Source of the DNA: Pseudooceanicola marinus | Lineage (GTDB): Bacteria > Pseudomonadota > Alphaproteobacteria > Rhodobacterales > Rhodobacteraceae | DNA: 64,000 nucleotides | Direction of reading: 5' to 3' | Assembly (NCBI RefSeq): GCF_002786295.1 | Contig: NZ_PGTC01000024.1 | Location: forward strand, 1 to 64,000 | Shown here: positions 1 through 64,000 of the stretch, in pieces | How positions within the stretch are numbered: position 1 is the stretch's first letter | Layout: each line of letters starts with the position of its first letter | Program-made: the position numbers and the translations under genes | Notes under the pieces: model-generated | Seen by the model: only the letters and a program-made list of their open reading frames with translations | Databases searched by the model: none | What the model was told of the DNA's origin: nothing

Positions 1-564
1 AGGCAGCGCCAACCAAAGCTCCCCGGAGCGATAACCTCCGCGCACGAGACGGTTGCCGCGGGCGAGCTCCGGGTACTGTTCAACCCAGTCTCGAAAGCGA
101 TCATTGGTGACCACGCGCGCATCATAATCGCGGGCCGCAGCGAGAATGACCTCGTCTGCAGGTGTACCTTTGGCGACAACCATTACCCTGCCAACTCGAA
201 GCCCCAAGAGCTTCGCAAGCTCGACATCGCCCTGATACCGATTGACCAGCTTGTATCCAACATTTGCATCGAAAACCACGCAAGGCGCGTAGCCCTTGGT
301 GCTCAGGCATTGCGTGACATCTCTAACCGCAGCGATGTCCGGACCGCGTCCCTTCCAGTGCATGATGTTGGAGCCATCCAGCAGGATCCACGGCGTCTTC
401 ACACGCCGCGAAAGGCCAGTTCCCCAGACACGCCAGAGCAGAAGAAGCAGGCTGCCAATCACGCCAGGTCCCGCCAGAAGCACAAGGTCCGAAAGCCCAG
501 GCACGAACAAGCTAGCCAGGAGAGCTGAGAGGGATAAGGCGAAAATGAAGATCAATCCGAACAC
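1..564 (-). CDS. Membrane-anchored NYN/PIN-like ribonuclease, 3' end cut by window edge
   Basis: Reading leftward from a GTG at 562-564, an open frame of 188 codons runs off the window without a stop. About 7 nt before the GTG is a good ribosome site (GAAGGAGA). The first ~50 residues form two hydrophobic segments. A soluble domain follows, opening WILLDGSNIMHW and continuing with VVFDANVGYK, a KGTPADEVIL segment and DARVVTNDRFRDW. The spacing of acidic residues (DGSN, FDAN, AD, TNDRFRD) is that of the Zc3h12a-like NYN domain of the PIN superfamily, metal-dependent RNases. The role is inferred to be membrane-tethered RNA cleavage; the target is unknown. The C terminus is not visible, so further domains cannot be excluded. 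Confidence 0.72.
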   Translation of the reverse strand, partial: MFGLIFIFALSLSALLASLFVPGLSDLVLLAGPGVIGSLLLLLWRVWGTGLSRRVKTPWILLDGSNIMHWKGRGPDIAAVRDVTQCLSTKGYAPCVVFDANVGYKLVNRYQGDVELAKLLGLRVGRVMVVAKGTPADEVILAAARDYDARVVTNDRFRDWVEQYPELARGNRLVRGGYRSGELWLALP

Positions 565-1094
565 AGGAGCTCTCCTTCGGCGACAGATAACTACGTGAGC
601 AGCAGCCCAGCAAGCTGGATGTCGCGGGCCCCTTGGCCCCTCGGATTCCCGCCTTCAGGCAAAGAGTAAAGGCAGTCGAAGGCCCCGACCTGACAGCTCC
701 AAAGGAACGGTGAGGCTCAGCCCCTTACGAGACATCCTCCCAAAGTGCTACATGAAGGGGTGCCTTCGATACGAAGCGTGGCGAGTTTTCATCTGATGCA
801 CTTTAGCCAACGGCAGTGAGACGTCGGCAGCAGACGCCCTATCGGCGACAGGCGGGGCCGCCGGACCGGTCTTGATCGGCCCTCACCGGTCGGTCGGGCG
901 AAGCGCAGCGGATGAATGGTCGCAGCCCTTTCGCGACATTCGTACAAGGCGCAGCACTACGCCAGGCGGCGGCACAAAGGGCGGGGGCCTGACCCAATCG
1001 GTCACAGCGAAGCTGGGGACAGGCGGCCAAGAGAGGTCATCCGCCAGACGACTTTCGTTAGAAGACAAGCACCGATGCCAAGCGGCGAGGTGCT
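565..1094. other. Non-coding stretch
   Basis: No convincing gene is seen on either strand; the frames here are mutually shadowing and lack ribosome sites. The stretch contains one copy of a 63-nt diverged repeat at 923-985, described separately. The rest looks like decayed intergenic sequence of the island. Confidence 0.5.
923..985 (+). repeat. Diverged intergenic repeat, copy 1
   Basis: A 63-nt segment aligning without gaps to 1981-2043. Over the last 49 nt (937-985 against 1995-2043) 40 positions are identical, with shared blocks such as CGCAGCA, CAGGCG and AAGGGCGGG. The two copies are in the same orientation and flank the membrane protein gene at 1095-1724. Confidence 0.7.
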
Positions 1095-1724
1095 CTAAGC
1101 GACCGGGAAGCGCTGAGACAGCGCCGCCAACACAGCGGCGCCATTGCTGCCTGTGATTGTCAGTCTGCACCCGCGGTTCCATTGCAGGAGAGCACCCGGA
1201 ACATACCGGCTACGTGCGGCTTTCGTGGACAGTTCGATATGGGTTAGAGCACCGCTTTGGGCAGGTTTCTTAATCGCAATAATCTCATCAAGCGGCAGCG
1301 AAGCCCCCACTGGCAGGAACTGAATGCGGTCGCCGTCCACTCTAATTTCCCGCACATTTCTGGCCATGACGATCGAAAAAACTCCGGCGAACAGCAATGC
1401 GGGGGAGGCCAGCAAGACACCAACGTCGGCGAACTCACGCGCCCAGATCATCGCGCAACTCGCAACTCCCAATGCAATAAAAAACCACCCGAGCCAAAGC
1501 ATACCTCGGCGCCGGACAGGAAAGACACTTTGACCACAGCTTGAAACCATGATCGGCTGTGCAGAGGCCAGCTTCCTATTGAAACGCAAACCGATAGGGT
1601 ATGCCGCCATAGCGACCAAAGCCCCTAGAGCTTCGGTCAGGGATATGATGTGCGGAGCAAAAAGATGCCCAAGCCAGACCAATATCAATGTGACCGCTGC
1701 CCAGAAAATTTCTTTTATGCCCAT
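1095..1724 (-). CDS. Membrane protein with PH-like C-terminal domain
   Basis: A 209-residue protein starting MGIKEIFWAA. The frame extends further upstream, but that extension has no hydrophobic or conserved character, so the ATG at 1722-1724 is preferred. There are about four hydrophobic segments, the first two in residues 1-45 and the other two after an internal basic RRRGMLWLGW stretch. A short soluble C-terminal part follows (VREIRVDGDRIQF, LPLDEIIAIKK, HIELSTKAARSRY), arranged like bacterial PH/YdbT-type membrane-associated domains. That family resemblance is weak and inferred. No function is assigned. It lies inside the accessory island between two copies of a diverged repeat. Confidence 0.6.
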   Translation of the reverse strand: MGIKEIFWAAVTLILVWLGHLFAPHIISLTEALGALVAMAAYPIGLRFNRKLASAQPIMVSSCGQSVFPVRRRGMLWLGWFFIALGVASCAMIWAREFADVGVLLASPALLFAGVFSIVMARNVREIRVDGDRIQFLPVGASLPLDEIIAIKKPAQSGALTHIELSTKAARSRYVPGALLQWNRGCRLTITGSNGAAVLAALSQRFPVA

Positions 1725-2438
1725 GCTATTCACTTTGTCTTGCACCTTGCACGGCTCATGTAGCTGGTCAGTGCGGCGAAAATGCGCCGTGATTATGAAG
1801 AAGTAACCGACCGCTTCGGCCGAATGGAGGCCATTCTTGGCGGGGAGTTTGCTGCGGAGCAAGCCGAACAACAGCTTAAAGGAATGCGGCAAAGCGGCAT
1901 AAGCCAAGGCCGGCCGGCGGCTAAGGGCCGCTTACGCCATCCAGGTTCGTCAGAGACCCAGCGTTCTTCATATCCGCTTCCAACGCTTCCACGGCATTTG
2001 TGCAAGCCGCAGCATGACGTCAGGCGCCGACACGAAGGGCGGGAAGAAGACATTCGCTGCGGGCGCAAAATTTCGAGTTCACTTTCGCGATAGCGGACTT
2101 TCCTGCCATTCGCTGCAATTGCCCGATCTATGCGGCGATTGCGAGAGGTCATGCTGGAAGGGTGGAGAGCTGCCGTTCGCCGCGGTCGCGATGGCATCCC
2201 TACCGCACCGTGGAAGCGGACATTCAGGCGAGAATAACGACCAGGACCAGCTCGATCGACAAGAGGGGGGATTCATCGTCAAAGACCCGCTCCCCACGCC
2301 TCCAGTGGGACGCGATCAGCGTGGCGGCCAATACAATGGCACTCACTCAGCGCATTTGTGCAGCAAATCCGTGTAGAGCACAAAGCAACCTCGGATAGCG
2401 ACTGCCGAGCAGCCGTCGTCGGAGGCTTCCACGCCATC
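1725..2438. other. Long non-coding stretch with repeat copy 2
   Basis: Over 700 nt without a credible gene. Short frames exist on both strands but have no ribosome site and no recognisable protein character. It contains the second copy of the diverged repeat and further degenerate sequence with recurring GCGGAC and ATTCGC words, typical of old intergenic repeats in this group. Confidence 0.5.
1981..2043 (+). repeat. Diverged intergenic repeat, copy 2
   Basis: Pairs with 923-985 without gaps (40 of 49 identical in the right part, weaker in the left 14-18 nt). It has the same orientation and lies about 1 kb from copy 1. It is non-coding on both strands as far as can be seen. Confidence 0.7.
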
Positions 2439-3548
2439 TCAGTGGATGTTCGTTCCGAGCACCGAGCCCTCGTGCGGGTCGTCATGACGCTGCCAGAGCG
2501 CGCCTTCATGCAGGATCCAGCCCCCTTCGGCGTCGGGCACGGCATGACGGTCCAGCAGGTCGAGGATCGCCGGGGACGGTCTGACAACGTCAGCATCGAT
2601 CGGGGCACGCACCGCCTTTTGCACCTGCCAGAGCTTGTGTCGTTCAGTGGGGCCGCTGGCCTCTCCGTAGAGTTCGAGATGGTCCCGCAGGGTTTGCTGG
2701 CTGATCTCGCGATAGAGCGGTTGATCAGGTGGGCGCAGCAAACACTTTTCTGCCAATTGCGTGATCTGCTCCGCGTAATCAGGTGCTCTGCCCCCCCAGA
2801 TCAGCGCGCCCAAGGCCGAGGTCGGGAAACGAAGTCGACTAGGGGAATAGGACGTGTACCAAGAGTCGACCCCGTTCTCCAACAGGAAGACCCGGGCCGC
2901 CAGATTTGACGTTGTGGCGCTGAGCAAAGGTAAGTCGCCCGTCCCGCCGCCTTCGGCGGTATTCACCAAGCCGCCATGGTCAATATAGGCCCGCAGGAAC
3001 ACCGTTGCAGGCGACCCGTCGTTGAATATGTGCAGCGACGGCGAGCCGGGGTGGAATAGCTGCACCGCCGAGTAGGCCATGACACTGCCTGATGCGTTCG
3101 GGTCGGCCCCGGCCTCCAGCAGCGCCCGGGTCCAGCGGATGTTCTGCTGCCGCACGGCCTCATTCAGCAGCGTGGTCACCGGCAGCGAGACGCCCTGCGG
3201 CGCACGCATCACCCGATCAAGCCGCCCACCCATGTCCCGGAGGCCGGCCACGTCAGTGGCGGCATCGGTATAGAGGGCTTTGAGCATGGTCTGCATTTGC
3301 GCATCCTCGTCGCCCGCGACTGCAGAGGCCCGGCCGGTGGCAGGGGCCTCATCAAGGCACCGGACCATGTTGGACAAAACCTTGTCCATCGTCTGCTCGT
3401 CTTCCGGCAGGTCGAAATAGGCCCGTGTCTGAGGTATGTTGGTGCAGTCCTGATCACCTGGCCGACATGCAGCCAAGGCAATGAGGACAACCCCGAACAG
3501 CCAAGCGCGGCGCGGACTCCTCTCTGAGCCGGCTGATCTCCTTGTCAT
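2439..3548 (-). CDS. Ankyrin-like lipoprotein
   Basis: A 369-residue protein when started at the ATG at 3546-3548. The N terminus is a lipoprotein signal: a basic run (SPRRAW), a hydrophobic core, then the lipobox LIALAAC with the lipidated Cys. The body is helical, with an ankyrin-like unit around TLLNEAVRQQNIRWTRALLEAGADPN and a weaker one at NLAARVFLLENGVDSW. A periplasmic or outer-membrane-facing lipoprotein is inferred. Ankyrin-type lipoproteins sometimes act as immunity proteins for secreted toxins. The neighbouring DUF3396-like remnant is compatible with that, but no toxin is visible, so the role stays open. Confidence 0.66.
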   Translation of the reverse strand: MTRRSAGSERSPRRAWLFGVVLIALAACRPGDQDCTNIPQTRAYFDLPEDEQTMDKVLSNMVRCLDEAPATGRASAVAGDEDAQMQTMLKALYTDAATDVAGLRDMGGRLDRVMRAPQGVSLPVTTLLNEAVRQQNIRWTRALLEAGADPNASGSVMAYSAVQLFHPGSPSLHIFNDGSPATVFLRAYIDHGGLVNTAEGGGTGDLPLLSATTSNLAARVFLLENGVDSWYTSYSPSRLRFPTSALGALIWGGRAPDYAEQITQLAEKCLLRPPDQPLYREISQQTLRDHLELYGEASGPTERHKLWQVQKAVRAPIDADVVRPSPAILDLLDRHAVPDAEGGWILHEGALWQRHDDPHEGSVLGTNIH

Positions 3549-3957
3549 CAGCGCACCGCCAATTTGCGCGATCAAGCGCACGCAACTTGCGTGTTCAATA
3601 CGTGTCACAGCAGTGTCGCGTCCTCGCCATACGCCGTTGTTCAGCCGATCTGAACCGTCCCGGTTTTTCCCGAGAGAGTTTCTCGGTTTCACGCGACATT
3701 ATCGAATAACGTCACATTGTTCATTAACCTTCTCATTTGCCCCGGCTGACGGGGTATCCGCGTTTTAATGAAGAAGGCGGCGCATTTTGAACCGCTCGAC
3801 CCAATACAGGGTCTCCCATACGACAGCATAAGTGCTTTTCCAGGGGCCCAGGCGTGTGATCTCGCGCCGGTCACCATGCCACGCCAGAAGTGGTGTGACC
3901 CGTTCGCGGCCCAGATCCCGAAGAGAGCGCCGGGATGGCGGCGGAGCGAATGGCGCG
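3549..3957. other. Divergent intergenic region
   Basis: The region lies between the leftward lipoprotein and the rightward immunity-like pseudogene. It holds a TTAACC half-site near 3725 and a short leftward frame (3765-3974, 69 residues) that has no ribosome site or recognisable family. No promoter can be fixed with confidence. Confidence 0.4.
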
Positions 3958-5070
3958 ATGACCGCAGGCGACATTTGGAGCGTCCAAAACTTGACTCGCT
4001 GGCTTCGTCAGGCAATCCCTACTCGATGCACCACCACACTTGGGGAATATGGATTGGAACCGCTATACTCCGAGAAGTGCCATAAGGACGGCCCAGCGAT
4101 CGCGACGCCAGTCCTGCGGTTCCACTTGTGGATTGCCGGGACCTTTGCCGATGCGCCAGTCCGCACGGCCTCCGCGCGGGCCGTCGAGGCATTCATCGAC
4201 CATCTAGGCAAAACCCAGACCTTTTACGCGATGGTCCGGCCGACAGGGTCCAAGTCGCTGAAACTGGCCCGCGCGGGCAAGGGAAGGCTGACCGAGATCT
4301 CCCGAGCCGTCGCTACCGGGCTGCCAGATCATCGCTATCTGTACCTGACCGGGACGGACGCGGAGGGATAGCCGGGCCACCCAATGCTGGCCCTTGCGCA
4401 TGCGCCTCTGCCAATGGCCGAGATCCGGATCGAGCTGCCATGGCAGGCGGAGGGAGCGCTGGACCTGATGGCCCAGGTTGATGCTGCTCTCGAGGGGGTG
4501 CCGGTCCCTACCGGTTATATGGGCTACGGCTTTGCCCCGCGCGCGCTTGGCGTAAACTATGTCAGCTTCGTCCCGCCGGCCCAGCGACGCTATCGCTGCG
4601 CATTGATGATGGACCCAGTGCCCTTCTCGCCTCTGGTCCGTCACGACCAATCCTTCGTGACCATGCGCCGGCTTGAACAAAAGCGCGCCGCAAAGGGTCG
4701 GGCAATTGGCGAGGCGGGCCTGTTCGACTATGTCCCCGGCCTGCCCGACGTCGGTTGTCGGACCTATATCGGCGGCGCCTTGCGCGACCGACTGGCTGTC
4801 ACCTCCGAGGCGCTTGGGCCGGACCTGACGATTGATGACAGAGGAACTTTTACGACCCTCACCGCCGGGCCCGCACCGATTTGGGGCGACCTGAACCTGA
4901 ATGAGGACATCAGCGCCTATCAGGCCGCCTTTGCCTACCTTGAACCCGTCATGAGCGACTGGAACATGCGTGTGCGATCCGCACCGGGGTACAGCATAAA
5001 AGACAAGGAACGGGTCCGGCAGGCAAAAGCCTATGTGGATCGGTTCGCGGTCGCGGAACAACAAGCCTGA
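3958..5070 (+). pseudogene. DUF3396 / type VI immunity-like protein, interrupted by an in-frame TAG
   Basis: Two rightward frames in the same register are separated only by TAG at 4369-4371. The first ends ...RYLYLTGTDAEG; the second resumes four codons later and continues to 5070. Read through, the pattern fits DUF3396: VLRFHLW, FYAMVRPTGSKSLKLA, a middle IRIELPW, TGYMGYGF, then VGCRTYIGG and TAGPAPIWGDLN. Family members are linked to type VI effectors as immunity proteins, which would make this an orphan immunity gene with no effector in view. The start is uncertain: ATG at 3958 is the first plausible one, but the recognisable part begins near 4100. Single-codon damage suggests recent inactivation or an assembly error. 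Confidence 0.62.
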
Positions 5071-5258
5071 GATACCGGAGCAGACAGATTCCAGGGCCGG
5101 GTGGCAGCAAAGGGTGCTGTAGTCTGGCACCTCCCAGTCCAAGCCATCAGACGCAGAAGGCTCTCGACGAAGCCAGTCGTCTGCCTGAGCGGCGGGCCAA
5201 ACAGAACCTTCTCCAGCCAATGTTGCAAAGGGTACGCTGGCGGCCAAATCCGCCGCTA
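5071..5258. other. Short non-coding gap
   Basis: No gene or clear signal is seen between the two convergent broken genes. Confidence 0.4.
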
Positions 5259-5695
5259 TTACTGCTCGGTCTTCAGCAACGTCCCAAAGACAACATGCAG
5301 CTCACGATCTCTATCCGTGAGCGCTTCACCTATGCGCCAAGTGGTAATGCATAGCGTTCTTGTTGGGCCCACAGAGACCGTAGTCACATAAATGTTGGAC
5401 CGGCCATTCAAGGAACCGCGCGCTGCGTAGACAAAGTTGCCGCTTGGAACCTCTCCTGCTTTCAAAAGAGTAAAATCCTGAGTTTCCTGACTGTCGGACA
5501 TCACCATGGCACGTGCAGCGCGTTCGCTCTCCAGCCCGTCCTTCGTGCCCCCTCAAAAACCCTGACGCTACCAGCGTATTCATCTACGGCACAGTAAAAG
5601 AGGAAATCATCTCCCTCAGCTTCGCGCAGTTCCCATGACGTATCCGCAAGACACATCGAAAGCCCCAAAAGGCTCGTTGACAGCAATGCAGGCAA
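5259..5695 (-). pseudogene. Small secreted protein, frameshifted at a C5 tract
   Basis: Two leftward frames join into one protein. The first begins at a TTG (5695), has a short hydrophobic leader (LLSTSLLGLSMCLA) and reads to ...SVRVFEG before leaving frame. The second carries TKDGLESERAARAMVMSDS and runs to the stop at 5259. The switch falls at five Cs at 5548-5552 (G5 in the mRNA). One extra base, or two fewer, restores a continuous ~145-residue protein with no other stop. No family is recognised. The absence of an ATG or a positively charged signal N terminus suggests the 5' end may also be damaged. Confidence 0.55.
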
Positions 5696-6064
5696 AAGCG
5701 GGGTTTAAAGACAGACAGAGAACGCAGACTGAGACCGCTACCTTAAGAGGGCTGGCTTTCTCAAATTTGGGGCATGACATCGACATTTGAATGGTTCTGC
5801 TTTTACATATTTAGCAACAGCTTGGGACTATCTGGCTATCATCTTCATGATGCCCGCGCAATCTACACAGCCAGACGCCGATGCTCACTGTTTGGTTGCG
5901 CCACATAGGGTCCGAGTCACAACGCGAGTGCTGCAGTGCCGCAGGCCTGCCGTTGGCGCTCGAAAAATGCAGCGCGATGCACGAATGATCGGCTTCGAGC
6001 CCAGAGTGACCGATGCTGCGCGATGCGCAGATGACCGCTATCCACGACTTTGGCGAAGCTTAAC
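5696..6064. other. Non-coding stretch
   Basis: A relatively AT-rich stretch between two leftward genes. No ORF with protein-like character, repeat or hairpin was found. Confidence 0.4.
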
Positions 6065-6571
6065 TTACGTCTGGGTCTTGAGCCACTTGCGGATACGACC
6101 ACGCGCGTTTGCATAAGGCGATGACGTGTTGAACTGGATCATCCGACCCTTGGTCCATTTGTCGTACCAGGGCCCGCCATAGAGTTCATTGTCCGAACGT
6201 GCCGTGATTGTTTCAACGAGGTTTTCCTTGGCTTTTTTCAAACGATCCAAAAGCTCATGGTAGCCGACGTCATCGTAGTCTTTGTAAAATTTCTGCGCGA
6301 GCTGTCCCAGTTCGTTCCACTTAAAACCCGTTTCGGGAAAATCGACATCCTGACCTTTGTCGTCCTGATCCAGCCATTTCAAAACAAGCTCGTTCCAGCC
6401 GATGAGATACGACACAAGATCGGCGGGACTCATGGTTGTCCCTTTAACGTGACCTTCGAGTGAGCATTCTCGCGCACGATTCGTCGGCACCTTTGACAAG
6501 TCGATGACTAATTTGTCAAACGTCCCTGAAATTGCATCTAACAACTCTGTTTTTGAGGCTGGAATTGCCAT
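6065..6571 (-). CDS. ClbS/DfsB-family four-helix protein (DUF1706)
   Basis: 168 residues starting MAIPASKTELLDAI. An upstream in-frame ATG exists at 6586, but AAGGAG lies 6-7 nt before the ATG at 6569-6571, which fixes the start. The sequence follows the ClbS/DfsB family: an N-terminal helix, the MSPADLVSYLIGWNELVLKW segment, then the ETGFKWNELGQLAQKFY stretch and the C-terminal GRIRKWLK. ClbS protects colibactin producers by opening the cyclopropane warhead; DfsB-like and uncharacterised relatives are widespread. No toxin or polyketide genes occur here, so only the family is assigned. Its base composition is lower in GC than the core genes, consistent with transfer. Confidence 0.85.
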   Translation of the reverse strand: MAIPASKTELLDAISGTFDKLVIDLSKVPTNRARECSLEGHVKGTTMSPADLVSYLIGWNELVLKWLDQDDKGQDVDFPETGFKWNELGQLAQKFYKDYDDVGYHELLDRLKKAKENLVETITARSDNELYGGPWYDKWTKGRMIQFNTSSPYANARGRIRKWLKTQT

Positions 6572-7067
6572 GATATTCTCCTTCATAGCAAAGAGAATAT
6601 AAGCTTTCTCAGTTGGTCAAGTGGGCACGCTTGGCGATCAGTTGGGCTGCGTTAGCCGATATTTTCGTGACGAGGTTCTAGCCTCAAAACTGGTCCATCG
6701 CGTCATACTCACTAAAAGGACCATTTGCTCAACGATCTTGCTATAGAAGACATCGGCGCACCTGCACCCAACGGAAGCTTTGTCCCGCACTGCTGACCTT
6801 GGGCTGTCACTTAATGCTGCACGTTGCCACCGATGTCCGGTTTGGGGAAGCCGCGCCGCAGCGGGCGCAGCCTATCGAAAGACGGCTATGGGCCGGAAGC
6901 GCCAGGAGGCCAAGCCATAGGTCCGCCCGCAGCCATGTCCGCCACCAGCGCAAAGCTGCCATTGAAGCATTGCGTTAGGAAGGTCTTCTTTTGAACTAAC
7001 GGCATCCCTGGAAGAGGAAGGCTGAGGCAATGCCCCGGCCCCTCTCTCTCCCTGCCCTGCCCGGCCC
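6572..7067. other. Non-coding junction between island and prophage remnant
   Basis: Nearly 500 nt with no supportable gene. AT-rich up to about 6760, then GC-rich. It separates the ClbS-like gene from the prophage-derived segment and probably holds an old recombination junction, which cannot be located precisely. Confidence 0.4.
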
Positions 7068-7595
7068 TCAAGCCGCCCGCGCCGCCCTCTTTGCCTCCCA
7101 TGGCTTCATTGGCGGCAGGGCCCCGGTGACCTGGTGCGCGGTCAGCCCGCCGTAGATCCGGAAGGTGTCCCGGAGCTCTGTCAGCGCCGACCACCACAGC
7201 AGGTAATCCCGCCGGGCGCGCGCCTGATCTCGTGGGTGGTTCTCGATCGTGATCGGACAGCAGCGCAGGTCCACCTCGCGCACCTTGCCGCGGCTGGTGT
7301 AGCGTGCCTTGCCGCAGGTCGCGGTCACGGCGGACCGCCCGTGCTTTGTCTGCTTCCAGTCGATGGGCTGCACCTGCGGGGCGAGATTCGAGCCCCACCC
7401 CAGGGTTTCGCCCGCGCGGCAGAGATCCGCGGTGACCAGCGCTATGCGCCAGCCACCTATGCCTTCAGGCAGCTGCGCCAGGGCGTCGACCACCGCGTCC
7501 GCATCAGGGTGCGGCTCAGACGTTCCCCCGCCCTGCACGCGGCAGCCGAGCTCGGCCTGCCATACCATCACCGTGAAGGACCGGATGGCCCACAT
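7068..7595 (-). CDS. Phage-type hypothetical protein
   Basis: 175 residues starting MWAIRSFTV (an internal ATG at 7568 is an alternative). Protein character is good: GGWRIALVTADLCRAGETLG, the basic KARYTSRGKVREVDLR, and an alternating helical C terminus (LLWWSALTELRDTFRIYG). No enzyme family is recognised. It sits head to head with a methyltransferase remnant and belongs to the integrase-linked segment, so a phage or mobile-element origin is inferred. Its start overlaps the truncated methyltransferase by about 11 nt on the other strand, which suggests the junction that removed the methyltransferase N terminus lies just here. Confidence 0.55.
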   Translation of the reverse strand: MWAIRSFTVMVWQAELGCRVQGGGTSEPHPDADAVVDALAQLPEGIGGWRIALVTADLCRAGETLGWGSNLAPQVQPIDWKQTKHGRSAVTATCGKARYTSRGKVREVDLRCCPITIENHPRDQARARRDYLLWWSALTELRDTFRIYGGLTAHQVTGALPPMKPWEAKRAARAA

Positions 7596-7974
7596 GCAAG
7601 CCGCCCTGCAGGCCCCGCCTTTCACGGCAGCGCACGAAGCGCGGGCCCGCAAGGTCGCCACCTCCCTCCGCGCCCATGGCGCCTGGGACAGCGGCGACCT
7701 GGTCATCCTCGACATCGCCGGTACACGCTACGTCATCGCCGAAATTGGCATGCGCATGCTCACCCCGCGCGAGGTCTTCACCGCCCAGGGCTTCCCCCGC
7801 GACTACGTGATCGAGGGCGTCTGGGAACAGGACGATAGCGGTGCGTGGGATTGGCGCAGCTTCACCAAGAACACACAGGTCAGCTGCGTCGGTAACTCCG
7901 TCTGCCCGCCCGTCGCCGCAGCCGTGGTGAAGCCGAATTGTAGGCAGTTGGCTGAGAAGGAGGAAGTGGCATGA
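7585..7974 (+). pseudogene. C-terminal fragment of a phage C5-cytosine DNA methyltransferase
   Basis: Only the last ~130 residues of the family are present. Visible are RMLTPREVFTAQGFPRDYVIE and QVSCVGNSVCPPVAAAV, the conserved C-terminal motifs (including motif X, GNSV.PP) of DNA cytosine methyltransferases. The catalytic PCQ and ENV motifs would lie upstream and are absent, so the fragment cannot be active. Upstream sequence in this frame is the shadow of the oppositely oriented gene. The stop (7972-7974) overlaps the next ATG as ATGA, so the phage gene order downstream is preserved although the gene itself is truncated. Confidence 0.8.
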
Positions 7975-8306
7975 CCGACCGGATGATGTGGGCAGTCGGC
8001 CCTGAAGACGGCGAAGGGTGGAAAGCGATCAACGCCCAGACCGAGGCAGGCGCCCGGGCGCAATGAGCAGAACGGAACGGCCAGGAGGACCTGCCCGAGT
8101 GGGTCGTCGCGTTGCGCCAGGAGGCCTGGGACGCTCTTCCCGAGTTCACCGGCGCGGACTGGCTTCGCGCCGGCCTGGGCCACACCTGCATCGAGTGCCA
8201 GGAGCTCGCCTACCTGAAGTTCGGCGCACGGATCATCGACGGCCAGCCGATCTGCGGCGAGTGCCTCAAGGAACAGGGAGAGATGAAGGAAGCCGAGCAT
8301 GCGTGA
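7971..8306 (+). pseudogene. Small zinc-ribbon phage protein interrupted by in-frame TGA
   Basis: Starts ATG at 7971 (ATGA overlap with the upstream fragment), reads MTDRMMWAVGPEDGEGWKAI and hits TGA at 8064-8066. The same frame stays open afterwards to 8306 through EDLPEWVVALRQEAWDALPEF and a four-cysteine module (C-x2-C about 20 residues before a second C-x2-C, TCIECQ and ICGECL). This looks like one ~111-residue zinc-binding protein with one nonsense codon. The 3' part could be translated from a TTG at 8112, but with no clear ribosome site. Decay is the simplest reading given the stops in the adjacent integrase. Confidence 0.6.
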
Positions 8307-8451
8307 CGCCCCCCTTCTGTTCCCACTGGCAGCCCCGCACGCGGCGCGCTGGCGACAGGTTGGCTTTGGCTTTTTGGTCGTCGCCATCTGCTGGCTGATG
8401 CTCATCGTGGGACTCATCGCAGGCGCCGCGCTCCAACGCTGGGTGCTTTGA
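8299..8451 (+). CDS. Tiny single-pass membrane protein of the prophage remnant
   Basis: 50 codons from ATG at 8299 to TGA at 8449-8451. One strong hydrophobic helix (FGFLVVAICWLMLIVGLIAGA) follows a short N terminus MRDAPLLFPLAAPHAARWR. It overlaps the end of the preceding broken ORF by 8 nt and the start of the excisionase by one base pattern (TTTGATGA), which shows tight translational coupling. No function is known; small membrane ORFs of this kind are common next to phage excisionases. Confidence 0.5.
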   Translation: MRDAPLLFPLAAPHAARWRQVGFGFLVVAICWLMLIVGLIAGAALQRWVL

Positions 8452-8741
8452 TGAAGAACCAAAGCCGCCCCTACTCGCCGGACGATCTCGCTGCACGATG
8501 GGGTTGTAGCGGCGAAACGGTACGCAGCATGATCCGAAATGGGAGCCTGCCGGCATTTCGCGTTGGTCGAATGTACCGGATCCGGCCCGAAGTTGTGGAG
8601 CAACACGAGTGCGCGAATACCGAATCGGAAAGCTCAATGGCCGCTTCGTCGTCATGTGGAACGAGGCCGATGGAAAGAGGCGACGCTTTCGTCTTGCGGC
8701 ACACACGGCCAAGGAGGCCGAACGCGAAGTCCGCGATCTGA
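8451..8741 (+). CDS. Excisionase-like helix-turn-helix protein
   Basis: 96 residues from ATG at 8451. The N-terminal half is a MerR/excisionase-type winged helix: YSPDDLAARWGCSGETVRSM, then GSLPAFRVGRMYRIRPEVVEQ. Such proteins bind attachment sites and bias the paired integrase toward excision. The tail after residue ~53 is low in conserved character and overlaps the integrase start (8609) by about 130 nt in another frame, so the functional protein may effectively end earlier. Immediate linkage to an integrase supports the assignment. Confidence 0.72.
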   Translation: MKNQSRPYSPDDLAARWGCSGETVRSMIRNGSLPAFRVGRMYRIRPEVVEQHECANTESESSMAASSSCGTRPMERGDAFVLRHTRPRRPNAKSAI

Positions 8742-9643
8742 TCCTGAGCAGAACTGCCCCTGCCCAGGGGAAGACCGTGCAGCAAATCTGAGAGGCTTAC
8801 CAGCTTGAGGTGGAAGGCCGCAGACAAGTAGCCAATCTGGCTCAGACCGGAAAGAACGTGTTGCCGGACTTCGGCCACTTGTCTGCCGCACATGCCTCCA
8901 TCGAAGACTGCCGTCGTTTCATTGCAAAGCGCAGAAAAGATGGGCGCAAGGATGCAACGATCAGGACAGAATTCGGGTGCTTGCGCACAGCGCTGAGATG
9001 GGCCGAGAAGTCCAAGTTGATCGACGCCGCCCCGGCAATCGAGCTTCCATAAACTCCGCCACCTAGAGAACGCTATCTGAACAGGCAGGAGGTTGGAGCA
9101 CTTCTCGATGCCGCTACAGGGCCGCACCTCCGCCTAGCCATGTTGCTGATGCTCACCACCGCAGGGCGCATTGGTGCGTTGCTGGAGCTCACTTGGTCGC
9201 GTGTCGACTTGGACCGACGCATCATCAAGCTTTCAACCTCAGACTTAGGACCTCGCAAGGGCCGGGCGACCGTTCCTATCAACGACACTCTGCTGACTGC
9301 ACTCACGGCTGCACAGACCGCTGCACGCTCCGGCTTTGTAGTCGAGTGGGGCGGGCGGCAGGTTGGCTCGATCAAGACCGGCTTCAATGCAGCCGTCGCG
9401 CGGGCCGGAATCGACCACTGCACCCCGCATGACCTGCGACGAACCGCGGGGCGCTTCATGGCAGAGGCTGGGGTGCCAATTGAAGAAATCGCCCAATATC
9501 TCGGGCACTCCAATCCGAATACAACCAGATCGACATACAGCCAATTTTCACCGGACTATCTGCGCCGAGCCGCTGGTTCCCTGGAGTTTGGCGGGCCATC
9601 TTCGGTTCAACGAACCATAGGGAAAACCCTAAGGCCAACGTAA
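8609..9643 (+). pseudogene. Tyrosine-recombinase integrase with two in-frame stops
   Basis: One reading frame from GTG 8609 to TAA 9641-9643 is broken by TGA at 8789-8791 and TAA at 9050-9052. Parts are recognisable in order: an Arm-type N terminus (MREYRIGKLNGRFVVMW), a SAM-like core-binding domain (ATIRTEFGCLRTALRWAEKS), and the catalytic domain with TTAGRIGALLELTW (first Arg), HDLRRTAGR (His-x-x-Arg), YLGHSNPNTT (His) and the tyrosine in TYSQFS. All catalytic residues persist, so decay is recent and confined to point changes. The stop lies 14 nt from the 3' end of tRNA-Arg, the expected target of such an integrase. Confidence 0.88.
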
Positions 9644-9656
9644 GTCATTGATTTTA

Positions 9657-9733
9657 TGGTGACCCCGGCAGGATTCGAACCTGCAACCTGCCCCTTAGGA
9701 GGGGGCTGCTCTATCCAGTTGAGCCACGGGGCC
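9657..9733 (-). tRNA. tRNA-Arg (anticodon CCT)
   Basis: The reverse strand folds as a full cloverleaf: acceptor GGCCCCG paired with CGGGGTC, a D arm GCTC/GAGC, an anticodon stem GCCCC/GGGGC around loop CTCCTAA (anticodon CCT), and a T arm GCAGG-TTCGAAT-CCTGC. CCA is encoded at 9657-9659. The 3' end faces the integrase remnant, so this is the probable integration site of the island to its left. No second copy of the tRNA 3' end was noticed in 1-9650. Confidence 0.95.
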
Positions 9734-9844
9734 ACGGGCCCCTCTTACCCGCTCCGTTCCCGCTTGTCATCACGCGCTTTCCGGGCCGGGAACGCTCTAA
9801 TCCAAGACAAAAAAACCCCTCCAAGCCGGGGAAGCGGGGACGGT

Positions 9845-9859
9845 TTAAGCTGTCCTTAA
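9845..9859. promoter_or_regulatory. CtrA-type box TTAA-N7-TTAA
   Basis: Perfect TTAA-GCTGTCC-TTAA, the consensus spacing for the alphaproteobacterial response regulator CtrA. It is 118 nt before the chemoreceptor start. TTAA is rare in this GC-rich window; by eye only two pairs with exact N7 spacing were found, both upstream of motility or c-di-GMP genes. Confidence 0.7.
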
Positions 9860-9976
9860 AGTGCCGGTGCCATAGCTTCCCCTGATTTTCGGATGGCAGC
9901 CTGGGCCTGCCGCGCCCGGGACCCCCGGCGCGTGCGCATGACTAGGGCCATCTCAGCGTTCAAGAGGGTTGACGAC

Positions 9977-12349
9977 ATGACGGCAATCAAGGGCCTTGGC
10001 AGGACAAACAGGGGGGATGGCGCGGCCTTCTCGCTCCTGGGCAACATGCGACTCGCCGTGAAGCTACCGCTGATTCTGACGGCCTTTGGCCTGATTGTCG
10101 CTGCGGTCCTGACCTTCACGTCCTACAATAATTCCCGCAATCTGCTGGAAGATGAGCTGGAGCAGAAGTTCCTGATCGCCGTCCATGGCCGAGCCACCCA
10201 GATCACCGACGCCCTGCAGGAAACCGAGGGGCTGATGCGTGCCCAGGCGGAGGATCCGACGGTGGTCGCCGCCCTCAACAGCTTCATGTTGGCCTGGACC
10301 GCGCTGGAGGGAGATCCCGGCGAGGTCGTTCGCCAGAACTACGTTCGCGACAATCCCAATCCGCGTGGTGACCGCGACATGCTGCGCGCCTCCCCCGCCG
10401 GCACCCAGTTTGACCGGGTGCACGAGAAATATCACCCGTTCCTGGACCAGTTCGCCTCTGTCCGCGATCTTGAGGACGTCTACCTGATCGAGCGGGACGG
10501 CAGCGTCGTCTACTCGGTAGAGAAAGAGGCCGATTTCGGCACCAACGTTCTGACCGGCCCCTACCGCGACAGCGCCCTGGCCCGCGCCTTCAGCCGGGCG
10601 ATCGAAGCGCGCGGCCAGAAAACGATCCTGGAGGATTTCACCGCCTATGCCGGGGCCGAGGGCGATCCCGCCAGCTTCATGGCGCGGGCCGTGCTGGGCC
10701 GGGATGGCAGCCCCCTGGGCGTACTGGTCTACAACATGCCCACCGATCGCTTCAACGCGATCCTCAACAGCGCCGACGGGCTTGGCGAGACGGGAGAGGC
10801 CTTCCTGATCGGCGATGACCTGCGCCTGCGCAGCAACTCGCGCTTCGACGACGGCCCGCGCATGCTTGACCTTGCGCCCGGCGGCCCGTCGCTGCGCTCC
10901 ATCCTGGGCGGTGAGAACGAGGTCTTCGTGTCCGGCGTCGGACTGCGCGGCAATCAGGTGGAGATGATGGGCAATGACATCGCATTCGACGGTGTGACCT
11001 GGAACCTATTGGTGGAACAGGCTCAGGAGGAAGTCTATGCGCCGGTCCTCGACCTGCGCAACCAGCTGCTGACGCAGGCTCTGGGGCTGATGGTCGTGCT
11101 CAGCATCGTCGGGGTGCTGATCGGCCAGTCGATCTCCAAACCCTTCGTTCGCATCGGCGAAGCGATCCGTGGCGTAGCCGATGGCGATCTCTCCTCCGCC
11201 ATCCCGATGACCGGGCGGCGTGACGACGTGGGCACCCTGGCCAGCAACCTGGAAAACCTGCGCGGCAAGTTGTCGGCGGCGGCGGACATGCGGCGGCGCC
11301 AGGAACAGCAGGCCCGCGATCAGCATGCAGTGGTCGAACACCTGACCGGCGCCATCGCCCAGCTGGCCGAGGGCAACCTGACCGGAGTGATCCAACAGGA
11401 GTTCGCGGAAGACTACGAGGGCCTGCGCAACGGTTTCAACACGGCCCTGCTGAAGCTGAACGACTCGATCTCGGAACTGGTGACCTCCTCGCGGGAAATC
11501 GACAATTCCGCCCATGACGTCGAAAACGCCTCCAACGACCTCAGCCAGCGCGCCATCGAACAGGCTGCCAACCTGGAAGAGACCGCGGCGGCGATCACCG
11601 AGCTGTCCGCCTCGGTCAAATCCACCGCGGACAGCGCCGGCGAGGCCGACAACGTCATGACCCGTGCCAAGGAAGGCGCCAAGAAAAGCGGCGAGGTCGT
11701 GACCCAGGCGATGATCGCCATGGACAAGATTGCGACCTCCTCCCAGAAGATCACTCAGGTCACCTCGGTCATTGAGGATCTAGCCTTCCAGACCAACCTG
11801 CTGGCCCTGAATGCCGGGGTGGAGGCGGCCCGGGCCGGCGAAGCCGGACGCGGTTTCGCAGTCGTCGCCTCCGAAGTGCGAGCTCTGGCACAGCGTAGCT
11901 CCGAAGCGGCCAAGGAAATCAACCAGTTGATCCAGGAGGCGGCAGAGAATGTGTCCGGTGGTGTAGAACTGGTCGAAAAGGCCGGCAAGAGCTTCGAGAG
12001 CCTGATCGGAGAGTTTGACAAGGTCTCCGCCTCGGTCTCCTCCATCGCTACCGCCGCACGCGAGCTGTCCGTGGGCCTGGAGGAAATCAATGCCGCGGTC
12101 GACCAGCTGGATCAGGTCACGCAGAAGAACGCGGCGGTGGCCTCCTCGGTGCATGGCACCGGCAAGCTGATGGTCAGCGAGGCGGCCAAGCTGAACCGCA
12201 TCTCGGCCGGCTTCCGCTGTGACGAAAGCAAGATGCGCCGCGCCGTGAGCACCAGCACGGCGGTGCCAAAAGCCAGCCAGGCCCGCGCGGTGGCCAATGC
12301 CCCCGCCGCCGTGGACAGCCATGGCGCCGACGAATGGGCCGAGTTCTGA
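9977..12349 (+). CDS. Methyl-accepting chemotaxis protein
   Basis: 790 residues from the ATG at 9977; the longer frame from 9893 has an Arg-rich N terminus with no signal character. TM1 is about residues 31-50, followed by a ~315-residue periplasmic sensor of dCache type ([20 protein letters not shown]), TM2 around 368-388, a HAMP linker ([16 protein letters not shown]), a second HAMP-like unit ([15 protein letters not shown]) and the kinase-control domain. The hairpin tip [20 protein letters not shown] near 610 is diagnostic. The protein ends DEWAEF, an xWxxF pentapeptide of the kind that tethers CheR/CheB. The ligand is unknown. A CtrA-type box lies upstream, which fits co-control with motility. 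Confidence 0.95.
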
Positions 12350-12386
12350 GAGCTTCCTCTCCCGACCTCCCCCAGGGAGAGGCAAG

Positions 12387-12420
12387 ACCAGGGGCGTGTC
12401 CGATGAGGGGCGCCCCTGGT
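12387..12420 (+). terminator. Hairpin after the chemoreceptor gene
   Basis: Perfect 10-bp stem ACCAGGGGCG / CGCCCCTGGT with a 14-nt loop, starting 38 nt after the stop. There is no T-tract, so it may be a weak terminator or an mRNA-stabilising hairpin. Confidence 0.5.
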
Positions 12421-12595
12421 GACCTCCGTCCGGGACACCCCATCCGTTGATGCTGCTGCCGATGGGTGCGCCAGATGCAGGTCTGGACGGTGAATTTCCG
12501 CAAAGCGGAACGGTCTGGCAATGGCGGCTTGCTGAAGGGCGCGCGGACGGGATACGATCTGTTCACCACGGCCCGCGCGCGCCAAGGCGCAGGGC

Positions 12596-13642
12596 ATGAC
12601 AGACAGGACCGCGCCCTTGACCAGACCGACGAACCGCCCGCTGACCCTTCGCGATGTCTCCGAAGCGTCGGGCGTGTCGGAAATGACTGTCAGCCGCGTC
12701 CTGCGCAATCGCGGCGATGTCAGCGAAGCCACCCGGCAGAAGGTCCTGCTGGCGGCAAAGCGGATGGGTTATGTCCCGAACAAGATCGCAGGCGCCCTGG
12801 CCAGCCAGCGGGTGAACCTGGTCGCCGTCATCATCCCGTCGATGTCCAACATGGTCTTCCCGGAAGTGATGACCGGCATCTCCCGCGTGCTGGAAACATC
12901 GCCTCTGCAACCGGTGGTCGGCGTCACCGACTACCAGCCCGAGAAGGAAGAGACCGTCCTCTATGAGATGCTGTCCTGGCGCCCGTCCGGCGTGATCATC
13001 GCCGGGCTGGAACATTCCGACGCCTCGCGCGCCATGCTGAAGGCCTCTGGCATTCCGGTGGTCGAGATCATGGATACCGACGGCACGCCGATCGACAGCG
13101 CGGTCGGCATTTCGCACCGCCGCGCCGGGCGTGAGATGGCCCGTGCCATCCTGCGCGCCGGGTATCGTAAGATCGGTTTCATGGGCACCAGGCTGGGCCG
13201 CGACCATCGCGCCCGCAAACGGTTTGAGGGCTTCACCGAGGCCCTGGCGAAAAGCGGGATCGAGATCGCCGACACCGAGTTCTACACTCAGGGGTCCGGT
13301 CTCGGCAAAGGGCGCGAGATGACCAAGGCGATGATGGAACGCCGCCCTGACCTCGATTGTCTCTATTATTCCAATGACATCGTCGGCGCCGGCGGGCTGC
13401 TGTGGATGATGGAGCAGGGCTACGACATCCCCGGTCAGATCGGCATGGCCGGCTTCAACGATGTCGAACTGCTGAAGGGCCTGCCGAAGAAACTGGCGAC
13501 GATGGATTCCTGCCGCGAAGAAATCGGACGCCGCGCCGCCGAGATCATCCTGGAGCGCGTCGAACACCCGGACACGCCCCCCGCCGGCAAGGTGGAACTG
13601 AGCCCGAAGATCAACTTCGGCGACACCCTGCGGTTGGGCTAG
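12596..13642 (+). CDS. LacI-family transcriptional repressor
   Basis: 348 residues with AAGG 9 nt before the ATG. The N-terminal LacI helix-turn-helix and hinge are clear: LTLRDVSEASGVSEMTVSRVLRN at about 16-38, then KRMGYVPNKIAGALAS. The rest is a periplasmic-binding-like ligand domain (VAVIIPSMSNMVFPEVMTGI, IIAGLEHS, YYSNDIVGAGGLLWM, GMAGFNDVEL). The arrangement resembles gluconate-type regulators (GntR of the LacI family), inferred only. The next gene starts directly after the stop, so the two are probably co-transcribed although their functions look unrelated. The effector and target operon are not visible here. Confidence 0.92.
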   Translation: MTDRTAPLTRPTNRPLTLRDVSEASGVSEMTVSRVLRNRGDVSEATRQKVLLAAKRMGYVPNKIAGALASQRVNLVAVIIPSMSNMVFPEVMTGISRVLETSPLQPVVGVTDYQPEKEETVLYEMLSWRPSGVIIAGLEHSDASRAMLKASGIPVVEIMDTDGTPIDSAVGISHRRAGREMARAILRAGYRKIGFMGTRLGRDHRARKRFEGFTEALAKSGIEIADTEFYTQGSGLGKGREMTKAMMERRPDLDCLYYSNDIVGAGGLLWMMEQGYDIPGQIGMAGFNDVELLKGLPKKLATMDSCREEIGRRAAEIILERVEHPDTPPAGKVELSPKINFGDTLRLG

Positions 13643-14842
13643 GTGACACGCCCGCAGCTCGACAATGCGACAGCCCGGCGGCTGTTCCTGCACCGTCACC
13701 AGCTGGGCCAGACGCCGGCCGGCCCCGGCAAGGGCGCCGACCTGCTGGCGCTGATCGAACAGCTGGGCTTCGTCCAGGTCGATTCGGTGAACACCCTGGC
13801 CCGCGCCCACGACATGATCCTCTACGCGCGCCGCCCGGCCTATCGCCCGGCGCATCTTTCGCGGCTGATCGAACGCGATCGCAGCCTGTTCGAGCACTGG
13901 ACCCATGACGCCTCCGTCATCCCCACGGCCTACCTGCCGCACTGGCGCCTGCGGTTTCAGCGCGACGCGGCGCGCCTGCGGGGCCGCTGGCCGCGTTGGC
14001 AGGGCGAGGCCTTCCTGGCCGAGTTGCAGCAGGTCCGCGACCATGTCACCGCCCATGGCGAGGTCTGTTCCGCTGACCTGAAGGCGGCGGAAGCCGAAAA
14101 ATCCACCGGCTGGTGGGACTGGCACCCGTCGAAGGCGGCGTTGGAGTACCTCTGGCGCAGCGGCGAGCTGGCGATTTCGCGGCGCAAGGGGTTCCGGAAA
14201 TACTACGATCTGACCGAGCGGGTGCTGGGCTGGCCCGACCAGCCGCCCGAGGCGGAGACCCTGGACTGGCTGATGGCCGGCGCGCTGGACCGGCTGGGCT
14301 TTGCCACGCCGGGCGAACTGGCCGCCTTCTGGGATATCGCGACACCGGCGGAGGCGAAGGACTGGACGCAGCGCGCTCTGGACGCCGGTCAGGTCGAAGA
14401 GATCGAGATCGCGGGCCACGACGGCAAACTGCGGCGCAGCATCGCCCGCCCTGGCATGGCGGCAGCCGCCGCTACCCTGCCCCCCGCTCCGCCCCGCCTG
14501 CGCGTGCTTAGCCCCTTCGACCCGGCGCTGCGCGACCGGGCGCGGGCGCAGCGGCTCTTCGGCTTTCACTACCGAATCGAGATCTTCGTGCCGGCGCCGA
14601 GACGGATCTACGGCTACTACGTCTTCCCCCTGCTGGAAGGGGAACGGATGGTGGGCCGGATCGACATGAAGGCGGAGCGGGACAGCGGCACCCTGGCCGT
14701 CACCCGTCTGTGGCCCGAGCGCGGCATCCGGTTCGGCCAGGGCCGTATCGCCCGGCTGGAAGCGGAACTGACCCGCGTCGCGCGGTTCGCCGGGCTGGAA
14801 CAGATCCGCTTTGCCCCCGACTGGCTGGCAGATCCGAAATAG
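13643..14842 (+). CDS. YcaQ-like winged-helix protein (interstrand crosslink DNA glycosylase family)
   Basis: 399 residues starting at GTG immediately after the TAG of the LacI gene. The family pattern is clear: ARRLFLHRHQLG at the N terminus, GFVQVDSVNTLARAHDMILYARR, FEHWTHDASVIP, then KAALEYLWRSGELAISRRKGF and the C-terminal RIYGYYVFPLLEGERMVGRIDMKA. Members of this winged-helix family (YcaQ/AlkX and relatives) unhook alkylated bases and interstrand crosslinks. Length and all family blocks are present, so it is probably intact and active. Direct abutment to the regulator suggests translational coupling. Confidence 0.88.
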   Translation: MTRPQLDNATARRLFLHRHQLGQTPAGPGKGADLLALIEQLGFVQVDSVNTLARAHDMILYARRPAYRPAHLSRLIERDRSLFEHWTHDASVIPTAYLPHWRLRFQRDAARLRGRWPRWQGEAFLAELQQVRDHVTAHGEVCSADLKAAEAEKSTGWWDWHPSKAALEYLWRSGELAISRRKGFRKYYDLTERVLGWPDQPPEAETLDWLMAGALDRLGFATPGELAAFWDIATPAEAKDWTQRALDAGQVEEIEIAGHDGKLRRSIARPGMAAAAATLPPAPPRLRVLSPFDPALRDRARAQRLFGFHYRIEIFVPAPRRIYGYYVFPLLEGERMVGRIDMKAERDSGTLAVTRLWPERGIRFGQGRIARLEAELTRVARFAGLEQIRFAPDWLADPK

Positions 14843-14857
14843 CCGGACCAAAGCAGA

Positions 14858-14879
14858 AGGGCCGCCCCGCGGCGACCCT
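14858..14879. terminator. Bidirectional terminator-like hairpin
   Basis: A 9-nt stem AGGGCCGCC / GGCGACCCT (one mismatch) with a 4-nt loop sits between the convergent ycaQ-like and coxM genes and is followed on the + strand by CCTTCCGTTTT. It is well placed to end both transcripts. Confidence 0.55.
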
Positions 14880-14909
14880 CCTTCCGTTTTCAACGGGATG
14901 GCGGCGCGA

Positions 14910-15698
14910 TCAGCCCGCCGCGGTCACCGCACGGCCGGTCAGCACCTTGGCCAGATGCGCCCGGTATTCGGCGGAGCCGTGCAGATCGGCCATCATGCCA
15001 TCCGCATCCAGCGACAGCGCCGAAACGGCCCCGGCAGAGAAATTGCCCGACAGCGCCTCTTCGGCCTCGGACCAGCGGAACACACCCTCTTCGGAGGCGC
15101 CGGTGATGGCCACGCGCACGCCACCCGCAAATTTCGCCACGAAAACCCCGGCCAGGGCAAAGCGTGAGGCGGGCTGTTCGAACTTCACATAGGCCGCCGC
15201 CTCGGGGATCGGGAAGGTGACGCGAGTGATGATCTCGCCCTCTTCCAGCGCGGTGGCGAACATGCCCTCGAAATACTCGTCCGCCGGGATCTCGCGGCGG
15301 TTGGTCACCACCGTCGCGCCCGAGGCCAGGGCGGCCGCCGGATAACAGGCGGCGGGGTCGTTGTTGGCCAGGCTGCCGCCGATGGTGCCCCGGTTGCGCA
15401 CCGCCGGGTCGCCGATGTTGCCCGCCAGCGCGGCCAGCGCCGGGTAGGCCTCCGCCACCTCCCTTGCCACCGTCGCATGGGTGGTCGCCGCGCCGATGGT
15501 CACCCTGTCGCCGCCCACCGTCACCCCCTTCAGCGCCTCGATCCCCAGCAGACTGACCAGGGTTTCGGGCGCGTTCAGGCGCTGTTTCATCGTCGGGATC
15601 AGGGTCTGACCGCCGGAGAGGGGCTGGGCCTCGTCATCCGCCAGGGCCGCCACCGCCTCTTCCACCGTCGAAGGTTTCACGAAGTCGAAATTGTACAT
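14910..15698 (-). CDS. coxM: CO dehydrogenase-type medium subunit (FAD-binding)
   Basis: 262 residues, the FAD subunit of a molybdenum hydroxylase of the CO-dehydrogenase/xanthine-dehydrogenase class. The FAD loops are present: SGGQTLIP at 28-35 and RNRGTIGGSLANNDP at about 101-115, the latter holding the TIGGS motif. The C-terminal CO_deh_flav_C domain follows. It passes electrons from the 2Fe-2S subunit to FAD and on to an acceptor. It is the last gene of coxS-coxL-coxM, about 60 nt after coxL. The order S-L-M differs from the M-S-L order of the classic form I carboxydotroph operon and matches form II clusters. Confidence 0.9.
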   Translation of the reverse strand: MYNFDFVKPSTVEEAVAALADDEAQPLSGGQTLIPTMKQRLNAPETLVSLLGIEALKGVTVGGDRVTIGAATTHATVAREVAEAYPALAALAGNIGDPAVRNRGTIGGSLANNDPAACYPAAALASGATVVTNRREIPADEYFEGMFATALEEGEIITRVTFPIPEAAAYVKFEQPASRFALAGVFVAKFAGGVRVAITGASEEGVFRWSEAEEALSGNFSAGAVSALSLDADGMMADLHGSAEYRAHLAKVLTGRAVTAAG

Positions 15699-15758
15699 GG
15701 GTTCTCTCCCTGTTGAGGTTCCGCGAGGCCCGAAAGGCCCCGCGAAGTCCCTGACGGA

Positions 15759-18125
15759 TCAGGCGTTCATCGCGGCCCAGACTCTGGCGGGCGACAGCGG
15801 CATGTCAATATGCGAGACCGATTTCCCGTCCCGTTGCAGCGCGTCGATCACCGCGTTGACCAGCGCGGGCGGTGATCCGATGGCCCCGGCCTCGCCACAG
15901 CCTTTGACCCCAAGGGGGTTGTGGGTGCAGGGCGTCTGGCAGGAATGATCCACGTCGATCATCGGCAGGTCGGAAGCACGCGGCATGGCGTAATCCATGT
16001 AGCTGGCCGACAGAAGCTGCCCATCCGCATCATAGACACAGTTTTCCAGCAGGGCCTGCCCGATCCCCTGACCGACACCGCCCTGCACCTGCCCCTCGAC
16101 GATCATCGGGTTGATGACATTGCCGAAATCATCGGCAGCGGCGAAGCTCTGCACCTCGACCCGGCCGGTGTCGGGGTCGACCTCCACCTCGCAGATGTAG
16201 CAGCCCGAGGGGTAGGTGAAGTTGGCCGGATCGTAGAAGGCCGTCTCTTCCAGCCCCGGTTCGATGTCATCCAGCGGGTAGTTGTGCGGCACGTAAGCCG
16301 CCAGGGTCACGTCGCCCCAGGCCACGGATTTATCGGTGCCCGCGACGCTGAAGGCGCCGTCCTTCAGCTCGATGTCGGCCTCGGAGGCCTCCATCAGGTG
16401 GGCGGCGATCTTCTTTGCCTTGGCGATGATCTTCTCCGTCGCCCGCACCATGGCCGAACCGCCGACCGCGATCGACCGCGAGCCATAGGTGCCCATGCCC
16501 ATGGGCGTGTTGGCGGTGTCACCATGCACGATCTCCACCTGGTCGGGCGAGATGCCGATCATATCCGCCACCACCTGCGGGAAGGAGGTTTCATGCCCCT
16601 GCCCGTGGGAATGGCTGCCGGTCATCACCACCAGCCCGCCGGTGGCGTTCACCCGCACCGTGGCGGATTCGTAAAGGCCCGCGCGGGCGCCCAGCTGACC
16701 CACCAGGTTCGAGGGCGCGATGCCGCAGGCCTCGATGTAATGCGACAGGCCGATCCCGCGCAGCTTGCCCTTCGCGGCGGAGGCCGCCCGGCGCGTTTCG
16801 AAGCCCGCATAGCCGGCCATCTGCATGGCCTTGTCGAGCGTCGCCTCGTAGTCACCGGTGTCGTATTCGACGGCGACCGGGGTGGCATAGGGGAACTGGT
16901 CCTTGCGGATGAAATTCTGCCGCCGCAGCTCTGCCGGATCCACCCCCAACTCCCGCGCGGCCTTGTCGACGACACGTTCCAGCTGGAAGGTCGCCTCGGG
17001 CCGCCCGGCCCCGCGATAGGCATCCACCGGCACGGTATTGGTAAAGACCGCCTTCACGTTCACGTAGATCAGCGGCGTGCGATAGTTGCCCGCCATCAGC
17101 GTGCCGTGCAGCCATGTCGGCACCGAGGGGGCGAAGGTCGACAGATAGGCGCCCATGTTGGCATAGGTGTCGGTGCGCAGCGCGGTAAAGTTGTTGTCGG
17201 CGTCCAGCGCCAGCTGGATCTTGGTCACATGGTCGCGCCCGTGAGCGTCCGAGATGAAGGCCTCGGACCGGGTCGAGGTCCATTTCACCGGCCGCCGCAG
17301 CTGTTTCGCGGCGAAGGTGCAAAACGCCTCTTCGGCATAGTGGAAAATCTTGGTGCCGAAACCACCGCCCACATCGGGCGCCACGACGCGCAGCTTGTGT
17401 TCCGGGATGCCCAGCACGAAGGCCCCCATCAGCAGGCGGATCACATGGGGGTTCTGCGAGGTGGTGTAGAGCGTCGAGCTGTCGTCGTGCAACGCGTAGT
17501 CGCCGATGGCCACGCGCGGCTCCATCGGGTTGGCGACAAGGCGGTTGTTGACCAGCTCCAGCGTGGTGACATGGGCAGCGTTTGCAAACGCCTCCTCGAC
17601 CGCCGCCTTGTTCTCCTCGACGAAGCCCCAGTCGTAGCACAGGTTCGAGGTCAGCTCGTCATGCACCTTGGGCGCACCTTCGGCCACGGCCTGCTTCATG
17701 TCGATGACCGCCGGCAGGTCCTCGGTGTCCAGCTCGATCGCCTCGGCGGCGTCGCGGGCCTGCTCCAGCGTCTCGGCGACCACCGCGGCGACGATTTCGC
17801 CCACGTGGCGGATCTTGCCTTCGGCCAGGATCGGGTGCTTCGGCTCCTGCATGGGCTGGCCGTGCTTGTCCGTCACCTGCCAGCCGCAGGGCAGGCCGCC
17901 GACGCCCTCGAAATCCTTCGCGGTGAAGATGCGCAGCACGCCGGGCATTTCGGCGGCGGCGCTGGTGTCGACCGCGTTCAGCGTCGCATGGGCCACATCG
18001 GCACGCAGGAAATGCACATGGGCCTGGCCGCGCAGATTGATGTCGTCGGTGTAACGTCCGGTTCCGGTCAGGAAACGCAGGTCTTCGCGCCGCTTCACGC
18101 TGGCGCCGATGCCGTCCTTGGGCAT
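15759..18125 (-). CDS. coxL: CO dehydrogenase form II-type large subunit (molybdopterin)
   Basis: 788 residues from ATG 18123-18125, which has GGAGGAG 6 nt upstream; the longer frame (to 18152) is not needed. Molybdenum cofactor-binding hydroxylase features: GGGFGTK near 260, [14 protein letters not shown], and the catalytic Glu region [15 protein letters not shown] near the C terminus. The active-site loop reads AYRGAGR at 369-375, the form II signature; form I enzymes have AYRCSFR, whose Cys holds the Cu-S-Mo centre. CO oxidation is therefore uncertain and another aldehyde, purine or aromatic substrate is possible. No cofactor-insertion genes (coxD/E/F) are in the window. Confidence 0.92.
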
Positions 18126-18224
18126 GGTCTCTCCTCCCTTGGGTGCTGCCACGACAACCGTGGCGACGCGCCGCGTGGCACGCCAGACGGGCCGCGCCCC
18201 TCCTCCGGGCGCGGAACCGGATGC

Positions 18225-18704
<480 letters not shown>

Positions 18705-18801
18705 TCTCTCCTCCCTAGGTGGCGCAAGGTCACGCGGCCTCCCCGCCGCGCCCGAAGCTGCCTTGTTAAAAAGGCTAGGCCCGGGATTGGGGCGGAGACC
18801 A

Positions 18802-18817
18802 TACGACTAAAGTCGTA
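18802..18817. promoter_or_regulatory. 16-bp palindrome between coxS and the response-regulator operon
   Basis: TACGACTAAAGTCGTA: two perfect 7-nt arms around AA. The size and dyad form suit a dimeric LuxR/NarL-type response regulator. It lies 98 nt before the coxS start and 126 nt before the regulator start, so one site could serve both directions. Binding is inferred. Confidence 0.62.
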
Positions 18818-18942
18818 GTAGCGAAGAGACGCTATTGTGAGTCACCCATAGGTGTGGATCGATTGCCATGGGGATGGCCGCCTTTGCCAGAGCGGCCGAC
18901 GTCATGTAGCATCAGATCATATGAAGGCGGAGGGACACGCCG

Positions 18943-19623
18943 ATGGATCATAACCGCATGGAAACCGCGCTGGTCGTCGATGACCACCCGTTGTTTTGCG
19001 AGGCGCTGGCGCTGACGCTGCGCAGCGTGGCCGGCATCAGCGACATCCGCAAGGCCGCGACGTTGCAGGAGGCGCTGGAGCAGTTGCAGGCCCATGGCGT
19101 GCCCAATGTCATCATCCTGGACCTGAACCTGCCGGACGTGACCGGCCTGGACGGCCTGGTCAGGCTGCGCAACGCGGCGGGCGTGCCCGTGGTCGTGGTG
19201 TCCTCCATGTCGGAGGACCGGCTGATCGCCTCGGCGATTCGCGCCGGGGCATCTGGCTATATTCCAAAGCACAGCGATCGCGAGGTTTTCCGCACCGCCT
19301 TCGACCACCTGCGCCGCGGCGACACCTTCGTGCCCGAGGGCTACCTCAGCAGCAGCGACAGCCCCGACGACAGCAGCGCGATGGACCGCGACGAGGCGCT
19401 GGCGCGCATGGCCACGCTGACCAATCAGCAGGCACGGATCCTCGACCTGATCAAGGCGGGCAAACTGAACAAGCAGATCGCCTTCGAGCTGTCGATCGCC
19501 GAGACCACGGTGAAGGCCCATGTCACCGCGATCATGCGCAAGCTGGGGGTGCAAAGCCGTACTCAGGCCGCGCTTCTGGCCAGCGAGGCCAGTTTCAGGA
19601 ACGTCCTACTGGGAGAGGGGTGA
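18943..19623 (+). CDS. LuxR/NarL-type response regulator
   Basis: 226 residues with GGAGGGA 7-8 nt before the ATG. The receiver domain has the acidic pair Asp13-Asp14, the phospho-acceptor Asp58 (VIILDLNLPD) and Lys107 (SGYIPKHS). The DNA-binding domain at about 155-215 has the GerE pattern: LTNQQARILDLIKAGKLNKQIAFEL, then AETTVKAHVTAIMRKLGV. It is the first gene of an operon with a FIST sensor and a PAS histidine kinase, and is divergent from coxSLM. By analogy with regulator sets of this build that control oxidative dehydrogenases, it probably activates coxSLM, but the target is inferred from position and the palindrome only. Confidence 0.92.
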   Translation: MDHNRMETALVVDDHPLFCEALALTLRSVAGISDIRKAATLQEALEQLQAHGVPNVIILDLNLPDVTGLDGLVRLRNAAGVPVVVVSSMSEDRLIASAIRAGASGYIPKHSDREVFRTAFDHLRRGDTFVPEGYLSSSDSPDDSSAMDRDEALARMATLTNQQARILDLIKAGKLNKQIAFELSIAETTVKAHVTAIMRKLGVQSRTQAALLASEASFRNVLLGEG

Positions 19624-19629
19624 GCCACG

Positions 19630-20790
19630 GTGAGAGTCCAGGCCCCTCCCATGCAACGCGTGCCCCTGACCTTGGGCCGTGAGCCGACAGGGGCAGGGCC
19701 GCTCGCGCCCGCAGACCGGTCCAGGCCATCGAACGGTAGGGTGTCAGGACCGCAGGCCGCACCGGAGACCACGACGCCCGGTGGCGCCTTTCGGGACAGC
19801 CGTGCCATCGGCTGCCACGCGGGCGGCGAGATCGACGCCTCTGGCTATGCCGCGGGCCGGCTGGTCGGCCTGGGTCTGCCGCGCAGCCACTTTCGCGCCC
19901 GGGCCCTGGCCTTCACCGAGGCAGAAGCCCAGGCCACGACCACCCTGGTGCGCCGGATCCTGCAGGCCCGCGGGGCCCTGCAACAGGAGGCCCCGGACTG
20001 GTCGGAAGATTTCGCCGTCCTGCTGATCGACGGCGCCCGCCTGACTGCGGAAACCGTGGCAGCCCGCATCGCCTCCGCCCTGGGTCCGATCCCCATGATC
20101 GGCGCCAGCCTCGCCCCCGCGGCGGTCCCGTCGCCCCCCCATGCGGACACCGCCCGCGTGATCTTCGGCTCCGGCAATGTTGCCTGCGGCGCCATGCTGC
20201 TGATGGTGCGCGGGCGCTGTCCGGTCCGGGCCTTTCGCAGTGATCACTTCACCCCCACCGACCGGCGCATGGTCGTCACCGCCGCCGATCCCGCCCTCCG
20301 CCTGGTCACCGGGATCAACGGCGCGCCGGCCACACAGGAATATGCGCGCCTGACAGGGCTGGACCCGACCCGCCTGGGGCCGGCCGACTTCATCGCCCAC
20401 CCGCTTCTGGTGCGCGTCGGCGAAGAGCATTTCATCCGCGCCATCCGCCGGGTGACGCCCCAGGGCGCGCTGGAATTCCGCTCCGCCGTGGGGGAGGGCA
20501 TGGTGCTGACCCTGGCGCGGGCCGGCGACATGGCCGTAAGCCTGAACCGCGACCTGGAGGCCCTGCGCCGTGACAGCCCGACGGGCGCCGCGCCCGACAT
20601 GATCCTGGCCTTCGATTCCCATCTGCGCCGCAGCGAAGCGACCGCCCGCGGCCAGTCGGACCGCCTGTCGGCCATCATGGCCCGGCACCGGCTGCGCGGC
20701 CTGTCCAGCCATGGCGAACAACAGGGCGGTCGCCACCTGAACCACAGCCTGGCGGGCCTGGCGATCTACCCGCCACCGCCAGACGCATAG
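19630..20790 (+). CDS. FIST-domain signal sensor
   Basis: 386 residues if started at the GTG at 19630; the first ~55 residues are Pro/Arg-rich and a later start is possible. The body matches FIST-N plus FIST-C: AIGCHAGGEIDASGY, FAVLLIDGARLTAETVAARIASALG, IPMIGASLAPAA, VIFGSGNVACGAMLLMVRG and EFRSAVGEGMVLTLARAGDMAVSL. FIST domains bind small ligands, proposed to be amino acids or similar, and work with histidine kinases. No membrane segment is present, so it is cytoplasmic. It lies between the response regulator (7 nt) and the kinase (2 nt), so the three are probably one unit in which FIST supplies the signal. Confidence 0.86.
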   Translation: MRVQAPPMQRVPLTLGREPTGAGPLAPADRSRPSNGRVSGPQAAPETTTPGGAFRDSRAIGCHAGGEIDASGYAAGRLVGLGLPRSHFRARALAFTEAEAQATTTLVRRILQARGALQQEAPDWSEDFAVLLIDGARLTAETVAARIASALGPIPMIGASLAPAAVPSPPHADTARVIFGSGNVACGAMLLMVRGRCPVRAFRSDHFTPTDRRMVVTAADPALRLVTGINGAPATQEYARLTGLDPTRLGPADFIAHPLLVRVGEEHFIRAIRRVTPQGALEFRSAVGEGMVLTLARAGDMAVSLNRDLEALRRDSPTGAAPDMILAFDSHLRRSEATARGQSDRLSAIMARHRLRGLSSHGEQQGGRHLNHSLAGLAIYPPPPDA

Positions 20791-20792
20791 CC

Positions 20793-22586
20793 ATGACCGA
20801 AATGTCCGACCTCATCGACCCAGGCGAACCGCCGGAAGACCAGATCGCCCGGCTACGGGTCATCGCCGAGGCGCTGATGCGACGCGTCGAACAGCAACCC
20901 GACCTGTCCGAGGCCACCTTTGCTCAGCTGCATCGTACCACCCTGCTGGAACAGGAGGTGCACAATCGCACCCGCGAGCTGGAAGAGACGCTGGACCTCT
21001 TGAACGCCGCCAACGAACGCCTGGCCAGTTCCTACCGGGAAAAGGAGGCGGTGCGCACCAACCTGATCAACGCAATCGAGGCGGTGCAGGGCGGTTTTGC
21101 CCTGTTCAGCCGCGACGAAGAGCTGGTGCTGTGCAACTCGCGCTTCGGCATGCATATGCCCGACCTGCGCGCCGCCCTGGCCCCCGGGCTGACCTTCGCG
21201 GACTATATCGACCTTGTCAGCCGGTCACCGCACCTGACCCTGCCGCCGGGCGAGTCGCGCGAGGACTGGAAACGCCGGCGCCTGGCGCGCCACCAGGATC
21301 AGAACCTGCGCCTGAACGTGCGGCTGAACTGGAACCGCTGGGTGCAGGTCAGCGAACACCGCACCCCCGACGGGGGCATCGTCATCCTGCAAACCGATGT
21401 GACCGATATCATGCGGATCGAGCGGCAGGAACGCGAACGCATGCTGGACGACCAGGCCCGGCTCATCCGCGCCACGCTGGAACATCTTGACCAGGGGGTC
21501 TGCATCTTCGACCGGCAATCCCGGCTGGTCGGCTGGAACCGCCGCGTGGGCGAGATGCTCGCCTTCCCCCTGCGCATGTTCTACATGGGCATCCACGCCG
21601 AGAAGCTGATCGACTGGATGAGCGAAAGCTTCACCTTTACCGACGGGATCGAGGGCGACATGGTGCGCAACTGGACCCGCCGCAAGGATGGGCGCCCACC
21701 GCTGAGCTTCGAGATCGAAAGCGCCGACGACCTGACGCTGGGGGTCTTCGCCCAGGAAATGCCCGACCGTGGCTTCGTCATCAGCTTCACCGACATCACC
21801 AATGAACGCGCCGCGGTCCGCGCGCTCAGCTTCCTCAACGAGGCGCTGGAGGCGCGGGTGTCGGAACGCACCGAGGAGCTGGAGGCCGCCCTGGCCGAGG
21901 CCGCCCTCGCCAACGAGACCAAGTCGCGCTTCGTCGCCGCCGCCAGCCATGACCTGTTGCAGCCACTGTCGGCGGCCAAGCTGTTCCTGGCCTCCGCCGA
22001 GGACGAGGCCTCCGAGGAGGCGGCGCCGGTGCTCGGCAAGGCCCGGCGGGCGCTGGAAAGCGTCGAACACCTGATGGACGCGCTGGTCGACATTTCGCGC
22101 CTCGATTCGGGGCGAACGGAGGTGCATGTCGGCAAGGTCTCCCTGTCGCGGCTGATGCGGCAGCTGGCCGATGAACTGGCGCCGGAGGCGCGCGCCAAGG
22201 GGCTGGACCTGCGGGTGGTGCCGACCACTGCCGTGGTGGCCAGCGATCCGACGTACCTGCGCCGCATCCTGCAGAACCTGCTGACCAACGCCGTGCGCTA
22301 CACCCGCGAGGGCAGCGTGCTGATGGGCGCCCGGCGGCACGCCAACCGGGTGACGGTGGAGGTGATCGACACCGGCCCCGGCATCCCCGAGGACCGCATG
22401 CGCGACATCTTCCGGGAGTTTCAGCGCCTCGATTCCGCCGCCAGCGCGTCGGAAGGAATGGGGCTGGGCCTGGCCATCGTGGAACGCGCCTGCAGCCTGC
22501 TGAACCACGACCTGACCCTCACGTCCGAGCTGGGCAAGGGCACGCGGTTCGCCGTGACCCTGCCCGTCCTGCGGTTCGATTCGTAG
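20793..22586 (+). CDS. PAS-containing sensor histidine kinase (NahK/ErcS'-like)
   Basis: 597 residues, no membrane segments. An N-terminal coiled coil (~30-95) leads into two PAS domains (NAIEAVQGGFALFSRDEELVLCNSRF and TLEHLDQGVCIFDRQSRLVGWN), a second coiled coil, then DHp and ATPase domains. The phospho-acceptor is His386 in AAASHDLLQPLSAAKLF, the block typical of NahK/ErcS'-type kinases. ATP-binding boxes follow: NLLTNAVRYTR, DTGPGIPED, GMGLGLAIVERA and GKGTRFAVTLP. There is no receiver domain. It probably phosphorylates the regulator at 18943 with input from the adjacent FIST protein, and its targets likely include coxSLM. Confidence 0.9.
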   Translation: MTEMSDLIDPGEPPEDQIARLRVIAEALMRRVEQQPDLSEATFAQLHRTTLLEQEVHNRTRELEETLDLLNAANERLASSYREKEAVRTNLINAIEAVQGGFALFSRDEELVLCNSRFGMHMPDLRAALAPGLTFADYIDLVSRSPHLTLPPGESREDWKRRRLARHQDQNLRLNVRLNWNRWVQVSEHRTPDGGIVILQTDVTDIMRIERQERERMLDDQARLIRATLEHLDQGVCIFDRQSRLVGWNRRVGEMLAFPLRMFYMGIHAEKLIDWMSESFTFTDGIEGDMVRNWTRRKDGRPPLSFEIESADDLTLGVFAQEMPDRGFVISFTDITNERAAVRALSFLNEALEARVSERTEELEAALAEAALANETKSRFVAAASHDLLQPLSAAKLFLASAEDEASEEAAPVLGKARRALESVEHLMDALVDISRLDSGRTEVHVGKVSLSRLMRQLADELAPEARAKGLDLRVVPTTAVVASDPTYLRRILQNLLTNAVRYTREGSVLMGARRHANRVTVEVIDTGPGIPEDRMRDIFREFQRLDSAASASEGMGLGLAIVERACSLLNHDLTLTSELGKGTRFAVTLPVLRFDS

Positions 22587-22744
22587 ACGCAGCAGGCGGG
22601 TTCACCGGCGCGCAACCGACGTGCGGAGGGCGTCCCCCCGAATGCGACAGGGCCAGAACGCAAAAGGCGCGGATCGCCCTCCGGCCAAAACATAGCTCCG
22701 CGCCCGGGTCACGGGCGTCAGGGGCGTCACGGCCCGGATCGAGG

Positions 22745-24088
22745 TTACGAGCCCGGCCGGGCGCCGGACGAGCCTTTCGTCTCCGATGGGAAGGGTAGGA
22801 CAACAGCGGGCGCCGCGCCGTCGACCGACAGCGGGGGTCTGCCCCCTGAGGCCTGCGCAGGCTTCCGTTCCGTCGGGCGGGGTGGCAGAAGGCTCGCCAT
22901 CAAGGCCTCCATCTGCCGCGACCATGCGGTGAAACCGTGATGCCTTTCCCAGGCCTCCCGGATCGCCATAGGTTGCGCCGAGCCGGCACGGGCATGAGCC
23001 TCCGCCAGGGCGACGACGCGAAGGGCATCTTCCGCCGCATCCTCTCCCCCGGTCGCGCCGGTCAGAAAACAGGCATGGGGGTGGTGCCGTGCCACATCGC
23101 GGCACCCCGGCAGGTCCGGCAGCGCCACGGGCAATCCCGCTTCGAAAGCCTCCAGCGCCCCGATCGGTTGCCCCTCGTAGCGCGAGGTCAGCAGGTAGCA
23201 ATCCGCCGCCACCAGCCAGGGGCGCAGGTCCTCCACTGGGCCGTTGAAATCTATCCGGCGCAAGCCGGCACTGCCCAGGATCCGCCGCGCGCGCTGCCGG
23301 AAAGCATGGGTCTCCGTCCCCTCTCCGCAGAAGCTCAGACGGTAGCTTCCCGGCAGCGCGGCAAAGATATGTAGCGCTCGGTCGAGGTTCTTCTGGCGCG
23401 AGGCCCGACCCGTCACGAGGATGCGGCGCACCGCCCCGGGCCGGTCTGCGGCGGGAGGGGCCGGCAGGGGACCGACGGTGGAACTGTTGGCCAGAACCTC
23501 CAGCCGGTGACGACGGATCAGGCCTGCGCCGGTGGCAGCGACATAGCTGTCGCGGGCGGTGGCGGACAGGAAGATCAGGCAGCGCGCCGGGCCGTTGCGC
23601 AGCGACAGCCGCTCCAGCCACAGGGCGAGACGGGCCAGAAGCCGGCGGTGACCCGGGCCGAAGGGCAGCCCGTGGTAGGTGATGGCGATGGCAGGCGGCG
23701 GCAACGCATGCCCCCGGGCGCCTGGCAGGGCGAAGCGCAGCGCCCAGCCCAGGAGGATCAGGTGCAGCAGCACGACCCCCATGCGTGCATGGGCCCAGAC
23801 GAGATCCGGCGTTTCCCGCCGGAGCAGCCGCGCCAGCCGGCGCGCGGTCGTCAGCATCTGCCAGGGCCGCAGGCGCGAGGCCAGACCCGGCATTGGAATG
23901 TGACGCACCCCCGCGCCGCGCAGGGCGCTGTAGCCGCCCCGGTCAGGTGCCGAGAGGACCACGAAACGGGCCTGGCCGCCGCAGGCTCGCACCAGATGTT
24001 CAAGATGCCGGGGCACGCCGGAACGCCCGCCGTCCCCGCCGATCAGCACCACTTTGGGGCGCGCCGCCTGCGCCTCAGACCTTTCCAA
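22745..24088 (-). CDS. Glycosyltransferase, GT4-like
   Basis: 447 residues with a GT-B fold. The N-terminal half starts VVLIGGDGGRSGVPRHLEHL. The C-terminal group 1 domain carries ILVTGRASRQKNLDRALHIF, LSFCGEGTE and SRYEGQPIGALEAFEAGLPVALPD, the last holding the E-x7-E donor-site pattern (E-G-Q-P-I-G-A-L-E). The Pro/Ser-rich tail (residues ~405-447) is unlike the rest and may be non-essential. Its start overlaps the upstream GT2 gene by 14 nt, so the two are co-translated. A role in a surface or secreted glycan is inferred from the cluster; donor and acceptor are unknown. Confidence 0.85.
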   Translation of the reverse strand: MERSEAQAARPKVVLIGGDGGRSGVPRHLEHLVRACGGQARFVVLSAPDRGGYSALRGAGVRHIPMPGLASRLRPWQMLTTARRLARLLRRETPDLVWAHARMGVVLLHLILLGWALRFALPGARGHALPPPAIAITYHGLPFGPGHRRLLARLALWLERLSLRNGPARCLIFLSATARDSYVAATGAGLIRRHRLEVLANSSTVGPLPAPPAADRPGAVRRILVTGRASRQKNLDRALHIFAALPGSYRLSFCGEGTETHAFRQRARRILGSAGLRRIDFNGPVEDLRPWLVAADCYLLTSRYEGQPIGALEAFEAGLPVALPDLPGCRDVARHHPHACFLTGATGGEDAAEDALRVVALAEAHARAGSAQPMAIREAWERHHGFTAWSRQMEALMASLLPPRPTERKPAQASGGRPPLSVDGAAPAVVLPFPSETKGSSGARPGS

Positions 24089-25010
24089 GGATCGCCGCCC
24101 CCCAGAAGCCGAGATTGCCCTGCCAGTCCTGCCGGTAGAGCCCGGCGCGACGCAGCTGGCGCAGCCGCTCGCCCAGGCCCGACTGGCGGACGCGGCACAA
24201 AGTGCGCAGGATCGCGCGGTTTTCCGGCAGCAACAGGTCCTCGCACCGTGTCAACGCATCGATCTGGGCCTGCAGCCGCGCCGCGTAGGCCCCGCGCAGC
24301 ACCTGCCCCTTGCGCCCGGCCCAGGCCCGCAGCCCCCGCGCCGCGCCGATGGCATTGTCCCCGTGCAGCCGGTAGAGCAGCGCCGGGGCACGATCGGCCA
24401 GGCAGAGCGCCCCGGCCCCGCTGAGCAGCTGGTACAGGAACCAGTCGTGCGCATAGATCCCCTGCGCCAGCGGAGCGGCCCGTCGAGCCAGCCGCGCCGC
24501 CGCCGGGTTGAGGACCAGCGTGTTGCCAAAGGCCACGTTTTCCACCAGCGCATTGGCGAAGGAGGGGCGCCTGCGCAGCGGGGGCGATGTGCGATAGCGG
24601 CCCGCCTCCGGCTGCCAGTCGATGCGGCGGGCAAAGGTGAAGGCCGGCAGGCTGTTCGGCACGCGGCCCAGCACCTCTCGCGCCCGCGCCAGGCGACCGG
24701 GCAGCCAGATGTCGTCCTGATCCGCCAGCGCCACGTAGCCCGGCACCTCCGGCAGGTCCGCCAGCAAGGCCATGTAGTTGGCCGCAAAGCCCCGGCCCGG
24801 CCCCTCGGTCAGGCGGATCCGATAACCGCTCCCGTCAAGCTGCGCGGCGAACCGCGCGAGCAGCTCCGGCCCCGCGTCGGCGGAGCCATCGTCGCTGACC
24901 CGCAACTCCCAGGCATCTAGGCCGCTGGCCAGCAAACTGGTCAGCTGTGGCTCCAGGTGGCGGGCCCCGTTGTAGAGCCCCATCAGGATCAGCATGCGCC
25001 GCTCTCCCAT
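24075..25010 (-). CDS. Glycosyltransferase family 2
   Basis: 311 residues with a GT-A fold: MLILMGLYNGARHLEPQL at the N terminus, RVSDDGSADAGPELLARF (nucleotide-binding DDGS) and a metal-binding ADQDDIWLPGRLARA. The C-terminal part (AHDWFLYQLL, YRLHGDNAIGA) is typical of rhamnosyltransferase-like GT2 enzymes. No membrane segment is present. It is the first gene of the leftward pair, divergent from the rightward glycosyltransferase pair at 25189-27833, with a ~180-nt intergenic region that holds a GTTAAC word. Confidence 0.9.
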   Translation of the reverse strand: MGERRMLILMGLYNGARHLEPQLTSLLASGLDAWELRVSDDGSADAGPELLARFAAQLDGSGYRIRLTEGPGRGFAANYMALLADLPEVPGYVALADQDDIWLPGRLARAREVLGRVPNSLPAFTFARRIDWQPEAGRYRTSPPLRRRPSFANALVENVAFGNTLVLNPAAARLARRAAPLAQGIYAHDWFLYQLLSGAGALCLADRAPALLYRLHGDNAIGAARGLRAWAGRKGQVLRGAYAARLQAQIDALTRCEDLLLPENRAILRTLCRVRQSGLGERLRQLRRAGLYRQDWQGNLGFWGAAILGKV

Positions 25011-25188
25011 GACGGGCCGCCCGACGCGACCCTGACCCGGATCCTTGCCCCGGGCCGGTTAACACGAGGTATGCGCAACCCGACCCGCGACCATACCGGG
25101 CGCGGAGCGCAGGGAAACGGTGGCGGTAAACCCTTCTTTCACGGCCGGGAGCGTATGACCGGCTGAGATGCTCCAGAAGGACCTCGCC

Positions 25189-26487
25189 GTGTCGACCATG
25201 ACCCTTTCGCTGCGCCTCGGGCGCCGGTTCCTGCAGATCCTGGCCGAGGATGGGCCGTGGGCCGCTCTGGCGCGCACCCGCCTCTGGCTACGCCGCAGGC
25301 TCCGGGACGAGCCGCCCAGCGTTGCGCCCGGCAGCGGGCAGGCGTGGCGCGGGGCCGACGACCTGCAGGCGTTCTGGGTGGAAAGCGCCACGCGCGGGGC
25401 CTTTCGCCTGGCCACCGCGCCCGTCCTGCAACGACGCCGGAAGGTGGCCCTGATCGGCGACCTGAACCTGCCGCAATGCCGGAAGTACCGGGTGGAACAG
25501 CTGGCCGAGGTGATGGCCCTGGCGGGGGCCGAGTACAGCTTCGCTCACTACGAGGACCTGCCGCGCTGCATGGATATCCTGCAGGATACCACGCACCTCT
25601 TCCTCTACCGGCTGCGCAGCCACCCGGTGGTCACGCGCCACCTCTACGAAGCCCGCCGCCTGCGCCTGCGGGTGCTCTACGACATCGACGACCCGCTGTT
25701 TTCCGTGCCGGCCTATGCGGGCTATCAGAACATGACGGCCCTGCCCCACGACCTGCAGCAGCATTTCCTGGCCGAGGCGCCCTTCTTCGCCGAGGTGATG
25801 AACCTGGCGGATGCGGTCAGCGTCTCCACCCCGGCGCTGCGTGCGCACGCGCGGGATTTCACCCCGCGCCCGGTCTTCCTGCGCCGCAACTTCGCCGATC
25901 GTGCCACGCTGGAGGCGCGGCCTGCGCAGGTCAGGCGCCCGACCAAGGGGTTTCGCCTGTGCTTTGCCAGCGGATCGCATGGGCATGAGGTGGATTTTGC
26001 ACTGATCGAAGGGGACGTGGTGCGTTTCCTGCAGGGAGACCCCGGGCGCCGGCTGGTGATCCTGGGTCATTTCGACCCGACCCGCCTGCCATCCGCGCTG
26101 CGCGGTCAGGTCGAGCGCCATCCCTTCACCGACTACGCCGGCTACCTCGGCCATCTGGCAAGCTGCGACGCCGCGGTGATGCCGCTGGCCGATGACCTCT
26201 TCAACCGCTGCAAGAGCGCCGTGCGTGTGATCGACGCCGCCTCGGTGGGCGTCCCCAGCCTGGTGGGGCAAGTTTCGGACATGGGGGCCATGGTGCGCGA
26301 CGGCGAGACCGGGCACGTCCTGAGCCCCGAGGCGAATTGGGCCGAGACGCTGGAAGCCATGGCCGCCGCCCCTGAAACCACCGCCCGGATGGGCCAGCGC
26401 GCGCGCGGCGACCTGGAAACCCGCTGGGCCGCCGGGTTGGACACGCCGGTGATCGATCCGGAGATGATCCGCTGGGTGATGGCATGA
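25189..26487 (+). CDS. Glycosyltransferase, group 1-like
   Basis: About 432 residues. The GTG at 25189 is chosen because AGAAGGA lies 7 nt upstream; ATGs at 25168 and 25198 are alternatives. The first ~90 residues are basic and helical, followed by KVALIGDLNLPQCRKYRVEQLAEVM and LRVLYDIDDPLFSVPAYAGY (the IDD-P block of a GT4 subgroup). The C-terminal donor-binding half includes ILGHFDPTRLP, DAAVMPLADDLFNRCKSAVRVIDAASVGVPSLV and VRDGETGHVLSPEANW. It overlaps the next glycosyltransferase by 4 nt (ATGA). Both likely act on the same glycan. Confidence 0.83.
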   Translation: MSTMTLSLRLGRRFLQILAEDGPWAALARTRLWLRRRLRDEPPSVAPGSGQAWRGADDLQAFWVESATRGAFRLATAPVLQRRRKVALIGDLNLPQCRKYRVEQLAEVMALAGAEYSFAHYEDLPRCMDILQDTTHLFLYRLRSHPVVTRHLYEARRLRLRVLYDIDDPLFSVPAYAGYQNMTALPHDLQQHFLAEAPFFAEVMNLADAVSVSTPALRAHARDFTPRPVFLRRNFADRATLEARPAQVRRPTKGFRLCFASGSHGHEVDFALIEGDVVRFLQGDPGRRLVILGHFDPTRLPSALRGQVERHPFTDYAGYLGHLASCDAAVMPLADDLFNRCKSAVRVIDAASVGVPSLVGQVSDMGAMVRDGETGHVLSPEANWAETLEAMAAAPETTARMGQRARGDLETRWAAGLDTPVIDPEMIRWVMA

Positions 26488-27833
26488 GCGCACCGCATCT
26501 TCTGGTCGGCAACATATTCTTCGCCCCCTATACCTACGGCGGCGCCACGATCGTCGCCGAGGAGGTGGCCCGGCACCTGGCCCTGGATCACGGCTGGCAG
26601 GTCAGCGCGGTCTCCGCCGTCAGCCGCGCTGACCTGCCAGCCTATGCCCTGCGCAAGGTGCAGACGGGGCCTGTGCCGAACTACCTTATCAACCTGCCCC
26701 CCGGGCGCAGCTACGCGGCGCATTACAGCAATCCACAGGTGACCGAGACGGTCAGCCGCCTCCTGCACAGCCTGGCTCCGGACCTGCTGCACCTGCATTG
26801 CCTGCAGGAGCTGGGCAGCGGGCTGATCCGCGCCGGGCGGGAGGCCGGAGTGCCGGTCGTCGTTTCCACCCACGACTTCTGGTGGCTCTGCGAGCGACAG
26901 TTCATGATCCGTCCCGACGGGCGCTACTGCGGACAGTCCCCGGTGCGCATCGAGGGGTGTCGGGGGTGTGTCGTTGACCATGACCGGGCGCGCACGCGGG
27001 CGCGTCACCTCGCCCGCGCCCTGGCGGAGGCGGACCTGGTCACCTACCCGTCCGCCTTCGCCCGCGACCTGTCGCGCGCCTCCGGCCTGGGCGCCCGGGC
27101 AGATGCCGTCTGGCAGAACGGTGTCACGCTTCCGGGTCCGGATTTCGCGGACCGCCAGGCGGCACGCCGCGCGCGGGATCCGCGGCTGACCTTCGGCTTC
27201 TGCGGCGGCCCGTCGCAGTTGAAAGGCTGGCCGCTGATCCGGGAGGCCTTCGCCCCGCTGACGCGACAGGACTTCCGCGTGTGGCTCGTCGATGGCGCGC
27301 TGGAGGGCAGTTGGTGGCAGGATGTGCCGCTCAAGTCGCTGCCAGGGGATTGGCAGGTCCGGCCCCGTTATAGCCAGGGGGACATGGATGCCTTCTGGGC
27401 CGAAATCGACGTGCTGCTTTTCCCGTCGCAATGGAAGGAGACCTTCGGCCTGACGGTGCGGGAAGCCCTGGCGCGCGGCGTGCGGGTGATCCAGACGGAC
27501 AGCGGCGGCACAGTGGAACATGCCGGGCCGGACCGGGATCGCCTGATCCCGGTCGGTGCCGGGGCAGAGGCGCTGCGGCGGGAAATCCTGCATGCCCTCG
27601 ACCGGGCGGACCGTCACGCCGAGCCGGTACCCGTCACCGGCTTCGCCGCGCAGGCGGAGGCCTTAGTTCGCCTGAGCGCGCCGCTGATCGAACCGCGGGG
27701 CGTCTGGCCCGAGGACCTGTCACAGGAAAACGCCCTGCCCCGCGACATGGCCCCGCTTGCACCGATCAGCCCGCGCGCCAGGGAGCTCGTGGAAGAGATT
27801 GCGCCAGCACGCCAACGGGCGCACCGCGCCTGA
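26484..27833 (+). CDS. Glycosyltransferase, GT4 family
   Basis: 449 residues. N-terminal domain: FFAPYTYGGATIVAEEVARHL (acceptor-side glycine loop) and HLHCLQELGSGLIRAGREAGVPVVVSTHDFWWLCER. A cysteine cluster RIEGCRGCV occurs near 165. C-terminal domain: LTFGFCGGPSQLKGWPLIREAF and PSQWKETFGLTVREALARGVRVIQTDSGG, the complete E-x7-E donor motif. The start is ATGA-coupled to the preceding gene. After the stop there is a ~165-nt gap before the convergent sulfotransferase, with no clear terminator. Confidence 0.9.
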   Translation: MSAPHLLVGNIFFAPYTYGGATIVAEEVARHLALDHGWQVSAVSAVSRADLPAYALRKVQTGPVPNYLINLPPGRSYAAHYSNPQVTETVSRLLHSLAPDLLHLHCLQELGSGLIRAGREAGVPVVVSTHDFWWLCERQFMIRPDGRYCGQSPVRIEGCRGCVVDHDRARTRARHLARALAEADLVTYPSAFARDLSRASGLGARADAVWQNGVTLPGPDFADRQAARRARDPRLTFGFCGGPSQLKGWPLIREAFAPLTRQDFRVWLVDGALEGSWWQDVPLKSLPGDWQVRPRYSQGDMDAFWAEIDVLLFPSQWKETFGLTVREALARGVRVIQTDSGGTVEHAGPDRDRLIPVGAGAEALRREILHALDRADRHAEPVPVTGFAAQAEALVRLSAPLIEPRGVWPEDLSQENALPRDMAPLAPISPRARELVEEIAPARQRAHRA

Positions 27834-27999
27834 ACGGCTGCTCTTAAGGATGTGACGCTCGACACGCCCCCGTCCGTCCAGCGCAGGGAGACCGCTGCAG
27901 CAGACCACGACGTCGAACAAGATCACCGCCAACTCCTCTGCCGGGCGGTCGCGCGATCTCGGCATGGGCGCGGATCCGTCGCCCTGGCCAGCGGCAGGT

Positions 28000-28875
28000 C
28001 TACAGGCCCCAGCTTTCAGGCAGAACCAGACCTTCGGCGCGCAGTTCCTCTGCGATGCGGGCCACGTCCCGAGCCACCAGATCAGGGAAGAAGTCAGGCA
28101 TCGGGAGCGCCGCAGAGGCATTGACCTGCCGGGCGATCAACGCCTCCGGATAGTCGACATGGGACAGGCCCAGGAATGTCTCGATCCGGCGCAGGCTTGC
28201 GCGCGGGTCGGCGCGCATCTCCTCGTAGAACAGCGGCAGGAAGCACTCCTCCGGCAGGCCCGCGCGCATCCGGCGCAGGGCGGCGCCGTATTCGGCATTG
28301 GACCAGATGAAATCCTGCCGCAGGAAGCGGTCCACCTGCGCCGGGGACCAGGTCGCCAGCCGGTCCAGCTGTCCCGTCACCTGAAGGTGGAATTTCACGT
28401 GGCTCCACAGCCGTTTCACCGGGTCGCGCAGGGTATAGATCACCCGCAAACGGCTGCAGTCGGCCCGGATGCGCGGCCAGGCCTCCGCCGGCAGATGCGC
28501 GTAGAGGTTGGAGAAATCGCAGGCGTAGCGCTCTCCCCGCGGGCGGGTGAAGAGGTTGCGATACCACAGGTCATCGACGGGCCGCGACAGATAGGCGGCG
28601 ACCCAGTGCAGGTTCAGCCGCACGCGGTCGGGATTGGCCCGCTCCGGATCGAAGCGGTCCAGGTAGCGGTCCTTCGCCAGGCGCAGGCGGTTGCGGTCCG
28701 ACAGTTGGCGGCTGTCGACGTAGCGGTGGTAGAAGTAATGCAGCTCCTTCTCGGGGGAGAAATGCAGATCGGGGTGCTGTTCCAGCACCGAGAACAGCCA
28801 GGTGGTGCCGGCTTTCATCGCCCCCGCGCTGAGGAAGAGATCCCCGAAAAGAGACGGACGATCCGTTGCGCCCAT
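28000..28875 (-). CDS. PAPS-dependent sulfotransferase
   Basis: 291 residues with AGGAGGA 6-7 nt before the ATG. The 5'-phosphosulfate loop is FLSAGAMKAGTTWLFSVL at 14-31, and the 3'-phosphate-binding region is RVIYTLRDPVKRLWSHVKFHLQV. PLFYEEMRADPRASLRRIETFLGL matches the C-terminal part of the family. It transfers sulfate from PAPS to a hydroxyl or amine; in this neighbourhood a sugar of a surface glycan or a secreted molecule is likely, by inference. It faces the glycosyltransferase genes convergently and lies upstream of nothing on its strand. Confidence 0.9.
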   Translation of the reverse strand: MGATDRPSLFGDLFLSAGAMKAGTTWLFSVLEQHPDLHFSPEKELHYFYHRYVDSRQLSDRNRLRLAKDRYLDRFDPERANPDRVRLNLHWVAAYLSRPVDDLWYRNLFTRPRGERYACDFSNLYAHLPAEAWPRIRADCSRLRVIYTLRDPVKRLWSHVKFHLQVTGQLDRLATWSPAQVDRFLRQDFIWSNAEYGAALRRMRAGLPEECFLPLFYEEMRADPRASLRRIETFLGLSHVDYPEALIARQVNASAALPMPDFFPDLVARDVARIAEELRAEGLVLPESWGL

Positions 28876-28965
28876 GGTAATCCTCCTGATCGTCAGATCA
28901 GGTCGGTCTAGGGGCGAAACCTGTAGATTCGTTTACCAGGCTCCGGCGTCCGCCCGCCGGCGGGA

Positions 28966-31578
28966 TCAGAAGATGAAGTCGCCCGCGTCCAGGTCCTCGA
29001 TCGCGACGCCCTGCAACAGGATCTGATCGCCGTTCGCCCCGGCGATCAGCACTGCGCCGCCCACGTCGAAGGCATGGTTGCGGATCAGGTCGTCAAAATC
29101 CGTGATGGCCGTGACCTCGGACAGGTCGATCTTCTCGAAGACGTTCAACGCGTCGAAATCGGTGATCGTGTCGTCGCCGAACCCGTCGGCGAAGACGAAG
29201 ACATCCGCGTTGAAGTTGCCGCTGATCCGATCATCCCCCGCGCCGCTGTCGATCCGGTCGAAGCCCGCGCCACCGGCCAGCTCGTCATCCCCCGATCCAC
29301 CGTAGAGCGTATCGTTCCCGGCCCCGGCCCAGATCCGATCCCCGCCGGTACCACTGTAGAGCCGGTCATTGCCCTGCTCCCCGAAGAGCGCATCCGGCCC
29401 GTCCCCGCCGTAGGCCAGGTCATCTCCCGCGCCGGTGAACAGCCGGTCGAAGCCCGCATCACCATACATCGCGTCATTGCCGATCCCGCCGAAGAGATTG
29501 TCGGCCTGGTTGCCCCCATAGAGCAGGTCATCCCCCGACCCGCCCTCCAGGTGGTCGAACCCCCCGTCGCCAAAGAGCACATCCTGCCCGGCATCGCCGT
29601 ACAGCCGGTCTTCATGGATGCCGCCGCGCAACTGGTCGTCATCCTCGCCCCCATAGAGCCGGTCGTTCTGGTCGCCGCCGATCAACCGGTCGGTGCCGCT
29701 GCCGCCATAGAGATTGTCCTGCCCCGCCTCCCCCAGCATCCGGTCGTCACCACCGTCGCCGTAAAGCCGGTCGGCCTGGCCGCCGCCGTTGATGAAATCG
29801 CCGCCGCCGCCGCCATAGAGGGTGTCGAACCCCGCATCGCCGGTCAGCAGGTCCATCCCGGTGCCGCCCTCCACCAGATCGTTGCCGTTGCCCGCGTGGA
29901 TCCGATCATTGCCCGCATCTCCGAAGACCTTGTCGTCCCCGTCCCCGCCGTAAAGCCGATCCGCCGCCGCCAGCCCGCGAATCGTGTCGTCGGCGCCACC
30001 TCCATGCAGCAGATCGGCGGCCTCCGACCCTTCGAGGAGCCGGCCCACCTCGCCCGGGACGTAGCTGTCCAGCGACAGGCGCGACAGCAGGTAGAGGGTG
30101 TCGGCGCCGAAATCGGACGCCGACAGGGGATCGCCGTCGGCGCTGTGGACCTCGATCACCTCGTCGCCGATGTGAAACTCTCCGCCCCAGTCGCGGCTGA
30201 CGAACAGAAGGCGAGACGTGTCGCCGTGATGGGTGATCCGGCTGAGGTCCAGCCGGTCGGTGCCGCGCTCGAAATCCGCGATCACGTCGGTTTCCCCGTC
30301 CAGCGACAAGGCGAAGACATCGGCGCCGGCATCGCCCTGCAGCGTGTCGCGCCCCGTCCCGTCGACCAGGATGTCATCCCCCGCCCCGCCGCGCAGCAGG
30401 TCATGGCCCGCCCCCCCGGTCAGCGCATCGTCCAGCGCACCGCCCTGCAGGGTGTCGTTGCCCGCCCCGCCTGCGCGGGCCTCTCCCGCCGACGACAGGT
30501 CGACCTCGGTCCGGGTGATGCCGGCCTCACCCTCGCCCGCGGCGAAAATGGTCAGCACGTTGCCGGAGACCGCGGCGGCGATGGCGCCCACGTTGGCCAG
30601 GCTGAGGTCGGTGCGATCCGCGATGGTGCAGTGATGGAACAGCTCGCCATTGGGCAGCAGCTCGAACAGGGTCACCCCGTCGTCGGCGCCGCCCACCAGC
30701 ACGTAGGCCCGGCCGCCCACCTCGACCGTTTCCAGCGTGGTGATGCTCTGGAACCGGGTCGACAGATCGTCGATCACATGGTCCGTCGGCGTCACGCTGC
30801 CATCCGCACCCAGGCGCATCACGGTGAGGGAGCTGGACCCGGCAGAGGCCACCACGAGCCAGCGTTCACCGCCCGCGGTGACATCGGCCACAGCCGTCGG
30901 CGCGTCGATCCAGATGCCATTGCCGGCGCCGATGTCGGCGGTACGGGTCAGCCCGCCATCGGCCTCCACCCGGTAGACAGTGATGGCATCCGCCGTGGCA
31001 TAGGTTGCCACGACGAACTCGGTCCCGCCCGCCGAGGTCATCAACAGGTCGCTTTCGGCATGCCCCACCCCGGGACCGCCGCGCGCCACGTCGGTCACCT
31101 CGGCCCGGCCGGTGGTCAGGTCCAGCCGCACCAGCCCGCCGCCCGACAGGGCGCCATAGCCCCAGGCGCCGCCGGCGCCGTCGCTGCGCACCTCCAGCTC
31201 AGTCAGTTGACCGAGGGACAGGCCGTCACTGGCAAAATCCGTGCCCCAGGTCAGGGTGCCGTTCTCCTGCCGCTGCCAGGTCTCAATCGCCTCCCCCGAC
31301 AGGCCGATCGCGGCGGCCAGGGTCTTGCCGCCGACCTCCATCAGTTCCAGCTCCGGCACGGTCAGTTGCAGACGATTTTCACCGATTTCATCCGTTTCCA
31401 GCAGACGCGCCCCGCTGTCGGTCAGGGCATAGCTGGCGATCCCCCCACCGGCCCGCGTGAGGGAATAGAGCATCGTGCCCTGGCTGGTCTCATCCACCAG
31501 GAGATCGGTGATCCCCCAGTCGAAGGCGCCCCCGGCACCGGGCAGCAAGCTGCTGTTCTGAAAGTGCAAAGTTCCCAT
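28966..31578 (-). CDS. RTX calcium-binding secreted protein with propeller-like N-terminal half
   Basis: 870 residues. Residues 1-~365 are repetitive beta-strand sequence (VGGKTLAAAIGLSG, GTEFVVATYATADAITVYRVEADGGL, GGRAYVLVGGADDGVTLFEL) arranged like a seven-bladed lactonase/YVTN-type propeller. A short RTX block at ~373-415 and a long one at ~515-790 hold about 28 GGxGxDxLx nonapeptides, which bind calcium after export. The last ~85 residues (DTITDFDALNVFEKIDLSE ... LDAGDFIF) are closely related to the end of the divergent RTX protease, a type I secretion-target region. There is no N-terminal signal peptide, consistent with type I export. Function of the propeller is unknown. Confidence 0.85.
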   Translation of the reverse strand: MGTLHFQNSSLLPGAGGAFDWGITDLLVDETSQGTMLYSLTRAGGGIASYALTDSGARLLETDEIGENRLQLTVPELELMEVGGKTLAAAIGLSGEAIETWQRQENGTLTWGTDFASDGLSLGQLTELEVRSDGAGGAWGYGALSGGGLVRLDLTTGRAEVTDVARGGPGVGHAESDLLMTSAGGTEFVVATYATADAITVYRVEADGGLTRTADIGAGNGIWIDAPTAVADVTAGGERWLVVASAGSSSLTVMRLGADGSVTPTDHVIDDLSTRFQSITTLETVEVGGRAYVLVGGADDGVTLFELLPNGELFHHCTIADRTDLSLANVGAIAAAVSGNVLTIFAAGEGEAGITRTEVDLSSAGEARAGGAGNDTLQGGALDDALTGGAGHDLLRGGAGDDILVDGTGRDTLQGDAGADVFALSLDGETDVIADFERGTDRLDLSRITHHGDTSRLLFVSRDWGGEFHIGDEVIEVHSADGDPLSASDFGADTLYLLSRLSLDSYVPGEVGRLLEGSEAADLLHGGGADDTIRGLAAADRLYGGDGDDKVFGDAGNDRIHAGNGNDLVEGGTGMDLLTGDAGFDTLYGGGGGDFINGGGQADRLYGDGGDDRMLGEAGQDNLYGGSGTDRLIGGDQNDRLYGGEDDDQLRGGIHEDRLYGDAGQDVLFGDGGFDHLEGGSGDDLLYGGNQADNLFGGIGNDAMYGDAGFDRLFTGAGDDLAYGGDGPDALFGEQGNDRLYSGTGGDRIWAGAGNDTLYGGSGDDELAGGAGFDRIDSGAGDDRISGNFNADVFVFADGFGDDTITDFDALNVFEKIDLSEVTAITDFDDLIRNHAFDVGGAVLIAGANGDQILLQGVAIEDLDAGDFIF
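29200..30040 (-). repeat. RTX nonapeptide-encoding repeats (leftward gene)
   Basis: About 27-nt units encoding GGxGxDxLx, tandem and imperfect. They are related at protein level to the repeats of the divergent gene at 33640-34440, so the two tracts form long imperfect inverted repeats around 31.6 kb. Confidence 0.75.
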
Positions 31579-31849
31579 CGTTCACCCCGACTGGGGCGCC
31601 GGAGGATCTGTCCCGCCCGCGGCCCGCTCTGTCTCACGAAGGAGAATGCAGGACCAGAACGCGAACGTGAGGCCGCCGACGCGGCGAAATCTGGGCGCTT
31701 TGTCTGCCTTCACCTCAAATGCGGTGGAAAGTTCCGGAAACCTTAACCAAGCCGCTAAAGGGCTGCCTATCTCGGCCTGTGGGATTAACCGCCGCGTTTA
31801 CCAGGCTGGTCCTATCCCAGGGGAAACGCCCCGGAGATCGGAGACCCCC
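31579..31849. promoter_or_regulatory. Divergent promoter region of the two RTX genes
   Basis: 271 nt between the two start codons. It contains two CtrA-like half-sites, CTTAACC near 31742 and ATTAACC near 31785, the second followed by GTTTACC; neither forms a perfect TTAA-N7-TTAA. CGGAGATCGGAG precedes the ATG at 31850. Promoter elements cannot be fixed by eye. Confidence 0.4.
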
Positions 31850-34711
31850 ATGCCCCTCACCGCCCCGTCGATCCAGCCGCAGCCTGCCCCGCCCCTGGCC
31901 CCGAAGGATACCGGGCCCGACCACATCGGCCTCGAGGGCAGCAGCCCCGCCGCGCCGGGCGCCCCGCTGGTCCCGCCGCAGCCGATGCCGGACGGCGCGA
32001 ACCCGCTTTACGGCGCGCAGTGGCACTTCCGCCTGATCGGCGACATCGAGGAAGTCTGGGACGACTATACCGGCGTCGGGGTGACCGTCGCGATCTATGA
32101 CGACGGGGTCGAGGCCGGACACCCGGACCTGGCCGCGAATTACGATGACGGGGCCGAACTGAACCTGGTGGACGCCAGCCCCAACAGCAGCAGCGACGGA
32201 CACGGCACCGCGGTGGCCGGCCTGATCGGTGCGGCCGACAACGCGGTCGGCGGGGTGGGCGTGGCCCATGGCGCGACCCTGGTCGGGGTGGACTACCTCA
32301 ACGATGCCTTCCAGCTCGGCTACACGGACTACCTGGCGGTGCTGGAACAGGCCGCCCGATACGACGTGATCAACAACTCCTGGGGCAGCATGCCAGCCTT
32401 CCGGGAATACACCGACATCGGCGAACCGACGCAGCAGGCGGGGCGCGAGCGCGACGCCATCGAAACCGCGGTGGTCGAGGGGCGCGGCGGGCTTGGCACG
32501 ATCTTCCTCAAGGCCGCGGGCAACTATGCCCACGACAGCGGGTCCGAAGCCGCGGGGGTCTACGGCAATGCCCACGGCGACGGGCTGAACAACCTGCATG
32601 AGATCATCACCGTCGGCGCAACGAGCTCGTCTGGGTTCGTCGCCTCCTATTCCAACTGGGGCCACAGCCTGCTGATCTCCGCCCCGGCGGCGGCAGTGAC
32701 CACCGACCGCAGCGGCGGCGCGGGCTATAGCGGGACCGAGTATACCTCCGGCTTCGGCGGGACCTCGGCCGCCACGCCGGTGACCGCCGGCGTCACCGCC
32801 CTGATGCTGGAGGCCAATCCCGAGCTCCACTGGCGCGACGTGCAGTCCATCCTTGCCGCCTCAGCGGCGCAGACCGGCTCCACCTACGGCTCCGGCGCCA
32901 GCGGGTATGAACGCGACGCCTGGGGGGCCAACGGGGCCACCACCTGGAACGGCGGCGGCATGAGCTATGCCAGCAGCTATGGCTACGGCATGGTCGATGC
33001 CCATGCGGCGGTCCGCATGGCCGAGGTCTGGAGCCGGATGCAGCCCGATACCGCCGCGACGCTGACGGCGCGCACCCTGCAAAGCAGTGGCACGGCCGCC
33101 ATCCGGGACCACGCGACAAGCACGATCCGCCTCGACGCCGGGGCCGACACGATGCGCATCGACCATGTCTACGTGACCATCGACTACGAGCATTCCTGGG
33201 AGTCCGACCTGACCTTCTCGCTGGTCTCCGCCAGCGGATACGTGGTCCCTCTGAAGCAGCTGGAGGGCGGCAGCAGCTACGACGGCGACTGGACCTTCGG
33301 TGTCGCCTCGCTGCGCGGCATGACGGACGGGGGCAGCTGGTCGCTGCGGGTGACCGACACGGCCACCGGCGATGAAGGGCGGGTGAACAGCGTCAGGCTG
33401 GAGTTCGAGGGACAGACCCTGGATGCCGACGACATCTATACCTTCACCGACGACTTTCGCGCGCTGCGAGATGAGGAAGCCGGCCGCGCCCAGGTGGTCG
33501 AGAGCAACGGCGGCACCGACTGGATCAACGCCGCCGCCCTGACCGGCCACGCCCAGATCAGCCTGCAGAACAGCAGCGCCACCCTGCGGGTCAACGGGGC
33601 GCCATGGACTGAATTCGACGGCCGGATCGAACATATGGCCGCCGGCGACGGCCACGACACCCTGGCGGGCAATGACGCCGACAACCAGATCCTGGCCGGG
33701 CGCGGCAACGACATCCTGCAGGGTGGCAGCGGCGACGACACGCTGGAAGGCGGCGCCGGTGAGGACAGCCTCAGCGGCAGCTACGGTGACGACGTGGCCC
33801 ATGGCGACGGCGGGGACGACCTGATCACTGCCGACGCGGGGTTCGACACGATCTATGGCGGCACCGGGGCCGACCTGCTGAATGGCGGCAGCAATGCCGA
33901 CGAGTTGCATGGCGACAGCGGTGACGACAGGCTGATCGGCGAACTGGGCCTGGATCACCTCTATGGCGGGGCCGGCAATGACCTGCTTTATGCCAACGCC
34001 GAGAACGACCTGCTCTATGGCGGCGCCGGCGCGGACACGCTGAATGGCGGCACGCAGGAGGATCGGCTTTACGGCGGCATCGACAATGACCGGCTGCATG
34101 GCGAGGGCGGTTTCGACCGGCTTGAGGGGCAGAGCGGCGACGACTGGCTGGACGGGGGCCGGCAGGCCGACAACCTCTTCGGCGGCACCGGGGTCGATAC
34201 GCTCTACGGCGCGCAGGGCCTTGACCGGCTGTTCGGCGGCGAGGATCGGGATCGCCTCTATGGGGGAAGTGGCGACGACGGGCTGTTCGGCGGCGATGGC
34301 GACGACATCATGGGCGGCCAGGACGGCGACGACCGGCTGTTCGGCGGGCGGGGCAAGGATCTGTTGTCTGGCGGGGCCGGCAACGACACCCTCTACGGCA
34401 ACGCCGATTTCGACACCCTGCTCGATTCCTCGGGCGACGATGTCTACTACGGCGGCTTCAATGCCGACACGTTCTATTTCACCTCATTCGCCGGGCAGGA
34501 CACGATCGCCGATTTCGATGCGCTGAACGACCTGGAAGAGATCGTGTTCCAGCCCGGGACCAGCCCGATCACCGACTACGACGACCTGAGGGCCAACCAC
34601 ATGGAGGATCTCGGCGGGTCGGTTCGGATCCATAACGGAGGGGGCAATACGATCCTGCTTGCGGGGGTGAACTTCGCAGATCTGGATGAGGCGGATTTCG
34701 CCTTCTACTGA
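31850..34711 (+). CDS. Kexin-like S8 serine protease with P-domain and RTX repeats
   Basis: 953 residues from ATG 31850; an in-frame ATG at 31646 would add 68 residues without signal character. After a Pro-rich linker the subtilase domain runs ~55-385 with Asp84 (AIYDDGVEAGHPDL), His118 (DGHGTAVAG) and Ser306 (GGTSAATPVTAG); NNSWG holds the oxyanion-hole Asn. The subfamily is proprotein convertase/kexin (D-D-G, P-domain). Residues ~425-530 form the P-domain (VTIDYEHSWESDLTFSL ... LRVTDTATGDEGRVNSVRLEF). RTX nonapeptides follow at ~600-860 and then a C-terminal type I secretion region ending DEADFAFY. It is inferred to be exported by a type I system and calcium-activated. Its stop overlaps the convergent CheB/R gene by 7 nt. 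Confidence 0.92.
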   Translation: MPLTAPSIQPQPAPPLAPKDTGPDHIGLEGSSPAAPGAPLVPPQPMPDGANPLYGAQWHFRLIGDIEEVWDDYTGVGVTVAIYDDGVEAGHPDLAANYDDGAELNLVDASPNSSSDGHGTAVAGLIGAADNAVGGVGVAHGATLVGVDYLNDAFQLGYTDYLAVLEQAARYDVINNSWGSMPAFREYTDIGEPTQQAGRERDAIETAVVEGRGGLGTIFLKAAGNYAHDSGSEAAGVYGNAHGDGLNNLHEIITVGATSSSGFVASYSNWGHSLLISAPAAAVTTDRSGGAGYSGTEYTSGFGGTSAATPVTAGVTALMLEANPELHWRDVQSILAASAAQTGSTYGSGASGYERDAWGANGATTWNGGGMSYASSYGYGMVDAHAAVRMAEVWSRMQPDTAATLTARTLQSSGTAAIRDHATSTIRLDAGADTMRIDHVYVTIDYEHSWESDLTFSLVSASGYVVPLKQLEGGSSYDGDWTFGVASLRGMTDGGSWSLRVTDTATGDEGRVNSVRLEFEGQTLDADDIYTFTDDFRALRDEEAGRAQVVESNGGTDWINAAALTGHAQISLQNSSATLRVNGAPWTEFDGRIEHMAAGDGHDTLAGNDADNQILAGRGNDILQGGSGDDTLEGGAGEDSLSGSYGDDVAHGDGGDDLITADAGFDTIYGGTGADLLNGGSNADELHGDSGDDRLIGELGLDHLYGGAGNDLLYANAENDLLYGGAGADTLNGGTQEDRLYGGIDNDRLHGEGGFDRLEGQSGDDWLDGGRQADNLFGGTGVDTLYGAQGLDRLFGGEDRDRLYGGSGDDGLFGGDGDDIMGGQDGDDRLFGGRGKDLLSGGAGNDTLYGNADFDTLLDSSGDDVYYGGFNADTFYFTSFAGQDTIADFDALNDLEEIVFQPGTSPITDYDDLRANHMEDLGGSVRIHNGGGNTILLAGVNFADLDEADFAFY
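33640..34440 (+). repeat. RTX nonapeptide-encoding repeats (rightward gene)
   Basis: Tandem ~27-nt units encoding GGxGNDxLx-type turns (LQGGSGDDTLEGGAGEDSL, LYGGAGNDLLY, LFGGDGDDIMGG). The number of units probably varies between strains through slippage or recombination. Confidence 0.75.
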
Positions 34712-37314
34712 TCCGCCTCGCCGGTCTGCGGGACGGAAGCGGCGGACGCATCGCCCGTCACGGGCGCGGCGGCCAGGGTCAGCACAACCGCCGCCGACCC
34801 CGGCGCGGCCTGCGCCCCGGGCATCGGCTGACCGCGCAGCTCGTAAAGCGATGATCGGGCGGCCCGCCCGGCCCCGGACAGGGGGCCCCACCCGCGCAGC
34901 GCCACCCCTTGACGCAGGACCTCCGCGGCGACCCCGTCCGGAGACAGCCCGCCGACCCGCAGCGCCAGCCGCGACAGGGGCCAGCCCGCCACGTCTTCGG
35001 TCGCGCCGATCGCGGCACGGAACAGCCGGCTGGCCCGGAGGATCCGGCGCTCTGCATCCACCGCCACCGCCGCCACCTGCATGAACTCCAGCACCTCCTC
35101 CATGTCCTGGCTCAACCCCGCCAGCAGCGCGACCTTGCCCGCGCTTTGCATCGGCACCACGCTCAGACCGTGATCCGTGCGTGGCGGCGCCTCGGGACCG
35201 TCGGCCGCGCTTCGGGTCGGGCGCACGGTCACAGCGACCGGCGCCGGCGCGAAGGGGGTTGGGGAGAGATCGGCGCCGCTGACCTGCAACCGTCCCAGAA
35301 CGAAGTCCAGGGTCCTGTCACTGGTCGACAACGCGCGCTCCGGCAGCGCCGCCACGGCCCCCGGGGGCCTCCGGTCGGTGCCGCCCAAAAGGGATGTACC
35401 CTCCGTCTCGGGGCGGGTGACCTCCTCACGCCCTGACAGCCTCACCAGGATCAGCCCGGGCGCGGACAGCCCGGCCCCGAGCCAATCCATGCGCAAGATC
35501 AGCTCATGGGTTTCGCCCTCGGCCAGGCGCAGGCTCACCCTCTGTTCCAGCGGGGGGGCGGGCGCCTCGCGCAGCTTTTCCATGCCCGCCCGGATCTCCC
35601 GGGCGAGATCCGGTTGCACCACCTGCGAGAGGGGATGCCGCCCGGAGCGGCCCAGGGAATCGACATAGGCACCGGCATTGCCGAACCAGGCCACGACCTC
35701 GCCATCGTCGGGGCGCAGCATGATCGAGGAGGGGGCGTAGCGCCGCATCAGCGCCTCGTAGGAGTGCAGCAGGCGCGTGTCCCTATCCGCGGCCTCGGTC
35801 CAGTTCGCCGCGGCGGAGGGAACCGGGTCCGCAGGGCCCTCCCCCGTCTCGGCAGACGCGGCGGCCGCGCCCCGCGCGTCGCCGGGCCGCACCTGGAACA
35901 ACCCCGTCCCTCCTTCGATCGGCATGAAGGCCGAGCTCTGCGCGCCCGGGGCCTCCTCGGGGTCCAGCATCAGCCGGCCGCCGGGCCGCAGCCCGAAGAG
36001 GAACATGGACAGGACGCGCGCCTGCGCCTCGTCCCGGAACGCGCCCAGCAGGTTGCGGCAGGAGATCAGGTCCAGATTCAGGAAGGGCGGATCGCTCAAC
36101 ACGTCGTGGACGGAGAAGATCACGTGTTCGCGCAGCTGCGGGTCGATCAGGACCCCGGCGCCACGACGGTGGAAGTAGGCGCGCCGCATCCGAGCCGGGA
36201 CGGATTTCACCGCCTCGGTCGGAAAGATACCGGCAGAGGCTTTCTCGATCGCGGCGGGTTGCACGTCGGTGGCGATCACCCGGTACCGCCGCCGGATCCC
36301 GGCGGCGCGCAGGGCATCGCACACCTCCATGGCGATGCTGTAGGCCTCTTCGCCGGTGCCGCAGCCGGGCACCCAGATCCGCAACGCCTCCTCCGGGCGG
36401 CTCTGTGCGACCAAGGGGTCGATCACCTGCCGCCGCAAAGCCCGGAACGCCCGGGCATCGCCATGGAAGCGGCCCCGGCGTGTCGTCATCAACTCGGCAA
36501 ACAGCGCCTGGATCATGCCCGAATCCCGTTGCAACATCGCTGCGAAGGCCTCGGGCGTGTCGATGCCCCTGTGCCGGCGCGCCCGGTTGATGCGGTCGCG
36601 CAGCGGGGCCTGTCGGTAGGCCGAAAGATCCACGCCCATCCGGCTGCTGACCAGGTCGAGTATGGCATCCTTTGCCTCTGACGGCTGCGTCGGCGCCGAG
36701 CGGCGCCGTTCCGCCAGAAGGGCGGCAAGCGCGTCGGGGAGATCGCCGGCGGGCCGCGTGGCCACGACGGCCCCGGCCTCGATGGCTGCGGCGGGCATGG
36801 CAGGAAAGAGGGCCTCGGCAGGGTCCTGCGCCAGGACCGGATGGCCCGCCGCCCGCAGGGCGCGCCCCCCTCGGGCGCCGTCCTCCCCCGCCCCAGACAG
36901 GGTCACCCCGGCCACCGCGCCGGCCGCGCGGGAGCACAGAGACGCCATGGCCGTATCTATCAAGGGGAAGCCCGACAACTGGTCCTCGGTCAGCGCCGCG
37001 ACGCGAAACCGGCCGTCGCGCCATTCGACCCGCGTACCGGGCCGGTTGATCAGGATCGTGCCGGGAACGGGGCGTTCGCCGTCTTCCAACGGCCGGACCG
37101 GCCAGGAGGTGCGCCGCGCCAGCGCATCAGCCCAGGCGCCCCCACCGTCGCCCGACAGATCGCCAGACTGGCGCCGGAGCACGACGCAGCACCAGCCGGA
37201 CCCTGACGGCACGGCGCCGATGAAACGTTCGAGGGGATCCACCCCGCCTGCCGCGGCACCAATCACGATTACCGGCACGTCGCCGTATCGCCTCTGGCCA
37301 TCGGACCGATTCAT
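34705..37314 (-). CDS. CheB/CheR hybrid protein with degenerate CheB site and PAS domain
   Basis: 869 residues from ATG 37312-37314 (a TTG at 37347 is an alternative). Domains: CheB methylesterase-like (~12-190), CheR methyltransferase (~205-460), linker, and a PAS-like region near 750-800. The CheB nucleophile motif IGASxGG is IGAAAGG, so the Ser is Ala21. The His of the triad (VVQH) is replaced in VVLRRQ; the Asp survives in SGAGEDGARG. CheR keeps the SAM loop WVPGCGTGEEAYSIAM and DLISCRNLL, but the usual FFRD is FHGD. The CheB part is probably an inactive regulatory or binding module. It lies 45 nt after the GGDEF-EAL gene, so the two form an operon linking methylation-type signalling and c-di-GMP. 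Confidence 0.85.
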   Translation of the reverse strand: MNRSDGQRRYGDVPVIVIGAAAGGVDPLERFIGAVPSGSGWCCVVLRRQSGDLSGDGGGAWADALARRTSWPVRPLEDGERPVPGTILINRPGTRVEWRDGRFRVAALTEDQLSGFPLIDTAMASLCSRAAGAVAGVTLSGAGEDGARGGRALRAAGHPVLAQDPAEALFPAMPAAAIEAGAVVATRPAGDLPDALAALLAERRRSAPTQPSEAKDAILDLVSSRMGVDLSAYRQAPLRDRINRARRHRGIDTPEAFAAMLQRDSGMIQALFAELMTTRRGRFHGDARAFRALRRQVIDPLVAQSRPEEALRIWVPGCGTGEEAYSIAMEVCDALRAAGIRRRYRVIATDVQPAAIEKASAGIFPTEAVKSVPARMRRAYFHRRGAGVLIDPQLREHVIFSVHDVLSDPPFLNLDLISCRNLLGAFRDEAQARVLSMFLFGLRPGGRLMLDPEEAPGAQSSAFMPIEGGTGLFQVRPGDARGAAAASAETGEGPADPVPSAAANWTEAADRDTRLLHSYEALMRRYAPSSIMLRPDDGEVVAWFGNAGAYVDSLGRSGRHPLSQVVQPDLAREIRAGMEKLREAPAPPLEQRVSLRLAEGETHELILRMDWLGAGLSAPGLILVRLSGREEVTRPETEGTSLLGGTDRRPPGAVAALPERALSTSDRTLDFVLGRLQVSGADLSPTPFAPAPVAVTVRPTRSAADGPEAPPRTDHGLSVVPMQSAGKVALLAGLSQDMEEVLEFMQVAAVAVDAERRILRASRLFRAAIGATEDVAGWPLSRLALRVGGLSPDGVAAEVLRQGVALRGWGPLSGAGRAARSSLYELRGQPMPGAQAAPGSAAVVLTLAAAPVTGDASAASVPQTGEADQ

Positions 37315-37359
37315 ACCAAGGGCACCAATTTCACCTTTACCGGGCAAGTGTCGCGCGCG

Positions 37360-39351
37360 TCAGGATGAAATGCAACCTTTGCGGGTACCTGCACTGCTTT
37401 TGTCCTTCGGATCAGAGGGTTCACGGTCGTCCGCTTGCGCCGCCGTACCCGCCCCTGCCGGCCTGCCCAGCTCCGCCGATCTGGACCTGTCCGCCCGTGG
37501 TGTTGCGCGTCGCAGCAGTTCCGCCGGCTCCATCGGGTAGCCCAGGCCATAGCCCTGACCCAGATCGCACCCCATGTCGCGCAGGACCGCCGCCTGCGCC
37601 GGCCCCTCGACCCCCTCGGCGACGACGCGAAAGCCCAACTCCTGCGACAGCTGCAGGATCGAGGCGACGATGGCGCGATCCCGACGGCTGGTGCCGATCC
37701 CCCCGACGAAGGACCGGTCTATCTTGACCATGTCCACGGGCCAGGTCTGCAGGTGAGACAACGTGCCGTAACCGGTGCCGTAGTCATCCAGGGCGATCTC
37801 GGCCCCGCGCCGGCGCAACTCGGTCAGCGAGCGGAACACCTGCCCGCTGCCTTCATCCAGCACTACGGTTTCTTGCACCTCGATCACCAGTTCGGACCAG
37901 CCGACCCCGGTGTCCGCCAGCATCATCTGCAGGTCGAAGACGAACTCCCGGTCCATCAGGTCGAAATAGGTCAGGTTCAGCGACAGCTTCACCCCCGGCG
38001 CCAGCCCCGGCCGGGCCTCGGCGAAGACCGCCAGGGATTCGCGCGCCATGTGGCGGGTGAGGTCCGAGGCGAACTGTGGGTCGGTGAAGATCGAGGGAAA
38101 GGCCTCCGGCGCCATCAGGCCGTGGCGCGGGTTGTTCCAGCGGCACAGCACCTCGAGCACCTGCACCGCGCCCGTCCCCAGGTCGACCATGGGCTGGAAA
38201 TAGGGCACCACCTCGCCCGCGCGGCAGGCATCGCGAAAGGTCTTTGCCAGCTCGGCGTGGTCATAGCGTGCACCGATCCCCGCGTCATAGAGCGTTGCCG
38301 CCCCGTGGCCGACGGACTTGGAGGCATAGAGGGCCAGGTCGGCCCGGTTGTAGAGCCATTCGTAATCGGCCGCGTCGCGGGGGAACTGCGCGGCGCCGAT
38401 GCTGACCCGACCCAGGCCCGGCTTGTCCAGCGGGGCGGTGACCCGCAGGATCGCATTGGTGAAGGCATCGAGACGCCGCCGCAGCGCCGCCAGCTCCTCC
38501 GGCTGGTCCAGCGGCAGGACCACGCCGAACTCATCCCCGCCCAGGCGACCGACGACCGCTCCCTCCGGCGCGCAGTCGCGCACCGCCCCGGCCACGGTGC
38601 GCAAACAGAGGTCCCCGAACTGGTGGCCGTAGCGATCATTGATCGCCTTGAACCGGTCGATGTCGAACAGAACGAGGAGAGCGGGCCGCGCGGAATCCTG
38701 CAGCAGGGCGCGGCTGTAGCTCTCGAAAGCCTTGATATTGGTCAGCCCGGTCAGCGGGTCGCATTCGCTGGCGCGCTGCAGGGCCTGCATCTCGGTGTGG
38801 ACAGCTGCCAGGCGCTGACGCAACTCCAGATCGCGCAGCCGGTCATTCAAAAGCGTCTCGACCGTGGCGCCCAGCAGGTCGAGCCCGCGGCTGATCCGGT
38901 CCCGCGCGGCGGCATCGAGGGGGCGGCCGCGGGCCGAGCCGAGGCAAAGCGCCAGGACGCCGGCGCAGGCGCCGGTCCGCAGGAACAGCGCGCGCGCCAT
39001 GGCCGGGTCCCCCGGACCGACGGTGCGATCGGTGATCAGTGGTTCGGAGATCGCCGGCGGCTGCGCCTCCGCCCCGGCTCCGTTTCCAGCACCGGCGAAG
39101 CCCTGCAGGCATTCGGTGGCCAAGGGCAACAGGGCATCGACGCCCGCGTCGTCCCCGATCATGCAATCGCCGAGCCCCAGTTGGGCCGCCCGATCCGGCG
39201 TCAACGACAGGATGACCGCGGAGGCGCCGGTCAGCTGTTCCGTCAGGCGCGCCACATCGCGCAGCGCCCGCGCCGCCGGTCGCGCTCCGTCATCCTCCGC
39301 TGGGTCGCTGAACAGCCTACGCCAGGGCATCGCGCCGCCCTCTCCGCTCAC
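37360..39351 (-). CDS. GAF-GGDEF-EAL cyclic-di-GMP enzyme
   Basis: 663 residues, cytoplasmic. N-terminal ~180 residues resemble GAF (LTGASAVILSLTPDRAAQLGLGD). The diguanylate cyclase domain (~195-355) is intact: CDPLTGLTN, FDIDRFKAINDRYGHQFGD and the catalytic RLGGDEFGVV. The EAL domain (~375-620) has EVLCRW in place of EALxRW with the Glu kept, plus SLNLTYFDL, LDDYGTGYG, KIDRSF, VAEGVE and QGYGLGYPM. Both activities are therefore possible. The C-terminal tail is Arg/Ser-rich. A perfect CtrA-type box is 277 nt upstream. It is the first gene of an operon with the CheB/R hybrid. Confidence 0.95.
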   Translation of the reverse strand: MSGEGGAMPWRRLFSDPAEDDGARPAARALRDVARLTEQLTGASAVILSLTPDRAAQLGLGDCMIGDDAGVDALLPLATECLQGFAGAGNGAGAEAQPPAISEPLITDRTVGPGDPAMARALFLRTGACAGVLALCLGSARGRPLDAAARDRISRGLDLLGATVETLLNDRLRDLELRQRLAAVHTEMQALQRASECDPLTGLTNIKAFESYSRALLQDSARPALLVLFDIDRFKAINDRYGHQFGDLCLRTVAGAVRDCAPEGAVVGRLGGDEFGVVLPLDQPEELAALRRRLDAFTNAILRVTAPLDKPGLGRVSIGAAQFPRDAADYEWLYNRADLALYASKSVGHGAATLYDAGIGARYDHAELAKTFRDACRAGEVVPYFQPMVDLGTGAVQVLEVLCRWNNPRHGLMAPEAFPSIFTDPQFASDLTRHMARESLAVFAEARPGLAPGVKLSLNLTYFDLMDREFVFDLQMMLADTGVGWSELVIEVQETVVLDEGSGQVFRSLTELRRRGAEIALDDYGTGYGTLSHLQTWPVDMVKIDRSFVGGIGTSRRDRAIVASILQLSQELGFRVVAEGVEGPAQAAVLRDMGCDLGQGYGLGYPMEPAELLRRATPRADRSRSAELGRPAGAGTAAQADDREPSDPKDKSSAGTRKGCISS

Positions 39352-39822
39352 AGGCCCATGCCCTGGGGTCGCACCGGGACGGCCCGGCGCATCGCGTCTC
39401 CGTGGCGACGCGATGCGCGGCCGGATACGCGACCGGCCCTTCGGCCCCGGGGCCGACTCCTCCCTGTGACTGTCCCATCCGATCCTGTCCCGGCTCCGGC
39501 AAGGAGCGTCTTGTCCCGTCTGAGCAGGGCCACCACCTCGGCCCCTCGCTCATGCCTTTGCACCGCCGCGCCCGCCGAACGCGCGCCAGGCGGAGAATGC
39601 CCACCGAAAGAGGATCGAAAGAAAGTGTTAAGATGTCGTTAACCAATGACCTGAGGTCACGAGGCCCGCAAGGGACCACCGGCCCCATGGCGCCCCTACG
39701 TAGGTCCAGCGCGGGGTACCGCGAACAGCAGCGCGGAGCCCTTAACGGCAGATGCTTCGGTACGCGCCGGCAGCGTTGGCCGGAAACAACGGGAGGCGCC
39801 GGAGACATACGACAAGCGCTGA
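39352..39822. other. Upstream region of the GGDEF-EAL operon
   Basis: 471 nt with no gene. It contains a TTAA-N7-TTAA box at 39628-39642 and a second TTAACG word near 39739. The right end borders an insertion-sequence remnant, so part of this stretch may be IS-derived. Confidence 0.5.
39628..39642. promoter_or_regulatory. CtrA-type box TTAA-N7-TTAA
   Basis: TTAA-GATGTCG-TTAA followed by CC, so the right half reads TTAACC as in strong CtrA half-sites. It is 277 nt before the leftward GGDEF-EAL start. Confidence 0.68.
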
Positions 39823-39975
39823 TACAAGCGGCGCAATCGCATCTAGATCATGTTCGACAATCTCAAGGACTGGCGGCGGGTGGCCACGCGATACGACAGG
39901 CGCCCCGAGGTCGTCCTCTCGGCCAACGCTCTCGCCGCTGATGTCATCCACCGGCTATGTGTCCTGAGCCTAAAC
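39823..39975 (+). pseudogene. Remnant of an IS5-family transposase C terminus
   Basis: In frame after a TGA at 39820-39822: YKRRNRI, then TAG at 39844-39846, then IMFDNLKDWRRVATRYDRRPE and LSANALAADVIHRL. This is the C-terminal signature of IS5-family (IS427/IS1031-like) transposases, usually RIEIMFGRLKDWRRVATRYDRC. The TAG replaces the Glu codon of RIEIM, a catalytic-region residue. The usual stop after the terminal WL has become TGT, so the frame runs on. Only ~50 residues remain; it is inactive. The sequence GTCCTGAGCCTA after it resembles an IS right end. Confidence 0.78.
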
Positions 39976-40048
39976 CATTTCTTCGCAAACCCGCCGAGCC
40001 ACCAACATGTGTGGCATTCACCTAAGTGCGAGTTGCACGCCACAGCCG

Positions 40049-40297
40049 ATGAGCGACTATCGCACCATGTTGAGCTCGGAGCGCGGAGATGTTGACGCAA
40101 GAATGCTCTACCAGTTGGTGAGGGAACTTCACGAGACGCGAGGGCAAATCGTGCATGCTGCACGTCCGCCGAAGTTGGCGCCGGTAGATTTGACTGCACG
40201 ACTTGCGCGACGTGCATTTATGCACGCGTTCGACGATGGTAAAATCCCCGACGCGGAGAGGGTTGCCGAAGCGTGGTCGGCACGTATCAACTACTGA
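40049..40297 (+). CDS. Hypothetical small protein
   Basis: 82 residues from ATG 40049: MSDYRTMLSSERGDVDARML and a predominantly helical, charged body ending ERVAEAWSARINY. An earlier ATG at 40007 adds 14 residues. No family is recognised and the ribosome site is weak. It sits next to an IS remnant in a low-GC accessory pocket before tRNA-Ala. Composition is protein-like but expression is unproven. Confidence 0.4.
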   Translation: MSDYRTMLSSERGDVDARMLYQLVRELHETRGQIVHAARPPKLAPVDLTARLARRAFMHAFDDGKIPDAERVAEAWSARINY

Positions 40298-40535
40298 CGA
40301 CAGTATAGCAGCGGTCATCGACCGTGGAAAAGCTGCGGCAACTCCGTCCGCGTGCGAACTTCGGTCCCGCCGAGGCTCGAAACCTCAGCAGCCGACTTTT
40401 TCGAATTGGCGCGCTTCAGCATTGTGAACCGGTGCCGAAGGTCGACCGTGGGCCGAGGCCTCGGGCAGGAGGAAGCCGCAGGGAGCGTGCAGTTTGTCAG
40501 CCTTGGCGGTTTAGCCGTGACATCCGGGGTGACGG
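40298..40535. other. Non-coding gap
   Basis: No supportable gene. Overlapping short frames on both strands lack ribosome sites and family character. Confidence 0.35.
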
Positions 40536-41075
40536 TCAACTGGCCAGTTGCCTGCAGACAAAGTCGGCGCGTGATGCGATGTCGGTGCACGGCAGCTCCG
40601 TGATCTTGTATCCGAGAGCGGTGTAGGTCTCCCGCATGACGGCGCAGGTCGCTTCGGCCTCGGCGCGGGTCTGCTTGCGTTCGGTGTCCTGTGTGAAGAT
40701 CTCATCCCAGTAGGGGGTAAGGAAGACGCGGGCGTTGTAGCGGGCTGCCTTGGCTGCTGCAGCGACGTGGGGCGGCACGGGGAGGCGGCAGAGGGTCAGG
40801 TAGCCCATGATGTCGGGAATGCCGCGGTCGAAGATCACGGGGCCTGAGAGGGCCTGTGCGTCCTCGTAGGCGCGCAGGTCTCGCTCCAGCATCCGTTCGG
40901 CATAGGCCATGCGGTCCGCCCAGGGGAGGGCGTCGCCGCCGTGCGCCATCTCCTCGCGGATGATCGCGCGGCCGGATTCGGGGATCGTGTGAAGGCCACG
41001 GCGGGCGAGCTCGGTGATCAGGCTGGTCTTGCCCGAACCGGGGCCGCCCGTCACGACAAAGAAATGGTCGCTCAT
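40536..41075 (-). CDS. P-loop AAA/kinase-like ATPase
   Basis: 179 residues starting MSDHFFVVTGGPGSGKTSLI with Walker A GGPGSGKT at 10-17. It continues with HTIPESGRAIIREEM, the Walker B-like PVIFDRGIPDIMGYL, and ARVFLTPYWDEIFTQDTERKQTRAEAEAT. This is the AAA_28/NadR-C-like small kinase fold, often annotated as AAA family ATPase or nucleoside kinase-like. The substrate is unknown. It is a single leftward gene next to tRNA-Ala, followed by an accessory pocket, and could be core or acquired. Confidence 0.85.
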   Translation of the reverse strand: MSDHFFVVTGGPGSGKTSLITELARRGLHTIPESGRAIIREEMAHGGDALPWADRMAYAERMLERDLRAYEDAQALSGPVIFDRGIPDIMGYLTLCRLPVPPHVAAAAKAARYNARVFLTPYWDEIFTQDTERKQTRAEAEATCAVMRETYTALGYKITELPCTDIASRADFVCRQLAS

Positions 41076-41244
41076 GGGCCATCCTCAGGTTTGACAGGGG
41101 AAGGGCTGCGCAGCGATCGACGCTCCGAAAGGCGCGGATCAAAGCAGCATGGATTTTCGTAGGGAAAACAGCACCGGTCTGCGTGGAAGAGGCAAAACCT
41201 CTGACGAGAAAGGCAGAACTATCTGGTGCTTTTCAATAGGGGAA

Positions 41245-41320
<76 letters not shown>

Positions 41321-41472
41321 GTTCCGCAAGGCCGTTTCGACCTTGTGCGGCGCTATCTATGGGAAGGCCGGGGCGGGATCAAGCGAAAAATCGCGCCACG
41401 GGGAGGAATTTCTGAAGGGGATCCTCCGCCCCCTGTTTGCCCCGCCAGGCCACCGGCCCGACGGGCGCTGGA

Positions 41473-41802
41473 TCAGCTTTCGTCGTCGTCGCCGGGGACG
41501 TCGGCCAGCTCGTCGAGCGAGACGTTGTCGTCATCGTCATCGTCGTCCAGCAGATCATCGTCCAGTTCGACATCGACATCATCCTCTTCGATGACATCGC
41601 CGTCCGACGTGTTCTCGCGCGAGGCGGCTTTCTTCGACGAGGCGGCATCGGCGGCATCGGCGGCGATCATGCGGCTCTTGCCAGTCTCGACCTCGACGAT
41701 CTCGCCGGTGTAGGGGCTGACGATCGGGTTCTGGTTCAGGTCATAGAACCGCTTGCCGGTGGTCGGGCAGACGCGCTTCGTGCCCCATTCTTCCTTGGGC
41801 AT
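41473..41802 (-). CDS. FYDLN-acid domain protein (TIGR02300)
   Basis: 109 residues started at the ATG 41800-41802, with AAGAAGGA ~8 nt upstream; the frame extends to 41856. The N-terminal part is the alphaproteobacterial TIGR02300 motif: MPKEEWGTKRVCPTTGKRFYDLNQNP, then VSPYTGEIVEVE. The C-terminal 60 residues are a long acidic tail rich in Asp/Glu (DDDLLDDDDDDDN). Its function is unknown. It is conserved across Alphaproteobacteria, often near aroA/cmk or tRNA genes. It diverges from the metallopeptidase at 41921. Confidence 0.9.
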   Translation of the reverse strand: MPKEEWGTKRVCPTTGKRFYDLNQNPIVSPYTGEIVEVETGKSRMIAADAADAASSKKAASRENTSDGDVIEEDDVDVELDDDLLDDDDDDDNVSLDELADVPGDDDES

Positions 41803-41920
41803 TTCTGGTTCCTTCTTGGCTGACATCACTTGTCCAGGATCTGCGCCACCTGCCATAACGGTCCCGATCTATCAAGACCTTTCGACCGCCACGCGGACGC
41901 AACACACTCCGAGGAGCCAT

Positions 41921-42607
41921 ATGGGCCAGCATATGCTGCCGGGCAACCCCCCGATCCCCCTGATTCTCCGCCGCTCCGCCCGGGCGCGCCGGATTTCGCT
42001 GCGTGTCTCCTCTTTGGACGGACGCGTGACCCTGACCCTGCCGGCCCGCGTGGCCGAGGACGAGGCACTGGCCTTCGCCGCCGAGAAGGAGGCCTGGCTG
42101 CGCCGCAACCTGTCGCGCCATGCCGCGCCGGAGGTGATCGACCTGGGCACCCGCCTGCCGGTCGAAGGGGTGCCGCGGCTGATCTGCATGGGCAGCACGC
42201 GGCGCGTGCGCCTCGACGGCGACCGGCTGGAGGTGCCCGATCACCGCGTCGGTACACGGCTGGCCGCCTGGGTGCGGGAGCTGGCGCGCGACCGGCTGAC
42301 CGAGGCCTGCGACCGCCACGCCCGCGCCCTGGGTCGCCCCTACAACCGCCTGACCCTGCGCGACACGCGCTCCCGCTGGGGCAGCTGCACCGCCGACGGC
42401 GCGCTGATGTTTTCCTGGCGTCTGGTGATGGCCCCGCCCCGCATTCTCGACTACGTCGCCGCCCATGAGGTCGCGCACCTCGAAGAGATGAACCATTCCA
42501 GTGCCTTCTGGGATGTGGTGACGCGTCTTTACGGCGATCACCGTCCCGCGCGCCGCTGGCTGAAGAGCGAGGGCACGGTGCTGCACCGCTACCGGTTCGA
42601 CGGCTGA
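41921..42607 (+). CDS. YgjP/SprT-like zinc metallopeptidase (DUF45/M48 type)
   Basis: 228 residues; GAGGAG lies 5-6 nt before the ATG 41921. The family order is visible: LILRRSARARRISLRVSS, VTLTLPARVAEDEALAFAAEKEAWL, TLRDTRSRWGSCTADGALMFSWRLVMAPP and the zinc motif AAHEVAHLEEMNHSSAFW, with His182, Glu183 and His186. C-terminal WLKSEGTVLHRYRF. It is cytoplasmic. The target is unknown; the related YgjP/DUF45 proteins are often called predicted metal-dependent hydrolases. Confidence 0.9.
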   Translation: MGQHMLPGNPPIPLILRRSARARRISLRVSSLDGRVTLTLPARVAEDEALAFAAEKEAWLRRNLSRHAAPEVIDLGTRLPVEGVPRLICMGSTRRVRLDGDRLEVPDHRVGTRLAAWVRELARDRLTEACDRHARALGRPYNRLTLRDTRSRWGSCTADGALMFSWRLVMAPPRILDYVAAHEVAHLEEMNHSSAFWDVVTRLYGDHRPARRWLKSEGTVLHRYRFDG

Positions 42608-42649
42608 CGGTCGGAGCGGGGGCGGTCGGCGCTTGACGGCGGGTGCGAC

Positions 42650-42659
42650 TGTGATCACA
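42650..42659. promoter_or_regulatory. Palindromic operator candidate TGTGATCACA
   Basis: Perfect 10-bp palindrome ending 8 nt before the GntR-type start. TTGACG at 42633-42638 could be a -35 element, which would place the dyad over the -10 region. That suits autorepression and a nearly leaderless transcript, since no ribosome site precedes the ATG. Confidence 0.5.
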
Positions 42660-42667
42660 TAGCGTCC

Positions 42668-43315
42668 ATGCTGATCCAGACGCGCCCCGATCCCTCTCCC
42701 TCGGCCCATGACCGCGTCTACCGCGGGCTGCGCAGCCGCATCATGCATGGGGAGATCCCGCCAGGCCAGGCCCTGACGCTGCGGGGCATCGGCAAGGACT
42801 TCGGCGTGTCGATGACGCCGGCGCGCGAAGCCGTGCGGCGCCTGGTGGCCGAGGGGGCGCTGCAGCTGTCGTCGTCTGGCCGTGTCTCCACCCCGGACCT
42901 GTCCAACGAGCGGATCGAAGAGCTGGCGGCCCTGCGCGCGCTGATCGAGGTCGAGCTGGCCTCCCGCGCCCTGCCGCGGGCCCATATGGCGCTGATCGAC
43001 CGGCTGCAGACGATCAACGGCACCATCGCCGACGCCGTGCGCGCCCACGACCCCGTGGGCTATATCCGCACCAACCTGGAATTTCACCGCACACTTTATC
43101 TGCGCGCCCAGGCGCCCGCGATGCTGGCGATGACGGAAACGGTCTGGCTGCAACTGGGGCCGACCATGTGCAAGCTCTACGGGCGGATGCGGCGCAGCGA
43201 GGCGCCCCATTTCCACCGTCACATCATCGCCGCGCTGAAGGCCGGAGATGAACCCGGGCTGCGCCTGGCGGTGCGCTCGGACGTGACCCAGGGTCTGCGG
43301 ATGCTGACGACCTGA
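42668..43315 (+). CDS. GntR-family (FadR/FCD) transcriptional regulator
   Basis: 215 residues. The winged helix occupies ~15-75: DRVYRGLRSRIMHGEIPPGQALTL, GVSMTPAREAVRRLVAEGAL. The C-terminal FCD ligand domain is all-helical, with YIRTNLEFHRTLY and HFHRHIIAALKAGD carrying the metal-ligand histidines of this class. It lies 33 nt before the convergent glycerate kinase; targets are unknown. A TGTGATCACA palindrome upstream suggests autoregulation. Confidence 0.92.
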   Translation: MLIQTRPDPSPSAHDRVYRGLRSRIMHGEIPPGQALTLRGIGKDFGVSMTPAREAVRRLVAEGALQLSSSGRVSTPDLSNERIEELAALRALIEVELASRALPRAHMALIDRLQTINGTIADAVRAHDPVGYIRTNLEFHRTLYLRAQAPAMLAMTETVWLQLGPTMCKLYGRMRRSEAPHFHRHIIAALKAGDEPGLRLAVRSDVTQGLRMLTT

Positions 43316-43347
43316 GTCTGCTGACCATCTGGCTCAGCCCCCCCGGG

Positions 43348-44622
43348 TCACTGCACCCAGATCGCCCTGAAATCATTGACATTCGTACCCGTAGGACCGG
43401 GGGCAAAGATACTGCCGGCTGCCTCGAAGGCGGTGAAGGCATCATTGCCCGCCAGGGCGGCGGCAGGATCGACGCCGGCGGCGCGCATGGCCGCGGCGGT
43501 CTCCCCGTCGGCAAAGGCGCCCGCGTTGTCCTCGGACCCGTCGATGCCGTCGGTGTCGGCGGCCAGGGCCAGGATGCCCTCCTGGCCATCGATCTCCATC
43601 GCAAGCGACAGCAGGAACTCGGTGTTACGCCCGCCGCGTCCCTTGTGGCGCAGGGTCACCGTCGTCTCGCCCCCCGACAGGATCAGCACCGGGGCGCGGA
43701 AGGGCCGGTCCTTCAGACGCACCTCGCGGGCGATGGCGGCCTGGACGCGGGCCACCTCGCGGGCCTCACCCTCCATCGCGTCCGACAGGATCACGGCGGG
43801 CAGGCCGCGCGCCTCGGCCAGGGCCGCGGCGGCCTCCAGCGACCGGGCGGCGGAGGCGATCACCCGGACGTCGTTGCGGGCGAAGAAGGGGGTGTCCGGA
43901 TCCGGCGCATCCTCCGGCGCGTCGCGCAGGAAATCGAGGATGCGCTGCGGGATCGGGATGTCATGTGCGGCGATGGCTGCCATGGCCTCGGCGCGTCCCT
44001 TGCGGCAGGGCACCGTCGGGCCGGAGGCCACCTGCGCCGGGTCATCCCCCGGCACGTCCGACACGATCAGCGACACCACCCGCGCAGGCGCGGCGGCGGC
44101 GGCCAGGCGCCCGCCCTTCACCGCCGAGACCTGCTTGCGGATGGCGTTCATCGCCGAAATCGGCGCGCCCGACGACAGCAACGCGGTGTTCAGCGCCTGT
44201 TCATCCTCCAGGCTCAGACCCTCGGGCGGCGCGGCCAGCAGGGCGGAGCCGCCGCCGGTGATCAGCGCCACCACCAGGTCATCTTCGGTCAGCCCCGACA
44301 GCAGGTCGAGGATGCGCGCCGTGGCGGCCTCGCCTGCCGCGTCGGGGACGGGGTGCGCGGCCTCCAGCACCTCCAGGTGGCGACAGGGGGCGGCATAGCC
44401 GTAGCGGGTCACGACGAGGCCCTCGGGGGTGGGGTTGCCGGCCTTTTCCCAGGCCTCTTCAAAGGCCTGCGCCAGCTGCGCGGCCCCCTTGCCGGCCCCG
44501 ATCACCACCGTGCGGCCGCGCGGCGCCTCGGGCAGTTGCCCCTCCAGCGCGCGGGCCGGGTCCGCCGCCGCCACGGCGGCACGGAAGAGGCTGGCGAGGA
44601 AGGCGCGGTCGTCGGGGGTCAT
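43348..44622 (-). CDS. Glycerate 2-kinase (MOFRL/DUF4147 type)
   Basis: 424 residues started at ATG 44620-44622; the open frame continues far upstream without protein character. Recognised blocks are [101 protein letters not shown] and the C-terminal MOFRL domain with [24 protein letters not shown] and [18 protein letters not shown]. It phosphorylates D-glycerate to 2-phosphoglycerate and is often called hydroxypyruvate reductase TtuD in older annotation. It links glycolate, serine or tartrate breakdown to glycolysis. Confidence 0.92.
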
Positions 44623-44773
44623 CGAGGTCTCCGGGTCACGAAAGATCAGCTTAGCAGCCCGCCCAAGAAGGACCAGCCCCGAAGGTGGCACCGGCGGCCC
44701 ACTGTGGCGGCCCTGCTGATCCGCGCAGCGACAGGCGACCGACAGAAGGCTGCAGACCGCGCCCGACCCCAAC

Positions 44774-44840
44774 CTTCTCTTTGCCGGAAATATCCCGGGG
44801 CGAGGCGCGCCGCAGGCGTGGCGGGGGCAGAGCCCCCTCC
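44774..44840 (+). repeat. Intergenic hairpin element, type B, copy 1
   Basis: Starts CTTCTCTTTGCCGGAAATATCCC and ends with the hairpin GGGGGC-AGA-GCCCCC. It is related to elements at 57489-57541 and 63758-63822. It abuts the stop of the leftward metallophosphoesterase gene, so the hairpin probably acts as its terminator. Confidence 0.65.
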
Positions 44841-44843
44841 CCC

Positions 44844-45683
44844 TCAGGCACAGCGGCGCGACAGGGCGGCAGCGCCCGGCGCAGCGGGCTGGCGCGCCCA
44901 GACCCGGCCCTCGCGGCGAAACATCGCAGAGGCCTCGGGGGCGAAGACCGCCTGGGCCCCCTGACCACGCGCCCCCCAGGTGGTCACCCGCAGGGCGCCC
45001 GTTTCTTCCCAGTCGAGCAGGTTGAAGGTGTTGTCGTCCCCCCTCGTGCGCGACGACAGACCCGTGCCCGCCTGCACGAACAGCAGCCCCGGCGCGGCGC
45101 GGAAGGGCGCGGAGGACGCCCTGTGCAGGTGGCCCGACAGCACCACGTCGGCGCCGCAATCGGACAGCTGCGCCAGGGCGGCCCGCGCCCCGCGCATCAG
45201 CCGCTTGTCCACCTTCGGCCCATGTTCCAGAGGATGGTGCACCACCACGACCGAAAGATCCGCCGGATGCTCCGCCAGGCGCCGCGCCACACGGTCGCGC
45301 GCCCGCGAAGAGAACTTCCCCTGCTGCCAGGCCAGCGGGTTCACCGTGTTCACCCCCACCACCGTCAGCTTGCCGTCCGAGAAGACCGGCTCGGTGTCCT
45401 CGTCAACGTAGCGGCGGTAGCGGCGGAAGGGGGCCAGAAGACGCTCGAAGGGGCGGTCCAGCGGCGTGTCGTGGTTGCCCGGCACCGAGAGCACCGGGGC
45501 GGGCAGCTTCGCCAAGAAGTCTTGCGCACGGCGGAACTGGACGTGGCGGGCCCGCTGGGTAAAGTCGCCCGAGACCACGACAAGGTCCGGCCGGTTGCGG
45601 GCAATGGCGGCCAGCAGCGGCGCCTCCAGATCCGGGCGGGCGCGGCCGAAATGCAGGTCGGACAGATGCAGAATGCGTTTCAT
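44844..45683 (-). CDS. Metallophosphoesterase
   Basis: 279 residues from ATG 45681-45683 (a frame to 45713 adds ten residues). Calcineurin-like metal ligands are all present: [40 protein letters not shown] and [10 protein letters not shown]. The class splits cyclic nucleotides, phosphodiesters or phosphoproteins; a cAMP phosphodiesterase (CpdA-like) role is possible but not shown. The C-terminal ~30 residues are Ala/Arg-rich. It is cytoplasmic, with an intergenic hairpin element directly after the stop. Confidence 0.9.
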
Positions 45684-45760
45684 CGGCGGTCTTTCATCGT
45701 GTTCACGTCCCATGGGGCAACGCCGCGGACAGGGTCGCCCTAGCTGGCCTCAACGGGCGC

Positions 45761-46768
45761 CTAAGTGCCACTCTCGGGGCCGGGTTCAGAGCTGGCGTCG
45801 GTGTCCTTCGGCGGCAGAAGGATGGTCAGCTTCTGGTCGGTCATGGCGAAATCGAAGGGGCTGGTATCACGCCGCTTCTCCCCGTCGAAGGCCAGCAGCG
45901 GGCGGCGGCGCGCGGTTTCGACCCGCACGCTTTCCGCCTCCACCAGGTCGTAGTCACGCCCCTGCTGCATGCTGCGCGTCACCAGCCGCCAGGCCAGGCG
46001 GAACAGCGCCGCGCGGCTTTTTCCGCGCCCGATCAGCAGGGCCAGGTGATCGCGCTGGATCGCGTCGCAGCCGGCGAGGTTGAACCGCTGCAACTGGTAG
46101 GCCGAACGCGCCACGAAGAGCAGCGGTGTGCGATACTCCTTCCGCTCGCCGTCTGCCAGCGTCAGGGTCAGATGCATCGGCCGCTGGAAGCGCCAGAAGG
46201 TGCGCACCACCGACCAATGGGCCATCAAACGACGGCGCCCGAAGCGACGGTAGACGTCTTCGCGTTCCTTCAGGATCGACGGGTAGATCCCCAGGGAGGC
46301 GTTGTTCAGGAAGACCTGGTCGTTGACCTCGCCCACGCGGATCGGCCGGCGTTCGGCCTCCAGCAGGGTGCGGGCGGCCTCCTCCGGCGCCTCCGACAGG
46401 CCCAGGCCGCGGGCGAAGTAGTTGAAGGTGCCGAGCGGCAGCACCGACATCGCAGCGTCGCGCCCGACCATGGCATCCGCCAGGGCCATCGCGGTGCCGT
46501 CACCGCCGGCGGCTACCACCGTACGGGCGCCATCGGCGATCTCCTCGTCGAGGATCGCGTTCAGCGCATCGGTATCGCCGGGCGACCAGTGGCGCAGGCG
46601 GGCGCCCGCGTCCTCCAGCACCGCCATGGCGCGGCGGATGGCGTCGCCGTCGCGGGCGTTGGTGCCCGAGGCCTCGTTGGCGATCACCAGGAAGGGGCCA
46701 TTCCGCCGCGCCTCACCAGCCCGCTCGGGGGTGTCCGGGGCCTCTGCCCGGTCGGGATCTATTGCCAT
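45761..46768 (-). CDS. Diacylglycerol kinase-family lipid kinase
   Basis: 335 residues started at ATG 46766-46768; the frame continues upstream without conserved character. Family blocks: FLVIANEASGTNARDGDAIRRA, VVAAGGDGTAMALADAM (nucleotide-binding GGDGT), VLPLGTFNYFARGLG and FLNNASLGIYPSILKERE. C-terminal IRPLLAFDGE-type strand. It is of the DagK/YegS/LCB5 fold and phosphorylates a lipid such as diacylglycerol or a sphingoid base. It is a single leftward gene. Confidence 0.9.
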   Translation of the reverse strand: MAIDPDRAEAPDTPERAGEARRNGPFLVIANEASGTNARDGDAIRRAMAVLEDAGARLRHWSPGDTDALNAILDEEIADGARTVVAAGGDGTAMALADAMVGRDAAMSVLPLGTFNYFARGLGLSEAPEEAARTLLEAERRPIRVGEVNDQVFLNNASLGIYPSILKEREDVYRRFGRRRLMAHWSVVRTFWRFQRPMHLTLTLADGERKEYRTPLLFVARSAYQLQRFNLAGCDAIQRDHLALLIGRGKSRAALFRLAWRLVTRSMQQGRDYDLVEAESVRVETARRRPLLAFDGEKRRDTSPFDFAMTDQKLTILLPPKDTDASSEPGPESGT

Positions 46769-46851
46769 TGCCTGAGCCAAGCTCTGCCCTCCGGGCCTGA
46801 TGTCGCTGGGGACTGTCCTGGCAGGACAACGCCGCAGGGCCACAAAAGGTT

Positions 46852-46873
46852 CACCCGCCGAAAACGGCGGGTG
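46852..46873 (-). terminator. Terminator hairpin of the AAA/DUF1523 cluster
   Basis: Perfect 9-bp stem CACCCGCCG / CGGCGGGTG with loop TTTT on the transcribed strand, followed by AACCTTTTG. It lies 55 nt after the stop of the DUF1523 gene. Confidence 0.75.
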
Positions 46874-46927
46874 CAGGGGCGGACCGAAGACAGGCGGGGC
46901 GGGGCGAAACCGGCCCCGCCCCCGGGG

Positions 46928-47554
46928 TCACTTCTTCTTGCGCCAACTGGCGAACCAGCCCGAGACACGGCCCCGGCCGTCGTCCCAGCTGTCCTCGACG
47001 TTCTCCATAACCGGGTCGATGCGCCGTTCGCGGAAACGGATCCAGCGTACGCGGATCGCCCAGCAGATCGCGGCGAAGATCAGCAGGATGATGATGTTGA
47101 ACCAGGGGATCAGCGTCACGTCGGGGCTGTCCAGGGCGCGCACGCCGACGGCATTGGGGAAGATCGAAATGAACTCGTTCCGCCAGCCGTAATGGGTCAC
47201 CGCCACCCACTGCGGGTTGGCGGAGGTGGAGCGCAGGTCGGCCGCCTCGGTCTGCAGGTTGTTGGTGTCAAACTTGAAATAGGGCGGCCAGCCCCAGCCC
47301 GTGTCCTCGTTGCGATAGACCATCGGACGACCGTTTTCACGGATCGACTGGATGAAGAAGACGTCGCGGTTGACGGTTTCGCTGGCATTGCCGGTGTCGG
47401 CCTTGGCCCAGAAGATCGAATTCTCGCCGAAATCGACACGCCGCTCGAAGGTGTCGGTGATGCGCACGATGTCGCGCTGCGGCAGGGTGTAGTGGAAGAA
47501 GGCCGCGATCAGCAGCCAGAAGACGGCCCAGAGGGCCCATTTCACGTAGCGCAT
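46928..47554 (-). CDS. DUF1523 family membrane protein
   Basis: 208 residues; AAGGGAG lies 5-6 nt before the ATG. It has one N-terminal TM (WALWAVFWLLIAAFFHY), a periplasmic middle (LPQRDIVRITDTFERRVDFGENSIFW and GWGWPPYFKFDTNNLQ), then a second TM (PWFNIIILLIFAAICWAIRV) and a basic C terminus. This matches DUF1523, conserved in Rhodobacterales, of unknown function. It is the last gene of a seven-gene leftward cluster and is 11 nt after the small TM gene. The position suggests that it anchors or senses for that system at the membrane. Confidence 0.82.
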   Translation of the reverse strand: MRYVKWALWAVFWLLIAAFFHYTLPQRDIVRITDTFERRVDFGENSIFWAKADTGNASETVNRDVFFIQSIRENGRPMVYRNEDTGWGWPPYFKFDTNNLQTEAADLRSTSANPQWVAVTHYGWRNEFISIFPNAVGVRALDSPDVTLIPWFNIIILLIFAAICWAIRVRWIRFRERRIDPVMENVEDSWDDGRGRVSGWFASWRKKK

Positions 47555-47565
47555 GGCGGTCTCCC

Positions 47566-47835
47566 TTACATGAAGTTCACGAGATAGATGATGAAGCCCA
47601 CGATCACCACCGGCAGGATGTAGATCAGCAGGATCAGTTTGCGACGCAGGGAATCGTCGTAGTCGTCCAGCCCCCGTTCGACATAGTCCGCGCGGTCGCC
47701 GGGGCGACCCTCTTCCTCCCAGGCGCGCTTCAGCTTGCGGCGGCGGACCTGGCGCGACCAGATAGAGATCACGACATAGGCCAGGGTCATGACGACGAAG
47801 GCTACCAGGGCCAGGCGGACAAAGGCGAAGACCAC
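47566..47835 (-). CDS. Small two-TM membrane protein of the AAA cluster
   Basis: 89 residues from GTG 47833-47835, fixed by AAGGAGGT 5 nt upstream. It has a TM at ~5-25 (ALVAFVVMTLAYVVISIW), a basic/acidic cytoplasmic loop (RQVRRRKLKRAWEEEGRPGDRADYVERGLDDYDDSL), then a TM at ~68-87. The DYVERGLDDYDDSLRRKL loop resembles other Rhodobacterales small membrane proteins next to DUF1523. It starts 3 nt past the stop of the DUF6638-like gene, so the genes are coupled. Confidence 0.75.
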   Translation of the reverse strand: MVFAFVRLALVAFVVMTLAYVVISIWSRQVRRRKLKRAWEEEGRPGDRADYVERGLDDYDDSLRRKLILLIYILPVVIVGFIIYLVNFM

Positions 47836-47838
47836 GGG

Positions 47839-49233
47839 CTACCTCCTTTCGCGGATCACCGCGCCCCAGGGGCCGACGATCGGCACGGGATCGGGCGCCG
47901 GGCTCTTGTTGGTGCGCGACCAGGGGCCGGTGCGCCGACTGGGCGCCGCGGCGGGCGCGGGGGCGGGCGCCGGGGCATCATGGCCAAAGAGCGCCTCACG
48001 CGTACCGGCCTTGTCGGCGAGGTAATCGCGCGACAGGAAATCCGCGACATAGCTTTTCTTGGTGTCGCTCCACCCGGCGTAGAGCGCATAGAACAGCTCC
48101 TTGTGGCAGATGAACAGCTGCCGCACGTCCTTCGGCGCCAGTTCCGCCAGGAGCATGTTCACCAGGTCGCGGTCCGGGGTATCGGCGGCGCGCAGCAGGT
48201 AGAAATAGGCCGGGTCCTCAGGCGAATGGCGCGGGCGGCGGCCTCCCTCCTCCAGCCAGGCGACGACGCGGCGGATCTGGTGGTATTCCGCGGGCAGCCG
48301 CTCGGCATTGTCACGGGCCAGGGCGCGCAGGTCGCGGGCGGTGGCGCCGGCCAGGTCCAGCCCGCCGTCCTGGGCCGCATCCACGACGATGAAATCCATT
48401 TTCTGCCGCAGCACCCGCGCCGCATCGAAGCCGCGCGCGGTGACCAGCGGCTGCACCAGGCCGTTGCCATGCAGCCAGGCGGCCACGTCACGCGGGTCGC
48501 CCATGTCGACCACCGGCAGCGGCGGCTTGCCCAGGCGCGCGGGCTCGCGGGCCAGCAGCGCCGGCGTGTCGCATTCGGAAAACAGGTAGACGCCGCCCAG
48601 ATGCGAGGTCCAGAAATTGTCCTGGTGGAAGGCGGTGTGTTTCAGCCGGATCGGGTTGCGCGTCACGTCGCCGGTCTTGCGCGCCAGGGCGATCATCTCG
48701 TCAATCAGCGCATCATCGAACCAGGCGTCCTCCTCATCGAGGAACCGTTCGGCGCGCGCGGCCAGCGCCTCGGCATCGCGCAGGGTGCCGGTGGTGGTGT
48801 CGGCCTCGATGGTCAGGCGGCGGACATCCATCAGCTTCTGCGCGCTGTCGATATCGAAGACCCCGTTCACCATCTCCCCCGCCACGGCATCGCGGGCGGT
48901 CAGGGCGAACAGCTGCGCCTCGTTGCGATCGATGAACTGGCGCAGCAGGGCCCGCGTGGTCGAGAAGCGCGCGTTCAGCAGCGGCGCCGATTTCTGCCGC
49001 GTGCTGAGCAGTATGATCTGCCGGTTCACCCCGTTGCGGTTGAGGTACTGCGGATCCCCCAGCTCATCCGCCACCTCGGGGGAATAGCCCGAGATGTCGA
49101 TGGCGAACTCGGTCAGCGCGGTGCGTTTGCCGGTCAGATGGTGGAGCGCGCGGTTATACCGCTCGACCAGCGCGGGCGTGTCGACGCGGGTGAGGTTGGC
49201 GAACATCAGGCCGGCTTGGATGAGGCGGTTCAT
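47839..49233 (-). CDS. DUF6638-like conserved protein
   Basis: 464 residues, no membrane segment. Blocks are MNRLIQAGLMFANLTRVDTPALVERYNRAL, YLNRNGVNRQIILLSTRQ, LKHTAFHQDNFWTSHLGGVYLF and HKELFYALYAGWSDTKKSYVADFLSRDYLADKAGTRE; the last ~45 residues are Ala/Pro-rich and ends GPWGAVIRERR. The blocks fit DUF6638, by recollection of the family, so the name is tentative. It is 4-nt-coupled (ATGA) to the upstream coiled-coil membrane gene. It is conserved next to an AAA ATPase and TelA-like gene in related organisms, by inference, and is of unknown function. Confidence 0.7.
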   Translation of the reverse strand: MNRLIQAGLMFANLTRVDTPALVERYNRALHHLTGKRTALTEFAIDISGYSPEVADELGDPQYLNRNGVNRQIILLSTRQKSAPLLNARFSTTRALLRQFIDRNEAQLFALTARDAVAGEMVNGVFDIDSAQKLMDVRRLTIEADTTTGTLRDAEALAARAERFLDEEDAWFDDALIDEMIALARKTGDVTRNPIRLKHTAFHQDNFWTSHLGGVYLFSECDTPALLAREPARLGKPPLPVVDMGDPRDVAAWLHGNGLVQPLVTARGFDAARVLRQKMDFIVVDAAQDGGLDLAGATARDLRALARDNAERLPAEYHQIRRVVAWLEEGGRRPRHSPEDPAYFYLLRAADTPDRDLVNMLLAELAPKDVRQLFICHKELFYALYAGWSDTKKSYVADFLSRDYLADKAGTREALFGHDAPAPAPAPAAAPSRRTGPWSRTNKSPAPDPVPIVGPWGAVIRERR

Positions 49234-50063
49234 GGCATGTTACTCCAAATCTCTTCCGAGCCAACTAGATCCGACCAAGCATAGGCAGCCTGCTCAAGCC
49301 AGAGGCTTTCCAGCCAGATGTTGTCGTCTTCGCTGAGATCCGACGACAACTGCAAAATTCTGTTCAGAATGAGAGAGATTTCAAGATGCTCAGGCAGCAG
49401 TTCCGGCTGCCTCTCGCATTCCCCCGCCAATCCGCTTCCCAACAGCTGTTGTTCAAGACGAACTGACTGCTTGCAAAACTGGCGAACAGCCAGCCCAAGC
49501 GTCGCCTCTCCCTGAGTTAAGACACGTTGGTCTGCGATGGTCGGGATTGCAGCTTCATATTGCGTAATGGGAGTGCCTGTGCGTCCTATTCTGGCCCAGA
49601 CATTGTCCTCGACTTTCAATTCCGAAGTGAAGATGACGAGCTGCTCCAAATGGCGGAACAAGACTCGTCGGGCCGCCCCCTCAGCTCGCTGCTTTTGTTC
49701 GCCCCGAAAGATGTCGGCTTGCGCTTCCATCGCCTTGAGTTGCTTGCCCTGGACCTCGCGCGCAAGCTCCAACTCATCACGCTGCGCCTCAAGCGCTGCG
49801 CGCTGCTCCTTCAGTTCGTTCTTCTGAATGAAGGCAGTTACGATCAGCCAGAGGAAAGCCAAAGAAGCGGCGAGCCCGGCGAGGGCGTCTCCCATGGAAT
49901 TCAGGGGCAGAGACCAAAACTCGGATGCCCGCGTTTCCCCGGACTCACCGGGCGCGGGCTGGCGACCGAGCCAGTAGACACCCACGAAAACCGCAAGAGT
50001 CCCTAAAGCACCGAAACGCATAGGTGTCAGCTTTTGCCTTAGATGCCAGGCCATCCCCTTCAT
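49230..50063 (-). CDS. Membrane protein with coiled-coil, probable insertion in the cluster
   Basis: 277 residues from ATG 50061-50063. It has a TM at ~16-31 (RFGALGTLAVFVGVYWLG) and a second at ~55-75 (ALAGLAASLAFLWLIVTAF), then a coiled coil (QKNELKEQRAALEAQRDELELAREVQGKQLKAMEAQADIF) and a soluble helical C terminus. No family is recognised beyond general similarity to TM/coiled-coil proteins with PDDEXK-free domains. Base composition and codon use are visibly less GC-rich than neighbours, and a 160-nt spacer precedes it, so it may be a later insertion into the operon. The stop/start overlap with DUF6638 shows it is translated with it. Confidence 0.68.
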   Translation of the reverse strand: MKGMAWHLRQKLTPMRFGALGTLAVFVGVYWLGRQPAPGESGETRASEFWSLPLNSMGDALAGLAASLAFLWLIVTAFIQKNELKEQRAALEAQRDELELAREVQGKQLKAMEAQADIFRGEQKQRAEGAARRVLFRHLEQLVIFTSELKVEDNVWARIGRTGTPITQYEAAIPTIADQRVLTQGEATLGLAVRQFCKQSVRLEQQLLGSGLAGECERQPELLPEHLEISLILNRILQLSSDLSEDDNIWLESLWLEQAAYAWSDLVGSEEIWSNMP

Positions 50064-50223
50064 CCTCTCCCCCCCTCCCCCTGTCCCGCCCGGCGGGCAC
50101 CGCCGGGCAGCGCCCGACCCGCCCCCCAGGGCGGGCGCTACACGCCCACCCTCGGGTCCGGCGCTGCCCTCGGCACTTTGGGCCAACCCGTCACGGCCAT
50201 CGGTCATGGGGCACAGTTCCCCA

Positions 50224-52179
50224 TCACTCTCCCCGCTCCTTCAGATACCGCCGCTTCGCCTCTTCCGTACGCTCCATGTCGCGCACCATGGCGTCAATGG
50301 CCGCGGCATCGGACTTGTCGGCATAGCGGAATTCGCTGTCGGCGTAGCGGTTGATTTCCTGCACCACCATCTCGACGGTGATCGGCTGGCGCAGCTCCTC
50401 GATCATGGCGCGTTTGGTGTCGTAGTCCTTGAACAGGAACAGCTCCGGCTCCTCCATCCATTCGTCGGGCAGCTCGAAATCCATCGCGCGGACCTTCACC
50501 GCGTCGGTGATGTTCTTGATCGCGCGGCCCGTGAAACGCGGGTCGGCCTGCTGGATCGCCTTCAGGTAGCTGCCCAGCTTGGCGATCGTGTCCAGCGGAC
50601 CGGTGCGGCGCTGGATCTCGTCGTAGACCTCGACCAGCTGCGCCTCCTTGGGCCGCGCGTGGCTGGCAAAGCTCTCGGCAACGGCGCGCTGGATCTCCTG
50701 AGCGGCGTAAAGCTCGTGATCGCCCAGCGGGATCTCGTGCCGCTTGCCCAGCAGAAGGGCCAGGATGTCGACGTAGTCGTCGCGGGTCTGCGGCCCGTCC
50801 ACCAGGAAGCGGGCGCCGGCGCGCTGGCGCAGGGCGTCGTCGACGTTCTCGGGGTAGTTCGAGAACATGCCGAAGGTGCAATTGCCGCGCACCACGGTAT
50901 TGGCGCCGGCGAAGCTTTCCATCAGCACCGCCGTGATCTCCTGCTGCCCTGCGGAGGACTGCCGGTCGCCGCGCTTGCCCGCGATCTGGTCGATGTCGTC
51001 GATGGTGCCGAAGCCGATGACGGCGGGGTCCAGGATGTCGGAGATGAAGGCCTTGGCGTTCTGCCCCGACTTGCCCTGATAGCTGTCGATGTTCTCGGTC
51101 GAGAGGTTGCGGTAGCGGAAGGGGTAGCCGGCGGTCTGGCAGTAGTCGTTCAAGAGACCCGCCATCATCTGGATCAGGGTCGTCTTGCCGGTGCCGGGCA
51201 TGCCGTCGCCCATGAAGGTGAAGATGAAACCGCCCAGTTCCGCGAAGGGGTTCAGCTTGCGGTCGAAATCATAGGCCATCAGCATCTTGGCCAGCTTCAT
51301 GGCCTGGTACTTGGCGATATGGTTGCCCACCACCTCATGCGGCTTCTTGAAGGTCATCACCAGCTGGGTGGATTTCGCATGGGCCGCGGGGGTGAAGCCA
51401 CGGATGGTCAGGTCATCGGCCTCGATGCGCCAGGTGGCGGCGGTGAAGGCGCCCAGGTGCGGGTGGCTGTCGGCGCGCAGGGCGGTCTTTTCCATTACCA
51501 GCGCGGCGTAACCCGTGAGGGTCGGCACCAGCTTTTCTTCCTCGCCCGTGGCGAAGGTTGCCAGCTTCTGATCCAGCTCCCACAGCATCCCCTGCAGGGC
51601 CAGGGGGGCGTTGTCGGTCAGGATCTCCTCCGCGTCGCCCGGGTCGACCGTCAGCTCTCCCATCTGCGACGACAGGAGGTAGGACAGGGCATTGGCGGTG
51701 ACATGCAGCTGCAGCAGCGACTGGGCTGCCAGCAATTCGGAAAACTCGGCGGCGCGGTCGCGCGGCAGGCTGCCCGCAAGGTTGGCCCCCTTCAGCTCCG
51801 CCAGGGCGGTGGCCTCGGCGAAACTGTCGCCCAGGGCCATGGCGATGGCCAGCGCCCGGCGGATGGCGCGGGCCACGGCGGCCTGGCGGGGCGAGGTCAG
51901 CGGGTCGTCACCGTCACAGGCAGCGATGGTGTCGAGCAGATGAACGCCCCCGGCGGGCCGGGTGCGGCGCGTCGCAAGGCCGGGCGTGGTAGAGCGGAAG
52001 CGGCGGCGCGACAGCCCGATGCCGGGAGACCGCTCCTCGCCCTGCGCGGGCGCCGACGCGGCGCTTTCCCGGGCCAGCCGGGGGGCGTGGTCGAACCCCT
52101 CCAGCAGGGCCTCGGCGGCGGCGTAGTGCTGCCGGATGTCCTCCTCGCGCAGCTCCATCTGGTCTCCGGTCAGGCTCAT
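50224..52179 (-). CDS. Classical AAA ATPase
   Basis: 651 residues; GGGAGGGG lies 6-8 nt before the ATG. N-terminal ~230 residues are helical and unfamiliar. The AAA domain (~290-480) has Walker A GMPGTGKTTLI near 325-335, Walker B IGFGTIDDIDQIAG (with two acidic residues), sensor-1 CTFGMFSNYPENVDDALRQRAGARF (SRH with arginine fingers), and then a helical C-terminal lid including IKNITDAVKVRAMDF. This is the classical AAA clade (CDC48/spastin-like, remodelling type), not MoxR. The centre of the seven-gene cluster; it probably remodels the TelA-like or membrane partners. Confidence 0.88.
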   Translation of the reverse strand: MSLTGDQMELREEDIRQHYAAAEALLEGFDHAPRLARESAASAPAQGEERSPGIGLSRRRFRSTTPGLATRRTRPAGGVHLLDTIAACDGDDPLTSPRQAAVARAIRRALAIAMALGDSFAEATALAELKGANLAGSLPRDRAAEFSELLAAQSLLQLHVTANALSYLLSSQMGELTVDPGDAEEILTDNAPLALQGMLWELDQKLATFATGEEEKLVPTLTGYAALVMEKTALRADSHPHLGAFTAATWRIEADDLTIRGFTPAAHAKSTQLVMTFKKPHEVVGNHIAKYQAMKLAKMLMAYDFDRKLNPFAELGGFIFTFMGDGMPGTGKTTLIQMMAGLLNDYCQTAGYPFRYRNLSTENIDSYQGKSGQNAKAFISDILDPAVIGFGTIDDIDQIAGKRGDRQSSAGQQEITAVLMESFAGANTVVRGNCTFGMFSNYPENVDDALRQRAGARFLVDGPQTRDDYVDILALLLGKRHEIPLGDHELYAAQEIQRAVAESFASHARPKEAQLVEVYDEIQRRTGPLDTIAKLGSYLKAIQQADPRFTGRAIKNITDAVKVRAMDFELPDEWMEEPELFLFKDYDTKRAMIEELRQPITVEMVVQEINRYADSEFRYADKSDAAAIDAMVRDMERTEEAKRRYLKERGE

Positions 52180-52270
52180 GGCGCGCCCCTCCCCTCTTCA
52201 CTTCGTTCCAAATACTCAAACCTGCGAAAGACATCCGCGCGCGGCGCGGACGGGTCTGAAAACAATCAGC

Positions 52271-53401
52271 TCAGTAGCGCAGCACGCGGTCCCCCGCGCC
52301 GACGACGAACTTGCGGATACGGGCAAAGCCTGGCGGGTTCAGTTCCGACAGCACCTGGAAGGGCCGCGCGGGCAGGATCAGCGCCCGGTCCTGCGAGGTG
52401 GCGCCCGTTTCGGCCCCACCCGACAGCGGGTCGAGGGCGAAGATTTCCCGCTCCACCTGCCCGAACCAGCCGCTTTTCTCGGTCTTCACCCGTTCCGACA
52501 ACAGCTCCTCCGAGGTCCAGGCCAGCGCCCAATCCTCGCCCTCGGCACCGCCCGCGCCTTCCAGCACGTCGCGGATGGGTCCCGACTGGCGGGTGAAGGC
52601 GTGGGAATACATCGGACCGATATGGATGCGGCGTAGGCGTTTCGGGTGCAGGTCGTCGAAATCCTGGTCGAACCCCTGCGCGATGGTCAGCAGTTTCAGC
52701 CCGCCCAGGCTCTGCGCCACCAGATGCGCCTGCACCTGCGGCCAGCGGCTCTGGTCCTTGGGCAGGCCGGTGCGGCCACTGTCCTCCACCTCCATCAGGT
52801 AGATCACCGGCAGGTTGGTGCCGCTATCGTAGACCGACCAGTGCAGCAGGTAACGCCGCCGCTGCGCGCCCTTGCCGCCCAGGTTTTCCAGCCAAACGGC
52901 GTCAGGATCGTTGCGCGGCCAGAACAGGTCCCCGCGCGCCAGCTCCTCGTAGTAGAGGCGTTGCGACAGGGCGAACTGCGTCTTGGTGGGCACCGCGTGA
53001 TCCGACAGGATCTGATCCAGCATCTGCCGCTTCAGCGCCTCGACCGAGGGCATGGAGGCCAGGTGCTTGCCCGCCTGGCCGGCGTCATTGGCCATCACCA
53101 TCAGCTCCTGCGCCGTGGGAAAGCCGCTTTCGTGGTTGTCGATGGTCAGCGAGCCGAAGAAGCGGCCGGTGTCGCGCCCCGCCAGCAGGTATTTCATCGA
53201 CAGCGCGCGGAAGGTGAAGGTCAGCGCCGAGATATGGCGGGCCAGCACCTCGGTCTCCGGCTCGCTCAGCGTCCTTTCCGCGCGCATCGCGGCAGCGACA
53301 TGGGCCAGGTGGGCCATGATCGCCTCGAACTTGCGGAAGTAGCGGCGGGAGGCATGGAAATCGGTGATCCCCACGCGGTCGTTCAGATCGTCCTGTTGCA
53401 T
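52271..53401 (-). CDS. Conserved protein of the AAA cluster, unknown
   Basis: 376 residues, soluble. Helical N terminus (RYFRKFEAIMAHLAHVAAAMRAERTLSEPETEVLARHISALTFTFRALSMKYLLAG summarised), a middle LHWSVYDSGTNLPVIYLMEVEDSG and HLVAQSLGGLKLLTIAQGFD, then PARPFQVLSELNPPGFARIRKFVVGAGDRV. No signal peptide, TM, or known catalytic motif is seen. It lies 91 nt upstream of the AAA ATPase and 132 nt after the TelA-like gene, same strand. It is likely a dedicated partner of the ATPase; no function is assigned. Confidence 0.72.
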   Translation of the reverse strand: MQQDDLNDRVGITDFHASRRYFRKFEAIMAHLAHVAAAMRAERTLSEPETEVLARHISALTFTFRALSMKYLLAGRDTGRFFGSLTIDNHESGFPTAQELMVMANDAGQAGKHLASMPSVEALKRQMLDQILSDHAVPTKTQFALSQRLYYEELARGDLFWPRNDPDAVWLENLGGKGAQRRRYLLHWSVYDSGTNLPVIYLMEVEDSGRTGLPKDQSRWPQVQAHLVAQSLGGLKLLTIAQGFDQDFDDLHPKRLRRIHIGPMYSHAFTRQSGPIRDVLEGAGGAEGEDWALAWTSEELLSERVKTEKSGWFGQVEREIFALDPLSGGAETGATSQDRALILPARPFQVLSELNPPGFARIRKFVVGAGDRVLRY

Positions 53402-53533
53402 CGCTTCCCGGCCTTGGTGGTCGTCATCGGGGGCCTGCCTGTCCCAGCTGGCACATCATCCCCGCAGGGGGACGGGACGGCGGGCGGGGCGAGGCGTCCC
53501 GCAGGGCGCCAGCGCCGCACCGCCCGCCCCGCC

Positions 53534-54610
53534 TCAGGCGCCGTAGAGGTTCTTGTCGTGGGTCTCGACGATCTTCTGGAACCGCCGGGCAAACCGCTCA
53601 TCCGCCTTGGCCTTGGCCTCCAGCACCTCGCGGGCAAAGACCATCTGGCCCTCGTGGGCCTCCATCATGTCGGCCATGCGCGAGTTCGTCGCCGCGCCGA
53701 TCTGGGCCATGGCCTGCTGTGCCTGTTTGTCCGTCTCCACCCCGATCTCGTTGATCCGGTGGGCCACTTCCTGCTGCTGCGCAGTCTTCAGCGACTTGGT
53801 CAGCGCATCGTAGAGGATGACCCGCTGGTTGGTGTCCGTCTTCAGCTTGTTGATCAGTACCATCTGCGTCGCCGCCTGGTTCTGCAGGCTGTCGACCCAG
53901 GTCTTGCCCTTCTCGATGTAGCGTTCCAGCGTCTGCGACTTGGCGATCTTCACCTGCTCGTCCTGCACCAGCGCGTTGTACTTGGTGTTCAGCGCCGCCA
54001 GCTCCGATTCCAGCCGGGTACGCGCCGCCGCGTCCTGTTCCACCGCGATCTTGTTTTCGAGCTCGATGATCTTCGGATCCATGTCGGTGATCTCCGACCG
54101 CAGGTCCTCCAGCCCCTGCACCGTCGCCTCGCGTTCATCCAGCGTGGCGGTCAGGTTCTTTTCCACCTTGTCCTTCTGCTCTTCCAGAACGGCCAGCTGG
54201 CCTTCCAGCAGGCGGGTGATGGTGTCGGACTTGGCGATCAGGTCCTGCAGCTTGTCGTCGATGGAGGCGGTGCGGATCCGCTCCTGCCGCATGTTGTCCG
54301 CCTTCGCCTTGGAGAAGATGCCGACGAAGCTCTCCCAGCCGGTCTTGTTGCGCATCTCGTCGAAGTCCTTCGAGAACTGCGCGGTCACATCGTCGAGGCC
54401 CATGATCAGCTCGGCGATATTGGCGTTCATCGCTTCTGTATGGGCATGGACGTCATCCAGCGTTGCGTTCTCGATCTCGATCGAGACGTCCTCGCCGGTG
54501 TCCATCTTGGCGCGCGCCGTCTCGATCCGGCCGGTCAGTTCGGAAATCTTCGATTGCGCCTGGGCAACCTCTTTCTGGCTCTGCTCAAGCTGGGCCTCGA
54601 AACTCGACAT
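53534..54610 (-). CDS. TelA-like coiled-coil protein
   Basis: 358 residues from ATG 54608-54610 with CGGAGGA 5-6 nt upstream. It is almost entirely alpha-helical with long coiled coils (SQKEVAQAQSKISELTGRIETA; EEQKDKVEKNLTATLDERE; ELENKIAVEQDAAART). The C-terminal half, MVLINKLKTDTNQRVILYDALTKSLKTAQQQEVAHRINEIG, resembles the TelA/toxic-anion-resistance family, which forms helical bundles with stress or tellurite links. The resemblance is inferred by eye. It is the first gene of the cluster and possibly the substrate of the AAA ATPase. Confidence 0.72.
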   Translation of the reverse strand: MSSFEAQLEQSQKEVAQAQSKISELTGRIETARAKMDTGEDVSIEIENATLDDVHAHTEAMNANIAELIMGLDDVTAQFSKDFDEMRNKTGWESFVGIFSKAKADNMRQERIRTASIDDKLQDLIAKSDTITRLLEGQLAVLEEQKDKVEKNLTATLDEREATVQGLEDLRSEITDMDPKIIELENKIAVEQDAAARTRLESELAALNTKYNALVQDEQVKIAKSQTLERYIEKGKTWVDSLQNQAATQMVLINKLKTDTNQRVILYDALTKSLKTAQQQEVAHRINEIGVETDKQAQQAMAQIGAATNSRMADMMEAHEGQMVFAREVLEAKAKADERFARRFQKIVETHDKNLYGA

Positions 54611-54811
54611 GGCGTCCTCCGTCGGAAATGTCGTCAACTATATGGGGAGAGTTAATCGGATTTACATCCACCTGGCCGTCCCCGAATAAAATCCCTTGGC
54701 CACGTTCATGGGACGGGACGGCGCGCAACACAAGCCGCTTTGCCCGTTGCGGTGCCTGCACCGGCGGGTTTTAGTGCGCCGGGAATGTGGGCCGGAAGAA
54801 GGAGAGGCGGG

Positions 54812-55801
54812 ATGCGCAACACGATCACCGATGTGGAGGGGCTGCTGGTCGGCCAGGCGCAGGATCTGTCGGTCAAGACCGGGGTGACGGTGCTGACGGC
54901 CGAGGCGCCCTTCACCGCTGCCGTGCACGTCATGGGCGGCGCGCCGGGCACCCGCGAAACCGACCTGCTGGCGCCTGACAAGACGGTGCAGCAGGTGGAT
55001 GCGCTGGTGCTCTCGGGCGGCTCGGCCTTCGGCCTGGATGCGGCGGGCGGCGTGGCGGATGCGCTGCGCCGGGACGGGCGCGGGTTCCAGGCCGGCCCCG
55101 TGCGGGTGCCCATCGTGCCGGGCGCGATCCTCTTCGACCTGGTGAACGGCGGCGACAAGGATTGGGACGAAAATCCTTACAAGGCGCTCGGCCAGGCGGC
55201 CTATGCCGCGCGCGGGCAGGACGTGGCCCTTGGCACCGAAGGCGCGGGCACCGGCTGTGTCACCGCTGGCATCATGGGCGGGCTGGGCTCGGCCTCCGTC
55301 CGGCTTCCCTCGGGCCACGTGGTGGCGGCGCTGGTGGCGGTGAATGCGCTCGGCGCGGCCCATGTGGGCGGCACCCGGCATTTCTGGGCGGCCCCGTGGG
55401 AGATGGGCGAGGAATTCGGCGGGCTGGGCCTGCCGTCGCAGTTCCCGGACCCGCACACAGCGGTCACCAAGGCCGGCCTGGCGCGCGAGGCGGCCAATGC
55501 CCGCGCCAATACCACCATCGGCATCGTCGCCACAGATGCGGATCTGACCCAGGCCCAGGCCAAGCGGCTGGCGACGGCGGCGCATGACGGCTACGCCCGC
55601 GCCCTGGTGCCCAGCCACGCCCCCGAAGACGGCGACCTGATCTTTGCCGCCGCCACCGGCGCGAAACCGCTGGGCGAGGGCACTGGCCTGCTGGAGCTGG
55701 GCCATGCCGCCGCGATCTGCATGGCCCGCGCCATCGCGCGCGGCGTGCAGACGGCCCGTCCGCTGCCCGGCAACCCCTTCCCCTGCTGGTCCGATCTCTG
55801 A
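54812..55801 (+). CDS. P1-family (DmpA-like) N-terminal nucleophile peptidase
   Basis: 329 residues; AAGGAG lies 8 nt before ATG 54812. Blocks: MRNTITDVEGLLVGQAQDL, VTVLTAEAPFTAAVHVMGGAPGTRETDLL, VLSGGSAFGLDAAGGVADAL, VPGAILFDLVNGG, GTEGAGTGCVTAG and the autocleavage region NARANTTIGIVATDADLTQAQ, in which the Thr of NTTIG is the likely nucleophile after self-cleavage. Family members are aminopeptidases or beta-peptidyl aminopeptidases. It is 60 nt before gabD, so may be cotranscribed. Confidence 0.9.
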   Translation: MRNTITDVEGLLVGQAQDLSVKTGVTVLTAEAPFTAAVHVMGGAPGTRETDLLAPDKTVQQVDALVLSGGSAFGLDAAGGVADALRRDGRGFQAGPVRVPIVPGAILFDLVNGGDKDWDENPYKALGQAAYAARGQDVALGTEGAGTGCVTAGIMGGLGSASVRLPSGHVVAALVAVNALGAAHVGGTRHFWAAPWEMGEEFGGLGLPSQFPDPHTAVTKAGLAREAANARANTTIGIVATDADLTQAQAKRLATAAHDGYARALVPSHAPEDGDLIFAAATGAKPLGEGTGLLELGHAAAICMARAIARGVQTARPLPGNPFPCWSDL

Positions 55802-55861
55802 CGGGCTGGCACCTGCCACAAACCGCGCTACCCTCCTGCGCAACAGACGAAGGAGAGCCCC

Positions 55862-57337
55862 ATGCCCGACGCCGCCAAGACCGACCTGAAATCCCTGTTG
55901 AAGGACCCCAGCCTGCTGGCCGACGCCGCCTATGTGAACGGCGACTGGATCCGCGGCGAAGAGGGCACCTTCGACGTGGTGAACCCCGCCCGGGGCGACG
56001 TGATCGCCCAGGTCGCCGACCTCAGCCGTGCCCAGATCGGCAAGGCGATCGACGCGGCCCATGCCGCGCAGAAGGACTGGGCGCAATGGACCGGCAAGGA
56101 ACGCGCCAAGGTCCTGCGCAAGTGGTTCGACATGATGATGGAAAACCAGGACGACCTGGGCACCATCCTGACCGCCGAACAGGGCAAACCGCTGGCCGAG
56201 GCCAAGGGCGAGATCGCCTACGGTGCCGGCTTCATCGAGTTCTTCGGCGAAGAAGCCAAGCGGATCTACGGCGAGACAATCCCCGGCCACCAGCGCGACA
56301 AGCGGATCACGGTGCTGAAGCAGCCCATCGGTGTCGCCGCCTCGATCACGCCCTGGAACTTCCCCAATGCGATGATCACCCGCAAGGCCGGCCCGGCCCT
56401 GGCGGCCGGTTGCAGCTTCGTCGCCCGCCCCGCCAAGGAAACGCCTCTGTCGGCGCTGGTGCTGGGCGTGTTGGCCGATCGCGCGGGTATCCCCAAAGGG
56501 GTCTTCAACGTGGTCACCTCCTCGAAATCCTCCGATGCGGGCAAGGAATTCTGCGAGAACCCCAAGGTGCGCAAGCTGACCTTCACCGGCTCCACCGAGG
56601 TGGGGCGCATCCTGCTGAAACAGGCCGCCGACCAGGTGATGAAATGCTCGATGGAGCTGGGCGGCAATGCCCCCTTCATCGTCTTCGACGACGCCGATCT
56701 GGATGCCGCCGTCGAGGGCGCCATCACCTGCAAGTTCCGCAACAACGGCCAGACCTGCGTCTGCGCCAACCGCATCTACGTGCAATCGGGCGTCTATGAC
56801 GCCTTCGCGCAGAAACTGAAGGACCGCGTGGCCCAGATGAAGGTCGCCGACGGCTTCGAAGAGGGCGCCGAACTGGGCCCGCTGATCAACGCCGAGGCCG
56901 TGGACAAGGTCGAGGATCACATCACCGACGCCCGCGCCAAGGGCGCCGAGGTGATCCTGGGCGGCCAGAAGGGCGAAAGCGGCCTCTTCTTCGATCCCAC
57001 CATCGTCACCGGCGCCACGCCGGAGATGAAGTTCTCCACCGAGGAAACCTTCGGGCCCCTCGCGCCGCTGTTCAAATTCGAGACGGTCGAAGAGGTGATC
57101 GAACTGGCCAACGACACGATCTTCGGCCTGGCCAGCTATTTCTACGCCAAGGACCTGTCCCGCGTGACGCAGGTGCAGGAGGCGCTGGAATACGGCATCG
57201 TCGGCGTGAACACCGGCCTGATCTCGACCGAGGTGGCGCCCTTCGGCGGGGTGAAGCAGTCGGGGCTGGGCCGCGAAGGCAGCCACCATGGCATCGAGGA
57301 ATTCCTCGAAATGAAATACGTCTGCACCTCGGTTTAA
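55862..57337 (+). CDS. gabD: Succinate-semialdehyde dehydrogenase (NAD(P)+)
   Basis: 491 residues; GAAGGAG precedes the ATG. An aldehyde dehydrogenase of the GabD class, with ITPWNFPNAMITRKAGPALAAGC, FTGSTEVGRILL, catalytic Glu265 (MELGGNAPFIVF) and Cys299 (GQTCVCANRIYV). The C-terminal GVKQSGLGREGSHHGIEEFLEMKYV is typical of GabD. It oxidises succinate semialdehyde to succinate in GABA or 4-hydroxybutyrate breakdown. A strong hairpin at 57346-57365 follows the stop. Confidence 0.93.
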   Translation: MPDAAKTDLKSLLKDPSLLADAAYVNGDWIRGEEGTFDVVNPARGDVIAQVADLSRAQIGKAIDAAHAAQKDWAQWTGKERAKVLRKWFDMMMENQDDLGTILTAEQGKPLAEAKGEIAYGAGFIEFFGEEAKRIYGETIPGHQRDKRITVLKQPIGVAASITPWNFPNAMITRKAGPALAAGCSFVARPAKETPLSALVLGVLADRAGIPKGVFNVVTSSKSSDAGKEFCENPKVRKLTFTGSTEVGRILLKQAADQVMKCSMELGGNAPFIVFDDADLDAAVEGAITCKFRNNGQTCVCANRIYVQSGVYDAFAQKLKDRVAQMKVADGFEEGAELGPLINAEAVDKVEDHITDARAKGAEVILGGQKGESGLFFDPTIVTGATPEMKFSTEETFGPLAPLFKFETVEEVIELANDTIFGLASYFYAKDLSRVTQVQEALEYGIVGVNTGLISTEVAPFGGVKQSGLGREGSHHGIEEFLEMKYVCTSV

Positions 57338-57345
57338 CGACAGAT

Positions 57346-57365
57346 TTCGGCCCCGCGGGGCCGAA
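57346..57365 (+). terminator. Terminator-like perfect palindrome
   Basis: TTCGGCCCCGCGGGGCCGAA, a perfect 20-nt palindrome 9 nt after the gabD stop. There is no T-tract, so the strength is uncertain. Confidence 0.6.
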
Positions 57366-57390
57366 GCCTCCGGCGGGAGTGTGAGCGGTG

Positions 57391-57444
57391 GCTTGGAAAC
57401 GCTCCAGCGGAGCGTTTCAGCCGCGAACGGGCGGAGCCCAGAGC
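57391..57444 (-). repeat. Hairpin element, type A, copy 1 (inverted)
   Basis: Contains GAAACGCTCC-AGC-GGAGCGTTTC (10-bp perfect stem, 3-nt loop) followed by CAGCCGCGAACGGGCGGAGCC. As the reverse complement it matches 59031-59080 and, less well, 58975-59021. Confidence 0.72.
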
Positions 57445-57488
57445 TATCGGATAGAGAGAGTGCGCGCGCTTCGTCCTATCCGTCAGCT

Positions 57489-57541
57489 GAAAATACTCTG
57501 GGGGAGTCGGCGCAGCCGAGGGGGGCAAAGCCCCCTCCCCC
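57489..57541 (+). repeat. Intergenic hairpin element, type B, copy 2
   Basis: AAAATACTCTGGGGGAGTC, then CGGCGCAGCCG (itself a small hairpin), then GGGGGC-AAA-GCCCCC. It abuts the stop of the leftward rlmN gene, so the last hairpin is its probable terminator. Confidence 0.65.
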
Positions 57542-57547
57542 CTGCGA

Positions 57548-58735
57548 TCAGCTGCCGGTTTCGGCGGCGATCTGGGCACGGGACTTGCGGGCGCGCTCGG
57601 TGGCGGACTTCAGCTGACCACAGGCCGCCATGATGTCCTCGCCCCGCGGGGTCCGGATGGGCGAGGCGTAGCCTGCCTTGTGCACGATGTCTGCGAAGGC
57701 CTCGATCCGCGACCAGTCGGAGCGCTCATAGGGCGAGCCCGGCCATTCGTTGAAGGGGATCAGGTTGATCTTCGCGGGGATGCCCCGGATCAGCCGCACC
57801 AGCCGTCGCGCATCCTCGTCGCTGTCGTTCACGTCCTTCAGCATCACGTATTCAAAGGTGATCCGCTCGGAATTCGACAGCCGGGGGTATTCACGCAGCG
57901 CGTCCAGAAGGGTCTCGATGTTCCAGCGCTTGTTGATCGGCACCAGCTTGTTGCGCACCTCATCGGTGGTGGCGTGGAAGCTGACGGCCATCAGGCAACC
58001 GATCTCCTCGGCGCATTTGGCGATCTCGGGCACCACGCCAGAGGTCGACAGGGTGATCCGACGGCGCGACAGGGCGATGCCCTCGCCATCCATGGCGATC
58101 TTCATCGCGTCGCGGACGTTGTCGAAGTTGTAGAGCGGCTCGCCCATGCCCATCAGGACGATGTTCGACAGCAGGCGCGGCCCGTTCTCACCGGTCCCGG
58201 TGCCGGGTTCGGGCCATTCGCCCAGGTCGTCGCGCACCAGCATGATCTGGCCCACGATCTCGCCCGGTGTCAGGTTGCGCACCAGTTTCTGGGTGCCGGT
58301 GTGGCAGAAGGAACAGGTCAGGGTGCAGCCCACCTGGGAGCTGATGCACAGCGTGCCGCGATCGGTCTCGGGGATGTAGACAACCTCGACCTCATGGCCG
58401 CCGGCGATCTTCACCAGGTACTTGCGGGTGCCATCGGCGGAGACGTTCTTCGACACCATCTCAGGCAGGGTGATGGTGAAATTCTCCGCCAGCTTCGCGC
58501 GGAACTCCTTGGCCAGGTTGGTCATCTGGGCAAAGTCGCGCACGCCCCAGTGATAGATCCACTGCCACAGCTGGTTGACCCGCATCTTGGCCTGCTTCTC
58601 CGGCGTGCCGATCTCGATCAGTGCCTCGCGCAGTTGCGGGCGGGTCAGGCCCACGAGGTTCTTCAATCCCTCCGGAAGTTTCCGGGGGATGGTCAGGACG
58701 TCCTGGGTGATCGGCGCGGCAGGTTGCTGGCTCAT
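57548..58735 (-). CDS. rlmN: 23S rRNA/tRNA adenine-C2 methyltransferase RlmN
   Basis: 395 residues. The radical-SAM CxxxCxxC cluster is Cys137, Cys141 and Cys144 ([13 protein letters not shown]). Other family blocks: [94 protein letters not shown] and the C-terminal [14 protein letters not shown] with the second catalytic Cys. It methylates A2503 of 23S rRNA and A37 of some tRNAs. It is a single leftward gene. Confidence 0.97.
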
Positions 58736-58974
58736 GACGGATCCGTGGCGACAGGGTGAAGGCAGGGAAGACGGGTCTATAGCGGATTCATGTGGTCATG
58801 AAAACCCGTCACGCAAGGGCGCGCGGACCCGGGGGCCCACGCGGCATGCGGAAGGTGACGGGAAAGGGGGCGCGCCCTGTCGGCTGGGCATCACCCGTTC
58901 GCAACTCAAACGCTCCCGGATCAGCCGAAACGACGCTCACGCGCCGTTCTGATCGGCTTCACCGTTTCCCAGAC

Positions 58975-59021
58975 GGCTGGGCTCCGCCCGTTCGGTCCTG
59001 AAACCGTCCCCCGGACGGCTT
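58975..59021 (+). repeat. Hairpin element, type A, copy 2
   Basis: GGGCTCCGCCCGTTC, then GAAACCGTCC-CCC-GGACGG. The stem differs from copy 3 at two positions on each arm, with base pairing kept by compensating changes. Confidence 0.65.
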
Positions 59022-59030
59022 ACTGGACGG

Positions 59031-59080
59031 CTGGGGCTCCGCCCGTTCGCGCCTGAAACGCTCCCCCGGAGCGTTTCCGA
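59031..59080 (+). repeat. Hairpin element, type A, copy 3
   Basis: GGGGCTCCGCCCGTTCGCGC, then the perfect stem GAAACGCTCC-CCC-GGAGCGTTTC. It lies directly downstream of the IalB-like gene and may end its transcript. Confidence 0.72.
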
Positions 59081-59088
59081 GACGGCGC

Positions 59089-59613
59089 TCACTGACAGCG
59101 GCGTTCGCTGTCTTCCACGGCGGCGGTGAAGCCCATGAGCGAGAAGGTGTCGCGGGTGACGGTACCGCGGCTCGACCGTGCGGTCAGCACCGCCTCGGAC
59201 CCGGCCTTCAGCGAGGCCATGATGCGGCTGTCGTCGCTGGACGTAGCCGGCCAGGCCCATTCGCCCTCGGTGTAAAGCTCGTATTCCGTGCCATCCACGT
59301 TGAGGTTCACGGTGGAGCCTTCGGCGAAGGGATAGCCGCCGGTGAAGGCCAGTTGCCCGGAAACCGAGGCGCCGGGGCGGTAGAAGGCCATCAGCTGGAT
59401 CTCGCTGCGGCGCACCGACACGACCTCGCCGTCGCGGGTGTTCACGGTTTCCTTGGGAACCGACACGGCCCAGCATTCCCGCGGGTCGGTGTCCTCGAAT
59501 ACGGACCAGTCGGTCTGTGCGCTGACCTGGTTCTCGCTCGTGTCCTGTTGCGCGAACGCGCCGGTTGCGGCGCAGGCCACGAAGGCCGCGGCGGCGAATA
59601 CCCGGAATGTCAT
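59089..59613 (-). CDS. Invasion-associated locus B (IalB)-family periplasmic protein
   Basis: 174 residues; TTGGAGG lies ~9 nt before ATG 59611-59613. A signal peptide (MTFRVFAAAAFVACAATGAFAQ) ends near residue 22. The mature part has DTSENQVSAQTDWSVFEDTDPRECWAVS, SVRRSEIQLMAFYRPG, then LMGFTAAVEDSERRCQ, with the usual pair of cysteines (EC...RRC) likely disulfide-bonded. IalB-like proteins are widespread in Alphaproteobacteria, and outside Bartonella their function is unclear. It is followed by hairpin repeats. Confidence 0.85.
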   Translation of the reverse strand: MTFRVFAAAAFVACAATGAFAQQDTSENQVSAQTDWSVFEDTDPRECWAVSVPKETVNTRDGEVVSVRRSEIQLMAFYRPGASVSGQLAFTGGYPFAEGSTVNLNVDGTEYELYTEGEWAWPATSSDDSRIMASLKAGSEAVLTARSSRGTVTRDTFSLMGFTAAVEDSERRCQ

Positions 59614-59784
59614 CTGTCCAGCCTCCAAGCTGTCCTTGCCTCTGTCCTGACCCCAAGCGCCTGTGCGGCGTCTTCGGTGGGGTCCATTGCGTCTCGACAT
59701 TGCAACAATAGACGAAAAGCTGCCACATGCGAAAGGCCGATTGGCGGGAATTCGCACATGCGTGAACGGCGAAAGGAACCGGGA

Positions 59785-60819
59785 ATGACGGACGAGACAA
59801 CAGCGGGCATCGGCCCCCAGGACACAGGGGCGGTGCCGGTGGCGGAACTGTGGCGCGGCGGGATCTGCGAATCCCTGCACGCGGGCCACGCGGTGGTCGT
59901 CGACGGCAGCGGCCAGATCGTCGAGGCCTGGGGCAATCCGCAGGCGGTGATCTACCCGCGCTCGTCCTGCAAGATGATCCAGGCCCTGCCGCTGGTGGAA
60001 AGCGGCGCGGCCGACGCCGCCGGGCTGACGCCGGCGCAGCTGGCCCTGTCCTGCGCCTCACATAACGGCGCCGCGATCCACTCCGACGCGGTGACCCATT
60101 GGCTGTCGGACCTCGGCCTGGGCGAGGCGGACCTGCGCTGCGGCCCGCAGGAACCGTCGGACATCCCCGCCCGCGACGCGCTGATCCGGGCGGGTGAGAC
60201 ACCCTGCCAGATCCACAACAACTGCTCGGGCAAGCACAGCGGCTTCCTGACCCTGAACCGGCACCTGAACGCCGGGGCCGAGTACACCGAGGTCGATCAC
60301 CCGGTGCAGGTCGCCGTGCGCGCCGCCTTCGAAGAGGTCACGGGCGAGGCCGTCCGGGGCTGGGGCGTGGACGGCTGTTCCGCCCCCAACTTCGCCACCT
60401 CGCTGCAGGGGCTGGCCCGCGCCATGGCCGCCTTCGCCGTGGCGCGCGAGGGCCGGGGCCTGCGCGACAGCGCCCAGGCGCGGCTGGTGCAGGCGATGAT
60501 GGCCCATCCGGAGATGGTCGCGGGCGAAACCCGCGCCTGCACCGAGCTGATGCGGGCGATGGAGGGGCGCGCGGCGGTGAAGACCGGCGCCGAGGCGGTC
60601 TTCGTGGCGATTCTGCCGGAAAAGGGCCTGGGCATCGTGCTTAAGGTGCTGGATGGCGGCACCCGCGCCAGCGAGGCGGCGATTACCCAGCTGCTGGTGA
60701 AATACGGCGCACTGGAGGCCGGGCACCCGATGGCGAAGAAATGGGGCAACCCGGAGATCCGCTCGCGCCGCGGGATCCACGCGGGCGAGCTGCGCATCGC
60801 CCCGGGCTTCGGCGCCTAG
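59785..60819 (+). CDS. Asparaginase II (PF06089 type)
   Basis: 344 residues; GAAAGGA precedes the ATG. The family blocks are VAELWRGGICESLHAGHAVVVD, PRSSCKMIQALPLVESGAAD, LALSCASHNGA, QIHNNCSGKHSGFL, GWGVDGCSAPNFATSL and NPEIRSRRGIHAGELRIAPGF. This class hydrolyses L-asparagine to aspartate and ammonia; it is unrelated in sequence to the E. coli AnsB type. It is convergent with polA, with a 36-nt gap. Confidence 0.9.
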   Translation: MTDETTAGIGPQDTGAVPVAELWRGGICESLHAGHAVVVDGSGQIVEAWGNPQAVIYPRSSCKMIQALPLVESGAADAAGLTPAQLALSCASHNGAAIHSDAVTHWLSDLGLGEADLRCGPQEPSDIPARDALIRAGETPCQIHNNCSGKHSGFLTLNRHLNAGAEYTEVDHPVQVAVRAAFEEVTGEAVRGWGVDGCSAPNFATSLQGLARAMAAFAVAREGRGLRDSAQARLVQAMMAHPEMVAGETRACTELMRAMEGRAAVKTGAEAVFVAILPEKGLGIVLKVLDGGTRASEAAITQLLVKYGALEAGHPMAKKWGNPEIRSRRGIHAGELRIAPGFGA

Positions 60820-60855
60820 CGCCGAAACGTCCGCACCCTGACGGGGACGAGGCGC

Positions 60856-63675
<2,820 letters not shown>

Positions 63676-63757
63676 GATGAAACCCCTGTGCTCGTCTGGG
63701 GGTCAGATGTGCCATGAAGCGGGGGCGGGGGGAAGAGCGGAGGACAGGCGCGCGCCG

Positions 63758-63822
63758 AGCGGGGGCTTTGCCCCGCTTGAGCCTGCGGCAACTCCCCCCC
63801 GGGATACTCTCGGCAAAGAGAA
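63758..63822 (-). repeat. Intergenic hairpin element, type B, copy 3
   Basis: On the reverse strand it reads CTTCTCTTTGCCGAGAGTATCCC, then GGGGGGGAG, a CGGCA/TGCCG-like middle, and GGGGCAAAGCCCC. It shares the order and words of copies 1 and 2 and sits between polA and the zinc-finger gene. Confidence 0.6.
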
Positions 63823-63921
63823 GACAGCGGCGCGGCAGGCTGGCCCGGGCCAGCGCGCAGGGGCCATCATCCGGGACGCCCTGTCGGGCGCCGGGCGGCA
63901 TGGCCGGTCTGTCGAGGTGGA

Positions 63922-64000
63922 TCAGGCGGCGGAGCCGGTGTCGGCGGGGCCGCCTTTCAGGATGTATTTCGCGTCGCAGTAGCCACATTCGATGAAGCCG
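63922..64000 (-). CDS. Zinc-finger (CHCC-type) small protein, 5' end cut by window edge
   Basis: Only the C-terminal 25 residues are visible: GFIECGYCDAKYILKGGPADTGSAA. CGYCDAKYIL is the second half of a CHCC zinc finger of the NDUFS6-like class, in which the two cysteines bind zinc with a His and a Cys upstream. The alphaproteobacterial members are usually ~60-70 residues. The start lies beyond the window. Confidence 0.75.
   Translation of the reverse strand, partial: GFIECGYCDAKYILKGGPADTGSAA

Follow-up and report, generated by a model that had tools for sequence, protein, structure and literature searches.

The window, that is, the whole 64,000-nt stretch of DNA analysed, contains seven leftward open reading frames in an array, all found at the positions originally predicted (Table 1). 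The starts described as overlapping or abutting preceding stops were seen in part of the array: the DUF6638 gene overlaps the stop of P0004 by 4 nt, and the two-TM and DUF1523 genes start within 3 and 11 nt of a stop, whereas P0002 and the AAA gene are preceded by gaps of 132 and 91 nt. The hairpin proposed as a strong terminator is present, but terminator-like sites were no commoner in the scanned stretch than in shuffled sequences (6 versus 6.4).

Table 1. Features of the array in the window, listed from its upstream end.
Feature	Position (nt)	Strand	Description
P0001, core gene 1, 358 aa	53534-54610	-	ORF; charged, helical-looking, soluble
Slot A, P0001-P0002 gap, 132 nt	53402-53533	-	Without cargo in the window
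P0002, core gene 2, 376 aa	52271-53401	-	ORF; soluble
AAA ATPase, core gene 3, 651 aa	50224-52179	-	ORF; Pfam AAA match
Slot B start	50064-50223	-	Taken as non-coding; contains palindromic repeat
Palindromic repeat in slot B	arms 50106-50120, 50154-50168		
P0004, slot-B cargo gene	49230-50063	-	ORF open to 50207; 50063 is the likelier start
DUF6638 protein, core gene 4, 464 aa	47839-49233	-	ORF; Pfam
Two-TM protein, resident pair gene 1, 89 aa	47566-47835	-	ORF
DUF1523 protein, resident pair gene 2, 208 aa	46928-47554	-	ORF; Pfam
Terminator-like hairpin	46852-46873	-	9 pairs, 8 of them G-C; T-rich tail

The presence of P0001, the AAA gene and the DUF6638 gene was all-or-none, all three occurring in an identical set of 113 of the 196 genomes of the order (53 of 88 genera). 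The DUF1523 family, in contrast, was found in 189 of the 196, with or without the other genes, and in 11 of 13 core-less genomes examined the two-TM gene adjoined it. These results point to a unit of four core genes (P0001, P0002, AAA and DUF6638), which lies upstream of a resident pair, two-TM and DUF1523. Genes 1, 2, 3, 5, 6 and 7 of the array were all present in 128 of 137 unique fetched loci, with order and strand identical in 128/128, and this conservation of gene order is far beyond chance. The unique-locus counts leave out the window and the loci L086 (decayed), L178 and L188-L199 (divergent), and L089 and L090 (one genome on two contigs). From the unique-locus gap, cluster and order counts three duplicates were also taken out; these were kept in the identity-pair, start-offset, cargo-free-locus and repeat counts. 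The original prediction of a seven-gene undescribed system was thus borne out as to a recurrent undescribed system, with fixed order, all-or-none presence and purifying selection, but not as to its membership: the DUF1523 family is nearly ubiquitous, and P0004 is variable cargo of slot B, one of many alternative types, and not core.

P0001 is highly charged, poor in Pro and Gly, and helical, coiled-coil-like and soluble in appearance. It had been described as TelA-like, and a TelA-based operon for resistance to tellurite or toxic anions would fit that resemblance and the long, helical-looking protein. However, TelA (PF05816) was absent from the Pfam list of P0001 itself at E<=1 and was not among the best 25 of the 36 families matched by 26 P0001 members, and the divergent homologues from Vibrio and Rhizobium had no TelA match. 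A profile-profile comparison (hhalign) with a TelA profile of the same order gave a probability of 0.2 and an E value of 0.37, within the range of shuffled profiles; with profiles of low diversity this is a weak test. A gene above the Pfam TelA cut-off lies elsewhere in the genome. The identity of P0001 with TelA was rejected on these grounds, and a TelA-based operon is highly improbable. P0001 is like TelA/KlaA in being a long, helical-looking soluble protein, but no sequence relation was detected. A PDB profile search gave weak matches to designed coiled coils only (E 0.27-0.37). The PADLOC matches of P0001 (REase_II, 0.00099; LmuB, 0.0036) were of the coiled-coil type, at domain level and unconvincing as evidence of a defence component.

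Searches with P0002 gave nothing at E<=1 in Pfam, NCBIfam, PADLOC or PHROG, and its best match in the PDB profile search (E 1.4) was not meaningful; conservation of P0002 reaches Vibrio and Sinorhizobium. The predicted classical AAA ATPase with an intact SRH was confirmed, with an unusual Walker B. Around 320 residues precede the Pfam match (PF00004, 49 bits). The Walker A motif, GDGxPGTGKTT, is invariant in 26 members, and the SRH reads DALRQRAGARF, with DALRQR...R in 151 of 153. Walker B ends in TIDD, and the family reads IDD or VDD, with Asp-Asp where Asp-Glu is usual. One AAA match was found in the PDB profile search at E<=0.001. The DUF6638 protein (P0005) is a clear member of PF20343 (661 bits against a cut-off of 27), a family without a described function; it has no TM-like segment, and nothing better than E 0.2 was found for it in the PDB profile search. 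The term DUF6638 had no match in the portion of the literature searched. Three of the four core families are without known function. The DUF1523 protein was also correctly labelled (PF07509, 238 bits against a cut-off of 23) and has two TM-like segments; among the papers returned for DUF1523 and DUF2333, none dealt with this operon, judging by title.

The extra genes of the operon lie at two fixed positions. The gap between the AAA and DUF6638 genes (slot B) exceeded 200 nt in 113 of 133 unique loci and that between P0001 and P0002 (slot A) in 79 of 135. The P0002-AAA gap did so in 14 of 136 loci, and the last two gaps (DUF6638/two-TM and two-TM/DUF1523) in 0 of 129 each. The start of the first slot-B cargo ORF lies 10 nt or less from the AAA stop in 76 of 110 loci, and in 55 of these the offset is -1; the corresponding count downstream of gene 7, used as a control, was 6 of 85. 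In 15 of 133 loci, one of them a duplicate, neither slot exceeded 200 nt, indicating that the core persists without cargo.

Slot B held 133 cargo ORFs across 107 loci, which formed 55 protein clusters, 37 of them singletons, by BLASTP at E 1e-4, a threshold at which small membrane proteins that have diverged may fall into separate clusters. In GC-rich slots, several of the singletons appear non-coding by eye. Above the Pfam cut-offs, the slot cargo included Mrr_N/Mrr_cat, PIN_10 adjoining DUF433, AbiJ_NTD4, DUF559, DUF2971 and DUF3825. PADLOC matches of the cargo were to type IV restriction and PDC models, and 1 of 45 cargo proteins matched the DrmA model (7.6e-9). Most cargo clusters, and most of those scanned, are without annotation.

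Slot A contains mostly small membrane proteins, 68 of 83 ORFs having one to three TM-like segments, and such a segment occurs in at least one member of 37 of 56 slot-B cargo clusters. Remodelling or extraction of proteins is a common activity of AAA proteins. Taken together, this is consistent with a core that handles small membrane proteins by inserting, holding or removing them, the cargo being its clients and not effectors. This possibility is unlikely, since Mrr-, AbiJ-, PIN- and DUF559-type proteins share the slot and no TM-like segment is present in any of the window's four core proteins.

P0004, the slot-B cargo of this genome, has one TM-like segment followed by a charged stretch that is coiled-coil-like by eye. 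Its residues 100-157 match the phage family phrog_9267, which has no described function, at 1.4e-7; no relatives were found in plasmids or phages by tblastn.

The cargo turns over between loci with closely similar cores. A common cargo cluster was found in 14 of 116 pairs of loci with 95-99% AAA identity, and the proportion was little lower at 70-75% identity (187 of 2694 pairs). Sharing was commoner at intermediate identity (17 of 39 pairs at 85-90% and 22 of 88 at 90-95%), indicating that turnover is not uniform; the pairs are mutually non-independent. No support was found for single cargo genes having moved recently between lineages: among the 582 pairs with a common cluster, the cargo was more similar than the AAA protein in only 1.

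The explanation that we favour, and to which we give about an even chance, is an undescribed accessory AAA core with two slots of exchangeable, start-coupled cargo, which would serve as a conflict machine directed against phages or mobile elements. The types of cargo and their turnover lend indirect support to a defence role. In such a machine, P0001, P0002 and the DUF6638 protein may form a cytosolic sensor or scaffold, which the AAA ring would remodel upon a trigger. The part of effector or second line would fall to the cargo (small membrane proteins, nucleases, AbiJ-type or PIN toxins), whose synthesis would keep pace with that of the AAA protein and which strains would swap as phages adapt. 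For this genome, the predicted effector is the membrane-anchored, coiled-coil-like P0004. Against this explanation speak the uneven turnover, the unsupported recent transfer of cargo, the cargo-free loci, the many unannotated cargo clusters and the lack of a convincing match between any core protein and a known defence component.

The core evolves slowly, with omega values of 0.03-0.08 in 18 Ruegeria-type loci, indicating strong purifying selection; such slow evolution is unusual in an arms race. Synonymous divergence was 0.56-0.59 for genes 1-3 versus 1.2-1.8 for genes 6-7. The flanking genes are common to many loci, so that the location is often fixed, with no sign of a defence island. The slow evolution, the shared flanks, the persistence of the core without cargo and the highly mixed cargo would fit a stress or housekeeping module (e.g., membrane or protein quality control by the AAA protein), the gaps of which are tolerant, well-expressed landing sites for hitchhiking cargo that includes defence genes. 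We regard this alternative as possible but doubtful. The concentration of cargo-sized gaps at two of five positions and the coupling of cargo starts to the AAA stop represent more order than passive landing requires, and the patchy presence of the core and its transfer to Halomonas also argue against it. The Halomonas copies nest beside Leisingera with support of 1.00 and 0.99, and other copies outside the family are sporadic; the AAA module is best read as horizontally transferable. A phage-borne origin of the core was rejected: no P0001 was found in phage records, and viral contigs yielded no relative of either P0001 or the AAA protein, an absence that also counts against the conflict role.

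The favoured conflict machine resembles known defence systems in part. CBASS and other defence operons have a conserved core, which in some types includes an AAA protein (TRIP13), and effectors that differ by genome, including membrane proteins and nucleases. The present operon likewise combines variable partner genes with a conserved AAA-containing core, and the AAA protein of the window matches the PADLOC TRIP13 model at 4.9e-5, a domain-level AAA match that is unconvincing as evidence of a defence component. It differs from CBASS in that none of its seven proteins in the window has a PADLOC match of the CD-NTase or HORMA type, and in that its cargo sits at two fixed positions between core genes. 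Extra defence genes are embedded within a conserved operon in BREX, DISARM and type I restriction loci, and RADAR is an ATPase operon with accessory, variable small membrane proteins. The operon shares defence-type genes inside it with the former and variable small membrane partners with the latter, but among the seven window proteins there was no PADLOC match to PglZ, DrmA/DrmB or RdrA/RdrB, the signature proteins of BREX, DISARM and RADAR, and no type I restriction signature protein.

A further proposal, tentative and somewhat short of an even chance, is that the operon encodes a bacterial immune machine of a new class, in which a four-protein AAA core would license slot effectors in alpha- and gammaproteobacteria, with gene-for-gene replacement of the effectors in the interval from the AAA stop to the DUF6638 start. 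If the cargo are core-licensed effectors, the slots form a catalogue of 55 protein clusters in 107 loci, from which candidates can be chosen by position and not by similarity. The proposal would also give functions to DUF6638 and two unnamed families and account for the patchy, all-or-none operon in marine Rhodobacteraceae, and how one ATPase core serves unrelated effectors would become directly testable. Even if the core is a housekeeping module, a two-slot operon with 95% identical cores and mostly differing cargo clearly exemplifies gene-for-gene exchange within an operon.

The family of the palindromic repeat of slot B recurs in the slots of other genomes. Its link with the slots (24 slots, 22 loci) is at most an association, and repeat-driven movement of cargo is not proposed as a mechanism.

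The conserved part of the leftward array is a four-gene core, made up of P0001, P0002, an AAA ATPase and the DUF6638 protein P0005 (genes 1, 2, 3 and 5), which is all-or-none, conserved and transferable and contains two cargo slots. These slots are the P0001-P0002 and AAA-DUF6638 gaps, and P0004 (gene 4) is the cargo of the window. The core is followed by a resident pair, an 89-aa two-TM protein and a DUF1523 protein (genes 6 and 7). All seven predicted ORFs were present as described, Pfam agreed with the AAA, DUF6638 and DUF1523 identities, and the hairpin of the proposed terminator was found. By hydropathy, TM-like segments were detected in P0004 (one), the 89-aa protein (two) and the DUF1523 protein (two) and in none of the core proteins. 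Searches of Pfam, NCBIfam, PADLOC and PHROGs matched nothing to P0002 at E <= 1, and no PDB sequence was a meaningful match. Part of P0004 matched phage family phrog_9267, of unknown function (1.4e-7).

Features of the window and of loci elsewhere, with their coordinates
Feature	Location	Observation
Terminator-like hairpin	window 46852-46873	
Palindromic repeat (arm GGCAGCGCCCGACC)	window 50106-50168	family in 24 slots of 22 loci, window included
Two upstream neighbours	window 54740-57337	homologues within the stretches fetched for 27 and 91 loci
TelA-matching gene of the source genome	G000:C9:286218-286835	40 bits vs Pfam cut-off of 30; away from the window
Decayed core (L086)	G123:C52:17299-32720	P0001, P0002, AAA and DUF6638 truncated or fragmented
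Distant P0001 homologue (L216)	R. leguminosarum pSK03 9794-12148	alone with DUF2333, at the site corresponding to L215

To define which genes belong together, 196 genomes of the order, all from one family, were surveyed. AAA, DUF6638 and P0001 were each matched in 113 genomes (53 of 88 genera), and the three genome lists, compared by eye, were identical; genome G123 is counted although its copy of all three is decayed. P0002 was present in 60 of the 61 loci of the first survey, the remaining locus being a contig that starts inside AAA. The original prediction of one seven-gene system, open to refutation by scattering in related genomes, held for the core and failed for DUF1523, which was matched in 189 of 196 genomes. 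The surroundings of DUF1523 were fetched from 13 core-less genomes and from four that carry the core or remnants of it: G074, G130 and G119, where a second DUF1523 copy was taken, and G123, which has a single copy. The two-TM gene adjoined DUF1523 in 11 of the 13 core-less genomes, and both flanks resembled those of core-bearing loci in nine, one flank in three and neither in one, although paralogous dehydrogenases may account for some of the upstream matches. These results indicate that the core is a presence/absence unit immediately upstream of the resident pair. In G123, the pair (L233) lies on a different contig from the decayed core. The upstream neighbours in the window, which we take by eye to be a P1-type peptidase and an aldehyde dehydrogenase, have homologues in enough loci that many genomes may share a fixed site here; the dehydrogenase matches may include paralogues.

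Genes 1, 2, 3, 5, 6 and 7 were all present in 128 of 137 unique main-subtype loci and had one order and strand in all 128; the 137 include a few loci of other families. Of the nine exceptions, five were cut by contig ends (L094, L133, L161, L163 and L164), gene 6 was unrecognised in L187, and L100, from a metagenome bin, held AAA alone. L115 and L130 had genes 1-3 followed by other genes, with no DUF6638 or resident pair in the next 10 kb, which represents either a rearrangement or a very large insertion.

Gaps of >200 nt were found between P0001 and P0002 in 79/135 loci and between AAA and DUF6638 in 113/133, compared with 14/136 for P0002-AAA and 0/129 for both DUF6638-two-TM and two-TM-DUF1523. 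The AAA-DUF6638 slot held 133 operon-strand ORFs in 107 unique loci, forming 55 clusters (37 singletons, several of which look non-coding by eye); the P0004 type occurred in 7 of the 61 first-survey loci, window counted. In 76 of the 110 loci where this slot was >=300 nt, its first ORF of >=90 aa started <=10 nt from the AAA stop, with 55 of the 76 at offset -1, versus 6/85 within 10 nt downstream of gene 7. Cargo starts are thus tied to the AAA stop. The P0001-P0002 slot held 61 clusters in 83 loci, and 68 of its 83 ORFs had one to three TM-like segments. That the cargo proteins are clients of a core that handles membrane proteins is improbable. One arm of the palindromic repeat occurred at 0.18-0.19 per kb in slots versus 0.004 elsewhere in the same loci, the control being all the rest of these loci and not only intergenic DNA.

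Among 45 cargo representatives, P0004 included, Pfam (E <= 0.001) matched Mrr_N/Mrr_cat, DUF559, PIN_10, DUF433 (adjoining a PIN_10 gene in L098), AbiJ_NTD4, DUF3825, DUF2971 and, weakly, HATPase; MTES_1575 was among the secondary matches. Mrr_cat, DUF559 and PIN_10 were far over the Pfam cut-offs; AbiJ_NTD4 (36.5 vs 34), DUF433 (23.9 vs 23.6), DUF2971 (27 vs 22) and DUF3825 (34.8 vs 27) were over them, and MTES_1575, HNH, DUF4145 and HATPase were below. PADLOC matches included type IV restriction, PDC-S02, PDC-S31, PDC-S37 and others, with one member per model. Restriction, toxin and abortive-infection families are therefore present, which is a statement of presence and not of enrichment; for most scanned clusters no annotation was found. 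We give the reading of the locus as a conflict or defence system an even chance.

Between the AAA stop and the DUF6638 start, most of the DNA differed among 18 Ruegeria-type loci, although DNA identity was 92.6% in the final 60-nt window of AAA and 95.2% in the first of DUF6638, and median protein identities were 97, 96, 95 and 91% for P0001, P0002, AAA and DUF6638. Across all loci, a cargo cluster was shared by 14/116 pairs at 95-99% AAA identity, 22/88 at 90-95%, 17/39 at 85-90% and 187/2694 at 70-75%. Same-cluster cargo had a median identity of 33% versus 76% for AAA (582 pairs), and cargo was more alike than AAA in only one pair, which gives no support for recent movement of individual cargo genes from one lineage to another. 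Median omega in the Ruegeria-type loci was 0.029, 0.042, 0.044 and 0.083 across the four core genes, 0.128 for gene 6 and 0.055 for gene 7. A housekeeping core on which the cargo hitchhikes is somewhat less likely than a conflict or defence system. Median synonymous divergence was lower in the core (0.56-0.69) than in genes 6-7 (1.2-1.8), that of genes 1-3 being about half or less of that of the neighbouring pair. The lower core value is as would be expected from module exchange by recombination, although codon bias could contribute.

The AAA protein had an intact SRH, as predicted, and an intact Walker A. The Walker B of AAA proteins usually carries Asp-Glu, but 151 of 153 loci here read IDD or VDD, and Asp replacing the catalytic Glu may slow ATP turnover. 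CBASS, BREX, DISARM and RADAR serve as general comparisons, the computed part being a PADLOC scan of the seven proteins, in which AAA matched TRIP13 (4.9e-5) and P0001 had weak coiled-coil-type matches (best 0.00099). TelA-type resistance is a very improbable explanation. As a defence system, the core would be a sensor or scaffold, the AAA ring would work on the core or on the cargo, and the cargo proteins would be effectors. Full-text searches of open-licence PMC articles found no description of the operon among the matches listed.

Outside the family, the core occurs sporadically. It was matched in 7 of 385 genomes of a class-wide draw, two of them outside the family; in a phylum-wide draw, 29 of 398 genomes matched by P0001, 15 of them outside, three of these weakly and with loci (L194-L196) that hold P0001 only. 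The 1-2-3-5 order was kept in ten divergent loci. Two Halomonas genomes carry a core copy about 70% identical, which nests in Rhodobacteraceae next to Leisingera with support of 1.00 (AAA) and 0.99 (P0001). The six-gene unit of these loci (L153, L154) and of L186, from another class and likewise nested beside Leisingera, lies outside alphaproteobacteria, and its AAA-DUF6638 slot is empty. P0001 homologues occurred on 11 plasmid records (Sinorhizobium, Vibrio, Rhizobium and Shinella). As read by annotation, two Vibrio megaplasmids (L213, L214; ~0.93 Mb) lack genes 6 and 7 and have a divergent P0001-P0002-AAA-DUF6638 with an mfd-annotated gene immediately after it. In Sinorhizobium L215, again by annotation, the core is accompanied by a DUF559-type gene, an IS and DUF2333. 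The P0001 homologue on pSK03 is perhaps a remnant after loss.
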